From Fodinibius salinus (lineage in GTDB: Bacteria > Bacteroidota > Rhodothermia > Balneolales > Balneolaceae): a DNA stretch of 64,000 nucleotides. The stretch is from assembly GCF_008124865.1 (NCBI RefSeq), contig NZ_VNHY01000005.1, positions 1-64,000 of the forward strand. The letters run 5' to 3'. The position numbers were made by a program, and so were the translations under genes. Shown here piece after piece: positions 1 to 64,000 of the stretch (position 1 is the first letter of the stretch; every line of letters begins with the position of its first letter). The notes under the pieces were generated by a model. The model did no database searches. It worked only from the letters and a program-made list of their open reading frames with translations, and was not told the DNA's origin.

Positions 1-52
1 GCGCCGATGGTACTGGCCAACCGGCCGGGAGCGTAGGTCCCCGACTGCTCGT
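1..52 (+). rRNA. rrf: 5S ribosomal RNA, 3' end (partial)
   Basis: The first ~50 bases match the conserved 3' half of bacterial 5S rRNA: GCGCCGATGGTACTGG near the start, a short GGCC-type hairpin, then GGGAGCGTAGGTC. The 5' half lies outside the window, so the closing helix cannot be checked and the exact 3' end is approximate. A strong intrinsic terminator follows at once, as expected for the end of an rRNA operon. Confidence 0.85.
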
Positions 53-59
53 TATTATA

Positions 60-98
60 TAGCCCTTTGCGCCCTGCGCAAAGGGCTTTCTTTGTTTT
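60..98 (+). terminator. Intrinsic terminator of the rRNA operon
   Basis: AGCCCTTTGCGC and GCGCAAAGGGCT form a perfect 12-bp stem with a 3-nt loop, followed by a T-rich run (TTTCTTTGTTTT). It sits directly after the 5S rRNA end. Confidence 0.9.
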
Positions 99-146
99 AA
101 AGAGGGTTTTAAACTTTTAGTACTTCTTATCTCTATCTGGAAAAGT

Positions 147-187
147 AAAACCCTGCATAACTATAAGTCAATTATACAGGGTTTTTA
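147..187 (-). terminator. Intrinsic terminator after tgt
   Basis: AAAACCCTG (147-155) pairs with CAGGGTTTT (177-185), and the stem can continue inward through ATAA/TTAT across one mismatch. T-runs flank it on both strands, so it could act for tgt on the minus strand and as a second stop for the rRNA operon. A second, smaller hairpin (GATACTT/AAGTATC, 195-213) overlaps the tgt stop codon. Confidence 0.7.
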
Positions 188-211
188 CAAAAGTGATACT
201 TCAAAAAAGTA

Positions 212-1339
212 TCAGATCTTAGTATTTAATAACTCTGCTTTATCTTCGTACCAGTTATGGAAAGTATCATTTGCTATACGCTCCTTTACTTCATCCATAA
301 GTGATAAATAGAAGATGAGGTTGTGGAGAGATGCTAATTCGAGTCCAAGCAGTTCATTATTACGGAAAAGGTGATGGATATAAGACATCTTATATTTAGA
401 GCACAAGTCAGATGGAAAGTTAGGATCTAAAGGTTCATTATGATTTTTCCATTTAGCATTGGAAATATTGATATAACCATTTTCAGTGAAGATCTGACCA
501 TTACGTGCATTTCGTGTTGGGAGTACACAATCAAACATATCCACCCCACGAGCGATGCAATGTAACAGGTTAGCAGGTTTACCGACTCCCATCAAATACC
601 TGGGTTTGTTCTCCGGAAGATAATCTGTGTTTAAATCAGTCATTTCATACATCAGATCGGTAGGTTCTCCTACACTTAATCCGCCAATTGCAATACCCTC
701 AAAATCCATATCAGTTACTCGCTTGGCTGATTCAATCCTAAGATCTTCAAAGGTACCACCTTGGACAATTCCGAATTGTGCTTGCTTGTGTCCGTATTTA
801 GGGTCTGTATTTAAGAAAGCATCGCGTCCTCGTTTCTCCCAGCGGTGGGTCAGTTCCATTGATTCCTTTGCATATTCGTAGCTGCAGGGATGGGGAGGGC
901 ATTCATCCAGTACCATCATGATATCGGAGCCCAGCGTGCGTTGAATATCGACCACACTCTCCGGTGTAAACATATGCTTGGAACCATCAAGGTGACTCTT
1001 AAATTCCGCCCCTTCCTCAGTGAGTTCGCGGTTGTCAGAAAGCGAAAATACCTGGTAGCCGCCCGAATCAGTTAGGATAGGACGATCCCAGCTCATAAAT
1101 GGGTGGAGGCCGCCTGCATTTTCAATAATATCACAGCCGGGTCGAAGATAAAGATGGTAGGTATTTCCAAGGATTATTTGCGCTTTAATTTTATTGATAA
1201 GATCATTCTGTTTAACTGCTTTTACTGTAGCAAGTGTACCGACCGGCATAAAAATAGGGGTGTCAATTTCGCCGTGATCGGTGGTTAATGTTCCAAGTCG
1301 TGCTTTGCTAGAATCTGCTGTTTTTTTAAGCTCAAACAA
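212..1339 (-). CDS. tgt: Queuine/preQ1 tRNA-guanine transglycosylase
   Basis: Cytosolic enzyme that swaps guanine-34 of GUN-anticodon tRNAs for preQ1 in queuosine synthesis. It is 375 residues, the usual family length. Seen in the sequence: the DSGGYQVFSL motif around residue 91-100 with the first catalytic Asp, the GGLSVGEP loop, and DCVLPTRNARNG around residue 269 with the nucleophilic Asp. In most bacterial enzymes a C-x-C-x2-C...H zinc site follows; here only the third Cys (DLCSKY, about residue 313) and the His pair (YIHHL) remain, and the first two Cys are replaced by Phe and Ser. I recall the same loss in relatives from Bacteroidota, so the fold is probably kept without a classical zinc site. 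It stands alone, with a terminator downstream. Confidence 0.95.
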   Translation of the reverse strand: MFELKKTADSSKARLGTLTTDHGEIDTPIFMPVGTLATVKAVKQNDLINKIKAQIILGNTYHLYLRPGCDIIENAGGLHPFMSWDRPILTDSGGYQVFSLSDNRELTEEGAEFKSHLDGSKHMFTPESVVDIQRTLGSDIMMVLDECPPHPCSYEYAKESMELTHRWEKRGRDAFLNTDPKYGHKQAQFGIVQGGTFEDLRIESAKRVTDMDFEGIAIGGLSVGEPTDLMYEMTDLNTDYLPENKPRYLMGVGKPANLLHCIARGVDMFDCVLPTRNARNGQIFTENGYINISNAKWKNHNEPLDPNFPSDLCSKYKMSYIHHLFRNNELLGLELASLHNLIFYLSLMDEVKERIANDTFHNWYEDKAELLNTKI

Positions 1340-1401
1340 GAAAATAGGGATTAAAAGTTTTGGATAACGTTGATAATATTGCGCTGGAAATTAATAAATT
1401 A

Positions 1402-1430
1402 TTTGATGTAACTTTAAGAGACTATTTTTG
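1402..1430 (+). promoter_or_regulatory. Candidate promoter for the GT2 gene
   Basis: TATTTTTG at 1423-1430 matches the Bacteroidota -7 box TAnnTTTG, with a TTG at 403-405 of the second kilobase (1403-1405) upstream at roughly the -33 distance. It would start transcription about 60 nt before the ATG at 1498. Motif match only. Confidence 0.4.
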
Positions 1431-1497
1431 TATTATTAGCAATTATTGAGTGGATAGTTGCATCAAGTTTTTAGTACTGACTAATTGTTAAATTGTT

Positions 1498-2226
1498 ATG
1501 TCTGACAAGACATTAGTTATTGTTCCAACCTATAATGAGTCTAACAATATTACCAGGCTTATTGAGTCTGTAATGGGATTAGATTCATCTATGCATCTTC
1601 TTGTTGTGGATGATGGTTCGCCAGACGGAACGGCACAAATTATACAAGAACATCAGAAAGAGTATGGTAATCGGTTACATTTAATTCAACGATCAGGAAA
1701 GCTAGGATTAGGAACGGCTTATGTTCGTGGATTTAAATTTGCTCTCGACCATGATTATGAGTACATCTGTGAGATGGATGCAGATTTTTCGCACAATCCA
1801 GAAGATTTACCGCGCTTAGTTGATGAGGTAAAAAATGGGGACTCCGATGTTGCCATCGGATCCCGATACGCAAAGGGAATTAGTATTATTAACTGGCCGT
1901 TAAGCCGGTTGATCCTATCATACAGTGCCAATTTATATGCTCGATTTATTACTGGGCTTCCAATCGCTGATACCACTGCCGGTTTTAAGTGCATCCACAG
2001 AAAAGTATTGGAACAAATATCAATGGATAACATTCGATCGAATGGATATGCTTTTCAGATTGAGCTACATTTTCGAGCGTGGAAAGCCGGTTTCAGGCTT
2101 AGCGAGGTAGCCATAATTTTTCGCGAACGCGAAGAAGGAGTATCAAAAATGTCGAAAGGTATTGTGTGGGAAGCTATTTGGCGGGTATGGACGCTCAAGC
2201 TTCAAAGCATTTTTGGACAGTTGTAA
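1498..2226 (+). CDS. Polyprenol monophosphomannose synthase-like GT2 glycosyltransferase
   Basis: Family 2 glycosyltransferase related to dolichol-/polyprenol-phosphate mannose synthase (DPM1, Ppm1), which moves a sugar from GDP-mannose to a lipid phosphate on the cytoplasmic face of the membrane. The 242 residues are one GT-A domain without the C-terminal membrane helices of GtrB/ArnC types. Visible motifs are the nucleotide-binding VVDDGSPDG (about residue 36), the metal-binding DADFSHNP (about 96) and GSRY. The sugar donor and lipid acceptor cannot be read from the sequence. It is a single gene with its own candidate promoter, and a stem-loop lies between it and accA. Confidence 0.85.
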   Translation: MSDKTLVIVPTYNESNNITRLIESVMGLDSSMHLLVVDDGSPDGTAQIIQEHQKEYGNRLHLIQRSGKLGLGTAYVRGFKFALDHDYEYICEMDADFSHNPEDLPRLVDEVKNGDSDVAIGSRYAKGISIINWPLSRLILSYSANLYARFITGLPIADTTAGFKCIHRKVLEQISMDNIRSNGYAFQIELHFRAWKAGFRLSEVAIIFREREEGVSKMSKGIVWEAIWRVWTLKLQSIFGQL

Positions 2227-2230
2227 ATCA

Positions 2231-2255
2231 CTGAGATAACATCTTAATATCTCAG
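2231..2255 (+). other. Stem-loop between the GT2 gene and accA
   Basis: CTGAGATA and TATCTCAG form a perfect 8-bp stem with a 9-nt loop, directly after the GT2 stop codon. There is no T-run, so it is a weak terminator candidate or an mRNA 3'-end hairpin. Confidence 0.45.
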
Positions 2256-2265
2256 CATTAGTTCT

Positions 2266-2273
2266 TATATTTG
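2266..2273 (+). promoter_or_regulatory. Candidate -7 box upstream of accA
   Basis: TATATTTG matches TAnnTTTG and lies 30 nt before the accA ATG. I see no convincing TTG at the -33 position. Confidence 0.3.
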
Positions 2274-2302
2274 AACTGACTTTTAAGCGATAAATATTTG
2301 GT

Positions 2303-3274
2303 ATGGAGTATTTAGATTTTGAACAACCTATTGCAGATCTTGAACAAAAGATCGAAGAACTTAGTGAGCTTTCTATAACGGATGATGATGTGCTAACTCC
2401 TGAAATTGAGCGACTTGAAGAGCGTGTTGAAGAGCTAAGGGAGTCGATTTTTACAAATCTCACCCGCTGGCAGCGTGTACAGCTGGCGCGTCATCCCGAT
2501 CGTCCTTATACATTAGATTATATTTATAAGATCACTGAAAATTTTGTAGAAATTCACGGTGACCGTTATCAAAGCGATGACAAAGCCATCGTTGGTGGGT
2601 TTGCTACCATTAACGGGCAGTCAGTTGTAATTATGGGTCACCAGAAAGGGCGTGATACCAAAAGTCGGCAGTATCGCCGTTTTGGGATGGCCAATCCTGA
2701 AGGATATCGCAAGGCGCACCGGCTAATGAAGCTGGGTGAAAAGTTTGATATTCCCGTAATCACTCTGTTGGATACTCCCGGAGCTTATCCTGGACTGGAG
2801 GCTGAAGAGCGCGGACAGGCCGAAGCTATTGCCAAGAATTTAAAGATGATGGCGACGCTCAAAGTCCCAATTATTTCTGTGGTCATCGGTGAAGGTGCCA
2901 GCGGTGGAGCCATTGGCATCGGGATGGGAAACGAAGTATATATGATGGAGAATACTTGGTATTCTGTTATTGCTCCAGAATCATGTTCTACAATTTTATG
3001 GAAAAACCGGGATTATAAGGAACAGGCTGCAGCGGTGTTAAAGCTTACGGCTCCCGATCTGGAAGAAATGGGAATCATCGAAGGTATTATAGAAGAGCCA
3101 TTAGGGGGCGCGCATCGTGACCCAAATCGGTCAGCATCTGCTGTTAAAGAGCAGTTACTGGCATCACTTGAGCGACTAAAAAAGATGTCTGCCGAAGAGC
3201 TGGTGGAGCATCGTATCGAAAAATATTCCAAGATGGGAGAATGGGAAACAGCTTCAAAAGCTAAGAAAAAGTAA
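2303..3274 (+). CDS. accA: Acetyl-CoA carboxylase carboxyltransferase, alpha subunit
   Basis: Alpha subunit of the heterotetrameric carboxyltransferase, which transfers CO2 from carboxybiotin to acetyl-CoA to give malonyl-CoA, the first step of fatty-acid synthesis. The 323 residues match the usual size. An N-terminal coiled, acidic helix pair (residues 1-60) precedes the crotonase-like carboxyltransferase core, where [10 protein letters not shown] (about 198-207) forms the oxyanion region and [11 protein letters not shown] the CoA pocket. accB, accC and accD are not in the window. It heads a tightly spaced run of genes, with the next start 6 nt downstream. Confidence 0.96.
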
Positions 3275-3280
3275 ATTATT

Positions 3281-3715
3281 TTGTTCCCTCAAAAAGAGCC
3301 CATTTATATCTATACCCATACGCTTAGAAGCCGCTATGGGGAGACCGATCAAATGGGCTATGTATATTATGGTCGTTATCTTGAGTATTTTGAGGAGTCC
3401 CGAACGGAAATGATACGATCGCTAGGTTTCCCTTATACCGAGCTCGAAGAACTTGGAGTAATGCTGCCGGTGGTACATACCGAAGTGGATTATAAAGCCC
3501 CGGTTTTTTACGATGAGCTGATGCAAATTGATGTTTTATTGTTTGATATTCCTACGGTACGGTTGCAGACATATTATAAAGTACATACCGATCGTAGAGA
3601 ACAGCCCCATATTATAGGTAACGTGGATCTTTGTTTTATGGATGAAGAAGATCGTAAGCCCTGTCGGGCTCCCGGACAATTTCTTGATCAGTTAACTGCC
3701 GCGACTAGTAACTGA
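3281..3715 (+). CDS. YbgC/4-hydroxybenzoyl-CoA thioesterase-family hotdog protein
   Basis: Small hotdog-fold acyl-CoA thioesterase of 144 residues. The family signature is clear: TDQMGYVYYGRYLEYFEESR-like helix with the catalytic Asp at the start (about residue 22-40), followed by the beta-sheet that carries the CoA site. It starts at TTG, 6 nt after the accA stop; no upstream ATG is available and internal ATGs would cut into the catalytic helix. Coupling to accA suggests a role in acyl-CoA turnover or membrane lipid quality control. The substrate is unknown. Confidence 0.85.
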   Translation: MFPQKEPIYIYTHTLRSRYGETDQMGYVYYGRYLEYFEESRTEMIRSLGFPYTELEELGVMLPVVHTEVDYKAPVFYDELMQIDVLLFDIPTVRLQTYYKVHTDRREQPHIIGNVDLCFMDEEDRKPCRAPGQFLDQLTAATSN

Positions 3716-3719
3716 TGAT

Positions 3720-4217
3720 ATGCGAATTCGACAGCAAAAGCTCTATTTATTGATATTGATATTAAGCTGCAGTGCTGTTGCAGCTGCACTGGGCGGTGGG
3801 TTATTTGGGCAGTCAGTTTCTTGGCAATTTCAATGGCAACATGAAGCCTTTCAGCAATTATGTCATCAGCTGCCTAGCCGTTCGTTTTGGATAGCCGGTC
3901 AACCGATGGCCGTGTGTAGTCGATGCTTCGGAATATATGCGAGCTTTGCACTATCTTGGATTTTGATCCCTTTTATTGGATACCTGATGGGCATTAATAT
4001 TAAGGGGAGTGCAACACTGTTAGCGATTGCTCTTATATCTAACATATTTGATGTAGCTGGGAATTTTCTTGGGTTTTGGGAAAATACATTGTTTTCTCGT
4101 TTCCTTTTCGGAGTAGGGATTGGCACCGCAGTCGTTATTTTTCTAATTGGTTATTTTATTAATGATTTAAATATAAAAAAGGAATATTGCTATGGATACA
4201 ACAGAGCAATTAAATGA
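3720..4217 (+). CDS. DUF2085 membrane protein
   Basis: A 165-residue integral membrane protein with about four hydrophobic helices. It carries the hallmark DUF2085 pattern: CHQLPSRSF near residue 47 and AVCSRCFGIY near residue 62-70, which gives a CHQ...C-x2-C cysteine set close to the membrane. The function of the family is unknown; the spaced cysteines could bind metal or form disulfides, which is inference. It starts 4 nt after the thioesterase stop, and its last 26 nt overlap the next gene, so translation of the two is probably coupled. Confidence 0.8.
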   Translation: MRIRQQKLYLLILILSCSAVAAALGGGLFGQSVSWQFQWQHEAFQQLCHQLPSRSFWIAGQPMAVCSRCFGIYASFALSWILIPFIGYLMGINIKGSATLLAIALISNIFDVAGNFLGFWENTLFSRFLFGVGIGTAVVIFLIGYFINDLNIKKEYCYGYNRAIK

Positions 4218-4776
4218 AACCGATAACAATTACTGGCCGTCAGTATTTATTTCAGGCGGTATATTTGGGCTAATATATTTTTTGCTGCCTGTTTTGGTGG
4301 GATATATGATTATTAATGCCAATCCTTCGGAAGCAATGAGTTCATTACTTATTACGGTGGTGGGCTTTTGTTTAGCTTGCCTGATCGGTACGCTGGGAGG
4401 ATTTACGGCGGCATGGCATTATGCAAAAGAGTTTGCCGGACAGCTTGATCTGGGCAAAGGGGCATTAATAGGATTTATAACTGGCGTTATTATTGTCGTC
4501 GTTGAAGTGTTTGCATCACAGTTGTGGTCAGTAATAGATCCTGATTATATTCCAAAACTTCTTGAAAATTTGACTACAATGATTGGTAACTTGAATATTC
4601 CCGAAGCACAAAAGCAGATGCAAATCGATTCCATAGCCGGACAGTTTCAATCTTCAGATAGCTTTGGTTCGGTGTTCGTAAATTTGTTGATACAAGCGCC
4701 TATTTGGGGACTTCTTAATTTGATAACAGGTATGATTGGTGCCAAGATTTTTGGAATCGATGAACCGGAATTTTGA
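4192..4776 (+). CDS. Four-helix membrane protein, DUF4199-like
   Basis: A 194-residue protein with four predicted membrane spans (about residues 17-42, 50-75, 85-107, 163-187) and a short soluble stretch after the third helix. The layout resembles the DUF4199 family of Bacteroidota, but I cannot confirm this by motif. It begins inside the end of the DUF2085 gene (26-nt overlap) and is followed 21 nt later by a CPBP protease, so the three probably share one transcript. No function can be given. Confidence 0.6.
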   Translation: MDTTEQLNETDNNYWPSVFISGGIFGLIYFLLPVLVGYMIINANPSEAMSSLLITVVGFCLACLIGTLGGFTAAWHYAKEFAGQLDLGKGALIGFITGVIIVVVEVFASQLWSVIDPDYIPKLLENLTTMIGNLNIPEAQKQMQIDSIAGQFQSSDSFGSVFVNLLIQAPIWGLLNLITGMIGAKIFGIDEPEF

Positions 4777-4797
4777 CCGTAAGTTTCTTTCTAAATA

Positions 4798-5730
4798 GTG
4801 GCAGATAATAATTCAAAGCAATCTTCTCTGTACGGTAATTACCAATCATGGGTCCAGCGCAATGGTTTTGCGGATTGGGCACTGGCCTTAATTTGGATTG
4901 TTGTTGCTTTTGGGCTTTTTCAGCTTGTGGGAGGCATCGTTGGTGGTCTTTTAGTTATATCAGAGTATGGCGCTACTCCTAATCCTGCCGAAATGCAGGC
5001 ACTGCTTGGCCAACACCCTGACTTGTTGATTATTGGCAATTCGATAGGACAAGTATTGGTTATGGGATTGGGCACTTGGTTCATCACAAAATTACATACC
5101 TCCGGGGAGACTCAACTTTCTTTTTTACGTTTTAACGCCGACAAAAATACTCCCAAAAATATAGGTCTGGCTGTAATACTTATTTTTGTCATTCAGCCTA
5201 CTATAATGTTCTTGGCCTGGATTAATTCATTTCTTCCAGTCCCCGAGTTTTTTACTCAAATGCAAAATACCCAGATGAAGATGATTGAAAGTTTGTTAAC
5301 CAGTGATCTTACTATTTGGGTGATGTTGTTTCATGTGGCCGTAGTTCCGGCTATTTGTGAAGAACTGTTGTACCGAGGTTATGTCATGCGCTCTTTCCAA
5401 AAAAACTGGGGCATTTTGGCTGCTATAATTGTTTCGGGTCTGCTATTTGGGATGTACCATGTTCAACTTAGTAATTTACTTCCTTTGGCCACGCTTGGGA
5501 TAGTATTTGCATTCTTAACGTGGACCTCAAAAAGTGTTTATCCTGCAATTGTTGCCCATTTTGTAAACAATGCAGGTAGTGTTGTGATGGGCAAGTACTA
5601 TCCTGAATCAGCCTTTGCAAAAATAGCGCCTGAAACATTACCACCTATTTTCGTTGTAATTCCCAGTCTGTTATTTAGTGGTTTTATTGTATATTTCATA
5701 TACAAAAAATATACAATAAATACGGCCTAA
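4798..5730 (+). CDS. CPBP-family intramembrane glutamic endopeptidase
   Basis: A 310-residue polytopic membrane protein of the CPBP/Abi (CAAX-protease and bacteriocin-processing, Rce1-like) family. All three catalytic motifs are present: EELLYRG (Glu-Glu and Arg, about residues 188-194), FGMYH (His about 221) and HFVNN (His and Asn, about 254-258), each in or beside a membrane helix. Translation starts at GTG. The natural substrate in this group is not known. Placement among small membrane proteins and ahead of cdsA suggests membrane maintenance rather than bacteriocin immunity, which is inference. Confidence 0.85.
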   Translation: MADNNSKQSSLYGNYQSWVQRNGFADWALALIWIVVAFGLFQLVGGIVGGLLVISEYGATPNPAEMQALLGQHPDLLIIGNSIGQVLVMGLGTWFITKLHTSGETQLSFLRFNADKNTPKNIGLAVILIFVIQPTIMFLAWINSFLPVPEFFTQMQNTQMKMIESLLTSDLTIWVMLFHVAVVPAICEELLYRGYVMRSFQKNWGILAAIIVSGLLFGMYHVQLSNLLPLATLGIVFAFLTWTSKSVYPAIVAHFVNNAGSVVMGKYYPESAFAKIAPETLPPIFVVIPSLLFSGFIVYFIYKKYTINTA

Positions 5731-5743
5731 GCCGGGAGTTATT

Positions 5744-6013
5744 ATGTTTGACAGCTCAGACCCCAATGAAATAGAAGATTGGACTTGCGTTATGGAGGCT
5801 GGTACCGAGTATGAGGTAGAAATTGCCAAGAACTATTTGAATGAACTAGATATCCCCTCCAATATTCTCTCTAAAAGGGATTCTTCCTTTAGTGTAAATT
5901 ATGGTGAAATGGGAATGGTTTATCTGTATGTACCAAATGAATATGAGAAGAAAGCCCGTGAAGCACTCGAGGAATTCGAGATTCCGGAGGATGCAGAAAA
6001 CGAACAAGAATAA
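5744..6013 (+). CDS. DUF2007 putative signal-transducing protein
   Basis: An 89-residue acidic cytosolic protein. It has the compact alpha/beta layout of DUF2007: a strand (WTCVMEAG), a helix (EYEVEIAKNYLNEL), a strand ending in conserved IPS, and a second strand-helix unit with VYLYVPNEYEKKAREAL. Such proteins resemble PII-like or ACT-like folds and are labelled signal-transducing without proof. It sits 13 nt after the protease and 11 nt before cdsA, so it is co-transcribed and may monitor one of these membrane activities. Confidence 0.75.
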   Translation: MFDSSDPNEIEDWTCVMEAGTEYEVEIAKNYLNELDIPSNILSKRDSSFSVNYGEMGMVYLYVPNEYEKKAREALEEFEIPEDAENEQE

Positions 6014-6024
6014 GACTGGTACTT

Positions 6025-6846
6025 GTGAGTGAATTAACCAAGCGTATTCTGTTTGCCGTTCCGGCGGCGTTGGTTTTTCTGATCCTTACTTGGTTGGGAA
6101 ACTACTGGTTCGTGGGATTAGTGATTATTATATCCCTGTTTGTTCAGCGCGAAATGTCGATAATTATTGAAAGTGCAGGATTTAAGCCGGAAGAATTTTT
6201 TCCCTATACGATTGGCTTATGGATTTTATTAACGCCGTTTGTTGAACATGATTTGATCATTGGATTTGGAATACTGTTATTTTTTGTAGCTGTTCAGATA
6301 TTCAAAACAAGTGACCGAGGATTAAAAGAGTTAATCAATACTTTTTTCTGTGGCATTTATGGGCCGTTGGGGCTGTTACCATTGATTTTAATCCGCAATA
6401 TGGGGACTCCCGAAATAGGTTTTGTATTAACTATTAGTTTGCTGTTTATGGTCTGGGGTAATGATGTATTTGCATACTTTGGTGGAAAGGCGTTGGGGAA
6501 GAATAAAATGGCCCCTACCATAAGTCCAAATAAAACCTGGGAAGGCTTTTCTTTCGGTATTCTTGGAGCATTGGTTGGATTAGGATTAGTAATATATTTT
6601 GTGCCTTTTCAGTTGCCTGTCCCCATACTAGTCCTGGCCCCTGCTGCCGTATTTGTTAGTATCTTTGGTCCCATCGGTGATTTAACAGCAAGCCGGATGA
6701 AGCGTGCCGCAAAAGTAAAAGATGCTTCAGCTATATTACCGGGCCACGGTGGATTTTTTGATCGTTTTGATGCGCTTATTCTAGCAGCACCGGCTTTTTA
6801 TGTGTATTTGTACTTTTTGCAAATGATGGGTTATGTCACACTTTAG
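6025..6846 (+). CDS. cdsA: Phosphatidate cytidylyltransferase
   Basis: Integral membrane enzyme that makes CDP-diacylglycerol from CTP and phosphatidic acid, the branch point for all phospholipid head groups. The 273 residues contain about eight membrane helices and the full family signature near residues 223-249, with SRMKRAAKVKD followed by PGHGGFFDRFD, which includes the metal-binding Asp and Lys residues. It starts at GTG and overlaps the next gene by 14 nt. With accA at the head of the same run, the cluster joins fatty-acid supply to phospholipid synthesis. Confidence 0.95.
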   Translation: MSELTKRILFAVPAALVFLILTWLGNYWFVGLVIIISLFVQREMSIIIESAGFKPEEFFPYTIGLWILLTPFVEHDLIIGFGILLFFVAVQIFKTSDRGLKELINTFFCGIYGPLGLLPLILIRNMGTPEIGFVLTISLLFMVWGNDVFAYFGGKALGKNKMAPTISPNKTWEGFSFGILGALVGLGLVIYFVPFQLPVPILVLAPAAVFVSIFGPIGDLTASRMKRAAKVKDASAILPGHGGFFDRFDALILAAPAFYVYLYFLQMMGYVTL

Positions 6847-7858
6847 ACTTTTATGTGAACCACTGGAACTTGAGTTGGCCCATCCGTTTACCATCGCGCG
6901 GGGTACGAAAAAGTCGGTCAGAAATGTGATGGTAACACTTTCTGCTGATGGCTTTACTGGTTATGGTGAGGCAGCTCCCAATAGCAGATACGGCGAAGAT
7001 GCGGAAAAAGTGTTGGGCTACTTAAAGAATATTCCTGATAATTTCTTTGACGATGTCCAATCGGCAGATGAACTGGTATCTAAGCTTGGAGACTATAACA
7101 GGTCTGTAAAATCTGCCCAAGCAGCAGTAGAAATGGCATGGCTCGATTGGTGGGCGAAGAGCAAAGGTCAGTCACTTTGGAGTCTTTGGCAAGCTCCGTC
7201 AAATTCGACACCTCCTACCTCATATACCATTGCTTTGGATACTATTGATATAATGCAGCAGAAGGTACAGGAAGCTAAAGAATTCCCCATCCTTAAAGTA
7301 AAGTTGGGTACTGATCGGGATCGTAAAATTATTGAGGCTATACGATCAGTAACTGATAAGCCTATACGTGTGGATGCCAATGAGGGATGGACCGATTTGG
7401 AAACGGCTAAAAATCATATTGCTTTTTTAGCTAATCAAAATATTGAGTTAGTTGAGCAACCCATGCCGTCGGATTTAGATAATCAAATGAAAGAACTTTA
7501 TGATTGGTCACCACTGCCATTGATAGCTGACGAACGTTTTACAGGCAGTGAATCGCTGAGTGAAATTGCTCAAATGTTTGACGGTATTAATATAAAGTTG
7601 GCCAAAATAGGAAGCTTGACGAAAGTGAAAACGGTATTATCAGAGGCTTTAAAACAAGACTTACAAGTGATGGTCGGTTGTATGATTGAAAGCACCCTGG
7701 GTATTGCCGCCGGAGCACTGCTCGGAACGTGGGCAGATTATATCGATTTGGACGGTCATCTGCTTATCAGTGATGATCCATTTGAAGGGCTTGAACTTAC
7801 CGATGATAAACAACTTTGCTTAGGGAATGCACCCGGTTTGGGCATCACCAAAAAATAA
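6833..7858 (+). CDS. L-Ala-D/L-Glu (dipeptide) epimerase, enolase superfamily
   Basis: Cytosolic enolase-superfamily enzyme of 341 residues, probably recycling the murein dipeptide L-Ala-D-Glu to L-Ala-L-Glu. Catalytic features are visible: the KVK pair (about residue 153-155), metal ligands in VDANEGW (about 180), VEQP (about 208) and ADER (about 232), and the opposite Lys in IKLAKIG (about 253). The DLDG motif (about 304) near the C terminus is the one that holds the dipeptide amino group in known Ala-Glu epimerases and argues against o-succinylbenzoate synthase. Its start overlaps cdsA. Substrate assignment is by motif; other dipeptides are possible. Confidence 0.8.
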   Translation: MSHFRLLCEPLELELAHPFTIARGTKKSVRNVMVTLSADGFTGYGEAAPNSRYGEDAEKVLGYLKNIPDNFFDDVQSADELVSKLGDYNRSVKSAQAAVEMAWLDWWAKSKGQSLWSLWQAPSNSTPPTSYTIALDTIDIMQQKVQEAKEFPILKVKLGTDRDRKIIEAIRSVTDKPIRVDANEGWTDLETAKNHIAFLANQNIELVEQPMPSDLDNQMKELYDWSPLPLIADERFTGSESLSEIAQMFDGINIKLAKIGSLTKVKTVLSEALKQDLQVMVGCMIESTLGIAAGALLGTWADYIDLDGHLLISDDPFEGLELTDDKQLCLGNAPGLGITKK

Positions 7859-7879
7859 TTACCGAGAGTTTTAAAACAA

Positions 7880-8347
7880 TCAGTGATGGTTATTAAGGGA
7901 GGACTGCTGCTTTTGGGCTTGGATTAACACCAATCCACCAATACAGAGGAGCATAAGCACCGTATTACGGATGAGTGTAAATTCTAGTCCTGAGCCAAAA
8001 CTGAAAGCACCAAAGCATCCGCAACTTGCTATATTCATACCCTGCAGGTAAAAATATCCTAAGATACTGGTAAATCCGGCAAGCAAAAGCAGAGCGGCTG
8101 TCAAAGTCCATTTTAAATATTTTTCCCAACAAAGGAATCCTACAATCACAAGTTCAGCGATGCTCAACGATATAACAATATGAGCCGCATATTCGATAAC
8201 CCAGAAATAAGTGCTCGAAAGCAACCGCACTAAATCATAGTTCACATAGCCGCTGTCGATGAGTTTACCGATACCTGAAAATAAAAATACAGCCCCTAGG
8301 ATAATTCGTATTGCCAATAGCGAATAACGTCGGTATGTTGACTGCAT
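7880..8347 (-). CDS. MauE/DoxX-like membrane protein
   Basis: A 155-residue protein with four membrane helices. It carries an SCGCFG motif near residue 106, the cysteine pair typical of MauE-type DoxX relatives that are linked to disulfide or redox handling in the envelope (compare the VKOR/DsbB role). The short spacing (21 nt) to the convergent epimerase leaves little room for terminators. It is a single gene, divergent from the SDR gene at 8428. The redox role is inferred from the family. Confidence 0.7.
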   Translation of the reverse strand: MQSTYRRYSLLAIRIILGAVFLFSGIGKLIDSGYVNYDLVRLLSSTYFWVIEYAAHIVISLSIAELVIVGFLCWEKYLKWTLTAALLLLAGFTSILGYFYLQGMNIASCGCFGAFSFGSGLEFTLIRNTVLMLLCIGGLVLIQAQKQQSSLNNHH

Positions 8348-8427
8348 TGTAGATATATTTATTAACTTTCGAAATTATCGATTGTCTTTTAATGTACATG
8401 TAAGCAATTTAAAAATAGAACAATTTT

Positions 8428-9324
8428 ATGGAAATTTTTATTACCGGAGCAACGGGTTTTATTGGATCATATCTTCGAACAATGTTATTGCGGCAGGGAC
8501 ATTTTTTAACAATCGTAACCCGGAATCCCGCAAGTTATGAAAATGAAAAGGCTAAAAATCAACGATTTATCTCTTGGGATGATGATTTAGTTACAGAAAT
8601 GGATAAATCTGATGTGGTTATTAACCTGGCAGGTGCCCCTATTTTTGGGCGACGATGGACCCAGCAGGTTAAAGAGCAGATTTATAACAGTCGTATTGAG
8701 CGAACAGCAGATATTGCAGAAGCAATTGTGCAGGCGAAAAATCCACCAGAGTTATTTATTTCGGGTTCAGCTGCGGGTTTTTATGGTGATCGAGGTGATA
8801 AGGTAATTGATGAATCGGTAGGCTCAGGCAGTGACTTTTTGGCGCGGGTATGTATTGACTGGGAAGCTTCTGCTTCACCAGCGGCAGATGCCGGAGTACG
8901 ACTGGTTCATCCCCGAATTGGGATTGCTTTGGAGCAGGAGGGCGGAGCATTAAAACAAATGCTGCCAGCTTTTAAGTTTGGTGTTGGTGGACCGGTAGGT
9001 ACGGGTAAACAATTTTTCCCGTGGATTCATATGCACGATTTGTGCCGTGGCTTGATTTTTCCCATTGATAATCATGATCTGGAGGGGGCCTATAACTTGA
9101 ATGCACCGAATCCGGTTCGGATGAAAAAGTTTGCTAATATTCTAGCTGAACAACTTCGTCGCCCGGCGTTATTTCGTGTGCCCGAATTTGTGCTGAAACT
9201 CGTGTTTGGAGAGGCAGCTAATCCCATTGTCAACAGTCTCCGATTACAGCCCAAGAAGTTACAGCAACATGGGTTTGAATTTCGCTTTAGCCATCTTCCC
9301 GAAGCGTTAGGAGATATTCTTTGA
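8428..9324 (+). CDS. TIGR01777/SDR39U1-family NAD(P)-binding protein
   Basis: A 298-residue atypical short-chain dehydrogenase with the Rossmann GATGFIG loop at residues 7-13. It has the family-specific segments NLAGAPI...GRRWT, SAAGFYGDRG, PRIGIALE and FPWIHMHDL, and a C-terminal DUF1731-like part (NPVRMKKFANILAEQL). It resembles E. coli YfcH and plant cell-division-type epimerases (AF-like); no reaction has been proven for the family. It is transcribed alone, divergent from the MauE-like gene. Confidence 0.85.
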   Translation: MEIFITGATGFIGSYLRTMLLRQGHFLTIVTRNPASYENEKAKNQRFISWDDDLVTEMDKSDVVINLAGAPIFGRRWTQQVKEQIYNSRIERTADIAEAIVQAKNPPELFISGSAAGFYGDRGDKVIDESVGSGSDFLARVCIDWEASASPAADAGVRLVHPRIGIALEQEGGALKQMLPAFKFGVGGPVGTGKQFFPWIHMHDLCRGLIFPIDNHDLEGAYNLNAPNPVRMKKFANILAEQLRRPALFRVPEFVLKLVFGEAANPIVNSLRLQPKKLQQHGFEFRFSHLPEALGDIL

Positions 9325-9367
9325 CAATGAGCAGTTTCCGTTTTCAAAGTTAAAGTTGTTTGACTGA

Positions 9368-12013
9368 TCACTGGTCACTGTTTTCACTGCCAAAGATCGT
9401 CCAGCACCGTAGGCCTTCTCTGGTTTGGGCCATTAGTTCTTTGTATCCGTCACCGTCAATATCTGCAATAATAGGATGTTGCATGCCTGATGTAGGAACT
9501 GAGTAAATTCGTTTTCCGCTTTGTACTTCCCATACATACAAGCGCCCAAAATTAGCTAGAGCTACTAAATCATCCTTATTATTACTATCAATATCAGTAA
9601 TGAAGGGAGAGAAGGAGCTGGCAGCCGGCTGGCCCATATTTTGAGTAAACCGAAGTTGACCTTGGGTGTTCAACAGAAAAACTGATCCATTGGAGCTCAT
9701 TGTTAATATCATAGGTTCGCGATACTGCTGCTCTTCGGTATTGACCGTCAGGTTATGTACCGATGGCGTGCCAAGTAATGGGCTGCCGGATGTATAAACA
9801 GCCTCGATGTTTGAAGAGTCAGAAGCTGTTTCCAAGACATTGAGTGAGTCTGCAAATAACTTCTTGGGTCCAATAGCGTAAAGATTTCCATCTGCGGCAT
9901 TCCCGAGAATATTATTGTTATAAATTGCAGGTGATCCATTGAGGGATGCGTTGATAAATTTGGGGAAGTTTTTGCGCAGGCTTCCATCAGCTGACCAAGC
10001 GTATAATCCATTTTGGGAATTTGCTAGTACCGATGTACCGCCCGGTATTTCCTCAACCGCTGGGGTATGTATAATTTTTGCATTGGTGGTTACCGGCCAG
10101 CCGCTGATATCTTCCCCTCTACCGTTTAAGGCATGCAGTTTGCGGTTAGCTGTAGCAACTAATGCATTGGGCAGCCCATCTTTGTCAATGTCGTTCACGA
10201 CTAAAGGAGCAGTGATTTTTTCGGACAGCTGGAATGGGAATTTTGGCAGTGGCTGCCCGTTGTCATTCCATCCGTACACTTTATTGCCGGCTGTTACGAG
10301 TATTACATTTTGGTTGGTAGAGTACCAGTCATAAACAGTGGGCGAACCAATGGGCTCGTCACTGCCGGTATTGCCCTGCATAACCACGGTGCCGTCTGCT
10401 GCAAGGGCGTACAGCTTGCCTGCTTTGGTGACAAAAATAATTTCTTTTTGTTCGCTTCCTCCGATATCAGCTAGTACGGGTTTGCCCGAGATGTCAGACC
10501 CTGTGGGGAATAGCCATTTTTCGCGATAGGGAGCATTTCGATCCTCAGTTTGAAAGGTTTTTAAATTAAAGTCCAAATTCTTTTGTGAGGAATCTAGCTT
10601 GGCAGACGCTGCCATTCTATCAAATTTCGAAGTGATGACATCCACATAATTATCAGGTGCCAAAAATGGTTCAATGAAAGGATAGAAATCTTCCGAAGTC
10701 ACAAAGAGTCCACTGATTCGCTGGGGAAGGTCGTTTTTTATCTCTCGGAAAGATTGTTCATAGTACATTGTTCGCCGCCTGTTTCGATCGGACGAGATCA
10801 TTTCTACTAATCCTTTTCGTTTAGATATGATGACCCCTTCTCCGGTCACATCCAGATAAAAGCTTTGAAAACCGCATAGTGGGCTTCCAATCATATTGGA
10901 TAAGGCTCTGCTTTGAACAAAATATGTTCCCTCCCGTGGCTGAATATGTCCGGCATTGGCCAGTTCGCGGAGCCGTTTACGTAAGGTGCTGGCATCTTTT
11001 GTCTTTCGTACAAAAACATGTTCACCGGTAGTGAGAAAACCCGATTTGGCATAGGTTAGGAGCGCAAATTCGGAGCTCAAAGTGTTAGCAATGTTTGAAT
11101 ATCGCTGGTTATTTGTTAAGAAAAGAGAATCGAGCTTGGTTGTATCAGCCAGCGATCGCGGAGCTGCCGTTTGTGGAGCCATTCGAAAAAGACCAAAAGC
11201 TGCGACGTTAGAAGAAATATATTTGTCCAGAGAGATAGGAGCATTTTCGCTGGAGAAGGCCGCTACTATATCACTGGGAATGTTTTTGTTAAGTGGCAGT
11301 GTGCCTGAAAATTGAATATTTTGCTTCTCGCCTTCTGTGTTAATAGATAACAAAGTGGGTTTAGTTCCGTCGAGTGCTTTCTTGAGAAGTGGTCTATAGC
11401 CTACTTTAGTAAGCTGGCGGGCCCAACGATCCAGCGAAGGGGTGTTCATCACAATACGTCCCGGTGACAGGGAAAGACTATCAAGCTTGGCCCGTGGAAC
11501 ATCTCCTGTATAGGCGCGTATGGCTTCTTCAATGGCAAGGCTCGATTCTGATAATAGCAGGTTGTTCTTTAGCTGGGCAGCAAAAAGTGTTCGCTGCTGT
11601 AGGCTCAGCTTATGGATAATAATATTGCCAAAATAATACTCGTTTTGTGCAAATTTCTGGTAAAAATTTTCCTCAAGCTTTTTTAAAAAGTTATTAGATG
11701 TTTGGGTTATCCAAACCGTTTGAAGTCGATCTCCCGAGCCGGGATACAAGGTAATGGCATCAAGCGTGATGGGACTGGTAGCCGTAGAATCAATACGCGA
11801 AAGCAGGGGAATGGCCGAAGAGGTAATGTCATCAAGAAAAGGCGTGTATGAAGAACTGAGAACGGAGTTCAACGTGGCATCTTTGGCGGGAATTATGACA
11901 AATGAAGTCTTATCCGGTACGGCGGCAGGCCACGGCTGGTCCGGTAGTGATGAGCATCCGTAAATTAGGATCAGAAAGAATATTAGAAGACTAGAAAGTT
12001 TCGATTGATTCAT
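9368..12013 (-). CDS. Large lipoprotein with DUF3352-like N-terminus and beta-propeller C-terminus
   Basis: An 881-residue protein with a lipoprotein signal peptide (hydrophobic core then IYGCSS, Cys-20). Residues about 35-480 form a mixed alpha/beta region that resembles DUF3352 proteins. Residues about 500-880 contain repeated blade-like units with GKLYALAADG, NKVYGWNDNG, RKLHALNGRG, NGLYAWSADG, GRLYVWEV, interleaved with Asp-rich DIDKDG and DIDSNN loops of the FG-GAP/PQQ-propeller kind. The propeller is probably a surface or periplasmic scaffold. It is divergent from the BatA/VWA gene, with a 104-bp gap between them, so the two may be co-regulated. The function is unknown. Confidence 0.65.
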   Translation of the reverse strand: MNQSKLSSLLIFFLILIYGCSSLPDQPWPAAVPDKTSFVIIPAKDATLNSVLSSSYTPFLDDITSSAIPLLSRIDSTATSPITLDAITLYPGSGDRLQTVWITQTSNNFLKKLEENFYQKFAQNEYYFGNIIIHKLSLQQRTLFAAQLKNNLLLSESSLAIEEAIRAYTGDVPRAKLDSLSLSPGRIVMNTPSLDRWARQLTKVGYRPLLKKALDGTKPTLLSINTEGEKQNIQFSGTLPLNKNIPSDIVAAFSSENAPISLDKYISSNVAAFGLFRMAPQTAAPRSLADTTKLDSLFLTNNQRYSNIANTLSSEFALLTYAKSGFLTTGEHVFVRKTKDASTLRKRLRELANAGHIQPREGTYFVQSRALSNMIGSPLCGFQSFYLDVTGEGVIISKRKGLVEMISSDRNRRRTMYYEQSFREIKNDLPQRISGLFVTSEDFYPFIEPFLAPDNYVDVITSKFDRMAASAKLDSSQKNLDFNLKTFQTEDRNAPYREKWLFPTGSDISGKPVLADIGGSEQKEIIFVTKAGKLYALAADGTVVMQGNTGSDEPIGSPTVYDWYSTNQNVILVTAGNKVYGWNDNGQPLPKFPFQLSEKITAPLVVNDIDKDGLPNALVATANRKLHALNGRGEDISGWPVTTNAKIIHTPAVEEIPGGTSVLANSQNGLYAWSADGSLRKNFPKFINASLNGSPAIYNNNILGNAADGNLYAIGPKKLFADSLNVLETASDSSNIEAVYTSGSPLLGTPSVHNLTVNTEEQQYREPMILTMSSNGSVFLLNTQGQLRFTQNMGQPAASSFSPFITDIDSNNKDDLVALANFGRLYVWEVQSGKRIYSVPTSGMQHPIIADIDGDGYKELMAQTREGLRCWTIFGSENSDQ

Positions 12014-12117
12014 GAATAGGCTAAATTTCTCGGTAATAAAGTTGCAAATTCGTTGTTATGTTTTTAGTGTTTTTAAATGGTATAACGGGCGGTATAAGGT
12101 AAGAATTATTACAAATA

Positions 12118-14244
12118 ATGAGTTTTTTAAATCCATTTTTCTTCATTGGGTTGCTGGCAGTGGCTATCCCGGTGATTATTCATCTTGTTAATTTACGCCG
12201 TCCGCAAAAAGTGGCGTTTTCAACTCTTTCCTTTATCAAAGAGCTTCGTAAAAGTACAATTCGTCGCATCCGAATCAAACAATATCTGTTGATGGCCTTG
12301 CGTATGATTGCGCTGCTGTTCTTAGCGCTTGCATTAGCCCGTCCCTTTTTGCCTCCAACGTTAACTGGATCAACAAGTTCCGGAACGCCCAAGGCAGTGG
12401 CGATTATGATTGACAATAGTGCTAGTATGCAGCGCGTAGGCAACCGTGGGCCACTCATTGATCAGGCTAAGGGTATCGCTGAGCGTATTATCCAAAATGC
12501 AAATAGTGATGACAAGTTTATCATTGTAACGACCAATAAATCAACGGTTGGACAAACGGGATCGCTTGACAGGCAGGATGCATTGGATGCTGTTTCAGAA
12601 GTAACGGCGAACAATACAGGTCACTATACCAAGGAACAATTTGCTAAAGCCTATCGCAATGTGCAGAATGCTCCACAGTCGCAAGGGGTTGCTTATATAA
12701 TTTCAGATGGGCAGAAAAGTCAGCTGAGCGATCTGGAAGAAATAGAACAGTTTTCAAAGACGGAAAAGCAAGTTTCGGTACAATTGATTACCGTTGCTGC
12801 AGGCAAACAACAGAATTTAGCTATCTCATCAGTCGAGATAAATAACCAAATGATAAGTCACGGTACTCCGGTATCTATAAGTGCAACCGTAGAAAATGTA
12901 GGAAGTACTGCTGCGGCTAATCAGTTTATTTCTCTGTCAGTAGAGGGTGAACGTTCTGGGCAGTATGAGTTTTCGCTGGAGGAAGGACAAACAAAAACAT
13001 TTGAATTTAGTATTACCCCTGAAACGGCTGGAGATCTTTCAGGACAGTTAATTCTTGAAGGTGATCAGGTTGAATATGACAATCGGCAAAATTTTGTAGT
13101 ACGAATTCCCAGCAAGCATTCGGTTTTGTTAGTAAGTGGTAAAAACAGCAATAGTTCTTTTCCCTCATACTTGTCGCCGGCGTTAGAAGCTGCCCGGGAA
13201 ACGAATGCACAAGTTTCGTTTAAGGAAGAGTCGTCGTCCGAGGTCAACCCTTCACAATGGTCTAACTATGATGCTATAATTCTGGACGGTCTCAAAAATG
13301 TGCCTGAGTACTGGTTTAATAGCTTACAGCAATATGTACAGGCAGGCAATGGGCTACTGTTTTTCCCTTCCGAGCAGGGAACTATTGAAAACTATAACCA
13401 GTTTTTTTCGCTTTTTAATGCCGGTCAGTTTATTGATGTGTTAGGAGAGTATGGTTCTTTTAATCCCGTTACTAAAATGGCAGGAATAGAGGAGGGACAT
13501 CCCGTATTGGATGATATTTTCTCTAAAAAAGAAGATGAAGAGATTAACATTGAAGAGTCGTCGCTGTTTTATTATTTCCGTCACCAAAATACTACGAGTG
13601 CTACAGGGCTGGATGTGCTCAAAGCAGATAACGGGGATCCTATTTTGACTGAGCAACGATTTGGAAAAGGTGTGGTGTTAATCGCATCTTTGGGTACCGA
13701 TCCTGGCTGGTCTAACTTATCGGTAAACCCTATTTTTGCGCCACTCTTTTATCGCAGCACATTGTATGCCTCTAGCTCAGAGCGGGCAGGTTTGCAACAA
13801 CATGTGTTGGGACAACCTTTTCAATGGACGTTTAATACGACTTCCTCGGAGATACAACTAACGCTCAACAATTCTGAATACAAAGCTGAAACCCAGCGTA
13901 AAACCGATGGATTGGAAATACGTTATGAGGGCAGAGAATGGGAGCCGGGGATGTTAACTATTGAGATGCAAGAAGGGAATCAGAATATCGGGGTAAATCA
14001 AAGTATAATGGAATCCCGTTACGAACCGTTATCAGAAGAGCAATGGCAGCAGTATTTTGGAAATGATGTCATCCAGAATAAAATTATCAGTGCGAATAAT
14101 CTTTCTGAAAATGATTTTAGCCAAGAACTAAGTACGGCCATGTTCGGGCAAGAAATTTGGAACTGGTTTATTTGGATTGCTTTGCTTTTTTTACTGAGTG
14201 AGACTATTGTTGCCCGGCTCTATAAAGCAGAATCAATATCATAA
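12118..14244 (+). CDS. BatA-domain/VWA membrane protein
   Basis: A 708-residue protein that begins with the aerotolerance (BatA) N-terminal domain: two membrane helices (about residues 5-23 and 57-77) around the FLNPFFFIGLLAVAIPVIIHL and RRPQKVAFSTLSF stretch. A von Willebrand A domain follows with MIDAS DNSASM (about residue 97-102). The middle holds CARDB/Ig-like strands (residues ~235-330) and a glutamine-amidotransferase-like region, and a single helix near 683-702 anchors the C terminus. Bat proteins are linked to stress tolerance and envelope protein handling in Bacteroidota, but the exact role is unknown. It is followed 3 nt later by a membrane protein. Confidence 0.8.
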   Translation: MSFLNPFFFIGLLAVAIPVIIHLVNLRRPQKVAFSTLSFIKELRKSTIRRIRIKQYLLMALRMIALLFLALALARPFLPPTLTGSTSSGTPKAVAIMIDNSASMQRVGNRGPLIDQAKGIAERIIQNANSDDKFIIVTTNKSTVGQTGSLDRQDALDAVSEVTANNTGHYTKEQFAKAYRNVQNAPQSQGVAYIISDGQKSQLSDLEEIEQFSKTEKQVSVQLITVAAGKQQNLAISSVEINNQMISHGTPVSISATVENVGSTAAANQFISLSVEGERSGQYEFSLEEGQTKTFEFSITPETAGDLSGQLILEGDQVEYDNRQNFVVRIPSKHSVLLVSGKNSNSSFPSYLSPALEAARETNAQVSFKEESSSEVNPSQWSNYDAIILDGLKNVPEYWFNSLQQYVQAGNGLLFFPSEQGTIENYNQFFSLFNAGQFIDVLGEYGSFNPVTKMAGIEEGHPVLDDIFSKKEDEEINIEESSLFYYFRHQNTTSATGLDVLKADNGDPILTEQRFGKGVVLIASLGTDPGWSNLSVNPIFAPLFYRSTLYASSSERAGLQQHVLGQPFQWTFNTTSSEIQLTLNNSEYKAETQRKTDGLEIRYEGREWEPGMLTIEMQEGNQNIGVNQSIMESRYEPLSEEQWQQYFGNDVIQNKIISANNLSENDFSQELSTAMFGQEIWNWFIWIALLFLLSETIVARLYKAESIS

Positions 14245-14247
14245 CTA

Positions 14248-14829
14248 ATGTTAGGCACAGAGCTTAATATCATTTTTTGGTTTATCCTGGGAGCATTTAC
14301 CTTGGGAGCTGCCGTAATGGCAACGGCTGCATTGGTTAATGTTATTCGCCTGCGCAATGTGCGTATCAGCTGGAAGGCAGGAAAATTATGGGGATATCCG
14401 TTATTTTCTACATTATTTCTGTCTTCAGTATTGCTGGTAGGTGTAGTTGCTTTACGCCAAGGAGGGATGGAAGAAATTATTATTGCCGGTGTCTATGGTT
14501 GGTTGGGCTTTTGTTGGTTTTCAACGAGTTTGTTGGCTACCAAACGATTTATTACCGATTACGGAATCGTCAAAAATGCTAATGAGCCTTCACAAACAGT
14601 AGCGTGGCACCAGATTCGTGATTTTGTAGTAAAAGAGCAGGATGACCGTGACACCTACATTTTTATTTATACAACTGATGAGATGGATGAACACCACAAT
14701 TTAATTCGGCTGGAACTGGATGTTCCACACGGAAAGAAAGAATTATTCGAAAATTTGATTTCACATAAACTCGGTCGCCGAATTCGTTGTTATGTAGATA
14801 GCGATATTAACGTCGGGCAGTTTGAATGA
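14248..14829 (+). CDS. Membrane protein with C-terminal PH-like domain
   Basis: A 193-residue protein I do not recognise. It has three hydrophobic helices (about residues 8-32, 49-70, 76-95) and a soluble C-terminal half of alternating strands (TKRFITDYGIV, WHQIRDFVV, TYIFIY, LIRLELDVP) ending in a helix. That order resembles a bacterial PH or DUF5673-like domain. It starts 3 nt after the BatA/VWA stop, so the two proteins are probably made together and may interact at the membrane. Confidence 0.6.
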   Translation: MLGTELNIIFWFILGAFTLGAAVMATAALVNVIRLRNVRISWKAGKLWGYPLFSTLFLSSVLLVGVVALRQGGMEEIIIAGVYGWLGFCWFSTSLLATKRFITDYGIVKNANEPSQTVAWHQIRDFVVKEQDDRDTYIFIYTTDEMDEHHNLIRLELDVPHGKKELFENLISHKLGRRIRCYVDSDINVGQFE

Positions 14830-14869
14830 CGACTGTTTTAGATAATGTTAACTTTTTACCTGTACACAT

Positions 14870-16159
14870 TTGTTTGAAGAGATAGAACATTCTAAAATTG
14901 CTGAAGAGCGAGCGTTGCTCGTGGGAATCTACGGTCCTGAAACGCCTCGAGTATTAGCAAAAGAACATCTTGATGAGCTGGCAATGTTGGCTCGTACCGC
15001 GGGTGGATTGGCCGTTGATAAAGTTTTGCAGAATCGCATGCATCCCGATCCTTCTACCTATGTAGGATCCGGAAAGCTTCGTGAGTTAAAAACAATGTCA
15101 TCTGAAGAGCAGGCGTCAACGCTAATTTTTGATGATGACCTTTCTCCCACTCAGATTCGAAATATTGAAAAAGAAACTAAGTGTAAGGTGTTGGACCGCA
15201 GTGGGCTAATACTAGATATTTTTGCAAGCCGGGCTCAAACAGCGGCAGCTAAAACGCAGGTTGAACTGGCACAGTTACAATATTTACGTCCACGGTTAAC
15301 CCGTTTTTGGACACACTTATCACGCCAGCAAGGAGGTATCGGTACCCGAGGGCCGGGTGAAACTCAGATTGAGATGGACCGCCGTATGATTGATAAGCGT
15401 ATCGCTACGCTCAAAGATAAGCTTGACAAAATTGATCAGCAGCGCCAAACTCAGCGCAAGGGACGTTCCGACAAAGTGCGCATATCACTGGTGGGATATA
15501 CGAATGCCGGCAAGTCCACCTTGATGAATACACTTACTGAAACTGAGGTACTGGTCGAAAATCGATTATTTGCTACGCTTGATTCCACTGTTCGGCAATA
15601 CGAGATCGACAATCATGATGCTCTGCTTTCCGATACCGTTGGGTTTATTCGTAAATTGCCGCACGATTTGATAGAAAGTTTTAAATCGACGCTCGACGAA
15701 GTACGGGAATGCGATATTTTGTTACACGTCGTTGATGTTTCTTCACATTTAATTGAAGATTATATTGAAGTAGTTGAAGATACGCTTGCGGACATGGACG
15801 TTGACGGAAAGAAAAGTTTGCTTGTCTTTAATAAAATCGACCTTCTGGAGCCGAATCGTATTACTGAATTGAAGCGCGCTTATCCCGATGCCGTTTTTGT
15901 ATCGGCGGAACGTAGTATTGGCCTCGGTGAACTTGAACAGCACATTCAGGATCTTATAGAAGAGGACTATGTAACGACCACGGAGCAAATTCCTGCAGCT
16001 AAGTACGAAGGCGTTGCTTTTTTGCATCGCAAAGCGAAAATTTTAGAAAAAGAGTATGTGGGTTCCGATATAAAAGTTACCTTTAGTATAGACAAAACCG
16101 ATTTAAAGCGTCTGCAGTCAATGATTGGCAATAACGAATCGGCCGAATCGGTTGTATAG
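14870..16159 (+). CDS. hflX: GTPase HflX
   Basis: Ribosome-associated GTPase, 429 residues, that splits stalled or heat-damaged 70S ribosomes. The N-terminal glycine-rich HflX domain is clear (PDPSTYVGSGKLRELK, then GGIGTRGPGETQIE). The G domain follows, with G1 GYTNAGKST (about residue 207), G2 FATLDSTVR, G3 DTVGFI, G4 NKID and G5 SAE. The only in-frame start that keeps the N-terminal domain is TTG at 14870; no ATG is available there. It precedes a CBS-domain gene by 20 nt. Confidence 0.95.
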   Translation: MFEEIEHSKIAEERALLVGIYGPETPRVLAKEHLDELAMLARTAGGLAVDKVLQNRMHPDPSTYVGSGKLRELKTMSSEEQASTLIFDDDLSPTQIRNIEKETKCKVLDRSGLILDIFASRAQTAAAKTQVELAQLQYLRPRLTRFWTHLSRQQGGIGTRGPGETQIEMDRRMIDKRIATLKDKLDKIDQQRQTQRKGRSDKVRISLVGYTNAGKSTLMNTLTETEVLVENRLFATLDSTVRQYEIDNHDALLSDTVGFIRKLPHDLIESFKSTLDEVRECDILLHVVDVSSHLIEDYIEVVEDTLADMDVDGKKSLLVFNKIDLLEPNRITELKRAYPDAVFVSAERSIGLGELEQHIQDLIEEDYVTTTEQIPAAKYEGVAFLHRKAKILEKEYVGSDIKVTFSIDKTDLKRLQSMIGNNESAESVV

Positions 16160-16179
16160 ATAAACAAACGCAGGATAAT

Positions 16180-16848
16180 ATGCTGGTAAATAACTCTCTC
16201 ATAACATCAGATGAAAAACCTTTAACCGGTACTCATACGGTTGAAGAAGTTGTTAAAGAGATGCAGGAAAGAGAGGTGACTACGTTGCCCGTAGTCAATA
16301 AAGCTACCCAAAAATTAATAGGGCAGGTTTCATTATCGTATCTTGAACAACAGGATTCCGACCAGCTACTTTCTGACCTAGAACTTGATGAGGCTGTTAA
16401 ATTTTATATAGGTCAGCATATCTTTGAGGCTGCTCGACTGATGCTGCAGTATGAGGTACGCTTATTGCCAGTGGTTGACCAGGAGTGGACGTTTCAGGGT
16501 TTCATGATGAAGCAACAGGTGTTGGAGTCACTTTCCCGCATGCTTAATTTGGCTGAGTATGGATCTGTAATAACTGTAGAATTGGATCGTATTAATTTTT
16601 CTCTTTCAGAAATAGTACAGCTCATCGAAACAGAGGATGCCAAGATTTTAGGTGTTACTGTGGAGCGGCCCGATCAAAATGACCAGCAGTTTGAAGTTTC
16701 GTTTAAGCTGAACGTAAAAGATGTATCTCGCGTGGCGGCTGCTCTTCGCAGATATGACTATTCGGTGATTACACAATCGGGCAGTACAGTATTTGGGGAA
16801 GATTTAGAGGAACGTGCCGACGAACTTCTCAACTACATTGATATGTAA
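16180..16848 (+). CDS. CBS-domain protein
   Basis: A 222-residue cytosolic protein with a CBS pair (about residues 1-120: TTLPVVNKATQKLIGQVS and VRLLPVVDQEWTFQGFM), which would bind an adenosine nucleotide. An ACT-like C-terminal part follows (residues ~135-205: ITVELDRINFSLSEIVQLIE with a later VSFKLNVKDVSRVAAALR). This looks like a stand-alone metabolic sensor. It lies between hflX and the large TPR protein. Ligand and partner are unknown. Confidence 0.8.
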   Translation: MLVNNSLITSDEKPLTGTHTVEEVVKEMQEREVTTLPVVNKATQKLIGQVSLSYLEQQDSDQLLSDLELDEAVKFYIGQHIFEAARLMLQYEVRLLPVVDQEWTFQGFMMKQQVLESLSRMLNLAEYGSVITVELDRINFSLSEIVQLIETEDAKILGVTVERPDQNDQQFEVSFKLNVKDVSRVAAALRRYDYSVITQSGSTVFGEDLEERADELLNYIDM

Positions 16849-16948
16849 TCGATTTGTAATTTTAAGATCCTTTCTTTTATTAGGGAACAAAATGACAATT
16901 CTTGGTATATTCAGTAATAACGCAGAACGCCAATAGGTTTTCCTCAAA

Positions 16949-19939
16949 ATGATATATAAGCGCATTTTTTCGATTCTTTGTCTTTTGTGCTCAGTTCTCA
17001 TTTCTCTCTCGTTGCAGGCGCAGGATATACAATCTTCTTCGGTAGAATATTATGAAAAGGGGCTTACACTTTTTGAAAACGGGTTGTTCGAAGAAGCAGC
17101 AGATGCGTTTGATACTTTTGTGAATCAGCAAAAAGATCATAATCTACGTTCGTCGTCAGGTTTTTATCTGGCCCGATCAAAAGCATATCTGGATTCGGTT
17201 AATACTCGAACCTATTACGAAAATTACATACGCAGCTATCCTCGAACGCAGTTTACTTCTCAATTACTTTTTGAGCTGGGAAACCGGATGGAGAATAATG
17301 ACCAATATGGTCAGGCTATAGAACACTACCAACGAGCAATAAAGTTGGGGTTAAATGATGAGGCTGGAGCTCGCACTTATTACCGGCTGGCCGAGGCATC
17401 GGCAAAGAATGGACAAAATGTGCAAGCCCGTAATCACTTTTTAGAGCTTGCTGATAAATATCCTCGGTCGGAGTGGGCACCTAAGGCACTTTACGCACGA
17501 GGGCGATTATACCTGAGTGAAAATAAATATGACTCATCTACCGTAGCTTTTGAGACCCTGAAAAAAAGATATCCCAATAATGAAATGACCCGGCGTGTGG
17601 GGACGGCACTGGGCGAATCGTATTACCAACAGGGACGGTATGAAGAAGCGATTACAGCTTTTAAGGATGCACTACCAAATTTAGAAGGGGATCTTAAAAC
17701 TAAAGCGGTTTATTTGATTGCTGAAAGTTATAATTATTTGAACAAGCTCGACCAGGCTTCAAGCTATTATTTACAGCATATCAATCGTACAAAAGGAACG
17801 GATGAAGAGTATACTGCACATTATGGCTTGGGATGGGTATATCACAAGCAGGAGATTTATCACTGGGCTTCTGATGAGTTTGGGAAAGCAGCCGAAGGAT
17901 CAGGAAAGATATCACGCAAGGCACTGTATTATAAGGCTGTAAATGAGAAGCTAGGTTCTCGTTATCGGCAGTCGCTTGAGAGTTTTCGTACTTTTGGTGA
18001 TCGTTTTAAGAAAGGTTTTTGGGTAGAAAAAGCTTACTACGAATGGGCGGTTACCGCTTATGAAGTAGGTCGATATTCCGAGGCTATAGAGGTGCTGCTT
18101 CCGCTGGTTCGCAGTGATGAATCCCTTGAATGGAAGAGCAAAATTTTTACGCTGCTCGGGGAATCGTATTTTGCTAATAAGGAGTACACCCGCGCATTAC
18201 AGGCTTTTGATGAAGCAGAAAAAGTAACTGATGTTGATGATGCTATTAAGCGGCAGGCTCGTTTTCAAAAGGCATGGGTACAGTATAGCAATCAGGCTTA
18301 TGAGCCGGCACAGTCAGCTTTTGAGAAAATTTATGATAATGCGCCAAATACTGATTTGGGAAAAGAAGCGCTGTTTTGGAGTGCCGATTCTTATTATAAC
18401 ATGAAACATTATGGTCCAGCCAGCTCACAGTATGCAGCTTTTATCGAGCGCTATCCCGATCATAAGTTAGCGGGTCCCGCGCATTATTCCCTTGGATGGA
18501 GCTATTTCAAGATGGGAAATTATCAAAAAGCGATACAGCCTTTTAAGACTTTTAGAGAAAATTATGAACCGCCCGAAGAGGCACTTTATCCCTATGATAC
18601 TGACACGCAGCTTCGTATTGGTGATTCCTACTATGCCGTAGGTAATTATTCTGAGGCTATTTCAAATTATCAGAAAGCAGTTGGTGCCGAACCCGGGGGC
18701 GACTATGCAATGTTTCAGATTGCAAACAGCTACTACCGGGCAGAGAAGAGTTATGAAGCCGTAAAAACGTTCCGCAAGTTTTTACGCATCTATCCCCAGA
18801 GCCAGTTTAGCCAGCAGTCGCAATATAATATTGCATATATTTATCTGAATACGGAAAACTATTCGCGTGCCGTTGAGGAGTTCCAAACAGTCATTAATAA
18901 ATATCCCAACACATCCTGGGCGGCTCGTGCGCAATATAATATCGGAGATGCCTATTACAACGCCGGGGACTATGAAAAGGCTATTTCCTCTTACAAGGAG
19001 GTAATGGAAAAATATCCCGAAAGCGAATACATCATTGAAGCCGTGAATGGCATCCAGTATGCGCAGCTGTCCGGCGGGAAGGCAGATTCCAGTTCAGCTG
19101 TGTTAGAAGATTTTTTAGCTGATAATCCACGCAGCTCGATGGCTGATCGCCTTCGATTTCGTCAGGCTGATACGCGTATGCAGACCGGCGACTACAAAGG
19201 AGCCATCAAAGAATTTCAACAGTACTTGCGGATTACCAACAGTGAAGAACTACAGCCGGATGCCCACTTTAACCTGGCAAATGCCTACGAAAAAACCGGT
19301 CAGGTTGAGAAAGCAGTACAGGAATATCAGATTATTGTGTCTGACTTTCCTAATTCTGAGCGGTCATCTTCAGCCTTAACATCATTGGGAGCCATAGCAT
19401 CCCGCCGAGGCAATTACCAACAGTCGTTTGACTATTTTAAACAGCTTTCGCAGAAAGGAGCTAAATATCAGCAGGAAGCAAATATTGGTATGGGCAACGC
19501 ACAGCTGCAGATGGAGAATACCGATCAAGCCGGTGGATATTACCAGACAGCACTGGATACAAATCCGAATTACGATCCTGCTAAAGTAGGGTTGGCAAAA
19601 GTGGAGATCCAAGAAAATAATTATAGCGAGGCTCGTAATCTTTTGTCCACGGTTGCTGAATCAAATACTACCGAAGTTGGTGCCGAGGCTCAGTACTTAC
19701 TGGGGATGATTGCTCAACAGCAGCAGTCCTATGAAAAGGCGGTCAAAGCCTATGCTGATGTTAATGTGTTGTATAAAGCATTTGATGGATGGGTGTCTAA
19801 AGCTATGCTCAATCAGGCAAAATGCTATATCAGATTAAATAAACAAGGGGAAGCGCGCTCAACGCTCAATACGTTAGTTGATAATTATCCCGATACACCG
19901 CAGGCTGGAGAGGCTCGAAAATTATTGAATGAAGAGTAG
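16949..19939 (+). CDS. Large exported TPR-repeat protein
   Basis: A 996-residue protein with a cleavable-looking signal peptide (hydrophobic core, then SLQAQD). The rest is a long array of tetratricopeptide repeats of the Tol-Pal YbgF/BamD kind, with recurring units such as YEKAISSYKEVMEKYP, YSEAISNYQKAV and YNIGDAYYNAGDYEKA. About 20 or more repeats would form an extended superhelix for protein binding in the periplasm. Homologous giant TPR proteins are common in Bacteroidota, without a proven role. Its end lies next to aroA, so they probably share a transcript. Confidence 0.8.
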   Translation: MIYKRIFSILCLLCSVLISLSLQAQDIQSSSVEYYEKGLTLFENGLFEEAADAFDTFVNQQKDHNLRSSSGFYLARSKAYLDSVNTRTYYENYIRSYPRTQFTSQLLFELGNRMENNDQYGQAIEHYQRAIKLGLNDEAGARTYYRLAEASAKNGQNVQARNHFLELADKYPRSEWAPKALYARGRLYLSENKYDSSTVAFETLKKRYPNNEMTRRVGTALGESYYQQGRYEEAITAFKDALPNLEGDLKTKAVYLIAESYNYLNKLDQASSYYLQHINRTKGTDEEYTAHYGLGWVYHKQEIYHWASDEFGKAAEGSGKISRKALYYKAVNEKLGSRYRQSLESFRTFGDRFKKGFWVEKAYYEWAVTAYEVGRYSEAIEVLLPLVRSDESLEWKSKIFTLLGESYFANKEYTRALQAFDEAEKVTDVDDAIKRQARFQKAWVQYSNQAYEPAQSAFEKIYDNAPNTDLGKEALFWSADSYYNMKHYGPASSQYAAFIERYPDHKLAGPAHYSLGWSYFKMGNYQKAIQPFKTFRENYEPPEEALYPYDTDTQLRIGDSYYAVGNYSEAISNYQKAVGAEPGGDYAMFQIANSYYRAEKSYEAVKTFRKFLRIYPQSQFSQQSQYNIAYIYLNTENYSRAVEEFQTVINKYPNTSWAARAQYNIGDAYYNAGDYEKAISSYKEVMEKYPESEYIIEAVNGIQYAQLSGGKADSSSAVLEDFLADNPRSSMADRLRFRQADTRMQTGDYKGAIKEFQQYLRITNSEELQPDAHFNLANAYEKTGQVEKAVQEYQIIVSDFPNSERSSSALTSLGAIASRRGNYQQSFDYFKQLSQKGAKYQQEANIGMGNAQLQMENTDQAGGYYQTALDTNPNYDPAKVGLAKVEIQENNYSEARNLLSTVAESNTTEVGAEAQYLLGMIAQQQQSYEKAVKAYADVNVLYKAFDGWVSKAMLNQAKCYIRLNKQGEARSTLNTLVDNYPDTPQAGEARKLLNEE

Positions 19940-19940
19940 T

Positions 19941-21230
19941 ATGGATAAAGAAGTTCAACCTGCATCAGTTCTCAGAGGATCGCCGAGTTTGCCGGCCGAT
20001 AAGTCTATTTCGCACCGGTCGGTTATCTTTGCTTCGTTGCATCAGGGGCATTCAACGATCACCAATTTTTCGACCGCCGCTGATCCACACAGCACTATTT
20101 GCTGTATGCGTAGCTTGGGGGTAAATATTCAAGAGAAGGATCACAGTATTAAAGTAGAGGGCGTAGGTCGTGATGGACTAAAATCCCCAGATGAAGATTT
20201 AGATTGTGGTAATTCCGGTACCACTATGCGTCTGCTTAGTGGCATTATTGCCGGTGCGGGTACCACTGCCCAGCTGATTGGGGATAAGTCGCTCTCGTCC
20301 CGAACGATGCAGCGTATTATCGATCCGCTTACGGATATGGGGGCACAGATTGATGCCCGCGATGGCGATTTTGCCCCGTTGCATATTCAGCGTAATGGTA
20401 AACTACAACCATTGCATTTTCCGTTGCCAATACCCAGCGCACAGCTTAAATCATGCGTGTTATTGGCTGGTTTGTTTGGGGATGATCCCACAACTGTTAT
20501 TGAAACCTTGCCCAGCCGGGATCATACAGAGCGGCTATTACAGCTTGATATCCAAGAGCAGAAGGATAAAAAAATTATTCACTCTTCCCGTGCTGATAAT
20601 ATACCGGCACAATCGTATCGTATCCCAAATGATTTTTCAGCAGCTTCATTTTGGCTTGTGGCCGGGGCCGTTCATCCCGAAGCAAAAATTTCGATGAAGG
20701 CGGTGGGTATGAATCCCACACGAAATGCCGCGCTGGAAATATTGAAGAACATGAATGCCGAAATTACGGTCTCTGATAGAAGAAAGGAAGGAGCAGAGCC
20801 TGTCGCTGATATTACTGTTTCTTCATCGCAGTTACAGCCTGTTGATATCACAAAAGAGATGGTGCCTAACTGTATTGATGAAATCCCTATTCTGGCTGTT
20901 GCTATGCTGTTTGCAGATGGGACTTCAAAAATAACCGGGGCTGAGGAACTTCGCCATAAAGAAACTGATCGCTTGGCGGCTCTGTCCGATATTTTGAAAA
21001 AAGCAGGAGCCAGTTTTATGGAATTTGAGGATGGTATCGAAATTCATGGTAATCCTGATTTTACTCCGCAGCAAGGGAGCTTTAGCAGTGAGCATGATCA
21101 CCGTATTGCTATGTCGGCCGCAGTATTGAGTCTGATGGGAGAGCAACCGTCGCAAATAAGCAATGCCGCCTGTACAGATATCTCTTATCCCAACTTTTGG
21201 GATGACCTGCAATTGCTGACGAATTGGTAA
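19941..21230 (+). CDS. aroA: 3-Phosphoshikimate 1-carboxyvinyltransferase (EPSP synthase)
   Basis: Sixth step of the shikimate pathway, joining PEP to shikimate-3-phosphate in the cytosol. Motifs are complete: PADKSISHRS near the N terminus, DCGNSGTTMRLLSG, NDFSAASFWLVA, IDEIPILAVA with the catalytic Asp-Glu, EELRHKETDR and EHDHRIAMS. I chose ATG 19941, 1 nt after the stop of the TPR gene and with GAAGAG just upstream; an in-frame ATG at 19929 would overlap that gene by 11 nt and add four residues (429 versus 433). No other aromatic-pathway gene is nearby. Confidence 0.94.
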   Translation: MDKEVQPASVLRGSPSLPADKSISHRSVIFASLHQGHSTITNFSTAADPHSTICCMRSLGVNIQEKDHSIKVEGVGRDGLKSPDEDLDCGNSGTTMRLLSGIIAGAGTTAQLIGDKSLSSRTMQRIIDPLTDMGAQIDARDGDFAPLHIQRNGKLQPLHFPLPIPSAQLKSCVLLAGLFGDDPTTVIETLPSRDHTERLLQLDIQEQKDKKIIHSSRADNIPAQSYRIPNDFSAASFWLVAGAVHPEAKISMKAVGMNPTRNAALEILKNMNAEITVSDRRKEGAEPVADITVSSSQLQPVDITKEMVPNCIDEIPILAVAMLFADGTSKITGAEELRHKETDRLAALSDILKKAGASFMEFEDGIEIHGNPDFTPQQGSFSSEHDHRIAMSAAVLSLMGEQPSQISNAACTDISYPNFWDDLQLLTNW

Positions 21231-21264
21231 GCATATCCGCAAATCTGACAAATACTTTTTGTTC

Positions 21265-21320
21265 ATGACGCAATAATGCCAATACGTCATAAATATATCC
21301 AGCCTATCAAACTTGGCATT
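21265..21320 (+). promoter_or_regulatory. Nested inverted repeats upstream of hsp20
   Basis: ATGACG (21265-21270) is mirrored by CGTCAT (21285-21290), and AATGCCAA (21275-21282) by TTGGCATT (21313-21320), both perfect. They lie 45-100 nt before the hsp20 ATG. Neither matches the CIRCE element. They could be regulator sites or a 5'-leader structure. Confidence 0.4.
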
Positions 21321-21364
21321 GTGATTGCTCATATAATAGTGAACATAAATTGACGGATAAGCTT

Positions 21365-21790
21365 ATGAATGAATTTACCATTGATATCGAAAAGCAACTG
21401 ACCCAATTGGGGAATGATATCCAAGACTTTGTAGAACGAATTGTTCCACTGGAAGACCAAGGATACGATTTTTCCCCGGTCTGTGATATCATTGAAAGCA
21501 GCGATACGTATGTGATTAAGCTGGACTTACCGGGCTTATCCAAAAAAGAAATTAATATTGCGCTTAAAGAGCATGTGTTGACGGTTAAAGGGGAACGGGT
21601 TGAAGACCTTGATGACGATGAGACTTTTCGCCGGCAGGAGCGTTCCGTCGGTGTATTTTCACGGTCTTTTGCTTTGCCCGAGAATGTAAATACCTCAGAA
21701 ACAGATGCTCTTTTTCGAAATGGTGTACTTAAAATCACCATGGCCAAATCGGATGAGGTGAATGATTCAACCTCCATCCCGATAAAGTGA
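21365..21790 (+). CDS. Small heat-shock protein Hsp20/alpha-crystallin
   Basis: ATP-independent holdase that captures unfolding proteins, about 141 residues. A short N-terminal arm is followed by the alpha-crystallin domain (about residues 36-135: PVCDIIESSDTYVIKLDLPGL...VLTVKGERVED...FSRSFALPENV...NGVLKITMAK). A short tail ends in SIPIK, the I-x-I motif used for oligomer contacts. I chose ATG 21365 over the in-frame TTG at 21350, which would add only five residues. Inverted repeats precede it and dnaK follows, so it is probably heat-regulated. Confidence 0.92.
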   Translation: MNEFTIDIEKQLTQLGNDIQDFVERIVPLEDQGYDFSPVCDIIESSDTYVIKLDLPGLSKKEINIALKEHVLTVKGERVEDLDDDETFRRQERSVGVFSRSFALPENVNTSETDALFRNGVLKITMAKSDEVNDSTSIPIK

Positions 21791-21803
21791 CTTTAAATAT
21801 GCT

Positions 21804-21847
21804 ATCCCGGGCCGGAGTGCTGAGCTTGCTCAGTATCTTTTCGGGAT
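21804..21847 (+). other. Stem-loop in the hsp20-dnaK intergenic region
   Basis: An outer helix ATCCCG/CGGGAT (21804-21809 with 21842-21847) encloses an inner CTGAG-CTTG-CTCAG hairpin (21820-21833). No T-run follows, so it is not a classical terminator. It may be an mRNA-processing or stability element, or part of a dnaK leader. Confidence 0.4.
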
Positions 21848-21904
21848 CTTACAAGAATTGAACAGAAAAAATTAACAACTAATAAAAAATAATAGATAAC
21901 TATT

Positions 21905-23890
21905 ATGGGAAAGATCATAGGAATAGACTTAGGTACCACCAACTCCTGCGTTGCTGTAATGGAGGGGAACGAACCCTCCGTTATTCAAAATTCTGAGGGA
22001 GGTCGTACAACCCCATCGGTTGTCGCTTTTTCCAAAGAAGGAGAACGACTGGTTGGTGCACCTGCTAAACGACAAGCAATTACTAATCCGGAGAAAACAA
22101 TTTCTTCGATTAAACGCTTCATGGGACGGTTTTATGATGAAGTGAAAGAAGAGGCTCATCAGGCTTCTTACGAAATCGTAAAAGGTGACAATGATACGGT
22201 ACGTGTTCAAGTTGATGACCGTGAATATGCACCCCAAGAAATTTCGGCAATGATACTGCAGAAAATGAAGCAGACCGCCGAAGAATATTTGGGTGAAGAT
22301 GTTACAGAAGCGGTAATTACCGTTCCTGCATACTTTAATGACGCGCAGCGAAAGGCTACTAAAGAAGCGGGCGATATTGCTGGCCTTGAAGTAAAACGTA
22401 TCATTAACGAACCTACAGCTGCATCACTTGCCTACGGACTTGATAAGAAGGATGAGGATCAGACCATTGCCGTTTACGACCTTGGTGGTGGTACTTTTGA
22501 TATCTCGATTCTGGAACTGGGCGACGGCGTTTTCGAAGTACAGTCCACCAGCGGAGATACACACCTCGGCGGTGACGACTTCGACTCTCGTTTGATCGAC
22601 CACTTGGCCGACGAGTTCAAGAAAGAAGAAGGTATTGACCTTCGCGAAGATCCGATGGCTATGCAACGATTAAAAGATGCGGCGGAGAAAGCTAAAATTG
22701 AGCTTTCAAATTCACAGAAGACAAATGTAAATCTGCCGTTTATTACTGCCACTGATTCTGGTCCCAAACACTTGAATATTGACATCAGTCGTTCTGAGTT
22801 TGAGAAAATGGTTGATGATTTGGTAGAGAAAACGTTAGATCCCTGCCAACAAGTGCTCGACGATGCCGACCTTAGTAAAAATGATATTGATAAAGTTATC
22901 TTGGTAGGCGGATCCACCCGCATTCCTAAGATTCAGGAAGTTGTCAAAGATTTCTTTGGCAAAGACCCAAGTAAGGGAGTAAATCCTGATGAGGTTGTTG
23001 CAGTTGGTGCTGCCATCCAGGGAGGTGTAATGTCTGGCGATGTAGATGATGTAGTACTCCTCGATGTTACGCCACTTACGCTTGGTATTGAAACACTGGG
23101 CGGCGTTTCTACAGAACTTATTGAGGCAAATACGACCATCCCAACCAGCAAGACAGAGACATTTTCTACTGCTGCTGATAACCAGACCAGCGTAGAAATT
23201 CATGTTCTGCAAGGTGGACGTGCCAAAGCGGAAGACAACCGAACGCTCGGCCGGTTCCACTTGGACGGTATTCCGCCAGCACCTCGAGGCGTACCTCAAA
23301 TTGAGGTAAGTTTTGATATTGATGCCGACGGTGTGCTGGATGTTAGTGCCAAGGATAAAGGTACAGGTAAAGAGCAAAGCATCCGTATCGAGGCTTCTTC
23401 CGGATTGTCTGAAGAAGAGATCGAGGATATGAAAGAAGCTGCCGAAGAACATGCTGAAGAAGATGAGCGTATTCGTGAGCGTACTGAGAAGCTGAATAAA
23501 GCTGACAGCCTTGTCTTCTCTACACGCAAGCAGCTTGATGAGCATGAAGATAAAATTTCCGATGACAACAAAGAGAAGATTGAAGCCGCACTTGAGAAAG
23601 TGAAAGAGCTCCATGAGGAAGAAAAAGTTGAGGAGCTGGATGATGCAATGGAAGAACTGAATGACGCATGGTCTGAGGCTTCTCAGGAAATTTATCAGGA
23701 TGCTGCACAAGGACAAGGTCAACCAGGACCCGGAGCAGCCGGACCCGGCGGACCTGCCGGCGCAGCAGCGGCTGGTGCGGCACCCAATAACGGAGCCGAA
23801 TCAGCACAGTCTGAGGAAGCTGACGAAGAAGATGAAGACGCTGTTGATGCTGATTTTGAAGTTGTCGACGAGGAAGAAGACAACGGATAA
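21905..23890 (+). CDS. dnaK: Chaperone DnaK (Hsp70)
   Basis: Cytosolic Hsp70 of 661 residues. The ATPase domain (1-~385) starts with [13 protein letters not shown] and contains DLGGGTFD and VGGSTRIP. The linker [12 protein letters not shown] is followed by the substrate-binding domain with NTTIPT and the alpha-helical lid. A Gly/Ala/Pro-rich disordered stretch (about 600-630) and a very acidic tail ending near FEVVDEE close the protein. grpE and dnaJ are not in the window. It follows hsp20 by 114 nt, and a strong terminator comes 20 nt after the stop. Confidence 0.98.
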
Positions 23891-23910
23891 TTAGTTTCAG
23901 CTGATATTAA

Positions 23911-23949
23911 CAAAAAGCCTTCCACCATAGCGGTGGGAGGCTTTTTTTA
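23911..23949 (+). terminator. Intrinsic terminator of dnaK
   Basis: GCCTTCCACC and GGTGGGAGGC pair over 10 bp (one G-U), with a 5-nt loop, preceded by an A-run and followed by seven T residues. Confidence 0.92.
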
Positions 23950-24078
23950 TTATTTTTCTGTTTGCATCAGTAGCTTTGCTGCAGATAGATCGCGGTTTTC
24001 AAGGGTTTACTTTGTAATGACCGATTGGTATCAAAATGTTAGGTGTGTTGATGCTAAACTCTTATATTCAGTTAAATT

Positions 24079-25656
24079 TTGGCCAATACTTTTTCAGTGA
24101 ACAGCACTACCCTCGAAACAGATTTTTGTGTTATCGGTAGCGGAGCCGCAGGCCTGCATGCAGCCCTGCATGCCAGCGAATACGGTAGCGTTACGGTCGT
24201 GACCAAATCGCGCCTAGAAACAAGTAGTAGCTACTGGGCTCAGGGAGGTATCGCAGCTGTATTAAATAATGACGATAGTTTTCAAAGTCATGAAGAAGAT
24301 ACCTTGGCAGCTGGTCGTAATTTCTGTAACAAATCAGCTGTGGATGTACTCGTCAAAGAAGGGGCCCGGCAGGTACAACAGCTCATTGATAAAGGTATGC
24401 CTTTTGATCGGACGAACGGTCACCTTGATCTTGGCCTCGAAGGCGGGCATACCAATCGGCGCGTACTTCATGCCAACGGTGCGGCGACAGGCAAGGCATT
24501 GGTCGAATTTTTGATTGAGCGTGTTCGCAAAAAATCGAATATTCGCATTCTGGAAGAAGCTTTCGTTTATCAGATTTTAACAGATCGAGAAAGATGTTCC
24601 GGAGCACGAGCTTATTTATATCAACAGGATCAGTTGATAACGATTCAAAGTCCGGTGACGATTTTAGCCTCCGGCGGATATTCGGGATTATATAGTCGGA
24701 CCACAAATCCCCATACTTCCACCGGAGATGGACTCTGGTTGGCCTATAATGCCGGAGCGGTACTGCGGGATTTAGAGTTTATTCAATTTCATCCTACCGC
24801 CTTTTATGCCGAGGAGGGGTCTAGCTTCTTAATTAGTGAAGCTTTGCGCGGAGAAGGAGCTCGTTTGTATAATCAAGCCGGTGAACGGTTTATGGGAGCG
24901 TATCCTCAAAAAGAGTTGGCACCCCGTGATGTAGTAGCACGACAAATATTAGATCAAATTCATAAGCAGGATGAGAGTTACGTCTTGCTGGATGTAAGTC
25001 ATCTCGATGCGGATGTGCTTAGAGATCATTTCCCAAACTTATTGCAAAAGATTGCTAATCAAGGTATTGATGTTACTGAACAGGGTATCCCTGTAGCTCC
25101 TGCCGCCCATTATTGTATTGGAGGTGTAGCTACTGATTTGAATTCGAAGACCTCAGTTAATGGATTATATGCCTGTGGTGAAGTGGCCGCCAATGGTGTA
25201 CACGGGGCCAATCGATTGGCTAGTAATTCGTTACTCGAATGTTTAGTGTTTAGCAAGCGGGCTGTTGACCATGCAGCAAGTTGGGGAGTAGAAAAACCAA
25301 GTATGGTTTCCCCTCATTCTTTTGATATTGATGATCATTTTGCTGAACAATTTTCGGATGTACAACAGCAAGTATCTGCATTATTAACTAAATATATTGG
25401 CATTGAACGTCACGCAGAAGGTATGAGAAAAGCATTGCAGGCGATTCGTAATATACAGAGCAGTCTTTTCTCAGATGAGCATGAATATTATGGAATACGG
25501 GCACGAGGAATGCTACACATAGCAGAAATGATTGCATCTGCGGCACTTCAGCGCCAAGAAAGCCGGGGTGTGCATCAGCGCAGTGACTTTACTTCCCCGA
25601 GTAATAGCCAAGCGCATATCGAGTATCAAAAAGAAAATCCCCAGCTTGTATCATAA
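24079..25656 (+). CDS. nadB: L-aspartate oxidase
   Basis: FAD enzyme that oxidises L-aspartate to iminoaspartate, the first step of de novo NAD synthesis. It is 525 residues: GSGAAGLHAAL dinucleotide fold (about 20-30), SSYWAQGGIAAV, the substrate loop EALRGEGARLYN, HYCIGGVATD and GVHGANRLASNSLLE, and a C-terminal three-helix domain. The start is uncertain: TTG at 24079 is used here, and GTG at 24097 would also keep the fold. It is the first gene of nadB-nadC-nadA; nadC starts 3 nt after its stop. Confidence 0.95.
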   Translation: MANTFSVNSTTLETDFCVIGSGAAGLHAALHASEYGSVTVVTKSRLETSSSYWAQGGIAAVLNNDDSFQSHEEDTLAAGRNFCNKSAVDVLVKEGARQVQQLIDKGMPFDRTNGHLDLGLEGGHTNRRVLHANGAATGKALVEFLIERVRKKSNIRILEEAFVYQILTDRERCSGARAYLYQQDQLITIQSPVTILASGGYSGLYSRTTNPHTSTGDGLWLAYNAGAVLRDLEFIQFHPTAFYAEEGSSFLISEALRGEGARLYNQAGERFMGAYPQKELAPRDVVARQILDQIHKQDESYVLLDVSHLDADVLRDHFPNLLQKIANQGIDVTEQGIPVAPAAHYCIGGVATDLNSKTSVNGLYACGEVAANGVHGANRLASNSLLECLVFSKRAVDHAASWGVEKPSMVSPHSFDIDDHFAEQFSDVQQQVSALLTKYIGIERHAEGMRKALQAIRNIQSSLFSDEHEYYGIRARGMLHIAEMIASAALQRQESRGVHQRSDFTSPSNSQAHIEYQKENPQLVS

Positions 25657-25659
25657 AGT

Positions 25660-26520
25660 ATGAAGGAATTAGCAGTACATAATATTGACGAGCAGGCATT
25701 AGAAACACTCATTGCCCGAGCATTTGAAGAAGATATTCGTAGTGGAGATGTGACAACTGATTCCATCGTCAATCCGCAAAAACAAGCTAAGGCAGTTTGG
25801 CAATCAAAAGATGAAGGCATCGTGGCCGGATTGCCTGTTGCGCGTATGGTATTCCAGAAGCTGGATAGTAATTTAGAATGGTATCCGGTGGTAGAAGATA
25901 GTTCTTTAATAAAACCGGGAGCAGATATTGTAAAAATACAGGGGCAGGCACGAGCAGTACTCACGGCTGAGCGCATTGCACTAAATTTGGTACAGCGGAT
26001 ATCGGGCATCGCGACGATCACCCGGAAATATGTTGAAGCAGTTAAAGAATATGACACCCAAATTTTAGATACCCGTAAAACAGTGCCGGGTCTGCGTACG
26101 CTGGATAAATATGCTGTTGCGGCAGGAGGTGGGGGGAATCACCGGATGGGATTGTTTGATTTAGCGATGATCAAGGATAACCATATTGTTGCCGCCGGAG
26201 ATATTGCAAAAGCAGTTAAAAACGTACGAACCAACAATCCAGAGATACGAATTGAAGTAGAAACCAAAACTCTTAATCAAGTAAAGGAAGCCCTTGATGC
26301 CGGAGCTGATATTATTATGTTAGACAATATGAATATTGATCAGATGTCCGAAGCAGTACACTTAGTTGGAGATTCTGCCGAGACTGAAGCTTCTGGTGGT
26401 ATTACGCTTGAAACAGTGGCGAAAGTGGCTGCAACTGGCGTAGATTTTATTTCTGTAGGAGCATTAACACATTCGGTTGCGGCTTTTGATATTAGTCAGC
26501 AATTACAAGAAATTTTTTAA
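25660..26520 (+). CDS. nadC: Nicotinate-nucleotide pyrophosphorylase (carboxylating), quinolinate PRTase
   Basis: Joins quinolinate and PRPP, with decarboxylation, to give nicotinate mononucleotide. The 286 residues match the family: EEDIRSGDVTTD at the N terminus, ERIALNLVQRISGIAT, DTRKTVPGLRTLDKYAV with the PRPP-binding basic residues, GGGGNHRMGL, and the beta-barrel strands ending in SGGITLE and VDFISVGALTHS. It is the central gene of the NAD operon. Confidence 0.97.
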   Translation: MKELAVHNIDEQALETLIARAFEEDIRSGDVTTDSIVNPQKQAKAVWQSKDEGIVAGLPVARMVFQKLDSNLEWYPVVEDSSLIKPGADIVKIQGQARAVLTAERIALNLVQRISGIATITRKYVEAVKEYDTQILDTRKTVPGLRTLDKYAVAAGGGGNHRMGLFDLAMIKDNHIVAAGDIAKAVKNVRTNNPEIRIEVETKTLNQVKEALDAGADIIMLDNMNIDQMSEAVHLVGDSAETEASGGITLETVAKVAATGVDFISVGALTHSVAAFDISQQLQEIF

Positions 26521-26545
26521 AAGAAGGTTCAAAAATAGTTTAACT

Positions 26546-27499
26546 ATGGCTACTAAGACAAAGACAGAAGAACTCGTTGATGAGATTCAAAAACTAAAAG
26601 AAGAGCGCAATGCTCTAATTTTGGGCCATAATTATATGGTGCCCGAAGTACAGGATACGGTCGACTTTCTCGGCAGCTCACTTCAACTAGCGCACCAGGC
26701 GGCGGATACAGACGTTGATGTAATTATATTTTGTGGCGTCCATTTTATGGCTGAGACGGCGTCTATTATTGCTCCGGATAAACGAGTGCTGATTCCCGAT
26801 CTGGATGCCGGATGTTCGTTGGCCGACAGCATTACGGTTGAGCAGCTTCGCGAATGGAAAGCTCAACATCCCGATGCGGTGGTTGTTTCATATGTAAATA
26901 CTACCGCTGCGGTTAAAGCCGAATCTGATTATTGTTGTACTTCTTCTAATGCCGTTGATGTAGTAAATAGTATTTCTGAGGAAAAAGAAATTCTTTTTCT
27001 GCCTGATAAATTCTTGGGTGGATATGTCGAAATGGTTACCGGACGTGATCTTACCATTTGGGACGGTGCATGTCATGTACACGAAAAAATCGGGGAAGTG
27101 AATCTATCCGAAAAGCAAGAGGAACATCCCGAAGCTGAAATGCTGATTCATCCCGAGTGTGGCTGTTCTACTTCATGTATGATGAAATCTGCCATGTATT
27201 TTGATTGTGAAGATGGACATATCCACTCTACCGGCGGAATGCTGGAGCAGGCACAGAAATCCGATTCGGATGAATTTGTAGTAGCTACAGAGACCGGCAT
27301 TTTGCACCGTATGCGCAAAGAGAATCCCGATAAAAAATTCCATCCTGCCAACGAAGATGCAGTTTGTGAATATATGAAGATGATTACGCTCGAAAAGCTG
27401 CATGATTCGCTTAAATATGATCAGCACGAAGTAAAAGTGCCTGAAGAGTTAGCTAAGAGAGCTCATTTACCTATCGAACGGATGCTGAGTATTGCGTAG
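26546..27499 (+). CDS. nadA: Quinolinate synthase
   Basis: [4Fe-4S] enzyme that condenses iminoaspartate with dihydroxyacetone phosphate to quinolinate, taking the NadB product directly. Three pseudo-symmetric domains carry the three cluster cysteines: YCCTSSNAV (about residue 131), HPECGC (about 205) and AVCEYMKM (about 273). The active-site GHNYMVPEVQD is near the N terminus. I placed the start at ATG 26546 (317 residues), 25 nt after the nadC stop; a longer frame from a TTG within nadC would add an unlikely basic extension. Confidence 0.95.
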   Translation: MATKTKTEELVDEIQKLKEERNALILGHNYMVPEVQDTVDFLGSSLQLAHQAADTDVDVIIFCGVHFMAETASIIAPDKRVLIPDLDAGCSLADSITVEQLREWKAQHPDAVVVSYVNTTAAVKAESDYCCTSSNAVDVVNSISEEKEILFLPDKFLGGYVEMVTGRDLTIWDGACHVHEKIGEVNLSEKQEEHPEAEMLIHPECGCSTSCMMKSAMYFDCEDGHIHSTGGMLEQAQKSDSDEFVVATETGILHRMRKENPDKKFHPANEDAVCEYMKMITLEKLHDSLKYDQHEVKVPEELAKRAHLPIERMLSIA

Positions 27500-27574
27500 T
27501 AAGTAATGTGTATTTTCTTATCTTAGATAACACTCATTGCAGTTGCCACTAATACGCACTATGCAATACGAATT

Positions 27575-28570
27575 ATGAATATCTTAGGTATCGAATCTTC
27601 TTGCGACGAAACAGCAGCCGCTGTTTATACCGATGATGGGCTCCAATCAAATATTATAGCCTCTCAGGCGGTGCATGAGCAGTACGGTGGAGTTGTGCCA
27701 GAGCTGGCTTCCCGTGCCCATCATAAAACGATCTGGCGGACTGTACAGCAAGCGATTGATGAAGCAGGTATCACTCTTTCTGATGTTGACGCCGTTGCTG
27801 TGACACAGGGGCCGGGCTTGATGGGATCGCTGTTAGTCGGGTTATGTTTTGCAAAGGGAGTATGTTTATCACGAGATATACCGCTTTTGGGTGTTAATCA
27901 TATGGATGCGCATATTTATGCCAATTTCATAGATGATACCCCGAATTATCCGTTCGTATCACTTACAGTATCCGGTGGACATACCCAACTTGTGCATGTC
28001 AAAGATACTTTTGATCACCAGTTGCTGGGGCAAACGCGTGATGATGCGGCTGGTGAAGCTTTTGACAAGATTGGTAAACTGCTGGGGTTGCCTTATCCAG
28101 CGGGACCGGAAGTTGACAAACGTTCTCAGCATGGAGATTCCCGTTTTCATGATTTCCCCCAGGCTATGCTCGACAATAATTTTGAGTTTAGTTTTTCGGG
28201 GCTCAAGACTGCGGTTAAATATTTTTTGGAGGACCAGGAAGACCGCCAACAATTTTTAGATGATCACCTGAATGATATTTGTGCCAGTGTATCCCGTGCA
28301 ATTACTGATGTGTTGGTCAAAAAGTTGCGTAATGCAGTGGAGCATACAAAGGTAGAATCAATAGTGTTAGCGGGAGGGGTTTCAGCCAATTCCATGCTTC
28401 GATCGAAAGCAGAAGAGCTTGCGGCTGAACAAGGTGTTGAGCTTTATATCCCCAAGTTAGCTTACTGTACCGATAATGCAGCAATGATAGCTATAACCGG
28501 TCACATAATGGCCGAACAAGGGATGTATGCAGATATGAACTTGCAACCGTTTGCAAGTTTAAGCAGATAG
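27575..28570 (+). CDS. tsaD: tRNA N6-adenosine threonylcarbamoyltransferase
   Basis: Cytosolic Kae1/TsaD family protein that transfers threonylcarbamoyl to A37 of ANN-decoding tRNAs. The 331 residues show the ASKHA fold: GIESSCDETAAAV at the N terminus, VPELASRAH, the metal-binding HMDAH (about residue 108-112, in place of the common HxEGH), VSGGHTQL, DAAGEAFDK and GGVSANSMLR. It stands alone after the NAD operon. A weak hairpin follows the gene. Confidence 0.96.
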   Translation: MNILGIESSCDETAAAVYTDDGLQSNIIASQAVHEQYGGVVPELASRAHHKTIWRTVQQAIDEAGITLSDVDAVAVTQGPGLMGSLLVGLCFAKGVCLSRDIPLLGVNHMDAHIYANFIDDTPNYPFVSLTVSGGHTQLVHVKDTFDHQLLGQTRDDAAGEAFDKIGKLLGLPYPAGPEVDKRSQHGDSRFHDFPQAMLDNNFEFSFSGLKTAVKYFLEDQEDRQQFLDDHLNDICASVSRAITDVLVKKLRNAVEHTKVESIVLAGGVSANSMLRSKAEELAAEQGVELYIPKLAYCTDNAAMIAITGHIMAEQGMYADMNLQPFASLSR

Positions 28571-28582
28571 AAAGCCTAAAAC

Positions 28583-28610
28583 TTAACGTAACCAGAAAAC
28601 GTTAAATTTT
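28583..28610 (+). terminator. Weak terminator after tsaD
   Basis: TTAACGT (28583-28589) pairs with ACGTTAA (28599-28605), followed by ATTTTATATT. The stem is short and AT-rich. It sits between the convergent tsaD and rnhA. Confidence 0.4.
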
Positions 28611-28613
28611 ATA

Positions 28614-29066
28614 TTACTGAAATTTCTTTGAGGCTTCTACTGCCAACTGATCTACTCGCTCATTCCGCTCATTTCCGGAATGCCCTTTTACCTTTATCCA
28701 TTTTACAGTATGGGGTTTCATGGCATCAAGTATTTCTTCCCAAAGATCCCGATTTTCAACTGGTTTTTTATCAGCTTTTTTCCATCCGCGTTTTAGCCAT
28801 GCGTCAATCCATCCCTGTTTGAAAGCATTAACAATAAGCGCACTGTCGCTGTGAATTTTAACTGTGCATGGTTGGTTAAGGGCATTCAGCGCCTCGATGA
28901 CGGCGCGCATCTCCATACGGTTATTAGTAGTGTGTGATGCTCCGCCACTAAGCTCTTTTTCCTCGCCATTCCACTGTAGCAATGCGCCCCATCCGCCGGG
29001 ACCTGGGTTTCCGCTGCAGGCACCATCCGTGAATACAATGACCGTTTTTGGAGTTTTTTTAGACAT
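28614..29066 (-). CDS. rnhA: Ribonuclease HI
   Basis: Cleaves the RNA strand of RNA-DNA hybrids. The 150 residues hold all four acidic catalytic positions: Asp in VFTDGACSGNPG, Glu in NNRMEMRAV, Asp in IHSDSALIV and Asp in ERVDQLAVEA, plus the basic helix around KRGWKKADKK. Its 5' end overlaps the 3' end of pyrF by 8 nt, so the two are co-transcribed. Confidence 0.96.
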   Translation of the reverse strand: MSKKTPKTVIVFTDGACSGNPGPGGWGALLQWNGEEKELSGGASHTTNNRMEMRAVIEALNALNQPCTVKIHSDSALIVNAFKQGWIDAWLKRGWKKADKKPVENRDLWEEILDAMKPHTVKWIKVKGHSGNERNERVDQLAVEASKKFQ

Positions 29067-29898
29067 ATCGTTGGGTAATAGGGGCTAATTTATTTTTAAG
29101 ATTTTCGGCTGATGCAGCAACATCTTGTTGCCAATTTGCGGTATCGTTGCCGGCATAAATAATGCTTCTGCTGGAATTGATGAGCGGGAGCCCATTGTGA
29201 TTCTCTAGCGTATTGGCAAGGGCATTGATGGACCCCCCTTGCTTACCCACACCCGGAATAAGTAATGGTGCTTCGGGAAAGGATGAGATTACGGGTGTTA
29301 ATTGCTCAGCTTTTGTTGCGCCCACAACCATGCCAATAGAAGTATCGCTTTTTCGTTGTTTTTCCTTCAACTGATTTGCAATTACTTCTGATACTGTTTG
29401 TCCGGATGAAAGCTTACGAAGCAAAATATCTTTCGCCCCGGGATTGGAAGTCAACGCAAGTACGTAAATTCCTTTAGATGACTCTTTAAGAAAAGGATCC
29501 AGTGTTTCAAAGCCCATTAGCGGGTTAAGAGTAAGGGCATCTATTTTTTTACGGTTCCAAAATGCTTTGGCATAGTGTTCTGCCGTAGAGCTGATATCGC
29601 CGCGCTTGGCATCGGCAATGACAATTTTATCATTGGGAATATGCGATAAAACTTTTCCAAATGTTGTCCACCCTTCGCTGCCCAAAGCCTCAAAAAAGCC
29701 GAGATTTGGTTTGTAAGCGGCACAATGTTCGGTGGTGACATCAATTACCGTTTTGAGAAATTGCTCAACTTGCTGAGCCGGTGGAATCTCTTTGTCGGTG
29801 ATTGCATTTGGAAGTAAATCAAGATTAGGATCAAGCCCCACACAAAGGGTGGATTTTGCCTGACCAATGGCTTTGCCAAGTTTTGATTTGAAATTCAT
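29059..29898 (-). CDS. pyrF: Orotidine 5'-phosphate decarboxylase (type 2)
   Basis: Last step of UMP synthesis, decarboxylating OMP in the cytosol. The 279 residues fit the longer type 2 PyrF family: VGLDPNLDLLP near the N terminus, catalytic DAKRGDISSTAEHYA, TLNPLMGFETLDP and a C-terminal IPGVGKQGG phosphate loop. It heads a two-gene (-) transcript with rnhA. Confidence 0.95.
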   Translation of the reverse strand: MNFKSKLGKAIGQAKSTLCVGLDPNLDLLPNAITDKEIPPAQQVEQFLKTVIDVTTEHCAAYKPNLGFFEALGSEGWTTFGKVLSHIPNDKIVIADAKRGDISSTAEHYAKAFWNRKKIDALTLNPLMGFETLDPFLKESSKGIYVLALTSNPGAKDILLRKLSSGQTVSEVIANQLKEKQRKSDTSIGMVVGATKAEQLTPVISSFPEAPLLIPGVGKQGGSINALANTLENHNGLPLINSSRSIIYAGNDTANWQQDVAASAENLKNKLAPITQRYV

Positions 29899-30115
29899 GT
29901 ATAAAGTATTTTTTCAATTCAGCGGAAGATACAAACTGCATTCAGGTATTCGAAATTTGGCAGGGAGGGATTTTGATTAATTGCTCAAGCGTTGCTAATT
30001 GAGATAGCGTACTGGCATCTTTTAAGAGAGATAGTACCGTAATTTTAATTTCAGCCAAGTGAGTAATTGAAAGGCAGTGCCATTTTAACCACTGCAAGGA
30101 ATCCCAGATTGGTAA

Positions 30116-30149
30116 ATAAAAAAGGCAGATGTCATTATAACATCTGCCT
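30116..30149 (-). terminator. Intrinsic terminator of the TonB/SGNH operon
   Basis: AGGCAGATGT (30123-30132) pairs perfectly with ACATCTGCCT (30140-30149), with a 7-nt loop. On the minus strand six T residues follow. It lies 27 nt beyond the SGNH stop codon. The rest of the 277-bp gap 29899-30175 shows no convincing gene. Confidence 0.85.
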
Positions 30150-30175
30150 CCTAAAGATAATTAATGTCTATACGG

Positions 30176-31852
30176 TTATGATCCTCCGCTTTGCTGGCTC
30201 ACACAATTACCGTCACAAAGTTGTACACTCGGTAGATTTAGTACATCTACTTTTGGAATGTTGGCGTTAAATTCATTTTCAATAACGGTAATGATTTCAT
30301 TTGTGAGGATACCGTTACCCCGGGGATTAGGATGGATCCCATCCAGTGATAGAACTCCACCGGGAGAAAAATCGGGAGCCAAATCAACACCGTCAACCGT
30401 AATGCCCGGACTGTCGCCGGGTGCAAGGCCAAACATATCAGCAAAAGCTCCTTTCGGTGCATTGGTGTTATATAGGGCCAATCGGTTACCGTATGAGTTT
30501 ACAGCACTTTGAATGTATCCATTAAATGTTCCGCGTTTTTGCTCGATTTGTTGTTGCTCGGTCAGGGTTAGGTAACATTCATCACCTGCTGCTTGGGTAC
30601 AGGGAAGGGGTTCTTGTACGCTGGCTGGCTGATATCCCAAAGGCGTTATAACGCCAATTGTTTCCGGACGTTGGTTCGATGGGTTTGCTTCTTGTCCCAG
30701 AGCAGAACCTGTTGGCAAGGTTACAAGTTCGGGTTTGCCATTAACAACAGTTAACGGGCGTGATTGTTCATAAGGTACTAGTGCTGCTCTTTCTTGAGCA
30801 GTGATGACATTCATTGATTGTAGTTGATCGAACTCATCTTCCAGATCGTCAAGACTGGGATCATTCACTAAAATAGGGTTTGCGCCCTGTTGGTAATGAA
30901 CTTTTCGGGCGTCTATTTCGGCCTGTGTATGTGGAAAATTAGCTGCTACTGCATCAAGCACAGGGTTAAGCTGTTGGTCAAATTTCTGGTCAAGCTGTTG
31001 GGCTTCTGTTGATCCCAATTCTATGGCATTATATGGTACGGCTCGGAAATAGGGGAGACCCAGGAATGGCGGAATATTGACTACTACTCCTTTTGCTTGT
31101 GTGTTTCCCATCAGGTTGTTAACTACGCCGTTAAATCGTGTTTGGAAGTCAGAATTAGAGGTAAGTATAGCAGGATTTGATGCACCGCTAATGGCATATC
31201 CCAGTACATCATTGTTGCCAATCCAGAGTGTAAAGAATGTGGGCTGAGTGCTGATGGCATCCTCAAGTATGGTAGAAGAGCCCGGTGCAGATGCGAAACG
31301 TTGATAATAGGGGTTAAATGCGGGATTAGATGGATCGTCTGGACCGCCGGTAGCTGATGTAAGCAGTTGGCCTACTGTAATGCCCGGTACACCAAAGTTA
31401 TCCAGTGCGCTTTTGTCTCCGGTAAATGCTGTTGGCAGTTCCCCGTCTAATGTTGGGGATGGGGCTTCAGCTTGGGTATCGAGCTTAAATCGGCCTAATA
31501 TAGGACCTCCCTGCGTAGTAGCAGATTGGTTATAACCCCGCTCCGAGTTAATGTCAGGCTGATTAAATTCATCGGGTGCTCCAGCCAGCGACAGCTTATC
31601 TGCCAGTAGGGCGGGGATGGAGTTTTGTTGTCCCAGATTATAGAGTGCGCCGTCCATGAAGCCGGCTGTCAGCGAATTACCAATAGCTACATAGTTAGAA
31701 AAATCGGCATCTCCTGCATCAGCTGTAACTTGGTCAGGTACAGGATTTTCTTCGAGGCGATCGTTAGTCAAGGAATCAGTCTGGCCTTCGCATGCAGAGA
31801 TGAAGAGCGCAGCGCCGATAATAAATAACGTAGTTTTTAGAAAAGATTTCAT
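30176..31852 (-). CDS. SGNH/GDSL-type outer-membrane lipoprotein hydrolase
   Basis: A 558-residue lipoprotein (signal peptide with ISACEG, Cys-21). SGNH hydrolase blocks are visible: block I IGNSLTAG (about residue 55; Asn replaces Asp of GDSL), block III WIGNNDV (about 210) and block V LDGIHPNPRGN (about 504) with the catalytic Asp and His. About 290 residues separate blocks III and V, which is longer than in simple esterases. It is translated just after a TonB-dependent receptor (11-nt gap), so it may release or bind the receptor's substrate at the cell surface. The substrate is unknown; a lipid or acetylated glycan is possible. Confidence 0.8.
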   Translation of the reverse strand: MKSFLKTTLFIIGAALFISACEGQTDSLTNDRLEENPVPDQVTADAGDADFSNYVAIGNSLTAGFMDGALYNLGQQNSIPALLADKLSLAGAPDEFNQPDINSERGYNQSATTQGGPILGRFKLDTQAEAPSPTLDGELPTAFTGDKSALDNFGVPGITVGQLLTSATGGPDDPSNPAFNPYYQRFASAPGSSTILEDAISTQPTFFTLWIGNNDVLGYAISGASNPAILTSNSDFQTRFNGVVNNLMGNTQAKGVVVNIPPFLGLPYFRAVPYNAIELGSTEAQQLDQKFDQQLNPVLDAVAANFPHTQAEIDARKVHYQQGANPILVNDPSLDDLEDEFDQLQSMNVITAQERAALVPYEQSRPLTVVNGKPELVTLPTGSALGQEANPSNQRPETIGVITPLGYQPASVQEPLPCTQAAGDECYLTLTEQQQIEQKRGTFNGYIQSAVNSYGNRLALYNTNAPKGAFADMFGLAPGDSPGITVDGVDLAPDFSPGGVLSLDGIHPNPRGNGILTNEIITVIENEFNANIPKVDVLNLPSVQLCDGNCVSQQSGGS

Positions 31853-31863
31853 AGTTGTAGATA

Positions 31864-34737
31864 TTAGTTCAGAAATTGATCAAATGTGAAAGAAAGCAGG
31901 TAAATAGCGCCGATTCGCGGGTTTCCAATCGACGTAGTATATTTTTGATTGAGGATGTTACTCCCGCTTAATTTAATGCGCGTATTATATTTTGACAGGG
32001 TGTAACTCACCTGCGCATCAAGTGTTCCATAGGAATCTACAATGCCGGAACCATAAGAAGACTCCCAGAGAAAGGCATCTTGCCAGCGATATACTACATT
32101 AAAGCCTACATTATCGGTAAGCTTACGATTTTCGACCTTTAAATTATATCGCCATTCAGGGGTATTATAGCTTGCGCGGAATCCCTGTTGGGTAAGATCC
32201 TCTTGGGATATTAGATCGTTGTAGGCAACATTACCGCCAATCTTGTAGCCTCCGTTAAGTGCATATTCCATCTCAACGGCAAATCCCTGTGATTCCACTG
32301 TGCCATCTGCGTTTACATCATATCCGTAGCGTTGTGTAGGTACGGTTTGATTGATGATGGCATCTTGTCCGCTATTGCTATTTGGATCAAAAGAACCGGG
32401 ATCTTGTCGTAAACCATTGGGGATAGCTTGTGTAAAGTCAATTTCGGCAATAAAATCAGAATAAGAGCTGTAGTAATAATAAGCATCAACAAGCAGGCGG
32501 TCGGCAATAAGCGATTTATATCCTACCTCGTAGGTGCTTACTTTTTCAGTTTTAAGGTCTTCAAATTGCACGGGTTCTAGCAGGCCACGCGCAGCAGAGG
32601 CACTTTGTCCCTGGTCTAGTGCATTACGGGCGGCTAGAATGCTTTCAGTGGAATATACTGTATTAGACTCGAAATTATACCGTTCCCGAAGTTTGGGATT
32701 GCTCCCGATCAGGCGACGGTCAACAACATCCAGATCAATAAACTGGGTTTGAGTTGTGGGAATGCGGAAACCGCGCTGGAATGAACCGCGGATATTGTGA
32801 TTACCGGCAATAGTGTAAACCATCGAAATACGGGGTGACAGTTGTCCCTCAAAATATTCGTTTTTATCATATCGAATAGAACCCTGAAGGTCGAGTTTTT
32901 CATCCAGGATATCTTTTGAAAGCTGTAGATAAGCGCCAAACTCGTCTATATTAAATTCTTCCCCATTGTCTTTGAGAGCAAAGAGGGTTCCATCTGACTT
33001 TAGATCATATCGCCTTATATTACCGCCGGCAATGACTTCGATTTTAGACGGATCAATAAGATCAGCGAAATTATACTGGGTTTCAGCGTGAATAAGACCA
33101 GATTCATCCAGGAATTTTGCTCCACCTTGCGAAATAGGGGTATCCCTAAATTGATTAAATAGATTTTGAAACTTTGGAGTACCCGGTTTGGGCTGAGCCT
33201 GATTACCTTTTACCCGTGCCTGGGCGTGGGCTTGTTCAACCGTGGCTCCCTGAGTTCGGGCATTTGCAAAGGCACCTACATAAGCGGGGATAAATGTTTC
33301 AGAATTAATAAGGCTTCCCATCGTGTTAGCAGCGTACGTATTACCGGCATCCTCACGTGTCATATATGCGCGAACAAAGAAATTTTTACTTGTAAGCTCT
33401 GTTTTTGCTGTCCAAATGCTAAAATCATCAAGCACAAAACGGTCATTGGCGGTGTAAACCGTGCTTCCCTTTCCATAATTAAATTGGCCCAAGAGCTCAA
33501 GATCATTGGTTAGCCGATAGTGAAGAGCTCCGCCTAATTTCAGGCTTTTAGCAGTATTATCAACAAAAGATGATTCAGTAAAACCGGTTGGAGTAAAGGC
33601 TCCGGCTTCGCCATCGGGCAGTAATGAGCGGATAGCTGAAAGTTGCGCAGCTTGGGGGCCGCCATTGGCAATAACCTGATCAGCTACGCCTCCAACGGTT
33701 AAGAGTGGTTGTCCATATACATTCACACCGTCATACACACGATTGCCGTTTCGCGAAGTTGCTCCTCGTTCTACAATACCTTGTGCTGCAGAGCTACGGT
33801 CACGGGTATCTTGGGCAACAAAATCTTGGGCCCGTAGATACGAGAACGTTAATTTATACCCTAGTTTGTCATTGATAACATCAGCGTACCGTAGTGAATA
33901 ATCTTGGTAAATTGATGGGTCTTCTACCTGGGAATCTACATGATTAGCACCGGTGGTCACGTTGACGGTGAGTCCCTGATAGTCAAACGGACTTTTACTT
34001 TTAAGCAGCAAAATTCCGTTAATGGCATTAGGCCCATACAGAGCCGAGGCCACGCCGGGAATAAGTTCAGCACTTTCCAAATCAATATCTGAAATTCCAA
34101 CCACATTACCCACGGGAAAGTTGAGTCCGGGAGCTTGGTTATCAATTCCATCAATAAGCTGGACAAAACGGTTATTACCATTAGCACCAAAACCACGCGT
34201 ATTGACAGAGTTAAAGGTAATACTTTGCGTACTAAAATCTACGCCTTTTAAATTAGCCAATGACTCATAAAAGCTGGGAGAAGCCGATTGCTGTATACCG
34301 ATAGCATCAATTTTTTCAATTGCTGCAGGTGCCTCCAGCCTATTTTCTTTGACCCTGGAAGCAGAAACTACAACTTCGTCACCTAGAACGGAAGCTTCTT
34401 GCATTTCTATTCTAAGATCAGAAACAGAGTTTTTTTCAATAGTGATTTCCTGCGTTTGAAATCCAATAATGCTTACGACCAATACAAGCGGAGGGTCTAC
34501 ACTTGCTGATAGTGAAAATTCACCATCTGCATTGGTAGAGGTGCCGATGACTTTATCCTTAACGCGGACGTTGACCCCGCCGAGCGGTTCACCTGATTCG
34601 GCTTCCACAACAGTACCGGAAATTTGGATATCAGCATTGTCGAGTTCGGCTTTTGCTGTAGCCGGGATATGAGCCATTCCCAAAAGCATGGCAATCATAA
34701 AAAAGCTTAACAGTTTGATAGGTGTCGATCTATTCAT
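31864..34737 (-). CDS. TonB-dependent outer-membrane receptor
   Basis: A 957-residue outer-membrane transporter. A signal peptide (ending near PATAKA) is followed by a carboxypeptidase-regulatory-like beta-sandwich (about residues 35-115: ISGTVVEAESGEPLGGVNV). Next are a TonB-box-like EVVVSASR (about 118), a plug domain (~130-245 with GVASALYGPNAINGI) and the 22-strand barrel. It lacks the paired SusD gene; instead an SGNH lipoprotein follows, so this is a different uptake pair. The cargo is not evident. The upstream 330 bp are AT-rich and contain a palindrome. Confidence 0.9.
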   Translation of the reverse strand: MNRSTPIKLLSFFMIAMLLGMAHIPATAKAELDNADIQISGTVVEAESGEPLGGVNVRVKDKVIGTSTNADGEFSLSASVDPPLVLVVSIIGFQTQEITIEKNSVSDLRIEMQEASVLGDEVVVSASRVKENRLEAPAAIEKIDAIGIQQSASPSFYESLANLKGVDFSTQSITFNSVNTRGFGANGNNRFVQLIDGIDNQAPGLNFPVGNVVGISDIDLESAELIPGVASALYGPNAINGILLLKSKSPFDYQGLTVNVTTGANHVDSQVEDPSIYQDYSLRYADVINDKLGYKLTFSYLRAQDFVAQDTRDRSSAAQGIVERGATSRNGNRVYDGVNVYGQPLLTVGGVADQVIANGGPQAAQLSAIRSLLPDGEAGAFTPTGFTESSFVDNTAKSLKLGGALHYRLTNDLELLGQFNYGKGSTVYTANDRFVLDDFSIWTAKTELTSKNFFVRAYMTREDAGNTYAANTMGSLINSETFIPAYVGAFANARTQGATVEQAHAQARVKGNQAQPKPGTPKFQNLFNQFRDTPISQGGAKFLDESGLIHAETQYNFADLIDPSKIEVIAGGNIRRYDLKSDGTLFALKDNGEEFNIDEFGAYLQLSKDILDEKLDLQGSIRYDKNEYFEGQLSPRISMVYTIAGNHNIRGSFQRGFRIPTTQTQFIDLDVVDRRLIGSNPKLRERYNFESNTVYSTESILAARNALDQGQSASAARGLLEPVQFEDLKTEKVSTYEVGYKSLIADRLLVDAYYYYSSYSDFIAEIDFTQAIPNGLRQDPGSFDPNSNSGQDAIINQTVPTQRYGYDVNADGTVESQGFAVEMEYALNGGYKIGGNVAYNDLISQEDLTQQGFRASYNTPEWRYNLKVENRKLTDNVGFNVVYRWQDAFLWESSYGSGIVDSYGTLDAQVSYTLSKYNTRIKLSGSNILNQKYTTSIGNPRIGAIYLLSFTFDQFLN

Positions 34738-35067
34738 AGAACTATGGATTTGATAGAAAGTTAATCGGACAAATTTGAGATATTGCGTATTTCGATGATT
34801 TGAAGGTGATTAGTATCCCCGAAAACGCGGTGAAACAAACTTCTATTGTTAGTATTACCTTAGATTGAATTATTAGATATTATGGAATAAAATTCAAAAA
34901 GGTGAATTTAATATAAAATAAAAATCATTTACTTAACATTGTTAAGCAATAAATAAATAAAAGCAGATAATTTTAAAAATTTTAATTACACATTTTGTCT
35001 TATTTATATCAGGTTAATCGATTTCGTATATTAAATCCGAAAATTTTGTAATAAATAATTATTGTCA
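34738..35067. promoter_or_regulatory. AT-rich divergent intergenic region with palindromes
   Basis: No gene seen in this 330-bp stretch between the TonB receptor (-) and the methyltransferase (+). It is very AT-rich in the half near the methyltransferase. CTTAACATTGTTAAG at 34932-34946 is a perfect 6-bp inverted repeat around ATT, and AAATTC/GAATTT (34890-34895 with 34904-34909) is a second, weaker one. Both are possible operators. No clear TAnnTTTG box was found. Confidence 0.35.
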
Positions 35068-35808
35068 ATGGATTGGTTTGAAGAGTGGTTCGATAGTCCC
35101 CTTTATGAGAAATTATATGCAAACAGAGATGTACAGGAGGCAGCACAGCTTGTGGCTTTGCTGGAAAACTCTCTGCCTCTTGAGGAATGTTCCTCAATTT
35201 TGGATTTGGGATGTGGTCGCGGGCGCCATGCTATTACTTTAAATCAAAAGGGATATAGTGTTACCGGTATTGACCTATCGAAGCAGGCGATCGCTACGGC
35301 CCGCCAAAAGGCAAAAGAGTTGGAGCTCTCTGATATCCGATTTGAGGTTCGAGACATGCGAAATCCACTGCCCGAAAAATTCGATGCCATTGTAAACCTT
35401 TTTACTACTTTTGGCTACTTTGAATCTGATGATGAAAATGCTGTTGTGCTCGAGAGTGTCCAACAGATGTTGGATCCGGGTGGCATATTTGTACTGGATT
35501 ATATGAATGCTCAACACGTTCGCCACCATTTTCAACCAGTAGACAGCGGAGAATTCCAGGGGATACATTATGACATTGAGCGTTATATTGAGGATAATTC
35601 AATCTTTAAAGAGATTACCTTTTCTGGAGATAAGGTAGAGGGTACCAAAAAATATGCCGAGCGTGTAAAACTCTATGACTTATCGTGGTTTGAAGAGCAG
35701 TTGACCGATCACGGTTTACATATTGATCATGTATATGGAGATTACAAAGGCAATGATTTTGACCCGGAAAGCAGTGATCGCTTATTGATTGTCAGTCATT
35801 TAGAATAA
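35068..35808 (+). CDS. Class I SAM-dependent methyltransferase
   Basis: A 246-residue cytosolic methyltransferase. Motif I LDLGCGRGRHAI (about residue 48-60), motif II VTGIDLS, an acidic loop FDAIVNLFTTFGYF (motif IV region) and a post-core domain with YDLSWFEEQL are seen. The N-terminal FEEWFDSPLYEKLY is common in the Methyltransf_25 group of Bacteroidota. The start is set at ATG 35068; a TTG two codons earlier is also possible. The substrate is unknown; it stands alone. Confidence 0.85.
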   Translation: MDWFEEWFDSPLYEKLYANRDVQEAAQLVALLENSLPLEECSSILDLGCGRGRHAITLNQKGYSVTGIDLSKQAIATARQKAKELELSDIRFEVRDMRNPLPEKFDAIVNLFTTFGYFESDDENAVVLESVQQMLDPGGIFVLDYMNAQHVRHHFQPVDSGEFQGIHYDIERYIEDNSIFKEITFSGDKVEGTKKYAERVKLYDLSWFEEQLTDHGLHIDHVYGDYKGNDFDPESSDRLLIVSHLE

Positions 35809-35899
35809 AGAGGGAAACATAAATAGTGGGGAGTGGGAGACTGTTAATTGCCTCATATATTACGTCTTACATTTTAGGTCTGTTATCTCACCTATTACC

Positions 35900-36562
35900 T
35901 CATAAAACGGTCTCTTGAAACACCTCTTCTGCTCCGTGAGGCGGGTTTTTCAGCGTCCAGGTTTCAAAGTAGAAATGACGTTCCGATCCCATGCGCTTAC
36001 TATTGATGCTGAAGAACCGGAAATCTTCTTGAACTAGTGGTTGTAATACCTCAAAAAGATCGGGATAGATATTTTCCATCGAAAACAGGTGGAGGTCAAA
36101 GCCGTGGTGGGCCTGCTCTTTGTATATTACAAAAGCACCGGATTTAAGCACTTTGCTAAGGGTTTCTTTTTTGTGCCCCACATTTGATTCCTCATCAATT
36201 TCAAGAGTGTCAAAATTATATTCTTGATTCCTGGATTTACTGATAACCAGAACCTCTCCGATTGCGATAGTTTCTATTGCTTGATTCAGAGACGGCTTAG
36301 ATCCGCTATTGGTATAAATTGTGTGATCTTCAAATGCTCTATTCAGTTGTTCAATGACAGTCTCATATTTTGATAGTGTACTAAGTCCAAACTGTTCATC
36401 TTTGAGCCGTGTACCAGTGATATAAAATTTAGAGTAGGTAAGATCAGGCTCCATAAAGTCATCCAGCGAGGCTTCTATTTCTTCTTGAGTTTTATTGGCA
36501 TTGCGTTTGGCCAATTTATCGAGACGCTGGTCATGATTAAAGAAGAGTTTAAAAATGTCCAT
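35900..36562 (-). CDS. Hypothetical cytosolic protein
   Basis: A 220-residue protein I do not recognise. The N-terminal region is charged and helical (KLFFNHDQRLDKLAKRNANK), then mixed strands and helices follow, with no signal peptide or membrane segment. The frame stays open 75 nt upstream, but I set the start at ATG 36562 because the upstream part lies in a 9-bp inverted repeat (GTATTGCGT/ACGCAATAC) and reads like intergenic sequence. It is just downstream of the hppA terminator. Confidence 0.6.
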   Translation of the reverse strand: MDIFKLFFNHDQRLDKLAKRNANKTQEEIEASLDDFMEPDLTYSKFYITGTRLKDEQFGLSTLSKYETVIEQLNRAFEDHTIYTNSGSKPSLNQAIETIAIGEVLVISKSRNQEYNFDTLEIDEESNVGHKKETLSKVLKSGAFVIYKEQAHHGFDLHLFSMENIYPDLFEVLQPLVQEDFRFFSINSKRMGSERHFYFETWTLKNPPHGAEEVFQETVL

Positions 36563-36580
36563 ATGGGGTTTGCTTATTTT

Positions 36581-36612
36581 GTATTGCGTAAGCATTGTAA
36601 AGTACGCAATAC
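36581..36612. repeat. Inverted repeat GTATTGCGT / ACGCAATAC
   Basis: A perfect 9-bp inverted repeat (36581-36589 with 36604-36612) lies between the hppA terminator and the start of the unknown gene. Related pieces (CGCACTATGCAATACG near 27555, GTACATTGCATAGTAC near 46330) occur in other gaps, which suggests a dispersed intergenic element. Confidence 0.4.
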
Positions 36613-36630
36613 GCAGCACCCAATAAACAC

Positions 36631-36670
36631 AAAACAAAAAAGCCCCATCCCGAAAATCGGGACAGGGCTT
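36631..36670 (-). terminator. Intrinsic terminator of hppA
   Basis: On the minus strand AAGCCC-TG-TCCCGA pairs with TCGGGA-TG-GGGCTT around a 3-nt loop, followed by TTTTGTTTT. It lies 22 nt after the hppA stop. Confidence 0.9.
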
Positions 36671-36692
36671 AAGAATTTTATCTCTGTTCAGC

Positions 36693-38891
36693 TTAGATCA
36701 TTGTTGCAATAACAAGAGCAACGACGGACATCAGCTTGAGCAGAATGTTGAGTGAAGGACCGGAGGTATCCTTGAATGGATCACCAACGGTATCACCGAC
36801 AACGGCTGCTTTGTGCGCATCAGAGCCTTTGCCGAGTGCTTCGCCGTCCACTTCATATCCTTCTTCAATCATCTTCTTGGCATTATCCCAAGCACCACCG
36901 GCATTAGATTGAAACAGTGCCATTAATACTCCTGATGCGGTAACACCTGCTAAGAGTCCGCCGAGCATTTCAGGGCCACCGAGAAAGCCAAATGCAACAG
37001 GAACCAATACAGCTAGTACGCCTGGTGCGACCATCTCACGGAGCGAAGCTGTGGTAGAAATTGCTACACACTTCTCGTATTCTGCTTTCCCGGTTGCTTT
37101 TTCAAAGATAGCCTGATCTTCTTCTGACCATTCTTCCAGCTTCTTGCCTTTGTTACGATTCATTGCGTCAAGTCCTTCGCGCAGAGCTGGAATATCATTG
37201 AACTGTCGGCGCACCTCTTCAATCATTGACATTGCTGCACGTCCTACTGCATTCATAGAAAGTGCAGAGAAGAGGAAAGGAAGCATTGCACCAATAAAGA
37301 GCGAAGCCATTACATATGGATTCGTTACACTAATGGAAATATCAGCACCAGGATTTACTGCTTCGTAAGAAGTAATAAATGCAGCAAAAAGTGCCAGGGC
37401 GGTAAGGGCTGCAGAGCCAATGGCAAATCCTTTACCAATGGCTGCCGTGGTGTTTCCTACAGCGTCGAGTTTATCAGTGCGTTCGCGTACTTCATCGGGC
37501 AGTTCTGACATTTCTGCAATTCCGCCAGCATTGTCAGAAATAGGCCCGTATGCATCAACGGCCAGCTGAATTCCGGTGTTGGAAAGCATACCTACAGCGG
37601 CAATGGCAATTCCATATAATCCCGCAAAGTGATAAGCACCAATAATGGCTGCGGCAATAATCACGATGGGAATAGCTGTTGACATCATGCCCACCCCAAC
37701 GCCGGCTATAATATTGGTGGCTGATCCGGTAACAGATTGTTCTACAATAGATTTTACAGGATTAGTGCCTGTTCCGGTGTAGTGTTCAGTAATTAGGCCG
37801 ATCATCAATCCCGCAGCAAGACCAAAAATGGTGGCCCAGAATACTCCGAGTGGCGTATATTCGATGCCGTTAAAAGTCCAGCTTGCAGGCAGCATCCAGT
37901 CAATAATAAAATAGGAGGCAATTAACATGACGATAGCTGAAGTAAATTCACCAATATTCAGCGCCGACTGTGGATTACCGCCTTCTTTAACGCGTACAAA
38001 AAAGGTCCCGAGAATAGAGGTCAAAATTCCGACTCCGCCCAGTACGAGGGGAAGCAGTACGGCATTGAGACCGCCAAAGTCATTGGCTGTTGCAAACCCG
38101 TCAAGCCCTATAAAAGCAGCGCCGAGTACCATGGCGCCAATAATAGATCCTACATACGACTCAAAAAGGTCAGCACCCATTCCGGCAACATCGCCTACAT
38201 TGTCTCCAACATTGTCGGCAATAGTAGCGGGATTCAGCGGATGGTCTTCAGGAATACCTGCTTCAACTTTACCTACTAAGTCTGCTCCAACATCGGCGGC
38301 CTTGGTATAAATCCCACCGCCTACACGGGCAAAAAGGGCGATAGAGGAAGCACCGAAAGAAAATCCGGTGACAACAGCCAGTACGCGCTTAACGCTTTCA
38401 GCTGTGTCCACACCAAAATAATCACCAAAGAAAAGGAAGAGTGCACCGAGACCGAGTACGCCTAAACCTACAACACCAAGTCCCATTACAGATCCGCCGG
38501 CAAAGGCAATATTCAATCCTTTACTTAGACCTGACCGAGCAGCTTGTGTAGTTCGAACATTGGCTTTTGTTGCTACTCTCATCCCGATAAACCCGGCTAG
38601 TCCCGAACAGATAGCCCCGAGTACAAAGGAAATAGCTACCATCCAGCTGGAAAGTTGCGGGTCGGCGCTCCATCCCAAGAGCACAGCAACAACAGCTACA
38701 AAAATAGCGAGTACTTTATATTCTGCTTTAAGAAAAGCCATTGCTCCGCGTTGAATATGGGAGCTAATACCGGCCATTTTTTCGGTTCCTACATCTTGTT
38801 TAGAAACCCAAGATGATTTAAAAAATGTATATAATAAGCCAATGACTCCCGCGATGGGAACCAAGTAGGTTATTAAAGTTGAAGTATCCAT
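36693..38891 (-). CDS. hppA: Membrane-bound ion-translocating pyrophosphatase
   Basis: A 732-residue, about 16-helix membrane pump that couples PPi hydrolysis to Na+ and/or H+ export. Catalytic DNVGDNVGD lies near residue 221-229. [10 protein letters not shown] (about 476) has Ala and Gly at the positions that are Lys and Thr in K+-independent enzymes, so it should need K+. The Glu in [10 protein letters not shown] matches the sodium-pump signature of Thermotoga-type enzymes; dual Na+/H+ pumping cannot be excluded. It is the last gene of the prs-rplY-pth-hppA run, and PRPP-using and amino-acid-activating reactions nearby are PPi sources. A terminator follows. Confidence 0.95.
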
Positions 38892-38927
38892 ATTATTGAT
38901 TGGTTAATTGTAAGCGTTAGTAATTGA

Positions 38928-39485
38928 TCAATTAAACTTGTTCATAGCCTGATCGATACCCTCGCGAATAAAGCAAAGGGTAGCATCTACGGCCTCGTCC
39001 AGTGTTGGGGTAAGAACGGATTGTTCATCGTCCGAAAAAGGGGAGAGCACATGTTGCACTTGTTGTCCTTTTGGAAAGTCATTTCCGATCCCGATTCGTA
39101 AACGTGGAAAAGCGTTCGTACCCAATTTTTGAATAATATCCTTAATACCGTTGTGTCCTCCTGCGCTGCCACTTGGTCTTATCCGGATGGTCCCAACCTC
39201 CAGATCCAGATCATCATAGCATACCAGGCAGTTATTAACATCTTCTTTGTACCAGTCAACAGCTTGTTTTACGGCCTCACCGCTGTTGTTCATATATGTT
39301 GTCGGCTTCATCAGGTAAAGGGGATGGCCGGCATGATTTCCCTTTCCCACCTGAAAAGGGCCCTTGCCGGGCCCCAGTCGGGCTGATAACGAATCAGCCA
39401 ATAGATCTATTAATGTAAAACCAACATTGTGGCGGGTACCAGCGTATTTACGCCCGGGATTTCCCAGTCCTATAATTAGTGGCAT
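38928..39485 (-). CDS. pth: Peptidyl-tRNA hydrolase
   Basis: Frees tRNA from dropped-off peptidyl-tRNA. The 185 residues have every key position: Asn in GLGNPG (about 10), catalytic His in TRHNVGF, Asn in KPTTYMNNSG, Asp in CYDDLDL and Asn in GGHNGIKDI. It follows rplY by 28 nt, the same prs-ctc-pth order seen in Bacillus and many other bacteria, and precedes hppA by 36 nt. Confidence 0.97.
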   Translation of the reverse strand: MPLIIGLGNPGRKYAGTRHNVGFTLIDLLADSLSARLGPGKGPFQVGKGNHAGHPLYLMKPTTYMNNSGEAVKQAVDWYKEDVNNCLVCYDDLDLEVGTIRIRPSGSAGGHNGIKDIIQKLGTNAFPRLRIGIGNDFPKGQQVQHVLSPFSDDEQSVLTPTLDEAVDATLCFIREGIDQAMNKFN

Positions 39486-39513
39486 ACAGTAACTACGCTG
39501 GTCTTAAGGTCAA

Positions 39514-40239
39514 TTATTCTGTTGCTTCGCCTTCTTCGCCTGGTTCTTCGGCTTCTCCTTCTTCGCCTTCTGGCAATTCTCCTTCTTCGAGTTCGCCTTC
39601 TTCGCCTTCTGGCAGTTCTCCTTCTTCGAGTTCTTCTTCGTCGGTTTCCTCGGTAATAAGTGAAGAGGTGAGGAGTGCTTCGGATTTTGGAGGACGAATT
39701 GTGACAAGTGTTTGCTCCAACTCATCGAGAGGAATAATACCTTCGAGTTCGAGGTCACGGACGTGCAGTGAGTCTCCAATTTCAAGTTCACTTACATCTA
39801 CTGTGTAAGCCCCGGGGATTTGGTCAGGCGTTACACGGATATTAAGAATGTGCATAGGCTGGAAAATACGTCCGCCTCCCTCGGAAACGCCGGTAGGAGT
39901 GCCTTCCAGCTTTATGGGAACAGTTAAAGTCACTTTGTGATCATCGGCCAAGGCATAAAAATCTACGTGTATAGGCCGGTCGGTGATGGGATGAAACTCT
40001 ACATCTTTAAGCAGTGTCTTTTGTGTTTCACCGTCAATAGAGATTTCAATAAATTGACGTTTACTAACTGCTAAGATCTTTTCTAATTCAAGCTCATCAA
40101 TAGAGAAATGTAGGTTCTCATCAATTTCGGGCCCGTAGAGTACACTTGGTACTCGCTTGGCATCCCGCAATGCCTCTGCGGCACGACGTCCGGTTTCTCT
40201 TTTCTTACCTTCTAGTTCAACAATTTCTGGAGTAATCAT
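39514..40239 (-). CDS. rplY: 50S ribosomal protein L25 / general stress protein Ctc
   Basis: 5S rRNA-binding ribosomal protein of the long TL5/Ctc type, 241 residues. The N-terminal L25 domain (about 1-95: RETGRRAAEALRDAKRVPSVLYG) is followed by the TL5 beta-domain (95-185). An unusual tail of about 45 residues is almost all Glu, Gly, Leu and Pro and contains a 13-residue unit present twice (GELEEGELPEGEE type). The tail is disordered and strongly acidic, in line with a salt-adapted proteome, but its use is unknown. Confidence 0.94.
   Translation of the reverse strand: MITPEIVELEGKKRETGRRAAEALRDAKRVPSVLYGPEIDENLHFSIDELELEKILAVSKRQFIEISIDGETQKTLLKDVEFHPITDRPIHVDFYALADDHKVTLTVPIKLEGTPTGVSEGGGRIFQPMHILNIRVTPDQIPGAYTVDVSELEIGDSLHVRDLELEGIIPLDELEQTLVTIRPPKSEALLTSSLITEETDEEELEEGELPEGEEGELEEGELPEGEEGEAEEPGEEGEATE
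39562..39639. repeat. 39-bp tandem duplication inside rplY
   Basis: Bases 39562-39600 and 39601-39639 match at 36 of 39 positions. The unit is 13 codons, so the duplication keeps the frame and lengthens the acidic tail of L25. Confidence 0.9.
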
Positions 40240-40332
40240 AAGTCTTACTGTTATTTTTTACCACGAAAACAGAAAGTCACCAAAGGTGATTATCGTTCGT
40301 TAATAAGTATTTCGTGTTTTGTGGTTGCAAGT

Positions 40333-41265
40333 TTAATCGTCAAAAAGTGCGCTTATCGTATCGTTTGTGTGGATCCGCTGTATTGCTTCTGCAAAAATTC
40401 CTGCGACGCTCAATACTGTTATTTTTTTTGATGGTTTCCGCAGCGGAACTGTGTCAGTCACCAATAATTTATCAATGGGGGAATCCTCGATACGCTGGTA
40501 TGCAGGTCCCGATAAAATTGGATGCGTGCAGGTAGCCGTAATATTGAGTGCTCCTCGTTCTTTTAAAGCCGAAGCGGCATTTGTTAATGTACCTGCCGTG
40601 TCAATAAGATCATCAACGATGAGTACATTTTTGTTATTAACTTCGCCGACAATATTCATTACTTCGGCCACATTTTGTTTTGGGCGTCGTTTATCAATAA
40701 ATGCAAGACGAGCGCCCAGTTGCTTGGCATATGAACGCGCCATTTTTAAACTCCCCACATCGGGAGCAACAACTACCAAATTCTCAATTGGATTTTCACT
40801 AAAATAGTCAATAAATAACCGGCTTGCGTACAAGTGATCTACCGGAATATCAAAAAAGCCTTGTATCTGGGATGCATGTAAATCCATCGTCAGAATGCGA
40901 TCGGCACCGGCCTCTGTTAACAAGTTTGCCATCATTTTAGAGGCAATAGAGACGCGAGGCTGATCTTTTCGGTCTTGCCGCGCATACCCAAAATAGGGAA
41001 TCACAGCAGTAACGCGTTTGGCGGATGCGCGTTTTGCGGCATCCAGCAACAGTAACAATTCCATAATATTATCGCCCGGCGGAGTTGTGGGTTGAACCAC
41101 AAATATATCTTCTCCTCGAATGCTCTGCTCATATTTGACATACAGTTCGCCATCTGAAAATGGCTTGATGGTAACTTCGCCAAGCGAAGTACCATAATTT
41201 TCAGCAATAGCACGTGATAATGCAATATTACTGCGTCCTGCAAATATGGCTAAGGGCGTATCCAA
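40333..41265 (-). CDS. prs: Ribose-phosphate pyrophosphokinase
   Basis: Makes PRPP from ribose-5-phosphate and ATP for nucleotide, NAD, His and Trp synthesis. The 310 residues show FSDGELYVKYEQS, the flexible-loop YFGYARQDRKDQPR, DLHASQIQGFF, KRRP and the PRPP loop IVDDLIDTAGT. It begins the (-) cluster with rplY, 93 nt away. The gap holds a GTCACC-AAA-GGTGAT hairpin flanked by ACCACGAAAAC and GTTTTGTGGT pieces. Confidence 0.97.
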   Translation of the reverse strand: MDTPLAIFAGRSNIALSRAIAENYGTSLGEVTIKPFSDGELYVKYEQSIRGEDIFVVQPTTPPGDNIMELLLLLDAAKRASAKRVTAVIPYFGYARQDRKDQPRVSIASKMMANLLTEAGADRILTMDLHASQIQGFFDIPVDHLYASRLFIDYFSENPIENLVVVAPDVGSLKMARSYAKQLGARLAFIDKRRPKQNVAEVMNIVGEVNNKNVLIVDDLIDTAGTLTNAASALKERGALNITATCTHPILSGPAYQRIEDSPIDKLLVTDTVPLRKPSKKITVLSVAGIFAEAIQRIHTNDTISALFDD

Positions 41266-41284
41266 CGAAACGGATTTTCAGGAA

Positions 41285-41324
41285 TTTAAAATAAAAGAAA
41301 AGGATGGCTTTTATAGTCATCCTT
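41285..41324 (-). terminator. Terminator of the tRNA-Gln transcript
   Basis: AAGGATG (41300-41306) and CATCCTT (41318-41324) form a perfect 7-bp stem; on the minus strand a T-rich TTTTCTTTTATTTT run follows. It separates tRNA-Gln from prs. Confidence 0.75.
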
Positions 41325-41352
41325 CGTCCCATCTAACAAAATAGTACTGGTG

Positions 41353-41423
41353 TTGCCCGGGGAGGACTCGAACCCCCACTGACGGCACCAAAAACCGCTG
41401 TCCTGCCATTAGACGACCGGGCA
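41353..41423 (-). tRNA. tRNA-Gln (anticodon UUG)
   Basis: The minus strand folds into a complete cloverleaf: acceptor TGCCCGG/CCGGGCA, D-arm GTCT/GGAC, anticodon stem GCGGT/GCCGT with loop TTTTGGT (anticodon TTG), a 4-nt variable loop, and T-arm GGGGG-TTCGAGT-CCTCC. The 3' CCA is not encoded. It reads CAA (and CAG by wobble). A terminator follows. Confidence 0.93.
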
Positions 41424-41475
41424 ATCAAAGTCTGTTTTTAACAGATTCAGATAATAGGGATTTACTGCTTTCAAA

Positions 41476-42663
41476 TCAAGAAGAAATTACACTTTTAAAC
41501 ACTTTGCACTGTTGACAATTTTTGGGTTTGCAATAATTGCGAAGCTGACGAATGGTACCCAATTTCTGGGCATAAACGCCAGTGGGAAGTTCACTTTGAG
41601 AAAATAATGTAAGCAGTGATTGAGGAAGTGAGACGCGATGCTGTAGCCAAAGTTCCCAGCTTTGGCTCTTAAGCTGTTCGCAGAAAAAGAGATTACCCAG
41701 TGAGTACAGTGCAGGCAGAAAAACGGTCCCGAATAAAATATCACTGCGTTCGGTGCCTAGTGAGGGAGTTGTAGAAATAGAATGGACCATTTTTTCCCAA
41801 AGTAATTCAGGGTCCTTACGCATCCAATGTTGGAAAGGTAGTTGCAAAATAAAACAGAGGCATTCAGCTCCCTGCATCATACGGGGCCGGGGGTGGTTAG
41901 CTGGACGCACGCCCTTGTGGTTCCAGTTTAGCTTTCTAGGGTGTGTAGCATCATTTTCAATTTCTGAAAGCCTAATAGCTTTGGCTTTTAATGTTGATTT
42001 TAAAGTAGAGGGTTCAGCCACATCAAATAGCTCTGTGGCCAGTTTTTGCATCGGCTCCCGATTATGAGAAATGCCTAGCCCGTCGAAGAGTGCAATGGCA
42101 AACATTTTTTGCCAGGCTTTCGAAGGAGGCAGGGTGGGATCATAAAATTCAAGCAGATCTTCTACCTTTTGTTCAAAATATTCTTTGTGTGCTTTTTGAA
42201 TTTGTTGGGCAAAAGCTTCTTCCGAAATAAAGGATAAATGCCCTGAACACGGCAGGTCGGGACCTTGCCGATATTGTGCCATAAATTTTTTAAGCGGTTG
42301 TCGTAGTAATGGAGAAAGGCAAAGGGTGGGGATAGAAGTACCATCGCTGCGGGTGACACATCCTTGTTCTTCTTCGAAAATTACATGGAGGATGACCTGC
42401 TCAAAGTTTGGATCAGCATGGTGGCCGTGTGCTTTCCAGCCTGCAAGATTCCAGTGGATTTCAACATCTCCGTGCCATCGCAGATCACCTACAGTGATGT
42501 CAGCTCCCCTAAAATCTGCTCCGTCTGTTTTATTGAGTGTCCCGGTATTATGGATGATAACTTTATCACCGCTGCCCGTTTGTAGTTGGCTAGTACTAAA
42601 TTGACGGTGTTTCCACAGCCAGTGGAGGAGTTTCTCGTGGTATGGCGGCTTACCGTTACTCAT
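41476..42663 (-). CDS. DUF2851 family protein
   Basis: A 395-residue cytosolic protein of the DUF2851 family found in Bacteroidota. Typical features are the N-terminal LLHWLWKHRQF, the strand-rich NKTDGADFRGADITVGDLRWHGDVEIH (in two parts, residues ~39-68) and a C-terminal cysteine cluster of the form YCKPKNCQQCKVF, which looks metal-binding. The function is unknown. It overlaps the YtxH-like gene by 8 nt. Confidence 0.85.
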   Translation of the reverse strand: MSNGKPPYHEKLLHWLWKHRQFSTSQLQTGSGDKVIIHNTGTLNKTDGADFRGADITVGDLRWHGDVEIHWNLAGWKAHGHHADPNFEQVILHVIFEEEQGCVTRSDGTSIPTLCLSPLLRQPLKKFMAQYRQGPDLPCSGHLSFISEEAFAQQIQKAHKEYFEQKVEDLLEFYDPTLPPSKAWQKMFAIALFDGLGISHNREPMQKLATELFDVAEPSTLKSTLKAKAIRLSEIENDATHPRKLNWNHKGVRPANHPRPRMMQGAECLCFILQLPFQHWMRKDPELLWEKMVHSISTTPSLGTERSDILFGTVFLPALYSLGNLFFCEQLKSQSWELWLQHRVSLPQSLLTLFSQSELPTGVYAQKLGTIRQLRNYCKPKNCQQCKVFKSVISS

Positions 42664-42958
42664 TGTTTAAATCGTGCTTACTAAGTGGTATGTCCGCTGT
42701 TGATTCATATAGATCGGGAATGTTATCATGAATCCTGCGATTAAGTAAGGTACGCAGGTTATGATACTCTTTTATGCCTGAACGTTGTGCTTGCTGCCGA
42801 TGATAATCTGCCCAGCGAGATAGTTTTCTTACTTTTTTATTGAGCCAGCGACGATTTGCCGATCCATTTTTGGGAGCCAACAGTAAGCCTATAGTTACGC
42901 CCCCGATAAATGAGGAGGTCAAGGCTAGGATAGATCTTATTTTGGAGTTCGAAGCCAT
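42656..42958 (-). CDS. YtxH-like small membrane protein
   Basis: A 100-residue protein with one N-terminal membrane helix (about residues 8-27) that has the GVTIGLLLAPKNG motif of YtxH-domain proteins. A basic helical tail (NKKVRKLSRWADYHRQQAQR) follows. YtxH proteins are often stress-induced, and their role is not known. It is translationally coupled to DUF2851. Confidence 0.65.
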   Translation of the reverse strand: MASNSKIRSILALTSSFIGGVTIGLLLAPKNGSANRRWLNKKVRKLSRWADYHRQQAQRSGIKEYHNLRTLLNRRIHDNIPDLYESTADIPLSKHDLNNE

Positions 42959-43087
42959 AATATTTCTATCTTAAGTTGGTAATTGATTATTTTCGAAACG
43001 AAGTTATGGTAACCATCAGTAGATGGTAATGTACAAACGCTTTTCAATATTTTAAATTATTCATCATTTAATTTTTACCAACTTATT

Positions 43088-43597
43088 ATGGATGATCACT
43101 TAATTCTAATGGATGAACGGCGTATTCACCGGTCAGTCAGACGTATGGGACATGAAATTATTGAGACGAACAAAAAGGATACCCCCATTTTGTTATTTGG
43201 TATTGATCAGAGTGGAACAGCAGTAGCTGAATTGCTTGGCAATGTACTTGATGATATTTGGCAGGGAGTTATAGAAACAGTTTCACTTCCGCTTGATGAA
43301 GGCAATACCCAAAAGACGCTGAATTCCTTGCCGTCGAATAAAACAGAAGATATGTTTCTTATTGCTGTAGATGATGTAATTTTCTCTGGGGAAACGATGT
43401 TCCGAGCACTGACGAAAATAGGAAAAGACCTGCCGCTCACAGAAATTCATACTGCTGTGTTGATAGATCGCGGGCATCGAAAGTTTCCTATTCGGGCCGG
43501 ATTTTATGGGATGCAGCTTCCTACAAAACTTGATGAACATGTATCTGTCATGGTAGATGATCATACCGTGAAAGAAGTACTGTTGCAAAATCGCTGA
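43088..43597 (+). CDS. PyrR-like phosphoribosyltransferase-fold protein
   Basis: A 169-residue type I phosphoribosyltransferase-fold protein close to PyrR. It has FGIDQSGTAVAELL and the PRPP loop AVDDVIFSGETMFRAL, and the C-terminal half follows the PyrR pattern (HTAVLIDRGHRKFPIRAGFYG). PyrR regulates pyrimidine genes by binding mRNA and has uracil phosphoribosyltransferase activity. Here no pyr operon is adjacent, so it is either a regulator acting elsewhere or a salvage enzyme. Single gene. Confidence 0.75.
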   Translation: MDDHLILMDERRIHRSVRRMGHEIIETNKKDTPILLFGIDQSGTAVAELLGNVLDDIWQGVIETVSLPLDEGNTQKTLNSLPSNKTEDMFLIAVDDVIFSGETMFRALTKIGKDLPLTEIHTAVLIDRGHRKFPIRAGFYGMQLPTKLDEHVSVMVDDHTVKEVLLQNR

Positions 43598-43679
43598 TGA
43601 TAGATAGTTTATTCTCAGTCTTTTTTGTGATATTTTTAGGCAAAATTTTTAATGAGATCAGACAAATAAAATTAGAGAC

Positions 43680-44618
43680 ATGCACAAACAGTTATTACCA
43701 GCAGTATTACTCATTTTGTTATTCATCCCTTTTTCTCAGGTACTGGGGCAAGAAGCAGTTGAAATTAGCAAACTGATTGAAGATAAAGAGGATATATCAG
43801 CGCGTGATATGTCGCGTATTAACAGTGAAGTGGTAGTTGCTGATACGTTAGACGGTTGGCAAGTGAATTGGTCTACTGGGTTGAATGGTTCGCAGGCTTC
43901 ATATAGTAACTGGAGCCAGGGAGGCGTAAATACTATTAGTGTGACAGCTTCTACAGCCTTTGAGGCAAAATATCGCAAAGATCGATTTGCATATGCCTTT
44001 TCAACTAATTTAAAATACGGCAAGTCGCATTTAGAAGGAGAGGGTACGCGAAAAACAGATGATCGTATTGCTGTAAATAATAAATTCAATTATTTGTTTA
44101 ATAACCCAAATTGGAGTGCGTTCGGAAATATTAATTTTAACACCCAGTTTGACGAAGGATTAAGATATGATACGGATCCTCCCACACTGATTTCCAAATT
44201 TTTTGCTCCTGCTTACTTTACACAAATTACCGGTGTTGCTTATTCACCAAATAATTATTTTGCCGCTGAAGGTGGTTTAGCACTTAAAGAAACGATTGTT
44301 TCAGACACAACTCTTTCTACCCGATATGGTTTAGAGGCAGGAGAAACATTTCGTTTTGAGCCGGGTTATTCCTTAGCACTGAGCTATGAACGAGAAGTAT
44401 TTGCTAATGTACGGCTCATCAGTTCGGTAGAAACATTTACAAACCTCCAGCGTCACCTTGATAATACGGATGTGAACTTCTCAAATGAGCTTATCGGGAA
44501 AATTAACGATGTCATGAACATGTCTTTACAGTTTGTAGTAATTTATGACAGCGATTTTTCCAGAGAGGTACAAATGAAACAGGTACTTTCAGCGGGACTT
44601 TCATACAGCATCCTGTAA
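43680..44618 (+). CDS. DUF3078 outer-membrane-like protein
   Basis: A 312-residue exported protein (signal peptide ending near VLGQE). The NWSTGLNGSQASYSNWSQGG segment (about residue 60-80) and the alternating amphipathic strands with aromatic girdle residues that follow match DUF3078, a family specific to Bacteroidota-like bacteria and likely a small beta-barrel. No function is known. It converges on an aldehyde dehydrogenase, with a strong hairpin between them. Confidence 0.8.
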   Translation: MHKQLLPAVLLILLFIPFSQVLGQEAVEISKLIEDKEDISARDMSRINSEVVVADTLDGWQVNWSTGLNGSQASYSNWSQGGVNTISVTASTAFEAKYRKDRFAYAFSTNLKYGKSHLEGEGTRKTDDRIAVNNKFNYLFNNPNWSAFGNINFNTQFDEGLRYDTDPPTLISKFFAPAYFTQITGVAYSPNNYFAAEGGLALKETIVSDTTLSTRYGLEAGETFRFEPGYSLALSYEREVFANVRLISSVETFTNLQRHLDNTDVNFSNELIGKINDVMNMSLQFVVIYDSDFSREVQMKQVLSAGLSYSIL

Positions 44619-44627
44619 AAAATAAAG

Positions 44628-44675
44628 TTGAGTATTGCAGATTAGGGGGATTCTCTTCATCTGCAACACTCAACT
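44628..44675. terminator. Long hairpin between convergent genes
   Basis: GTTGAGT-A-TTGCAGAT (44628-44643) pairs with ATCTGCAA-C-ACTCAAC (44660-44675): 15 of 16 positions, with a 16-nt loop. There is no T-run, but its position between two gene ends fits a bidirectional stop. Confidence 0.6.
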
Positions 44676-44690
44676 CTCAAAGATATCTCG

Positions 44691-46220
44691 CTATTCCACA
44701 TCAAACTCAATACCCTGTGCCAGCGGCATTTCGTCACTCCAGTTAATAGTGTTTGTTTGTCGGCGCATATAGGCTTTCCAGGCATCTGATCCTGATTCAC
44801 GCCCACCTCCGGTTTCCTTTTCACCGCCAAAGGCTCCTCCAATTTCAGCGCCACTGGTACCCACATTGATGTTAGCAATACCGCAATCGGAACCGCGGGC
44901 GCTCAAGAAAGTTTCGGCCTCTCGCATATTCAGCGTGAACATCGATGAGCTGAGTCCCTGTTTAACGCCATTATGTTTGGCAATGGCTTCGTCAAGCTCA
45001 TTGTATTTGATGAGGTACAGAATAGGAGCAAAGGTTTCTTCTTGTACGATATCGAAGTCGTTTTCGGCTTTGACAATGGCGGGACGTACGTAGTGACCAC
45101 CGTCCAGCTGTTTTTTGTCTAATTTTTGGCCACCGTAAACAATCTCTCCGCCGGCTTCTTGCACTTCTTGCAGGGCACGCTGCATACTATTGGCAGCCTG
45201 TTCATCAATAAGTGGACCTACCAGCGTGTCTTCATCCATAGGATTTCCAATATTGACATCTTCATAAATTTCTACCAGCCGATCCTTAAGCTCGTCAAAT
45301 ACTTCTTCATGAACAATAAGGCGGCGTGTGGAGGTACACCGTTGTCCACAGGTGCCTACTGATCCAAAAACAGTAGCACGGGCAGCCATTTCCAGATCTG
45401 CATCTTTGGATACAATAATGGCATTATTTCCGCCCAGCTCTAGGATGGTTTTACCGAGTCGCGCACCTACTGTCTTAGCTACTTCTTTACCCATCCGGGT
45501 AGAGCCGGTTGCAGAAATCAGAGGAAGACGCTCATCCTCCGTCATCCATTGTCCGACTTCTCGTCCACCGGTAATTAAATTAAAAATGCCCTCGGGCAGG
45601 TCATTGCGTTTTAGGACTTTCCCAATAATGTTTTGGACAGCAATTCCGCACAGCGGGGTCTTTTCAGATCCTTTCCAGACCATCACATTTCCACAAATGG
45701 CGGAAATCATTGCATTCCAGCTATAGACAGCTACGGGAAAGTTAAAGGCTGAGATAATACCGGTAATTCCCAGCGGATGCCATTGCTCATACATACGGTG
45801 CTCAGGACGTTCAGACTGCATGGTTTTTCCGTAAAGCATGCGTGATTGACCTACGGCAAAATCGCAGATATCAATCATCTCTTGTACTTCTCCAAGCCCT
45901 TCTTGGTAAATTTTGCCCATTTCATAAGTTACCAATCGGCCGAGATCCTCCTTGTGTTCACGCAGCTCAAGTCCGATTTGCCGCACAATTTCACCGCGTT
46001 TGGGAGCAGGCACCATACGCCATTCTTTAAAGGCTTCTTGCGCCGTTTCTATCACCTGATCATATTCTTCACGCGTAGTTACTGTAGTGTCGGCAATGGG
46101 CGAACCGTCCACCGGGGTATGGCTGGTAATTGTTTGTTGACTACCGTCTCCTAAAAATTGTTGCCCGGTACTGGTACCATGATTTGTGTCTTCAATCCCT
46201 AATTTCTTGAGAAAATCCAT
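44691..46220 (-). CDS. ALDH7-type aldehyde dehydrogenase (piperideine-6-carboxylate/aminoadipate semialdehyde)
   Basis: NAD-dependent aldehyde dehydrogenase of 509 residues, closest in pattern to ALDH7/AmaB (antiquitin), which oxidises aminoadipate semialdehyde in lysine breakdown and is also tied to osmolyte or aldehyde detoxification. Visible: ELGGNNAIIV with catalytic Glu (about 258), GTCGQRCTSTRR with catalytic Cys (about 292), and the ALDH7-specific SGAEIGGAFGGEK and GGGRESGSDAWK near the C terminus. No other lysine-degradation gene is nearby, so the physiological substrate is uncertain. Confidence 0.85.
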   Translation of the reverse strand: MDFLKKLGIEDTNHGTSTGQQFLGDGSQQTITSHTPVDGSPIADTTVTTREEYDQVIETAQEAFKEWRMVPAPKRGEIVRQIGLELREHKEDLGRLVTYEMGKIYQEGLGEVQEMIDICDFAVGQSRMLYGKTMQSERPEHRMYEQWHPLGITGIISAFNFPVAVYSWNAMISAICGNVMVWKGSEKTPLCGIAVQNIIGKVLKRNDLPEGIFNLITGGREVGQWMTEDERLPLISATGSTRMGKEVAKTVGARLGKTILELGGNNAIIVSKDADLEMAARATVFGSVGTCGQRCTSTRRLIVHEEVFDELKDRLVEIYEDVNIGNPMDEDTLVGPLIDEQAANSMQRALQEVQEAGGEIVYGGQKLDKKQLDGGHYVRPAIVKAENDFDIVQEETFAPILYLIKYNELDEAIAKHNGVKQGLSSSMFTLNMREAETFLSARGSDCGIANINVGTSGAEIGGAFGGEKETGGGRESGSDAWKAYMRRQTNTINWSDEMPLAQGIEFDVE

Positions 46221-46370
46221 AATATTGAGCTGCAGTTTTTCTTTAAATTAATACTGCACAAGATAAGGATTGTTTTTAAGTTTTGAAGCAATAATAGTAA
46301 GCATTTGGTATTGCAAATGTAGGACAACGTACATTGCATAGTACATAATCTTGAATAAGATATTTATTTG

Positions 46371-47168
46371 ATGAAACCCACTTCTGTCTCCAATCGCCAG
46401 TCAACGCTGCTTCGTAAACTCAACAAGAAAAAATATCGTCACAAAGAGAAGCTTTTTTTAATTGAAGGGGATCGCGCTGTACAGCAGGTGATAACCAATA
46501 GCGCTATATCAGTGAGAGCATTATTTTTTGATGAGAACCAACAGTACTGGAGAGACGAACGATGGGCAGAAGCAGCGCAGCAAGTAGATGTTTCTGTGAT
46601 GGATGAGGCCTTATTTGCCGAAGTATCGGATACCGATAATCCACAGGGAGTATTGGCTATTTGTGAAATGCCTCAAGAAACAACAATTACAGACCTTCAG
46701 TCCCAAAAGGGGATTATATTAGCCCTCGATGCCCTGCAAGATCCCGGAAATTTGGGTACCATTATTCGCACTGCTTCATGGTTTGGTGCTACTGGAATAC
46801 TTTCGGGTAAAGGGACGGTTGACTTATTTAATCCCAAGGTTGTACGTGCCACTGCCGGAGCCACCGGCAGTGTACCACATTTGAATGGAAATCTTTCTGC
46901 GTTGCTTAAGGAGCTGCAAAAAGAGGGTTGGCCTGTTTTCATGTTGGATACCGGAGAGGGAGCAGAATCCCTATCTGATATTGCATCTGTTGATAAAGCT
47001 ATAATTGTAGTCGGGAATGAGGCGCATGGTATCCAGGCAGACTTGCAAGCGGTACCCCTTCGCCGTATCCGTATTGCTCCACCGCAAAAAAATGTACAGG
47101 TAGAAAGTTTAAATGCCGCTATCGCAACCTCTATTGCACTGTATGAGCTGACAGCAACATTGAAATAG
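46371..47168 (+). CDS. TrmH/SpoU-family RNA 2'-O-methyltransferase
   Basis: A 265-residue SPOUT methyltransferase. An N-terminal substrate-binding (L30e-like) part, with KYRHKEKLFLIEGDRAV, precedes the knotted domain. The three TrmH motifs are present: LQDPGNLGTIIRTASWFGA, IVVGNEAHGI and VQVESLNAAIATSIALYE. It probably acts on rRNA (RlmB/TsnR-like). The start is set at ATG 46371; an in-frame TTG precedes it by one codon. An in-frame coding-like stretch follows its stop codon. Confidence 0.88.
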   Translation: MKPTSVSNRQSTLLRKLNKKKYRHKEKLFLIEGDRAVQQVITNSAISVRALFFDENQQYWRDERWAEAAQQVDVSVMDEALFAEVSDTDNPQGVLAICEMPQETTITDLQSQKGIILALDALQDPGNLGTIIRTASWFGATGILSGKGTVDLFNPKVVRATAGATGSVPHLNGNLSALLKELQKEGWPVFMLDTGEGAESLSDIASVDKAIIVVGNEAHGIQADLQAVPLRRIRIAPPQKNVQVESLNAAIATSIALYELTATLK

Positions 47169-47348
47169 ATAAAAGAGATTATTTTCACCGGTGATATTTA
47201 TCAGATCGACACATCCTATCTGAATACCCAGAGTAACGGACTGTCATTTTTGGTGGATCGCATGCATGACAATGATCTGTATGCACATATTAACCTTGAA
47301 AAGGGAGAACGTTCCGAACTTGCAAACCTGGCCAGCAAGTTGTTGTGA
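47169..47348 (+). pseudogene. Possible gene remnant after the TrmH stop
   Basis: The frame of the TrmH gene stays open for about 59 more codons after its TAG, with normal codon use and no ATG near the beginning. The translated stretch contains [33 protein letters not shown] and a terminal [10 protein letters not shown] helix. That is reminiscent of the cupin part of AraC-type regulators, but too short to assign. The remaining ~110 bp to the next gene hold nothing recognisable. Confidence 0.3.
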
Positions 47349-47460
47349 GGTTAGATATAAATTGGATTACAATAGTATCAGCAGATGCTCGGACGCTTTG
47401 GAATAGCCTTAAAATGCACATTGTCAGATAACAAAGCTTGCACTGGTAAATGAAATGTAC

Positions 47461-48693
47461 TTAGCTGCCACCAATATCCTGAGCTGCGATCCATCCGGTA
47501 GTCCAGGCAGATTGAAAATTATAGCCGCCGGTAATACCGTCAATATTCAGGATTTCGCCGGCAAAATAGAGGTTAGACAGTTTTTTACTTTCCATAGTGC
47601 CCATATTTATTTCGTCTAATGGAACTCCTCCGCTGGTAACAAATTCTTCTTTGTAGGTTGTTTTGCCCTCTATTTCGTAGCTGGCATTTGTCAGCTGATG
47701 GGCCAGATCGTGGATTTGTTTATTTGAAAGTTCAGCCCACCGGCGGTTCTCTGAGATATCAGCTAGTTCCAAAAACCGTGTCCATAGTCTCTTGGGAATA
47801 GTAAATTGGTCTTGTTTGGCAGCGGTCTTCTTTGCGTTGTATTTCCTCAGTTCATCTAATTGGTGGCGTACTTCCTGTTCGTTTTGGGGATACAACCAAT
47901 TGACCTGAATGGTGAATTGATAGTCTTGTTCATGCAGGTATCGCGCGGCCCAGGCGGATGTCTTGAGTACGGCCGGTGCGCTGAATCCCCAGTGTGTAAT
48001 TAGAATAGGGCCGGTATGTGAAAAGGAAGTGCCTTCAATTTCGACCGAACAATCTGCTACTGAGATACCGGAAAGGTCTTCAAAAATAGGATTTTTAAAA
48101 TTGAAGGTGAACAGCGATGGTACAGGTTCAACAATAGAATGGCCCAGATCTTTGAGCCATCGGTAATGCTTTAACCTGTTCGATCCGCCGGTAGCAACTA
48201 CGACTGCATCAAATAATTTGGATCCGTTATTACGAATTTCAAGCTTGTACCGGCCGGTATCATTCTGCTTAATAGAGTCAATTCGGCTTCGTAGGTTGAT
48301 TTTTACATTGTTCCTTTTTGCTTCGTCATGTAAGCAATTAATAATAGTAGCCGAATCATCGGTGGTAGGAAACATGCGTCCGTCGGATTCTGTCTTGAGC
48401 TCCACGTTTCGTTCTTCAAACCAGCGCACGGTATCTTTGGGCTGAAACTGTTCAAAGGCCCAGCGGAGTGCTTTGGAGCCTCTGGGATAGGCTTTAGCCA
48501 TTACTTCGGGATCAAAGCACTGGTGGGTAACATTACAGCGGCCGCCACCCGAGATGCGAACTTTAGAGAGCGGCTCTCGACTTTTTTCAAAAATGGTAAC
48601 ATCCAGACTGGAATTAAGCCGGGCGGTATTTACGGCGGCAAAAAATCCAGCAGCACCGCCACCTATGACTGCGATTTTGTTAGATTCGGACAT
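47461..48693 (-). CDS. YhiN/HI0933-family flavoprotein
   Basis: A 410-residue NAD(P)/FAD-dependent oxidoreductase-like protein. It has an N-terminal GGGAAGFFAAV nucleotide fold, the family-specific RISGGGRCNVTH motif, a middle insertion, and a C-terminal FAGEILNIDGITGGYNFQSAW flavin segment (given as two parts, ~378-400). The physiological reaction of the family is not established. It starts 6 nt after murI, so the two are co-transcribed. Confidence 0.88.
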   Translation of the reverse strand: MSESNKIAVIGGGAAGFFAAVNTARLNSSLDVTIFEKSREPLSKVRISGGGRCNVTHQCFDPEVMAKAYPRGSKALRWAFEQFQPKDTVRWFEERNVELKTESDGRMFPTTDDSATIINCLHDEAKRNNVKINLRSRIDSIKQNDTGRYKLEIRNNGSKLFDAVVVATGGSNRLKHYRWLKDLGHSIVEPVPSLFTFNFKNPIFEDLSGISVADCSVEIEGTSFSHTGPILITHWGFSAPAVLKTSAWAARYLHEQDYQFTIQVNWLYPQNEQEVRHQLDELRKYNAKKTAAKQDQFTIPKRLWTRFLELADISENRRWAELSNKQIHDLAHQLTNASYEIEGKTTYKEEFVTSGGVPLDEINMGTMESKKLSNLYFAGEILNIDGITGGYNFQSAWTTGWIAAQDIGGS

Positions 48694-48699
48694 GATAAC

Positions 48700-49521
48700 T
48701 TATAATTCAATGAACTTAGATGTTATCTCATTGCCCCAGAAGAAATTGGCATGTTCATCAAAATCATCGGTGGAATCGGTAGTAAGAAATTGTCGGTTAC
48801 CACCTGTAGAGCACATTTCGGCTATTTCAGGATGCCGTTCCAAATAGTCCGCGAGGCTTTGGGCGACAATTTTACCTTGGCTCAGAATGGTAATATCATC
48901 TGGTGTGAACTGCTTTATTTTTTTAATGAGCAATGGGTAGTGGGTGCAGGCTAATAACAACGTATCGATTTGCTCTGATTGAGATAAGATTCTGTCTATA
49001 TGTTGCTTTATAAAATAGTCAGCACCTTTGCTGTCATACTCTTTATTTTCCACCAGTGGTACCCACATGGGGCAAGCCTCTTGATAAACTTCTAAGTCGG
49101 GAAATTGATTACGGATTTCCATCACATACGATTCTGAATTGACGGTGCCGTTTGTCCCGAGCACCCCCACGTGACCGGTTTTCGAGTGTTCGCCAATAAC
49201 TTCGGCGGTAGGACGAATAACGCCCAGTACCCTTCGTTTGAGATCTATTTCAGGCAAATCTTTCTGCTGGATCGTACGGAGGGCTTTAGCTGAAGCTGTA
49301 TTGCATGCCAATATTACCAAGTGACAATTTTGAGAAAAAAGATATTTAACACATTCCAGCGTATAGTTATAAATGGTTTCGAAGGAACGGCTCCCATAGG
49401 GAGATCGGGCATTATCGCCGAGATACAAATAGTCATACTGCGGCAGTTCGTCAACAATGTCTCTCATCACTGTTAGTCCACCGTAGCCGGAGTCAAAAAT
49501 GCCAATAGGTGTTAATTTCAT
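48700..49521 (-). CDS. murI: Glutamate racemase
   Basis: Cytosolic cofactor-free racemase that supplies D-glutamate for peptidoglycan. The 273 residues contain IFDSGYGGLTV, LGDNARSPYGSR, the first catalytic Cys in LACNTASA and the second in LLACTHYPLL, plus the His that follows. It forms a two-gene unit with the YhiN-type flavoprotein. Gap 49522-49752 downstream of the LTD gene holds nothing firm. Confidence 0.96.
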   Translation of the reverse strand: MKLTPIGIFDSGYGGLTVMRDIVDELPQYDYLYLGDNARSPYGSRSFETIYNYTLECVKYLFSQNCHLVILACNTASAKALRTIQQKDLPEIDLKRRVLGVIRPTAEVIGEHSKTGHVGVLGTNGTVNSESYVMEIRNQFPDLEVYQEACPMWVPLVENKEYDSKGADYFIKQHIDRILSQSEQIDTLLLACTHYPLLIKKIKQFTPDDITILSQGKIVAQSLADYLERHPEIAEMCSTGGNRQFLTTDSTDDFDEHANFFWGNEITSKFIEL

Positions 49522-49752
49522 AAAGTGATTAGGGATTAACGGCTATGAAGTTTGAAGTAAAAAAAGACTACGAATTCATAATTCCTAATTATAGAGTTCA
49601 AATAAAAAATATAGCAGCTAAATTTTACCAGTCTTTCGGTTGAGAAGTATGATGAAGAAAGTACGCAAAATACCTTTAGATATTCTCCGAGAGGTGTATG
49701 GATTGACACCATTTAGAAAAGCCTTAAACTGATTTAATTGAATCGCAAAACT

Positions 49753-52700
49753 TTAATTTAGCGGACGGGCCAGAACAACAGGTTTTTTGAAGGCTTTATC
49801 TTTACCGCTTGCGCTGTCAAAGGCTTCAAAAACAACAATATAGATACCAATACGGTTACGCCCGCCATCATCTTTGCGGCCATCCCAAATAAGCTGTCCC
49901 GAGAAACCGGCTTGCTTGCCGTCCGCCAGTTCTTTGACCAGACGCCCATATCGATCGTAGATACGTACCTTAATAAGATAATCTTGTTGGTCGAGCGTAT
50001 AGTTGATAAACAGGTTGTCTTTATCGCCGTTACCGTCTGGAGTAAAGGGATTGGGCGAAAAGCTAATACCGGTTTCAGCGGGTGGTTCAGATTGGGGCTG
50101 AAAAATAGAGTTTTCACTGTTTGGTGTTCCGCCTTTGGGATTAACACTTGATCCCCAATTTGTTTTATCATTGCTGGTCCCTTCAGGTGATATGCGTTCC
50201 AGGGCAATGCCGCGCGTGTCAATCAGGTTTGGGTTTTGCCACGATTCATCATAGAATACCGAATCGATATTAGCGCCTGTGCTGTCGGCAATGTAGATGG
50301 CATCGTCATTGGAAGCTAAGCTCAGTGTAGTGCGGTCAATGCGCATTAGAGAACGTTGCTCGGGGGTAGAGATATCAAAAAAGTTGGCAACATTACTTTG
50401 TTTAAAAGTGGTGGTTTTATCAGCATAGATAAGTACATGGCCACCGGCGGGGACCCATTTGGCATTACTGCTGACGGGCACGAGTTCACGAACAACGCCG
50501 TTTTCGTCGGGCTCATCATGGAGTACAAGCCCTTCTAGCGATACGGCTGATTCGCTTGCATTGCGCAATTCAATATATTCGCTTTGATCCGGTTGGTTAT
50601 CATCAGACTCATCCAGCGGATTATACATTATCTCGTTGATGACAATATTTTTTTGATTGGCCGAAATGGACTGGGCTATCGGAATTTCGGTGCTGTTGGT
50701 CGTATTACCGACAAAATCGGTTAGGTTTTGGATAGTGACCTTTGCAGCCGCGCCTGTTGATTTAGACTGTCCACCATCCAAAATAATGCTATTGGCATTA
50801 ACAGAATCATATTCAGCTACTTGCAATTTTTGTCCACCGGATTGAAAGCTTAGACTCTGTGTAAGTTGGATAAACTCGTTGAACTGTACTTTAATATTTC
50901 CACCGGGTAGTGTTTTTGAGAAGACCGCTTCGGGTGGTGTAGTGTCCGGTTGGAGGCTGGGATTTTCAACGCCGGCTGAGAATCCATTGTTAGCTGTACT
51001 GGTTTGCCAGTTTGAGGCATCGTTGGAAGCAGCACTGGGGTCTATTCGTTCCATGGATGTACCTTCCTGGCTACCGCCCCAGGTTGTGGCATAACGCAAC
51101 GAGTCTATAGATTCGCCATTAGAGTTTTTTAGTTGTACAATATCTCCGCTGGAGTTATTAAAAGCGGGGAATCCGCTTAGTTGTATAGCATTAGGGACAG
51201 AATTAGCAAAAACAGCATCTCCGGTAACAACAAGATACTCATTTGCTTTAAGCTGCGTATTTGCCGGAATGGAAGAAGTACTGCTGGCATCGCTTATGGT
51301 CCAGTTACTAAGATCAAAGTTCTTGTCGGTAGTATTGTAAAGTTCTACAAAATCAGCTGTTCCCTGATCATCGGGATTATATAACACCTCATTGATAACA
51401 ATATCGCGGGATAGTGCCTCATCAATTTTTAAGAAATCAAAGCTACGGGTGGCACCGGATAAAGTATTGCCAAATATATCAGAGATATTTGAAGCCGTAA
51501 CGTCGTATGATTCCCCATCGGTAAGCGGAGAACTTAGGACAAGTGTTACACTGTCGTCCTGCGCTGAAACAAGCTGAATTTTTCGGTTTGGCGTAATTTG
51601 ATAATTGCTGCTATTGGTAGCAGAAGAGGCCGTTATAGGTTCAGAAAAGCCCAGCCTGAGTGTTGTCTCATCCACAGCAAACAAATCCGTAAAAAAGGGT
51701 GGAGTATTATCAGAAGGGATTTCATTAGTAAGGCCCGGTGTGCCACCTAGGGAACTTGGAGAATCCCCCCAGTTGGCTTGCATGGTAGCTGGGGCTGTAT
51801 CAGAACGACGCTCCAAGGCAATATTTTCGCCGCCCCATTCGTCAGTATATCGTAACGAATCGGCCTGTGTACCACTGCTGGTATTGATTTGAACAACATC
51901 TCCGCCATTGTTAAAGCCTGCCAGCCCGCCCATGCTAACGTAGGCACGATTACCAAATTCGTTAAAAAGAGAAGAGGTATCAGCCGAAACTACCAAAAAA
52001 CTGTCAGGCCGGAGGGTGAGATTGGAGTATGATATTGTACTTGTGCCTCCGTCATCACCCAGCTCCCAATTTTGTAGATTCAAAAACTTGGAGGAGGTGT
52101 TTTTAAGTTCTATGTATTCTTGCCGCCCGGTGGGGGGATCGTATCTGAATTCATTAATAATCACATCGCCTTGTGCAAAAGCTCCAAAGATGACAAACGA
52201 AGTTGTGGTGTTGGCTGCAATGGTGTTACCGTTTTGGTCATCTACGTCATTTACGGTGACCGTATATTCATCGCTGGGGAAGTTCGTGCTTCCATAGTCA
52301 AGCCGTACGGTGGTAGTGTTTGGGAAGGTAACCGAAGAGGTGGAGGGGGTGCCGATACCGTTATCAATACTAAAATCGGAAGCATCTACGGTAGATTGGT
52401 TATAACCTCGATTGAACGTTACATCTACTTGGCTGCCGCTAACCGAAGCTTGGGTAACATCAAAAGGAGGGAGGTCAATTTTGAAGTCCATATAAAACTT
52501 GTCGGAGCGTGTTGATGTAAAATTTATACGAGGACCCAAATAAGAGGCATTAGTATGTGTATTATCGGTTCCTGAAATGTTGGTGTTATAAGGTCCTCCA
52601 TAGTTGTCAGAAACTTCCATCTGCCAGTTGCCGCTGCCATCACGATTTACACGCACAGTATATGTACCTCCGGACTGGACAACCGTGGTGCCCGTAAGTA

Positions 52701-53127
52701 CTGTGGCGGCTTCACTGCCACTGTCGTACCGCACAATCTTAAAGAAGTCATTGCCGCTTTCTCCAACCTGCACGGCATAGCCGTTGACTGCACCTTCGAG
52801 ATCAGCAATATCACTCATTAAAAATATCTCTGCTTGGTTCGATCCTGACGGTTCAAAGCCACGAAATTCAATATAAAATGTCCATGTTCCGTTTACATCG
52901 GTAGAAGGGGTTGTTAAATAAGCCGGACTTGTAGATGCATTTAGCTGAAGCAAAAAGTTAGGTGAATCGTCAACAACGGTAAATTCGCTGTCCTCGCCGC
53001 TCCAAGTAGGATTGTTTGTAAAATCCTCGTCCTCAAAACCGTCCTCAAAATTTGTTTGTGCGAAACTGTTGGCCGTTATGAAAAAAGCCGACAGTATTGT
53101 CACAAGAATCCGAATACTTTTTCTCAT
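49753..53127 (-). CDS. Secreted protein with three lamin-tail domains and FlgD-like C-terminus
   Basis: A 1124-residue exported protein (signal peptide ending in SFAQ). After an N-terminal jelly-roll-like region come a Big_5-type Ig unit and lamin-tail domains at about residues 320-440, 575-690 and 825-970. Each opens with an INE-(F/V/I) strand and a (Y/D)P turn and carries the EYIEL-type core; Ig-like units lie between. The last ~105 residues (NPFTPDGNGD, YDRYGRLVKEL, WDGRKDDGG) form a FlgD/CHU_C-like domain, as used for sorting or anchoring by the type IX pathway. It is probably a cell-surface or released protein. Its upstream region contains a structured RNA candidate with a terminator. 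Confidence 0.8.
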   Translation of the reverse strand: MRKSIRILVTILSAFFITANSFAQTNFEDGFEDEDFTNNPTWSGEDSEFTVVDDSPNFLLQLNASTSPAYLTTPSTDVNGTWTFYIEFRGFEPSGSNQAEIFLMSDIADLEGAVNGYAVQVGESGNDFFKIVRYDSGSEAATVLTGTTVVQSGGTYTVRVNRDGSGNWQMEVSDNYGGPYNTNISGTDNTHTNASYLGPRINFTSTRSDKFYMDFKIDLPPFDVTQASVSGSQVDVTFNRGYNQSTVDASDFSIDNGIGTPSTSSVTFPNTTTVRLDYGSTNFPSDEYTVTVNDVDDQNGNTIAANTTTSFVIFGAFAQGDVIINEFRYDPPTGRQEYIELKNTSSKFLNLQNWELGDDGGTSTISYSNLTLRPDSFLVVSADTSSLFNEFGNRAYVSMGGLAGFNNGGDVVQINTSSGTQADSLRYTDEWGGENIALERRSDTAPATMQANWGDSPSSLGGTPGLTNEIPSDNTPPFFTDLFAVDETTLRLGFSEPITASSATNSSNYQITPNRKIQLVSAQDDSVTLVLSSPLTDGESYDVTASNISDIFGNTLSGATRSFDFLKIDEALSRDIVINEVLYNPDDQGTADFVELYNTTDKNFDLSNWTISDASSTSSIPANTQLKANEYLVVTGDAVFANSVPNAIQLSGFPAFNNSSGDIVQLKNSNGESIDSLRYATTWGGSQEGTSMERIDPSAASNDASNWQTSTANNGFSAGVENPSLQPDTTPPEAVFSKTLPGGNIKVQFNEFIQLTQSLSFQSGGQKLQVAEYDSVNANSIILDGGQSKSTGAAAKVTIQNLTDFVGNTTNSTEIPIAQSISANQKNIVINEIMYNPLDESDDNQPDQSEYIELRNASESAVSLEGLVLHDEPDENGVVRELVPVSSNAKWVPAGGHVLIYADKTTTFKQSNVANFFDISTPEQRSLMRIDRTTLSLASNDDAIYIADSTGANIDSVFYDESWQNPNLIDTRGIALERISPEGTSNDKTNWGSSVNPKGGTPNSENSIFQPQSEPPAETGISFSPNPFTPDGNGDKDNLFINYTLDQQDYLIKVRIYDRYGRLVKELADGKQAGFSGQLIWDGRKDDGGRNRIGIYIVVFEAFDSASGKDKAFKKPVVLARPLN

Positions 53128-53197
53128 CTCCGCATATCAAATATTTAATTTATCTTAGGATAACAGAGGAGGGCGTGAATGGCAAAAAAAGTAACAT

Positions 53198-53233
53198 AAA
53201 AAAAGGGTGAAGTTGGATTCAACAACTTCACCC
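53198..53233 (-). terminator. Intrinsic terminator upstream of the LTD gene
   Basis: On the minus strand GGGTGAAGTTG pairs perfectly with CAACTTCACCC (11 bp, 7-nt loop), followed by seven T residues. It lies about 70 nt before the start codon of the LTD protein gene and just after the nested hairpin at 53251-53316, so it ends a short upstream transcript. Confidence 0.85.
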
Positions 53234-53320
53234 CGGAAGGACATTTGATATTGCTCTCTATTTCAACGGCTTAACGCATTTAAGCGTTTCTGTTAGTAAG
53301 ACCGTTGCGAGAGCAAATCC
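53198..53320 (-). ncRNA. Candidate structured leader RNA or small RNA
   Basis: On the minus strand a three-level nested hairpin is followed by an intrinsic terminator. Helix 1: TTGCTCTC/GAGAGCAA (53309-53316 with 53251-53258). Helix 2: CAACGG/CCGTTG (53302-53307 with 53264-53269). Helix 3: AACGC/GCGTT (53284-53288 with 53273-53277). All are perfect, with asymmetric internal loops between them. AAGGA before helix 1 can also pair with TCCTT after it. The pattern fits a riboswitch-like attenuator of the LTD gene or a ~120-nt sRNA. I do not recognise it as a known family. Confidence 0.45.
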
Positions 53321-53386
53321 TTACAAATTTTTTTGATTTTTTTATTATCATCGTTGGTAAATCTAATTCTTACCTAAAAAAGAAAA

Positions 53387-53782
53387 ATGAATATTGCTAA
53401 TAGTCCATCTATTCCTTTTACCATTCCTGATATTAATCATGGTTTAAAGCAGGCCAATGGATTGTTCAAATTGTGGAAGGGGGGATTGGAGCTAGAATTT
53501 GAAGAGAAGTTTCTGGGCGTTTTTGATACATCCGGTGTCCAAACTGTTCGAATCTCTTATGGTGACTTACAGGACATTAGATATGAAAAGGGATGGTTTA
53601 GCGACAATATTACGTTCGAAGGACATTCAATGAAAGTATTTGATGAAGTTCCGGGCACTGATATTGCTACTTGCACGCTTACCGTTAAAAAGAAGAACCG
53701 AAAGGAAGCACGTAATTTAATATCTCAAGCCCAGGTGCAGCTCTCAGAACGAAAGCTGGATCAACTGGATGAGGAGGATTAA
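53387..53782 (+). CDS. Hypothetical protein, PH-like
   Basis: A 131-residue cytosolic protein I do not recognise. A run of strands (LELEFEEKFLG, VQTVRISYGDL, DIRYEKGWFSDNITFEG, TCTLTVKKK) ends in a long helix, which resembles a bacterial PH or GRAM-like fold. No signal peptide or membrane helix is seen. It stands alone between divergent and convergent neighbours. The function is unknown. Confidence 0.6.
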   Translation: MNIANSPSIPFTIPDINHGLKQANGLFKLWKGGLELEFEEKFLGVFDTSGVQTVRISYGDLQDIRYEKGWFSDNITFEGHSMKVFDEVPGTDIATCTLTVKKKNRKEARNLISQAQVQLSERKLDQLDEED

Positions 53783-53940
53783 AACTATTTTTGGTAAGCC
53801 GTACTGAGTGTTAACTGGTAACCATTGACTAGCCATTATGAAGCTCAATAATTATTCTAACGAGTTTAGCGGTTGTATAAAGGATATTAGAGCCATTGTT
53901 TTAATACATGCTAAACCATCATTCAGGTATGCCAGATTTA

Positions 53941-54999
53941 TTATTTAATATACTCTTTGGCTACCAACAACTCTGCATTTAAGATCGCTCCGCCGGCGGC
54001 ACCGCGGATGGTATTATGTGCCATCGTTACATATCCTAAATCCATAACTGTACCTTCACGCAGCCGCCCCACAGCTGTTTGCATGCCTCCTTCGCGATCG
54101 GCGTGTAGTCGCGGTTGGGGGTATCGTTCTTTCTGATACAACCGGATAGGATTATCCGGTGATGAAGGTAAGTCCAGATCTGAAATGGGATTGTCCCACT
54201 CAGTGAAAGCTTGTTCGGCTTTTTGGATGGATGAGGGAGTATTATTGAGTTTTACAGCTACTGATAGTAAGTGTCCTTCAATGGTTGGTACCCGAACGGC
54301 AGTAGCCTGAATGGTGAAATCGTTGAAATCAATAATATCATCTGCCAAGTTACCGAGAACTTTGGTGGACTCTGTTTGCACTTTGGGTTCTTCCCCCCCA
54401 ATGTGCGGTACAACATTCCCTATAATATCCAGGCTGGATACTCCGGGATAACCGGCCCCGGAAACCGATTGCATAGATGTAACAATTACAGACTCTATAC
54501 CAAATGCAGCGGCCAGTGGCTTCAGTGACATCGAAAGGGGAACGGAAACACAGTTGGGATTAGTCACAATCCAACCACTGCCGTCGTCGGTGAATGATTG
54601 TTTTTTTATGAGTTTCGCATGATCGGGGTTGACTTCGGGAACCAGAAGCGGTACCTGGTCGTGCATGCGATAGTTTTTAGCGTTGGAGATGACCGGTATG
54701 CCTGCCTCGGCAAACTGCTGCTCAATGTCGCCGGCTACGGATGAATCCAGTCCGGAAAAGACAAAGTCTACGTCCTGGAAATGATCAGGGATACATTCGC
54801 TTACTTCAATATCAGCTGCCTGGCGGGGCAGTTCCGTTTTTTCAATCCAGTGAACAGCATTGGTATATTTTTTACCAGCTGAGCGTTGAGATGCGCCAAG
54901 TTTAGAAATAGTAAACCATGGATGGTTTTCAAGTAAACGAATAAATTTTTGTCCTACCGCCCCGGTAGCTCCGAGAATTCCGACGTTGTGTGAAGGCAT
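53941..54999 (-). CDS. asd: Aspartate-semialdehyde dehydrogenase (archaeal/fungal-type)
   Basis: Makes aspartate semialdehyde from aspartyl phosphate for Lys/DAP, Thr and Met. The 352 residues fit the archaeal/yeast subgroup rather than the common bacterial one: GILGATGAVGQKFI, VFSGLDSSVA, catalytic Cys in TNPNCVSV (about 147), the QSVSGAGYPG loop and HADREGGM near residue 296. It is divergent from glyS. Confidence 0.94.
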   Translation of the reverse strand: MPSHNVGILGATGAVGQKFIRLLENHPWFTISKLGASQRSAGKKYTNAVHWIEKTELPRQAADIEVSECIPDHFQDVDFVFSGLDSSVAGDIEQQFAEAGIPVISNAKNYRMHDQVPLLVPEVNPDHAKLIKKQSFTDDGSGWIVTNPNCVSVPLSMSLKPLAAAFGIESVIVTSMQSVSGAGYPGVSSLDIIGNVVPHIGGEEPKVQTESTKVLGNLADDIIDFNDFTIQATAVRVPTIEGHLLSVAVKLNNTPSSIQKAEQAFTEWDNPISDLDLPSSPDNPIRLYQKERYPQPRLHADREGGMQTAVGRLREGTVMDLGYVTMAHNTIRGAAGGAILNAELLVAKEYIK

Positions 55000-55126
55000 T
55001 GGTTGGTAATTAGTTATTAGTTAACAGAGGATTTTTCAAAGACTTCGAAAAATTAGTGTATGTATGTAATTTAGAGAAGGTGAAGATAGGCAGAAATTGA
55101 ATATTAATTAAAGGATTAATTTTTGG

Positions 55127-55134
55127 TATCTTTG
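55127..55134 (+). promoter_or_regulatory. Candidate -7 box upstream of glyS
   Basis: TATCTTTG, followed by CGC, is a near-ideal TAnnTTTG box of Bacteroidota sigma factors, 46 nt before the glyS ATG. The -33 region is AT-rich with no clear TTG. Confidence 0.5.
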
Positions 55135-55179
55135 CGCATTAAAAATTTGTAACTCAGTAACAACAAATAGAGTATTTAC

Positions 55180-56658
55180 ATGTCCGTTACCGAACTCGAT
55201 AGCTTAGATACGCTTGTCTCACTAGCAAAATCGCGCAGTTTTATTTTCCAGTCATCTGAAATTTACGGTGGACTGGGAGCCGTTTATGATTACGGTCCGC
55301 TTGGTGTAGAGCTGAAGCGTAATATTCGCGATCTTTGGTGGGAATCAATGACGCAGAAGCACGATAATATTGTGGGGCTTGATTCTGCTATCTTTATGGA
55401 TCCCAAAGTGTGGAAGGCTAGTGGGCACCTGGATGGATTTAACGATCCGATGATTGATGATAAGCAATCCAACAAGCGCTATCGGGCAGATATGCTCATT
55501 GAGAATGAAATCGCCAAACTCCGCAGCAAAGAAAAAGCAGAAAAAGCTGATGAGTTACAGCAGCTGCTGGATACAGCCGGCTCTCGGGATGGATTGTGCG
55601 AGGATCTCTATAATATCATCATGGACTACGAGATCCGTGCGCCCGAATCGGGAGCGTTTGAATGGACGGAGGTGCGCCAGTTTAACCTAATGTTCGAAAC
55701 CCAGTTTGGAGCTACATCTTCGGGTGGCGACGGTGATGATTCGGTTTACCTGCGGCCTGAAACGGCACAAGGTATTTTTGTAAACTTTAAAAATGTGATG
55801 GATACCGCCCGTCAGCAGGTCCCCTTTGGTATTGCCCAGGTGGGTAAAGCATTCCGTAACGAGGTCGTAGCCCGACAGTTCATCTTTCGGATGCGAGAGT
55901 TTGAACAGATGGAAATGCAGTATTTTGTAGAGCCGGGAACGGATGGAGAAAGTTATGACCACTGGCTGCAAAAGCGTATGGAGTGGCACAAGGCACTGGG
56001 TATTCGCGAAGAGAAGCTGCGCGTCGAAGATCATCCTGAAGATAAGCTGGCACATTATGCCGAAGCCGCTGCCGATATTCAGTATGAGTACCCTATTGGC
56101 TGGCAAGAGGTTGAGGGTGTGCATAATCGGACAGATTTTGACTTGAGTCAGCATAAAGAATTTTCGGGCAAGAAACTTTCCTATTACGATCAAAAGAAAG
56201 AGGAGCGGTACATACCGTATGTCATTGAAACCTCTATAGGACTCGATCGCACGGTAATGATGGTGCTCGCGGATGCTTACCGGGAAGAAGAGGTAAATGG
56301 CAATACGCGAACGGTGCTTAAAATGAATCCAGAGCTGGCACCAACGAAAGTGGGCATTTTCCCGCTTATCAAAAAAGAGAAATTACAAAGCCTGGCACAT
56401 GATATTACTAATGAGCTGCGCGAGGATTATAATGTGTTGTATGACGAATCCGGATCAATCGGTAAACGATATCGCCGACAGGATGAAGCCGGTACTCCCT
56501 TCTGTATTACGGTTGATTTCGATGGTGTAGAGTCGGAAGGCGAAGATACGGTAACCATTCGTTACCGTGATGATATGACCCAGGATCGTGTGCCGGTAAG
56601 TCGTCTCAAAGAGGTAATCGATGATAAGATGAAGGAGTGGAGTCCGGAAAATAGTTAA
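55180..56658 (+). CDS. glyS: Glycyl-tRNA synthetase (class II, single-chain alpha2 type)
   Basis: Charges tRNA-Gly. The 492 residues belong to the dimeric type also found in Thermus and eukaryotes. Motif 1 region SSEIYGGLGAVYDYGPLG is near the N terminus, motif 2 is AFRNEVVARQF, and motif 3 is ETSIGLDRTVM. The C-terminal anticodon-binding domain starts near residue 390 (PTKVGIFPLI). An 8-bp hairpin follows the stop. Confidence 0.96.
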   Translation: MSVTELDSLDTLVSLAKSRSFIFQSSEIYGGLGAVYDYGPLGVELKRNIRDLWWESMTQKHDNIVGLDSAIFMDPKVWKASGHLDGFNDPMIDDKQSNKRYRADMLIENEIAKLRSKEKAEKADELQQLLDTAGSRDGLCEDLYNIIMDYEIRAPESGAFEWTEVRQFNLMFETQFGATSSGGDGDDSVYLRPETAQGIFVNFKNVMDTARQQVPFGIAQVGKAFRNEVVARQFIFRMREFEQMEMQYFVEPGTDGESYDHWLQKRMEWHKALGIREEKLRVEDHPEDKLAHYAEAAADIQYEYPIGWQEVEGVHNRTDFDLSQHKEFSGKKLSYYDQKKEERYIPYVIETSIGLDRTVMMVLADAYREEEVNGNTRTVLKMNPELAPTKVGIFPLIKKEKLQSLAHDITNELREDYNVLYDESGSIGKRYRRQDEAGTPFCITVDFDGVESEGEDTVTIRYRDDMTQDRVPVSRLKEVIDDKMKEWSPENS

Positions 56659-56663
56659 TGTGT

Positions 56664-56689
56664 TGTCCCAAGCATGGATAGTTGGGACA
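56664..56689 (+). other. Hairpin after glyS
   Basis: TGTCCCAA (56664-56671) pairs perfectly with TTGGGACA (56682-56689), with a 10-nt loop. No T-run follows, so it is at most a weak terminator or an mRNA 3'-end hairpin. Confidence 0.4.
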
Positions 56690-56821
56690 GCGGCAAAAAC
56701 AAATATCTGACCGGCACAAATGGAAAAAGGGATAGTGCAAGCGTCCGCCTGTATTACTGTTGTTTATATATCCAAGTTTAAAAGATTGTGGATGAAACAG
56801 GGAAATCGCACGTTGGACATG

Positions 56822-58273
56822 CTATTTTTTGTGATTAGCCGCTTCGCCACCGCTTTTGTTAATCCATTCAATTATTGTAGATGTAAATTTATCCAGAAAC
56901 TGGTTTGGGAGAGTACCGTATTCTTGAGGTAAGCCCGTGTCTGCTTTTTGGAATAAATGGTTGGCTTGTTCAAACACTTCGATCCGATAGGGCACACCGG
57001 CCGACTCCAGCGCTGCTTTGATAGGAGGTTTGTTTTTGCCAGCAAGCACTTGTACATCTTTACCGCCAAATAAAGCCAGAACAGGGATGTCAAGTTTCTT
57101 TAAATCATTCGTGGGATCGTAAAACAGCAGTGACTGCATTTGGGGATTGGTAAATGCTTGCAGCAAGCCCTTACCCTGGGCGGATGCAGCAGAATCAAAA
57201 TTAGCTATTTGGGGTTTATTTTGATTGGGCAGGCTTCTGAACATTTCCCCAATTTTTTTCTCATAGTGTTTTTTTGCTGCTTTTACATTGTTCTCATTAT
57301 GTATAGCCTCCAGTGCTTTTTGAAATGCTGAAAGGGCAGGTTCAACTTTTGCTTCTTCAAAGCCATTTTGTATAAAATTTTGTTTTAACTGATATTGCAA
57401 AATTTTATCAAGCGTCAATGATGGTGAAGCCATTAAAATGAGCTTATCAACTTTTTTGTTTTTTGCCGCTACTCTCCCCCCGACAATGCCACCCTGACTG
57501 TGCCCCAGTAAAATAATTTTTTTAAAATTATGCTTTGGTCTTTTTGTAAGATATTTGATGATTGCTTCTACATCCGAAGCCAGCATCTGGAGTGTAGTAT
57601 TTCCAAAGCTTCCGGTTGATTGCCCAACCCCGCGGTCGTCATAGCGGAAGGTGGCAATATTGCTTGTAGTAAGAGAGTCAGCCAAAACGGCAAAAGGTTT
57701 AAAATCGCTGAGTGGGCGCAACGTCTCATCCCGATCTTGGGCCCCGCTGCCAGACATCATGATAACCAGTTGTTCTGGCTTGTTGTTTTTCGGCCAGGTT
57801 AACGTGCCACCAATATCAATCGAATCATTTTTAATTATAAGATCTTTGTGGTGATAGGGTAGATCTTTTTGTTGTTCAGCTTTTGCCTGTTCTTCTTCCT
57901 TTTTATCATACCGGTGTAGTTCAAACGAAAACTGTCGCCCATTTTGGGAGAAGGTGCCACTGATAACAGAGTCACTTTTGAAGATACCAGCAAAGGAAGC
58001 ATAGCCGGGTCCGGCCGGGAACCCGAATGAAATAGAATCGGTTTCGGTGCGGCTAATATTCTGAAGCCCTAACCCTTTTGCGCCTTGTTGGGGAATGTCG
58101 ATGGTGCCCGAGTATGAGCTGTCGTTTTTTTGAAAATGGGTGATGATGTGCAGTTTCTGGCCCATAATATTGATGTTGCCCCTCCAGTCACCGGACAAGG
58201 ATTGGGCCGATCCCAACAGTGGCAGTAAACAAATCACAATGAGAGTAGAAAGAATAGTTTTTGCTTTGGACAT
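56822..58273 (-). CDS. Exported alpha/beta hydrolase
   Basis: A 483-residue protein with a signal peptide (ending near LLGSAQS). The N-terminal beta-rich domain (about 25-130: GDWRGNINIMGQKL) is of the kind found in front of many Bacteroidota hydrolases. The hydrolase domain (about 150-475) has the nucleophile elbow GHSQGG (about 257), an Asp in a GGKDVQV strand, and a catalytic His near residue 438 (NHLF). It is the third gene of an SdpR-SdpI cassette, in the position where Bacillus has its toxin genes. The substrate is unknown. Confidence 0.85.
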   Translation of the reverse strand: MSKAKTILSTLIVICLLPLLGSAQSLSGDWRGNINIMGQKLHIITHFQKNDSSYSGTIDIPQQGAKGLGLQNISRTETDSISFGFPAGPGYASFAGIFKSDSVISGTFSQNGRQFSFELHRYDKKEEEQAKAEQQKDLPYHHKDLIIKNDSIDIGGTLTWPKNNKPEQLVIMMSGSGAQDRDETLRPLSDFKPFAVLADSLTTSNIATFRYDDRGVGQSTGSFGNTTLQMLASDVEAIIKYLTKRPKHNFKKIILLGHSQGGIVGGRVAAKNKKVDKLILMASPSLTLDKILQYQLKQNFIQNGFEEAKVEPALSAFQKALEAIHNENNVKAAKKHYEKKIGEMFRSLPNQNKPQIANFDSAASAQGKGLLQAFTNPQMQSLLFYDPTNDLKKLDIPVLALFGGKDVQVLAGKNKPPIKAALESAGVPYRIEVFEQANHLFQKADTGLPQEYGTLPNQFLDKFTSTIIEWINKSGGEAANHKK

Positions 58274-58288
58274 GATAAATTTCGGATC

Positions 58289-58942
58289 TTAGTTAGATTT
58301 CTGATACAGATAAAAGGAATAGCCGGCCGGGATGAGTGCCAACAGAACAGTAATAATAGTAAACAGGGTGCTGTAGGTTTGTAACTCAAAAAATGGATAT
58401 AAAATGATGAGCAGCAATCCGCCGCTTACCCAAATATAAGAACCTATTCTGTGCGTTTGGCGCCAATTATCGGCATCCTCGAGGGCCCAAGGCACGCGGA
58501 TCCCAATAAAATAATTGGGTTTAATGATGCGTAGATAATTGCCGAAAATCAGAAAAAATACTGCAATTCCGAGAAAAAGAATTCCCTGTGAGGGAATGGT
58601 ATAGCCCAGCGCGTTGATCAGGATCCATCCCTGGATAGCTACCAGAAATACTACACAAGCAGTACGCAATACGGGAATAGGTTTTTGGTCAATGGTTATA
58701 CGTTTTTTGGGATCAATTTTGGGCAGGTACAGTAACACGGCATAGATAAATATATTGGTAACCGGGGTTATTAAACTACCGAATGTTTTGCTGCCATAGC
58801 CGGACACTTCGCCCTGAAAATTCCATTGTATAGCTATGCGTGCCGGCAGCTGATCCCAAATGAAAGGCAGCAGGGCAAAGGGTAAAAGCACGAGTAAAAT
58901 ATTGTACCATTCTTTTTTGAAGGCGTAGGTAAGGGTATTCAT
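58289..58942 (-). CDS. SdpI-family membrane protein
   Basis: A 217-residue polytopic membrane protein of the SdpI/DUF1648 family. It has an N-terminal DUF1648 region (LPFIWDQLPARIAIQWNFQG) and a C-terminal SdpI part with the conserved NYFIGIRVPWAL and NWRQTHRIG (residues ~143-170). In Bacillus subtilis SdpI is an immunity protein and a signal receptor that holds the SdpR repressor at the membrane. Here it lies directly after an SdpR-like gene (7-nt gap), so the same autoregulatory pairing is likely. Confidence 0.85.
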   Translation of the reverse strand: MNTLTYAFKKEWYNILLVLLPFALLPFIWDQLPARIAIQWNFQGEVSGYGSKTFGSLITPVTNIFIYAVLLYLPKIDPKKRITIDQKPIPVLRTACVVFLVAIQGWILINALGYTIPSQGILFLGIAVFFLIFGNYLRIIKPNYFIGIRVPWALEDADNWRQTHRIGSYIWVSGGLLLIILYPFFELQTYSTLFTIITVLLALIPAGYSFYLYQKSN

Positions 58943-58949
58943 GACAAGT

Positions 58950-59210
58950 TTATTCTTTGTTGATCATTTCCAAAAACCAATTGGCGGCTTCTTCAAGCAC
59001 GGTAGTATTAATGGAATACAGGATAAATTGCCCGTCACGTTCTCCGCTGATCAGCTCGGCTTGTTTCAGGATATCCAGATGGTGCGAAATGCTGGGCTTG
59101 CTGATATCAAACTCATTGGCAATTTCACCCGCACTGAGATCGCGGTCCTGCAGCATCTGCAGGATATTACGGCGCGTGGGGTCACTTAAGGCTTTAAATA
59201 AATTATTCAT
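58950..59210 (-). CDS. SdpR-like ArsR-family repressor
   Basis: An 86-residue winged-helix regulator of the ArsR/SdpR group. The helix-turn-helix reads SAGEIANEFDISKPSISHHLD (residues ~26-46), followed by a wing ERDGQFILYSIN and a dimerisation helix. No metal-binding ELCVCDL motif is present, so it is not a metal sensor. A palindrome with an extra half-site overlaps its own start codon, which suggests tight autorepression of the three-gene cassette. Confidence 0.88.
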   Translation of the reverse strand: MNNLFKALSDPTRRNILQMLQDRDLSAGEIANEFDISKPSISHHLDILKQAELISGERDGQFILYSINTTVLEEAANWFLEMINKE

Positions 59211-59236
59211 TTAGATATTTAGATAACTATCTAAAT
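59209..59236 (-). promoter_or_regulatory. Operator of the SdpR cassette
   Basis: ATTTAGATA (59217-59225) and TATCTAAAT (59228-59236) are perfect 9-bp arms around AC. A third copy, ATTTAGATA at 59209-59217, abuts the first and runs into the start codon of the repressor. Site size and position fit an ArsR-family dimer. Binding is inferred. Confidence 0.75.
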
Positions 59237-59389
59237 AATAAAAGTCAAGATCGCCGGGCTAAGGAAGGCTATAATTAAAGCTAAGGCTACCGGAAGTATT
59301 TTTCCTTGGGATGGGTATAGGGTTTAAAATAGTTCTTAGCTGTTCGAGACAGAATAATATAAACGGCTTTTGGAAATCCTGTGAAAATA

Positions 59390-59424
59390 AAAATGCCCAT
59401 CTCAGCGATAAGCCAAGATGGGCA
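59390..59424 (-). terminator. Intrinsic terminator of sodC
   Basis: TGCCCATCT (59394-59402) pairs perfectly with AGATGGGCA (59416-59424). On the minus strand a T-rich TTTTTATTTT run follows. It is 22 nt beyond the sodC stop. Confidence 0.85.
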
Positions 59425-59445
59425 AATGTAACATAAAAGATAATG

Positions 59446-60051
59446 TTAGGAGCCGTTGCCAGAGTCGTCCATCATTTCTGCTTTTGCAATTCCTACTACA
59501 CCACAAGCTTTGCGAGGACCGGCAGCACCAGAAGGCTGAGAGGTCAGGTCATCTTGGCCGCCGTGCAGAATCACGCCGTGTCCAATAATACTATTTGAAC
59601 CGTTGAGTGAAAGGGTATTATCTACAAAATCAATAGAGGCGTTGCCATCAGCATCGGCTTCGATATTGCCCATATCACCCATGTGTCGAACGGAATCGGT
59701 TGGAGCGCCGTGTTTATTTCCGGCAGGATTATAGTGTCCACCGGCGGAGGTGCCATCTGATGCTGAGCAATCCCCATACTGATGAATATGGAATCCGTGC
59801 ATTCCAGGCGTCAATCCTTCAAGATTTCCTTGAACGCGCACGCCGTCGTCTGTTTTGGTAAATGTAACTGATCCTGAAACATCATTGCCTTTTGTGGGAT
59901 GAACAACTGCAACAGCTTTTGAGTAATCAGTACTCATTTCTGCTTTTGTTTTGTCTTTCTCCATCTGTTGCTTGTTACTTTCTTGTTGAACACAGGATAC
60001 AGCAAATGTAATGAGCAGTATTCCTAGTGAACATCGCTTTAATATCGTCAT
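59446..60051 (-). CDS. sodC: Cu/Zn superoxide dismutase lipoprotein
   Basis: Envelope superoxide dismutase of 201 residues with a lipoprotein signal (AVSC, Cys-20). Copper and zinc ligands are seen in HGFHIHQYGDC, AGGHYNPAG and GHGVILHGGQDD, the disulfide Cys pair in GDC and KACGVVG, and the active-site Arg in AAGPRKAC. It protects surface components from extracellular or periplasmic superoxide. Single gene with its own terminator. Confidence 0.95.
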   Translation of the reverse strand: MTILKRCSLGILLITFAVSCVQQESNKQQMEKDKTKAEMSTDYSKAVAVVHPTKGNDVSGSVTFTKTDDGVRVQGNLEGLTPGMHGFHIHQYGDCSASDGTSAGGHYNPAGNKHGAPTDSVRHMGDMGNIEADADGNASIDFVDNTLSLNGSNSIIGHGVILHGGQDDLTSQPSGAAGPRKACGVVGIAKAEMMDDSGNGS

Positions 60052-60125
60052 AATTTATGAGCTTTTAATTTTGGGCTATAGTTAGAGCGTCAAACAGGTG
60101 ATAAGGTACAGGCATTCAACAATTT

Positions 60126-60881
60126 TTAAAAATATCTTCCTGCCCAGCTAGCTAACACCTCGGCTACGTATTTGCTGTCTTGTTCATGCATCAGTAGGTG
60201 ATCTGCGCCGGCCAGTGATACAAAACTTTTAGGATGACGGGCGGTTTTGTAAATATGTGCGGCATTGTCAATGCCAACAGTGTTATCCGTAGGAGAGTGG
60301 AAGATCATGAGTGCACGGTCCAAATGCTTAATAGCATCATCCATCTTGTTAGCTTCGAGATCATCAATAAATTGTTTTTTAATGGTGAAACTGCGTCCGC
60401 CAAGGGTAACGGTAGCCTTCCCTCGGGACTCAATCTCATCCAGTTTGGCACCTAAGTTCTTCTTTACATGCTCGGGATCAGAAGGAGCTGCAATAGTTGC
60501 CACAGCTTTACTTTCGGGGATATCACCGGCTGCTTGTAGCACGGCTGCTCCGCCAAGCGAATGACCAATCAATATTGTGGGGGACTGATGATGTTTGCGC
60601 AGGTACGAGGCGGCCTGCAGCAGATCATCAACATTGGATGAAAAATTGGTATCCACAAAATCGCCTTCGCTTTCTCCAAGCCCGGTAAAATCAAACCGGA
60701 ATATGCCTATGCCTCTTTTATTCAGCGTTTTACTTATATTTTTTACGGATCTTAAATTTTTGGAGCAGGTAAAGCAGTGAGCAAAAAGAGCAAAAACATC
60801 TGTTGCAGTATCCGGCAGGTCTAGTTGGGCCGAAAGGGGATCACCTTGGGTTCCTTCAAAAGTAATTTTTTCTGATCGCAT
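60126..60881 (-). CDS. Alpha/beta hydrolase, OsmC-associated type
   Basis: A 251-residue cytosolic alpha/beta hydrolase with the nucleophile elbow GHSLGG (about residue 104), FDFTGLGESEG, an Asp in IFHSPTDNTVG and the catalytic His in GADHLL. This subfamily is often fused or adjacent to an OsmC peroxiredoxin domain (HCFTCSKNLRS is typical); here it is a stand-alone form. The substrate is unknown. It is divergent from the VOC gene. Confidence 0.8.
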   Translation of the reverse strand: MRSEKITFEGTQGDPLSAQLDLPDTATDVFALFAHCFTCSKNLRSVKNISKTLNKRGIGIFRFDFTGLGESEGDFVDTNFSSNVDDLLQAASYLRKHHQSPTILIGHSLGGAAVLQAAGDIPESKAVATIAAPSDPEHVKKNLGAKLDEIESRGKATVTLGGRSFTIKKQFIDDLEANKMDDAIKHLDRALMIFHSPTDNTVGIDNAAHIYKTARHPKSFVSLAGADHLLMHEQDSKYVAEVLASWAGRYF

Positions 60882-60890
60882 GATCGAAAA

Positions 60891-60917
60891 TTGATTTATA
60901 TGTTTAGAGTACCTTTG
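60891..60917 (+). promoter_or_regulatory. Candidate promoter for the VOC gene
   Basis: TACCTTTG (60910-60917) matches TAnnTTTG, with TTG at 60891-60893 upstream. It ends 33 nt before the ATG. Confidence 0.45.
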
Positions 60918-60950
60918 TTAATGACCACTTCAATATAAAAGTTCTTACGT

Positions 60951-61379
60951 ATGTCTGATAACGAAACACCTCTATTTCATTTGGCATTTCCGGTTGCTAA
61001 TCTGGATGAAACGCTTTCTTTTTACCACGATGTACTGGGTTGTAATACTGGAAGAAGTTCGGATCAGTGGATTGATTTTGATTTTTGGGGACACCAAGTA
61101 GTTGCACATTTAAGTCCTGATGAAGCGGGTAAATCCAGTATGAATGATGTGGACGGACATGCAGTGCCGGCCAAACACTTCGGCCTTATTTTGGAGTGGG
61201 AGCAATGGGAACAGCTGGCCGAGCGCCTACAGGAAGCGGATGTAGATTTCATTATTGAACCCTACGTACGTTTTGAGGGAGAGCCGGGAGAACAAGCTAC
61301 TATGTTTTTTACTGATCCCAGCGGCAATGCCTTAGAATTCAAAGCTTTTCGGAATAAAGAGCAGATTTTCGCGACGTAG
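60951..61379 (+). CDS. VOC-family (glyoxalase/dioxygenase-like) protein
   Basis: A 142-residue cytosolic protein with the paired beta-alpha-beta-beta-beta units of the vicinal oxygen chelate fold. HLAFPVANLDETLSFYHDVLG begins the first unit (residues ~10-30), and FFTDPSGNALEFKAF is the conserved closing strand with the metal-binding Glu. His in FHLAFPV and in KHFGLIL could supply other ligands. The reaction is not predictable. Confidence 0.8.
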   Translation: MSDNETPLFHLAFPVANLDETLSFYHDVLGCNTGRSSDQWIDFDFWGHQVVAHLSPDEAGKSSMNDVDGHAVPAKHFGLILEWEQWEQLAERLQEADVDFIIEPYVRFEGEPGEQATMFFTDPSGNALEFKAFRNKEQIFAT

Positions 61380-61389
61380 TTTCTTATTG

Positions 61390-61433
61390 GTTAATGGTTA
61401 TTAGGATTATTCAATTAACTAATAACCATTAAC
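61390..61433. terminator. 15-bp perfect hairpin between convergent genes
   Basis: GTTAATGGTTATTAG (61390-61404) pairs with CTAATAACCATTAAC (61419-61433) around a 14-nt loop. It overlaps the stop codon of the ABC-F gene. AT-rich and without a T-run; similar TAATGGTTA-type words appear in other gaps of the window. Confidence 0.5.
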
Positions 61434-63384
61434 TAAACTCTTCCTCAATTTTACTCATCTCAGTGGCCAGCTCTTCCCACTTGGCATATGTTTCAACAAG
61501 TTCGGCCTTAAGCTTTTCATACTCTACTGAAATTTCTTTTACCTGCTCTTGGTCATCATAAAAATCAGATTCCGCCATTAGCTCTTCAATTTCTTCTTTT
61601 CGGGCCTCCATGAGTTCGATGTCTTCTTCCAGCGGATCTATCTGTTTTTTCAGTGGTTTAAGCTTTTCATATTTTTGTTGTCGCTTTTGGGCTTCTAGCC
61701 GCCGTTCTTCTTTTCGGGATAGCGTTTTATCCTGGGATGAATTTTCATTCGATGCAGATTCTTTCTGTTCATCTTCACGTTCTCTTACTTTTTCCAGATA
61801 ATAAGAGACATTACCCAAAAAGGTATTGGTTTCATTGGGGCGTACTTCCAGCACTTTATTGACAATTGGGTCCAAAAAATCACGATCATGGGATACAATC
61901 ATAAACGAGCCTTCATACTGCTTGAGCGCCTGCTGTAAAATATTTTTAGATTGCATATCCAGGTGATTTGTCGGCTCGTCAAAAATCAGAAAGTTAGCTG
62001 GCTGCATGAGCATGCGCGCTAGGGCCAGCCTGCTTTTTTCGCCCCCTGAAAGCACGGACACTTTTTTAAAAACGTCATCACCCTGAAAAAGGAAACATCC
62101 CAGAATCGTACGGAGTCGCGTTTCTTTAGCCATGGGGGCCGCCTCACGCATTGTTTCAAATACGGTATGATCGAGATTGAGTTCGTCGGCTTGGTGCTGG
62201 GCAAAATAGGAGGTTGTTACATTGTGACCCGGTTCTCGCTGCCCACGGTCAATATCTTCGATGCCGGCGATCATACGTATCATCGTTGATTTACCTGCAC
62301 CATTAGGACCAAGCACCGCAATTTTATCACCGCGGTCAATAGAATAGGAGAGATCCTCAAAAACAACATTATTATCATATTGTTTACGAATGTTTTCCAG
62401 CTCCATGACTACGGCCCCACTTCGCTCGGGCGGCGGGAATTCAAAAGAGATTTCCTGCTCGCGTTCGTCAATCTCTATCTTATCCATTTTTTCCAGCTTC
62501 TTGATGCGGCTCTGTACTTGGGCCGCCTTGCTGGCATTATATCGAAACTTGTCGATAAACTCCTGTATCTCCTTAATTTCCTGCTGTTGATTTTCATAAG
62601 CCTTTCGCAGGTGTTCTTTTCGTTCGGCGTGTTTTTCTTCGTAATAATCATAGTTGCCGGAATAATCCAGTAGGTCACCATGCTCAAGGGCAAGGGTACG
62701 CTTGGTAATCTTATTGAGAAAGGCCTTGTCGTGAGATACGACAATGACTGCGCCCTCATAATTTTGCAAGAACTGCTCAATCCAGCGTAATGATTCGATA
62801 TCCAGATGGTTCGTGGGTTCATCCAACAACAGGTACATTGGTTTGCGAAGCAGAAGCTTGCCTAAGGCAATACGCATCAGCCACCCGCCGCTGAATTCGG
62901 TGGTAGGACGATGAAAGTCATCAGGAGTAAATCCCAGTCCCATTAATATTTTTTCGATGTCTGATTCCAGCGAATAAGCCCCGGAGTGTTCTATGCGACT
63001 TTGCAGCGACCCTACCCGTTCCATTGTTTTTTGATATTGGGCCGAATCCTCTTCGAGTGATGCCAGCTTTTCGCGTTCCTGCTGTACTTGTTGCTCCAGC
63101 TCCCGGATGCCTTCAAATGTTTTTTCCATTTCTTCGTAGACGGTAAGTTCGGGATCCGGATCCACGCCGTCTTGGGGCAGATATCCAACAGTGGCCGATT
63201 TTGACATGGTAATATCGCCTGAACTAATTTCAAGTTCACCGGCAATAATTCTAAGTAGTGTTGATTTCCCTGCCCCGTTGGGGCCCACGAGGCCAATTCG
63301 TTCACCGGGGTTAATAACAGTACTAATATTATCGAACAGGTAATCGCCCCCGAATGTGAGTGATATATTATCTAGCTGAAGCAA
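61429..63384 (-). CDS. ABC-F family ATPase
   Basis: A 651-residue soluble protein with two ABC ATPase cassettes and no membrane part. Cassette 1 has GPNGAGKST (about 36-44) and signature FSGGW; cassette 2 has GPNGAGKST (about 361) and signature LSGGEKSR. Both have LLDEPTNHLD- or FDEPTNHLD-type Walker B motifs. The linker (P-site tip) lies at ~240-300, and a C-terminal coiled coil (540-651) is typical of the Uup/YfmR kind. ABC-F proteins act on ribosomes to resolve stalling. The exact subfamily is not certain. Confidence 0.92.
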   Translation of the reverse strand: MLQLDNISLTFGGDYLFDNISTVINPGERIGLVGPNGAGKSTLLRIIAGELEISSGDITMSKSATVGYLPQDGVDPDPELTVYEEMEKTFEGIRELEQQVQQEREKLASLEEDSAQYQKTMERVGSLQSRIEHSGAYSLESDIEKILMGLGFTPDDFHRPTTEFSGGWLMRIALGKLLLRKPMYLLLDEPTNHLDIESLRWIEQFLQNYEGAVIVVSHDKAFLNKITKRTLALEHGDLLDYSGNYDYYEEKHAERKEHLRKAYENQQQEIKEIQEFIDKFRYNASKAAQVQSRIKKLEKMDKIEIDEREQEISFEFPPPERSGAVVMELENIRKQYDNNVVFEDLSYSIDRGDKIAVLGPNGAGKSTMIRMIAGIEDIDRGQREPGHNVTTSYFAQHQADELNLDHTVFETMREAAPMAKETRLRTILGCFLFQGDDVFKKVSVLSGGEKSRLALARMLMQPANFLIFDEPTNHLDMQSKNILQQALKQYEGSFMIVSHDRDFLDPIVNKVLEVRPNETNTFLGNVSYYLEKVREREDEQKESASNENSSQDKTLSRKEERRLEAQKRQQKYEKLKPLKKQIDPLEEDIELMEARKEEIEELMAESDFYDDQEQVKEISVEYEKLKAELVETYAKWEELATEMSKIEEEFS

Positions 63385-63508
63385 TATAAAATGATCGGTT
63401 CAAATTGAATATGAATATAAGCAACAAAGCGATGGAGCTAAATGATGAATTAATATTAATACCAAGAGTAGTTTTTCAAATGAGCCACATTTCTGCTATT
63501 TTCCGCCT

Positions 63509-64000
63509 ATGTATTTACTGATATTTTATTTATCGCTTGCCATCGGTGTTTCTTTTCTGTGTTCCATACTGGAAGCGGTCTTGTTGTCTGTAAGCCGTTC
63601 TTATATAGCGATAATGGAGCGTAAAGGCGAAAGGAGCGGTAAGCTGTTACGCCGTTACAAGGAAGATATTGATCGACCGCTTTCGGCTATTCTAAGTCTC
63701 AATACGATTGCTCATACTGTAGGTGCGGCCGGTGTGGGTGCGCAGGCCCAAATTGTATTCGGTGATGCCTATGTTGCCATTACATCTGCAGTACTTACCT
63801 TTCTTATTTTGGTACTTTCCGAAATAATTCCCAAAACTATTGGTGCTACCTATTGGCGGGAGCTGGCACCTGTTGCGGCACGAACAATGCGTGCATTGAT
63901 GTTCTTGCTGTATCCACTGGTTGTGATGTCACAGGCCATTACACGTTGGCTATCGAACGAAGATAATATCCCCAGCTTTAGCCGCGAAGAATTTAGTGCA
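63509..64000 (+). CDS. CNNM-domain (CorC/HlyC-type) transporter, 5' part
   Basis: The first 164 codons of a gene that runs off the right edge. The translated part starts MYLLIFYLSLAIGVSF and contains about four membrane helices. LSLNTIAHTVGAAGVGAQ and LSEIIPKTIGATYW are signatures of the CNNM (DUF21) domain that precedes a CBS pair and a CorC-HlyC domain in Mg2+/Co2+ transport-linked proteins. The start is the first ATG in the frame. The C-terminal domains are not visible. Confidence 0.85.
   Translation, partial: MYLLIFYLSLAIGVSFLCSILEAVLLSVSRSYIAIMERKGERSGKLLRRYKEDIDRPLSAILSLNTIAHTVGAAGVGAQAQIVFGDAYVAITSAVLTFLILVLSEIIPKTIGATYWRELAPVAARTMRALMFLLYPLVVMSQAITRWLSNEDNIPSFSREEFSA

Follow-up and report, generated by a model that had tools for sequence, protein, structure and literature searches.

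Genes and features at the locus

The window analysed here is the 64,000-nt stretch of Fodinibius salinus DNA shown above, and its genome is referred to as G000. On the minus strand, between a gene for a secreted lamin-tail-domain protein and a divergent gene for a conserved protein of 131 aa, positions 53198-53320 contain three stacked helices of 8 bp (TTGCTCTC/GAGAGCAA), 6 bp (CAACGG/CCGTTG) and 5 bp (AACGC/GCGTT), followed by an 11-bp hairpin (arms 53205-53215 and 53223-53233) and seven T residues (53204-53198). A sequence-only reading had described these elements as a nested-hairpin RNA with an intrinsic terminator ahead of a start codon; all of them lie where it placed them, and the ATG of the lamin-tail gene follows 70 nt past the terminator. 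For the 131-aa protein, a Pfam search returned no match; in several genera, a second gene similar to this one sits beside it.

Judged from the window sequence alone, the block folds better than shuffled versions of itself (z = -6.66), as do its nested part (z = -4.59) and its terminator (z = -5.40) taken separately. Across orthologs, the terminator is conserved as a structure, whereas the nested part is not. Searching Rfam with the block at gathering and at permissive thresholds returned no family match, the best sub-threshold hit being an unrelated plant snoRNA (E 0.055), and the RNA described below was therefore placed in no existing family.

Table 1 Features at the locus, with positions in the window.
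Feature	Position	Strand	Remarks
Conserved 131-aa protein gene	53387..53782	+	Divergent from the RNA; 28/30 loci
A/T-rich tract, UP-element-like	53326..53352	-	Upstream A/T bias general over 93 sites
-35 element TGTAAGGA	53318..53325	-	Shared motif
-10 element GTCTTAC, 15 nt past the -35 element	53296..53302	-	Shared motif; spacer contains the 5' arms of helices 1 and 2
Predicted small RNA, ~95 nt	53198..53291	-	Covariance model R1 matches 53197-53293
Small 5' hairpin AACGC/GCGTT (helix 3)	53273..53288	-	Weakly supported; sequence varies between species
UUGA...UCAA element enclosing AGAGAGC	53245..53266	-	In other genera a strong hairpin there, with covarying arms
Linker AUGUCCUUCC, core GUCCUUC, proposed seed	53235..53244	-	Core common to almost the whole family
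Intrinsic terminator: 11-bp stem, 7-nt loop, seven T	53198..53234	-	Covariation
Promoter-like TTGCCA-N17-TATCCT between terminator and lamin-tail gene	53157..53185	-	6/12 genus loci (TTGCCA-N17-TATYCT)
Lamin-tail-domain secreted protein gene (LTD, Big_5, type IX sorting domain)	49753..53127	-	Downstream neighbour

The block begins in a promoter motif of competence and recombination genes

Searching 58 relatives with the block recovered the syntenic locus within the genus. Its first ~58 nt (53345-53288) additionally matched many other places, which share the sequence TGTAAGGAwT-N13-GTCTTAC at fixed spacing. At the locus, this motif occupies minus-strand positions 53325-53296. We take its two-box layout with an A/T-rich upstream tract to be that of an ECF sigma promoter, and the site is predicted to function as one. 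The T-rich tract on the plus strand, which had left the sequence-only reading uncertain about orientation, does exist and corresponds to the A-tract directly upstream of this promoter; the minus-strand orientation it favoured is correct.

Allowing at most one mismatch, the motif occurs 193 times in 12 Fodinibius genomes, as compared to a single occurrence of the reversed control, and 13 times in G000. Both boxes served as the search pattern for an alignment of 93 sites, which revealed, besides the boxes themselves, an A/T-rich upstream tract, a pyrimidine-rich spacer ending in AAnGG, and a T followed by A-rich sequence downstream of the second box. The two boxes, at fixed spacing, are thus common to many promoters of the genome.

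Inspecting the genes behind these sites in G000 revealed radC, recN, comM/yifB, ssb, a comEA-like gene and recA, with weaker matches ahead of comF and comEC, and further sites ahead of integrase, GIY-YIG and four-helix-bundle genes. Core genes of competence or recombination lie behind six of the 13 best sites, which a rough hypergeometric estimate places at <1e-9, assuming 2000-2800 genes of which 10-20 are competence or recombination genes. The association recurs in relatives: the motif lies ahead of ssb in G001, G002, G003, G006, G010 and G011, of comM in G002, G003, G004, G006, G010 and G011, and of comEA, comEC, comF, recA, recN and radC in several genomes. Given that the RNA's promoter matches those of DNA-uptake and recombination genes, the ~95-nt RNA is probably switched on together with them.

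The same motif marks a candidate regulator. In all 12 genus genomes, it begins (with 0-2 mismatches) a few nt past the stop codon of the same ECF sigma gene (orthologues of C2:458444-458986 in G000), where, in G000, it precedes a gene for a TPR/membrane protein. None of the other sigma genes of G000 has the motif within ~1.5 kb at up to three mismatches. Guilt by association thus suggests that the adjacent ECF sigma gene drives the regulon. Reading through this locus (L044; G000 C2:457650-458990), the sigma gene and the motif are followed by a protein that combines a short N-terminal domain with a transmembrane segment and TPR repeats and is possibly an anti-sigma factor.

A predicted short terminated RNA is conserved within Balneolaceae

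From the usual distances between -10 element and start site, we infer transcription to begin at ~53291 (range 53289-53293), which would give an RNA of ~95 nt that ends at the terminator. Fourteen orthologs align from just past the -10 element through the T run. Of the 11 pairs in the terminator stem, 8 have changed on both sides, and none of 500 shuffles matches the covariation score. Two distant orthologs, each of which folds a stem of its own, are misaligned at this position. The intrinsic terminator proposed from the sequence is therefore genuine. The segment AAGCCGUUGAAAUAGAGAGCAAUAUCAAAUGUCCUUCC is nearly invariant across most of the genus.

A covariance model built without the promoter returned the RNA in 46 of 128 genomes of the order (that of the window and 45 others), nearly always once per genome and spread over 11 genera, all of them Balneolaceae. 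We read 16 of the new loci, leaving out weaker matches to the model; every one of them has the promoter, with three mismatches at most, as compared to one match in 81,744 background positions. The RNA of other genera follows a plan of a strong hairpin with covarying arms (the arms being taken from predicted folds), then the GUCCUUC linker, and finally the terminator, whose loop is conserved. Linker and terminator loop (U[UG]GA) are better conserved than the stems. The linker, invariant in its core, is predicted to be only partially accessible (mean unpaired 0.36-0.81). By eye, loop and linker share 4-6 nt of complementarity, from which a pseudoknot might form. By sequence, then, the RNA possesses a promoter and a terminator of its own. 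A small open reading frame starting at AUGUCCUUCC was discarded as it is not conserved, with an early stop in other genera and loss of the ATG in locus L143 and genome G011.

Further short transcription units share the promoter. Loci L018 (G005 C2:336916) and L021 (G008 C11:63577), from two species, encode short terminated RNAs with a AAGCCGTTGA...AGAGAG segment, also given as AAGCCGUUGA...AGAGAG. They lie at unrelated loci, where no gene follows directly on the same strand, and are apparently paralogues of the window's RNA. Another short RNA behind this promoter, found in L048 from 1501 (G000 C2:806119 onward), L177, L203, L220, L230 and L253, comprises a conserved CTnTTCATTAAGAnAGA and then a G/C-rich terminator; it lies upstream of recN in G000, G002, G003 and G010. 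A possible third small RNA is marked in L184 (G002 C2:1146882 onward) by a motif site followed by a hairpin and a T run, with no gene start nearby. Genes for related ~233-aa proteins follow motif sites at a distance of 110-250 nt in L182, L204, L228, L233 and L235, the leader in L182 and L204 containing ATCAAGAGATGCCTT.

Alternative readings of the locus

The sequence-only reading had offered two interpretations, an aptamer with a terminator or a ~120-nt sRNA, of which the latter survives, at ~95 nt. An aptamer or riboswitch made of the nested helices is very improbable, despite the stable fold of the nested part in the window. Since the predicted start lies inside the nested hairpin, the 5' arms of both outer helices (1 and 2) fall in promoter DNA and are probably not transcribed. 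In the pairing AAGGA/TCCTT, once proposed as the alternative arm of a switch, AAGGA belongs to the -35 element. Across the 14 orthologs, pairing in helices 1 and 2 amounts to 75.8% as compared to 74.4% in shuffles, their 5' arms varying mostly without compensation and their 3' arms being nearly fixed; covariation lends these helices no support. We also replaced the native promoter by 92-93 other regulon promoters and compared the resulting folds. In 12 of 14 species, many of these promoters fold with the RNA at least as strongly as the native one; the native pairing is unusually good only in G000 (z -3.97), with a weaker signal in G003 (z -2.21), and the mean z of the 13 species other than that of the window is -0.33. 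On ortholog pair counts and promoter swap, the nested helices were rejected as a conserved RNA structure. Nor did the orthologs reveal covarying aptamer helices or a pairing that competes with the terminator, the consensus fold being the terminator alone, and Rfam holds no riboswitch that matches.

We favour, at a probability of roughly two in three, a stand-alone ~95-nt sRNA of the competence regulon that acts in trans through its GUCCUUC linker. The promoter motif with its regulon and the terminator can be read directly from the genomes, as can the fact that the RNA is conserved, and conserved together with its promoter; the start site is predicted, the driving sigma factor putative and the base-pairing action proposed. 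Counting against this account are the negative target searches described below, the failure to detect Hfq or RRM_1 proteins in the window's genome, and the constant presence of the lamin-tail gene, which lies downstream on the same strand in 30 of 30 loci examined, from many genera, and which a trans-acting RNA leaves unexplained. That adjacency keeps viable the main rival, to our minds rather unlikely, in which the RNA is a terminated leader (attenuator) of the lamin-tail gene: transcripts from the ECF promoter would mostly end at the terminator, and read-through would place the secreted protein in the competence regulon. Some loci indeed leave no space for a separate promoter, such as L142, where the T run lies about a dozen nt from the ATG. 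However, half of the genus loci have a promoter-like site between terminator and gene (Table 1), no alternative pairing is predicted for the terminator arm, and relatives of the RNA occur without a lamin-tail gene. The linker invites a different question, namely whether it pairs with mRNAs at all or instead, together with the terminator loop, binds and titrates a protein. The higher conservation of these two elements as compared to the stems would fit the latter, as would the outcome of two limited target searches: exact long antisense targets did not exceed control, and complements of the linker near start codons numbered 5, 8 and 14, versus 10, 10 and 14 in the control. The sole recurring linker complement fell inside an ABC-transporter coding sequence and was rejected. 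Yet no protein has emerged as a candidate, neither Hfq nor RRM_1 proteins having been detected in that genome, and we hold protein titration to be quite improbable.

Discussion

In the favoured trans-acting reading, the ECF sigma factor of the DNA-uptake and recombination genes would start the RNA at ~53291 and the intrinsic terminator would end it at ~53198, so that the RNA would be made during competence, alongside the uptake machinery. Its linker may then base-pair with mRNAs in trans and adjust them, with the AGCCGUUGA/AGAGAG segment as a putative additional pairing region in the genus Fodinibius.

SigX/ComX of streptococci are competence sigma factors, and the regulon described here resembles theirs in that an alternative sigma factor would jointly activate comEA, comEC, comF, ssb, recA and radC. 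It differs in having an ECF sigma gene next to a gene for a TPR/membrane protein, another motif, a Balneolaceae host, and small RNAs within the regulon. RybB and MicA of Escherichia coli are Sigma-E-dependent sRNAs of the envelope stress regulon. Like them, the present RNA is short, terminated, and behind an ECF-sigma-type promoter shared with protein genes of the same regulon; its sequence, however, is unrelated, the regulon concerns DNA uptake and recombination, and Hfq was not detected here.

Small RNAs have been linked to natural competence elsewhere. RocR of Legionella pneumophila base-pairs with mRNAs of competence genes, with RocC as its chaperone (PMC7973641); the Balneolaceae RNA shares this link to competence and differs in having the promoter of the competence genes themselves. 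The csRNAs of Streptococcus pneumoniae are under the response regulator CiaR and act on comC (PMC4507080). They, too, are conserved small RNAs tied to competence control; control by CiaR and action on comC belong to the csRNAs, and the comparison implies no sequence relation.

A literature search covering few subscription papers returned no paper on competence control in Balneolota, and none in which an ECF sigma factor runs a competence regulon; the silence on Balneolota is weak evidence of novelty. The locus also illustrates how a hairpin that catches the eye in raw sequence can turn out to be a promoter that runs into the start of an RNA.

Tentatively, and with the odds against so complete a picture, an ECF sigma factor of Balneolaceae might control competence, while the family-wide sRNA of its regulon and at least one further RNA, encoded upstream of recN in several genomes, might reprogram expression during DNA uptake without Hfq, via an exposed, anti-Shine-Dalgarno-like UGUCCUUCC linker. 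Now that a sigma gene has been named, along with a promoter motif and a conserved RNA, the regulation of DNA uptake in Balneolota becomes testable, for which the cultured type strains of Fodinibius halophilus, F. sediminis and F. salsisoli are suited.
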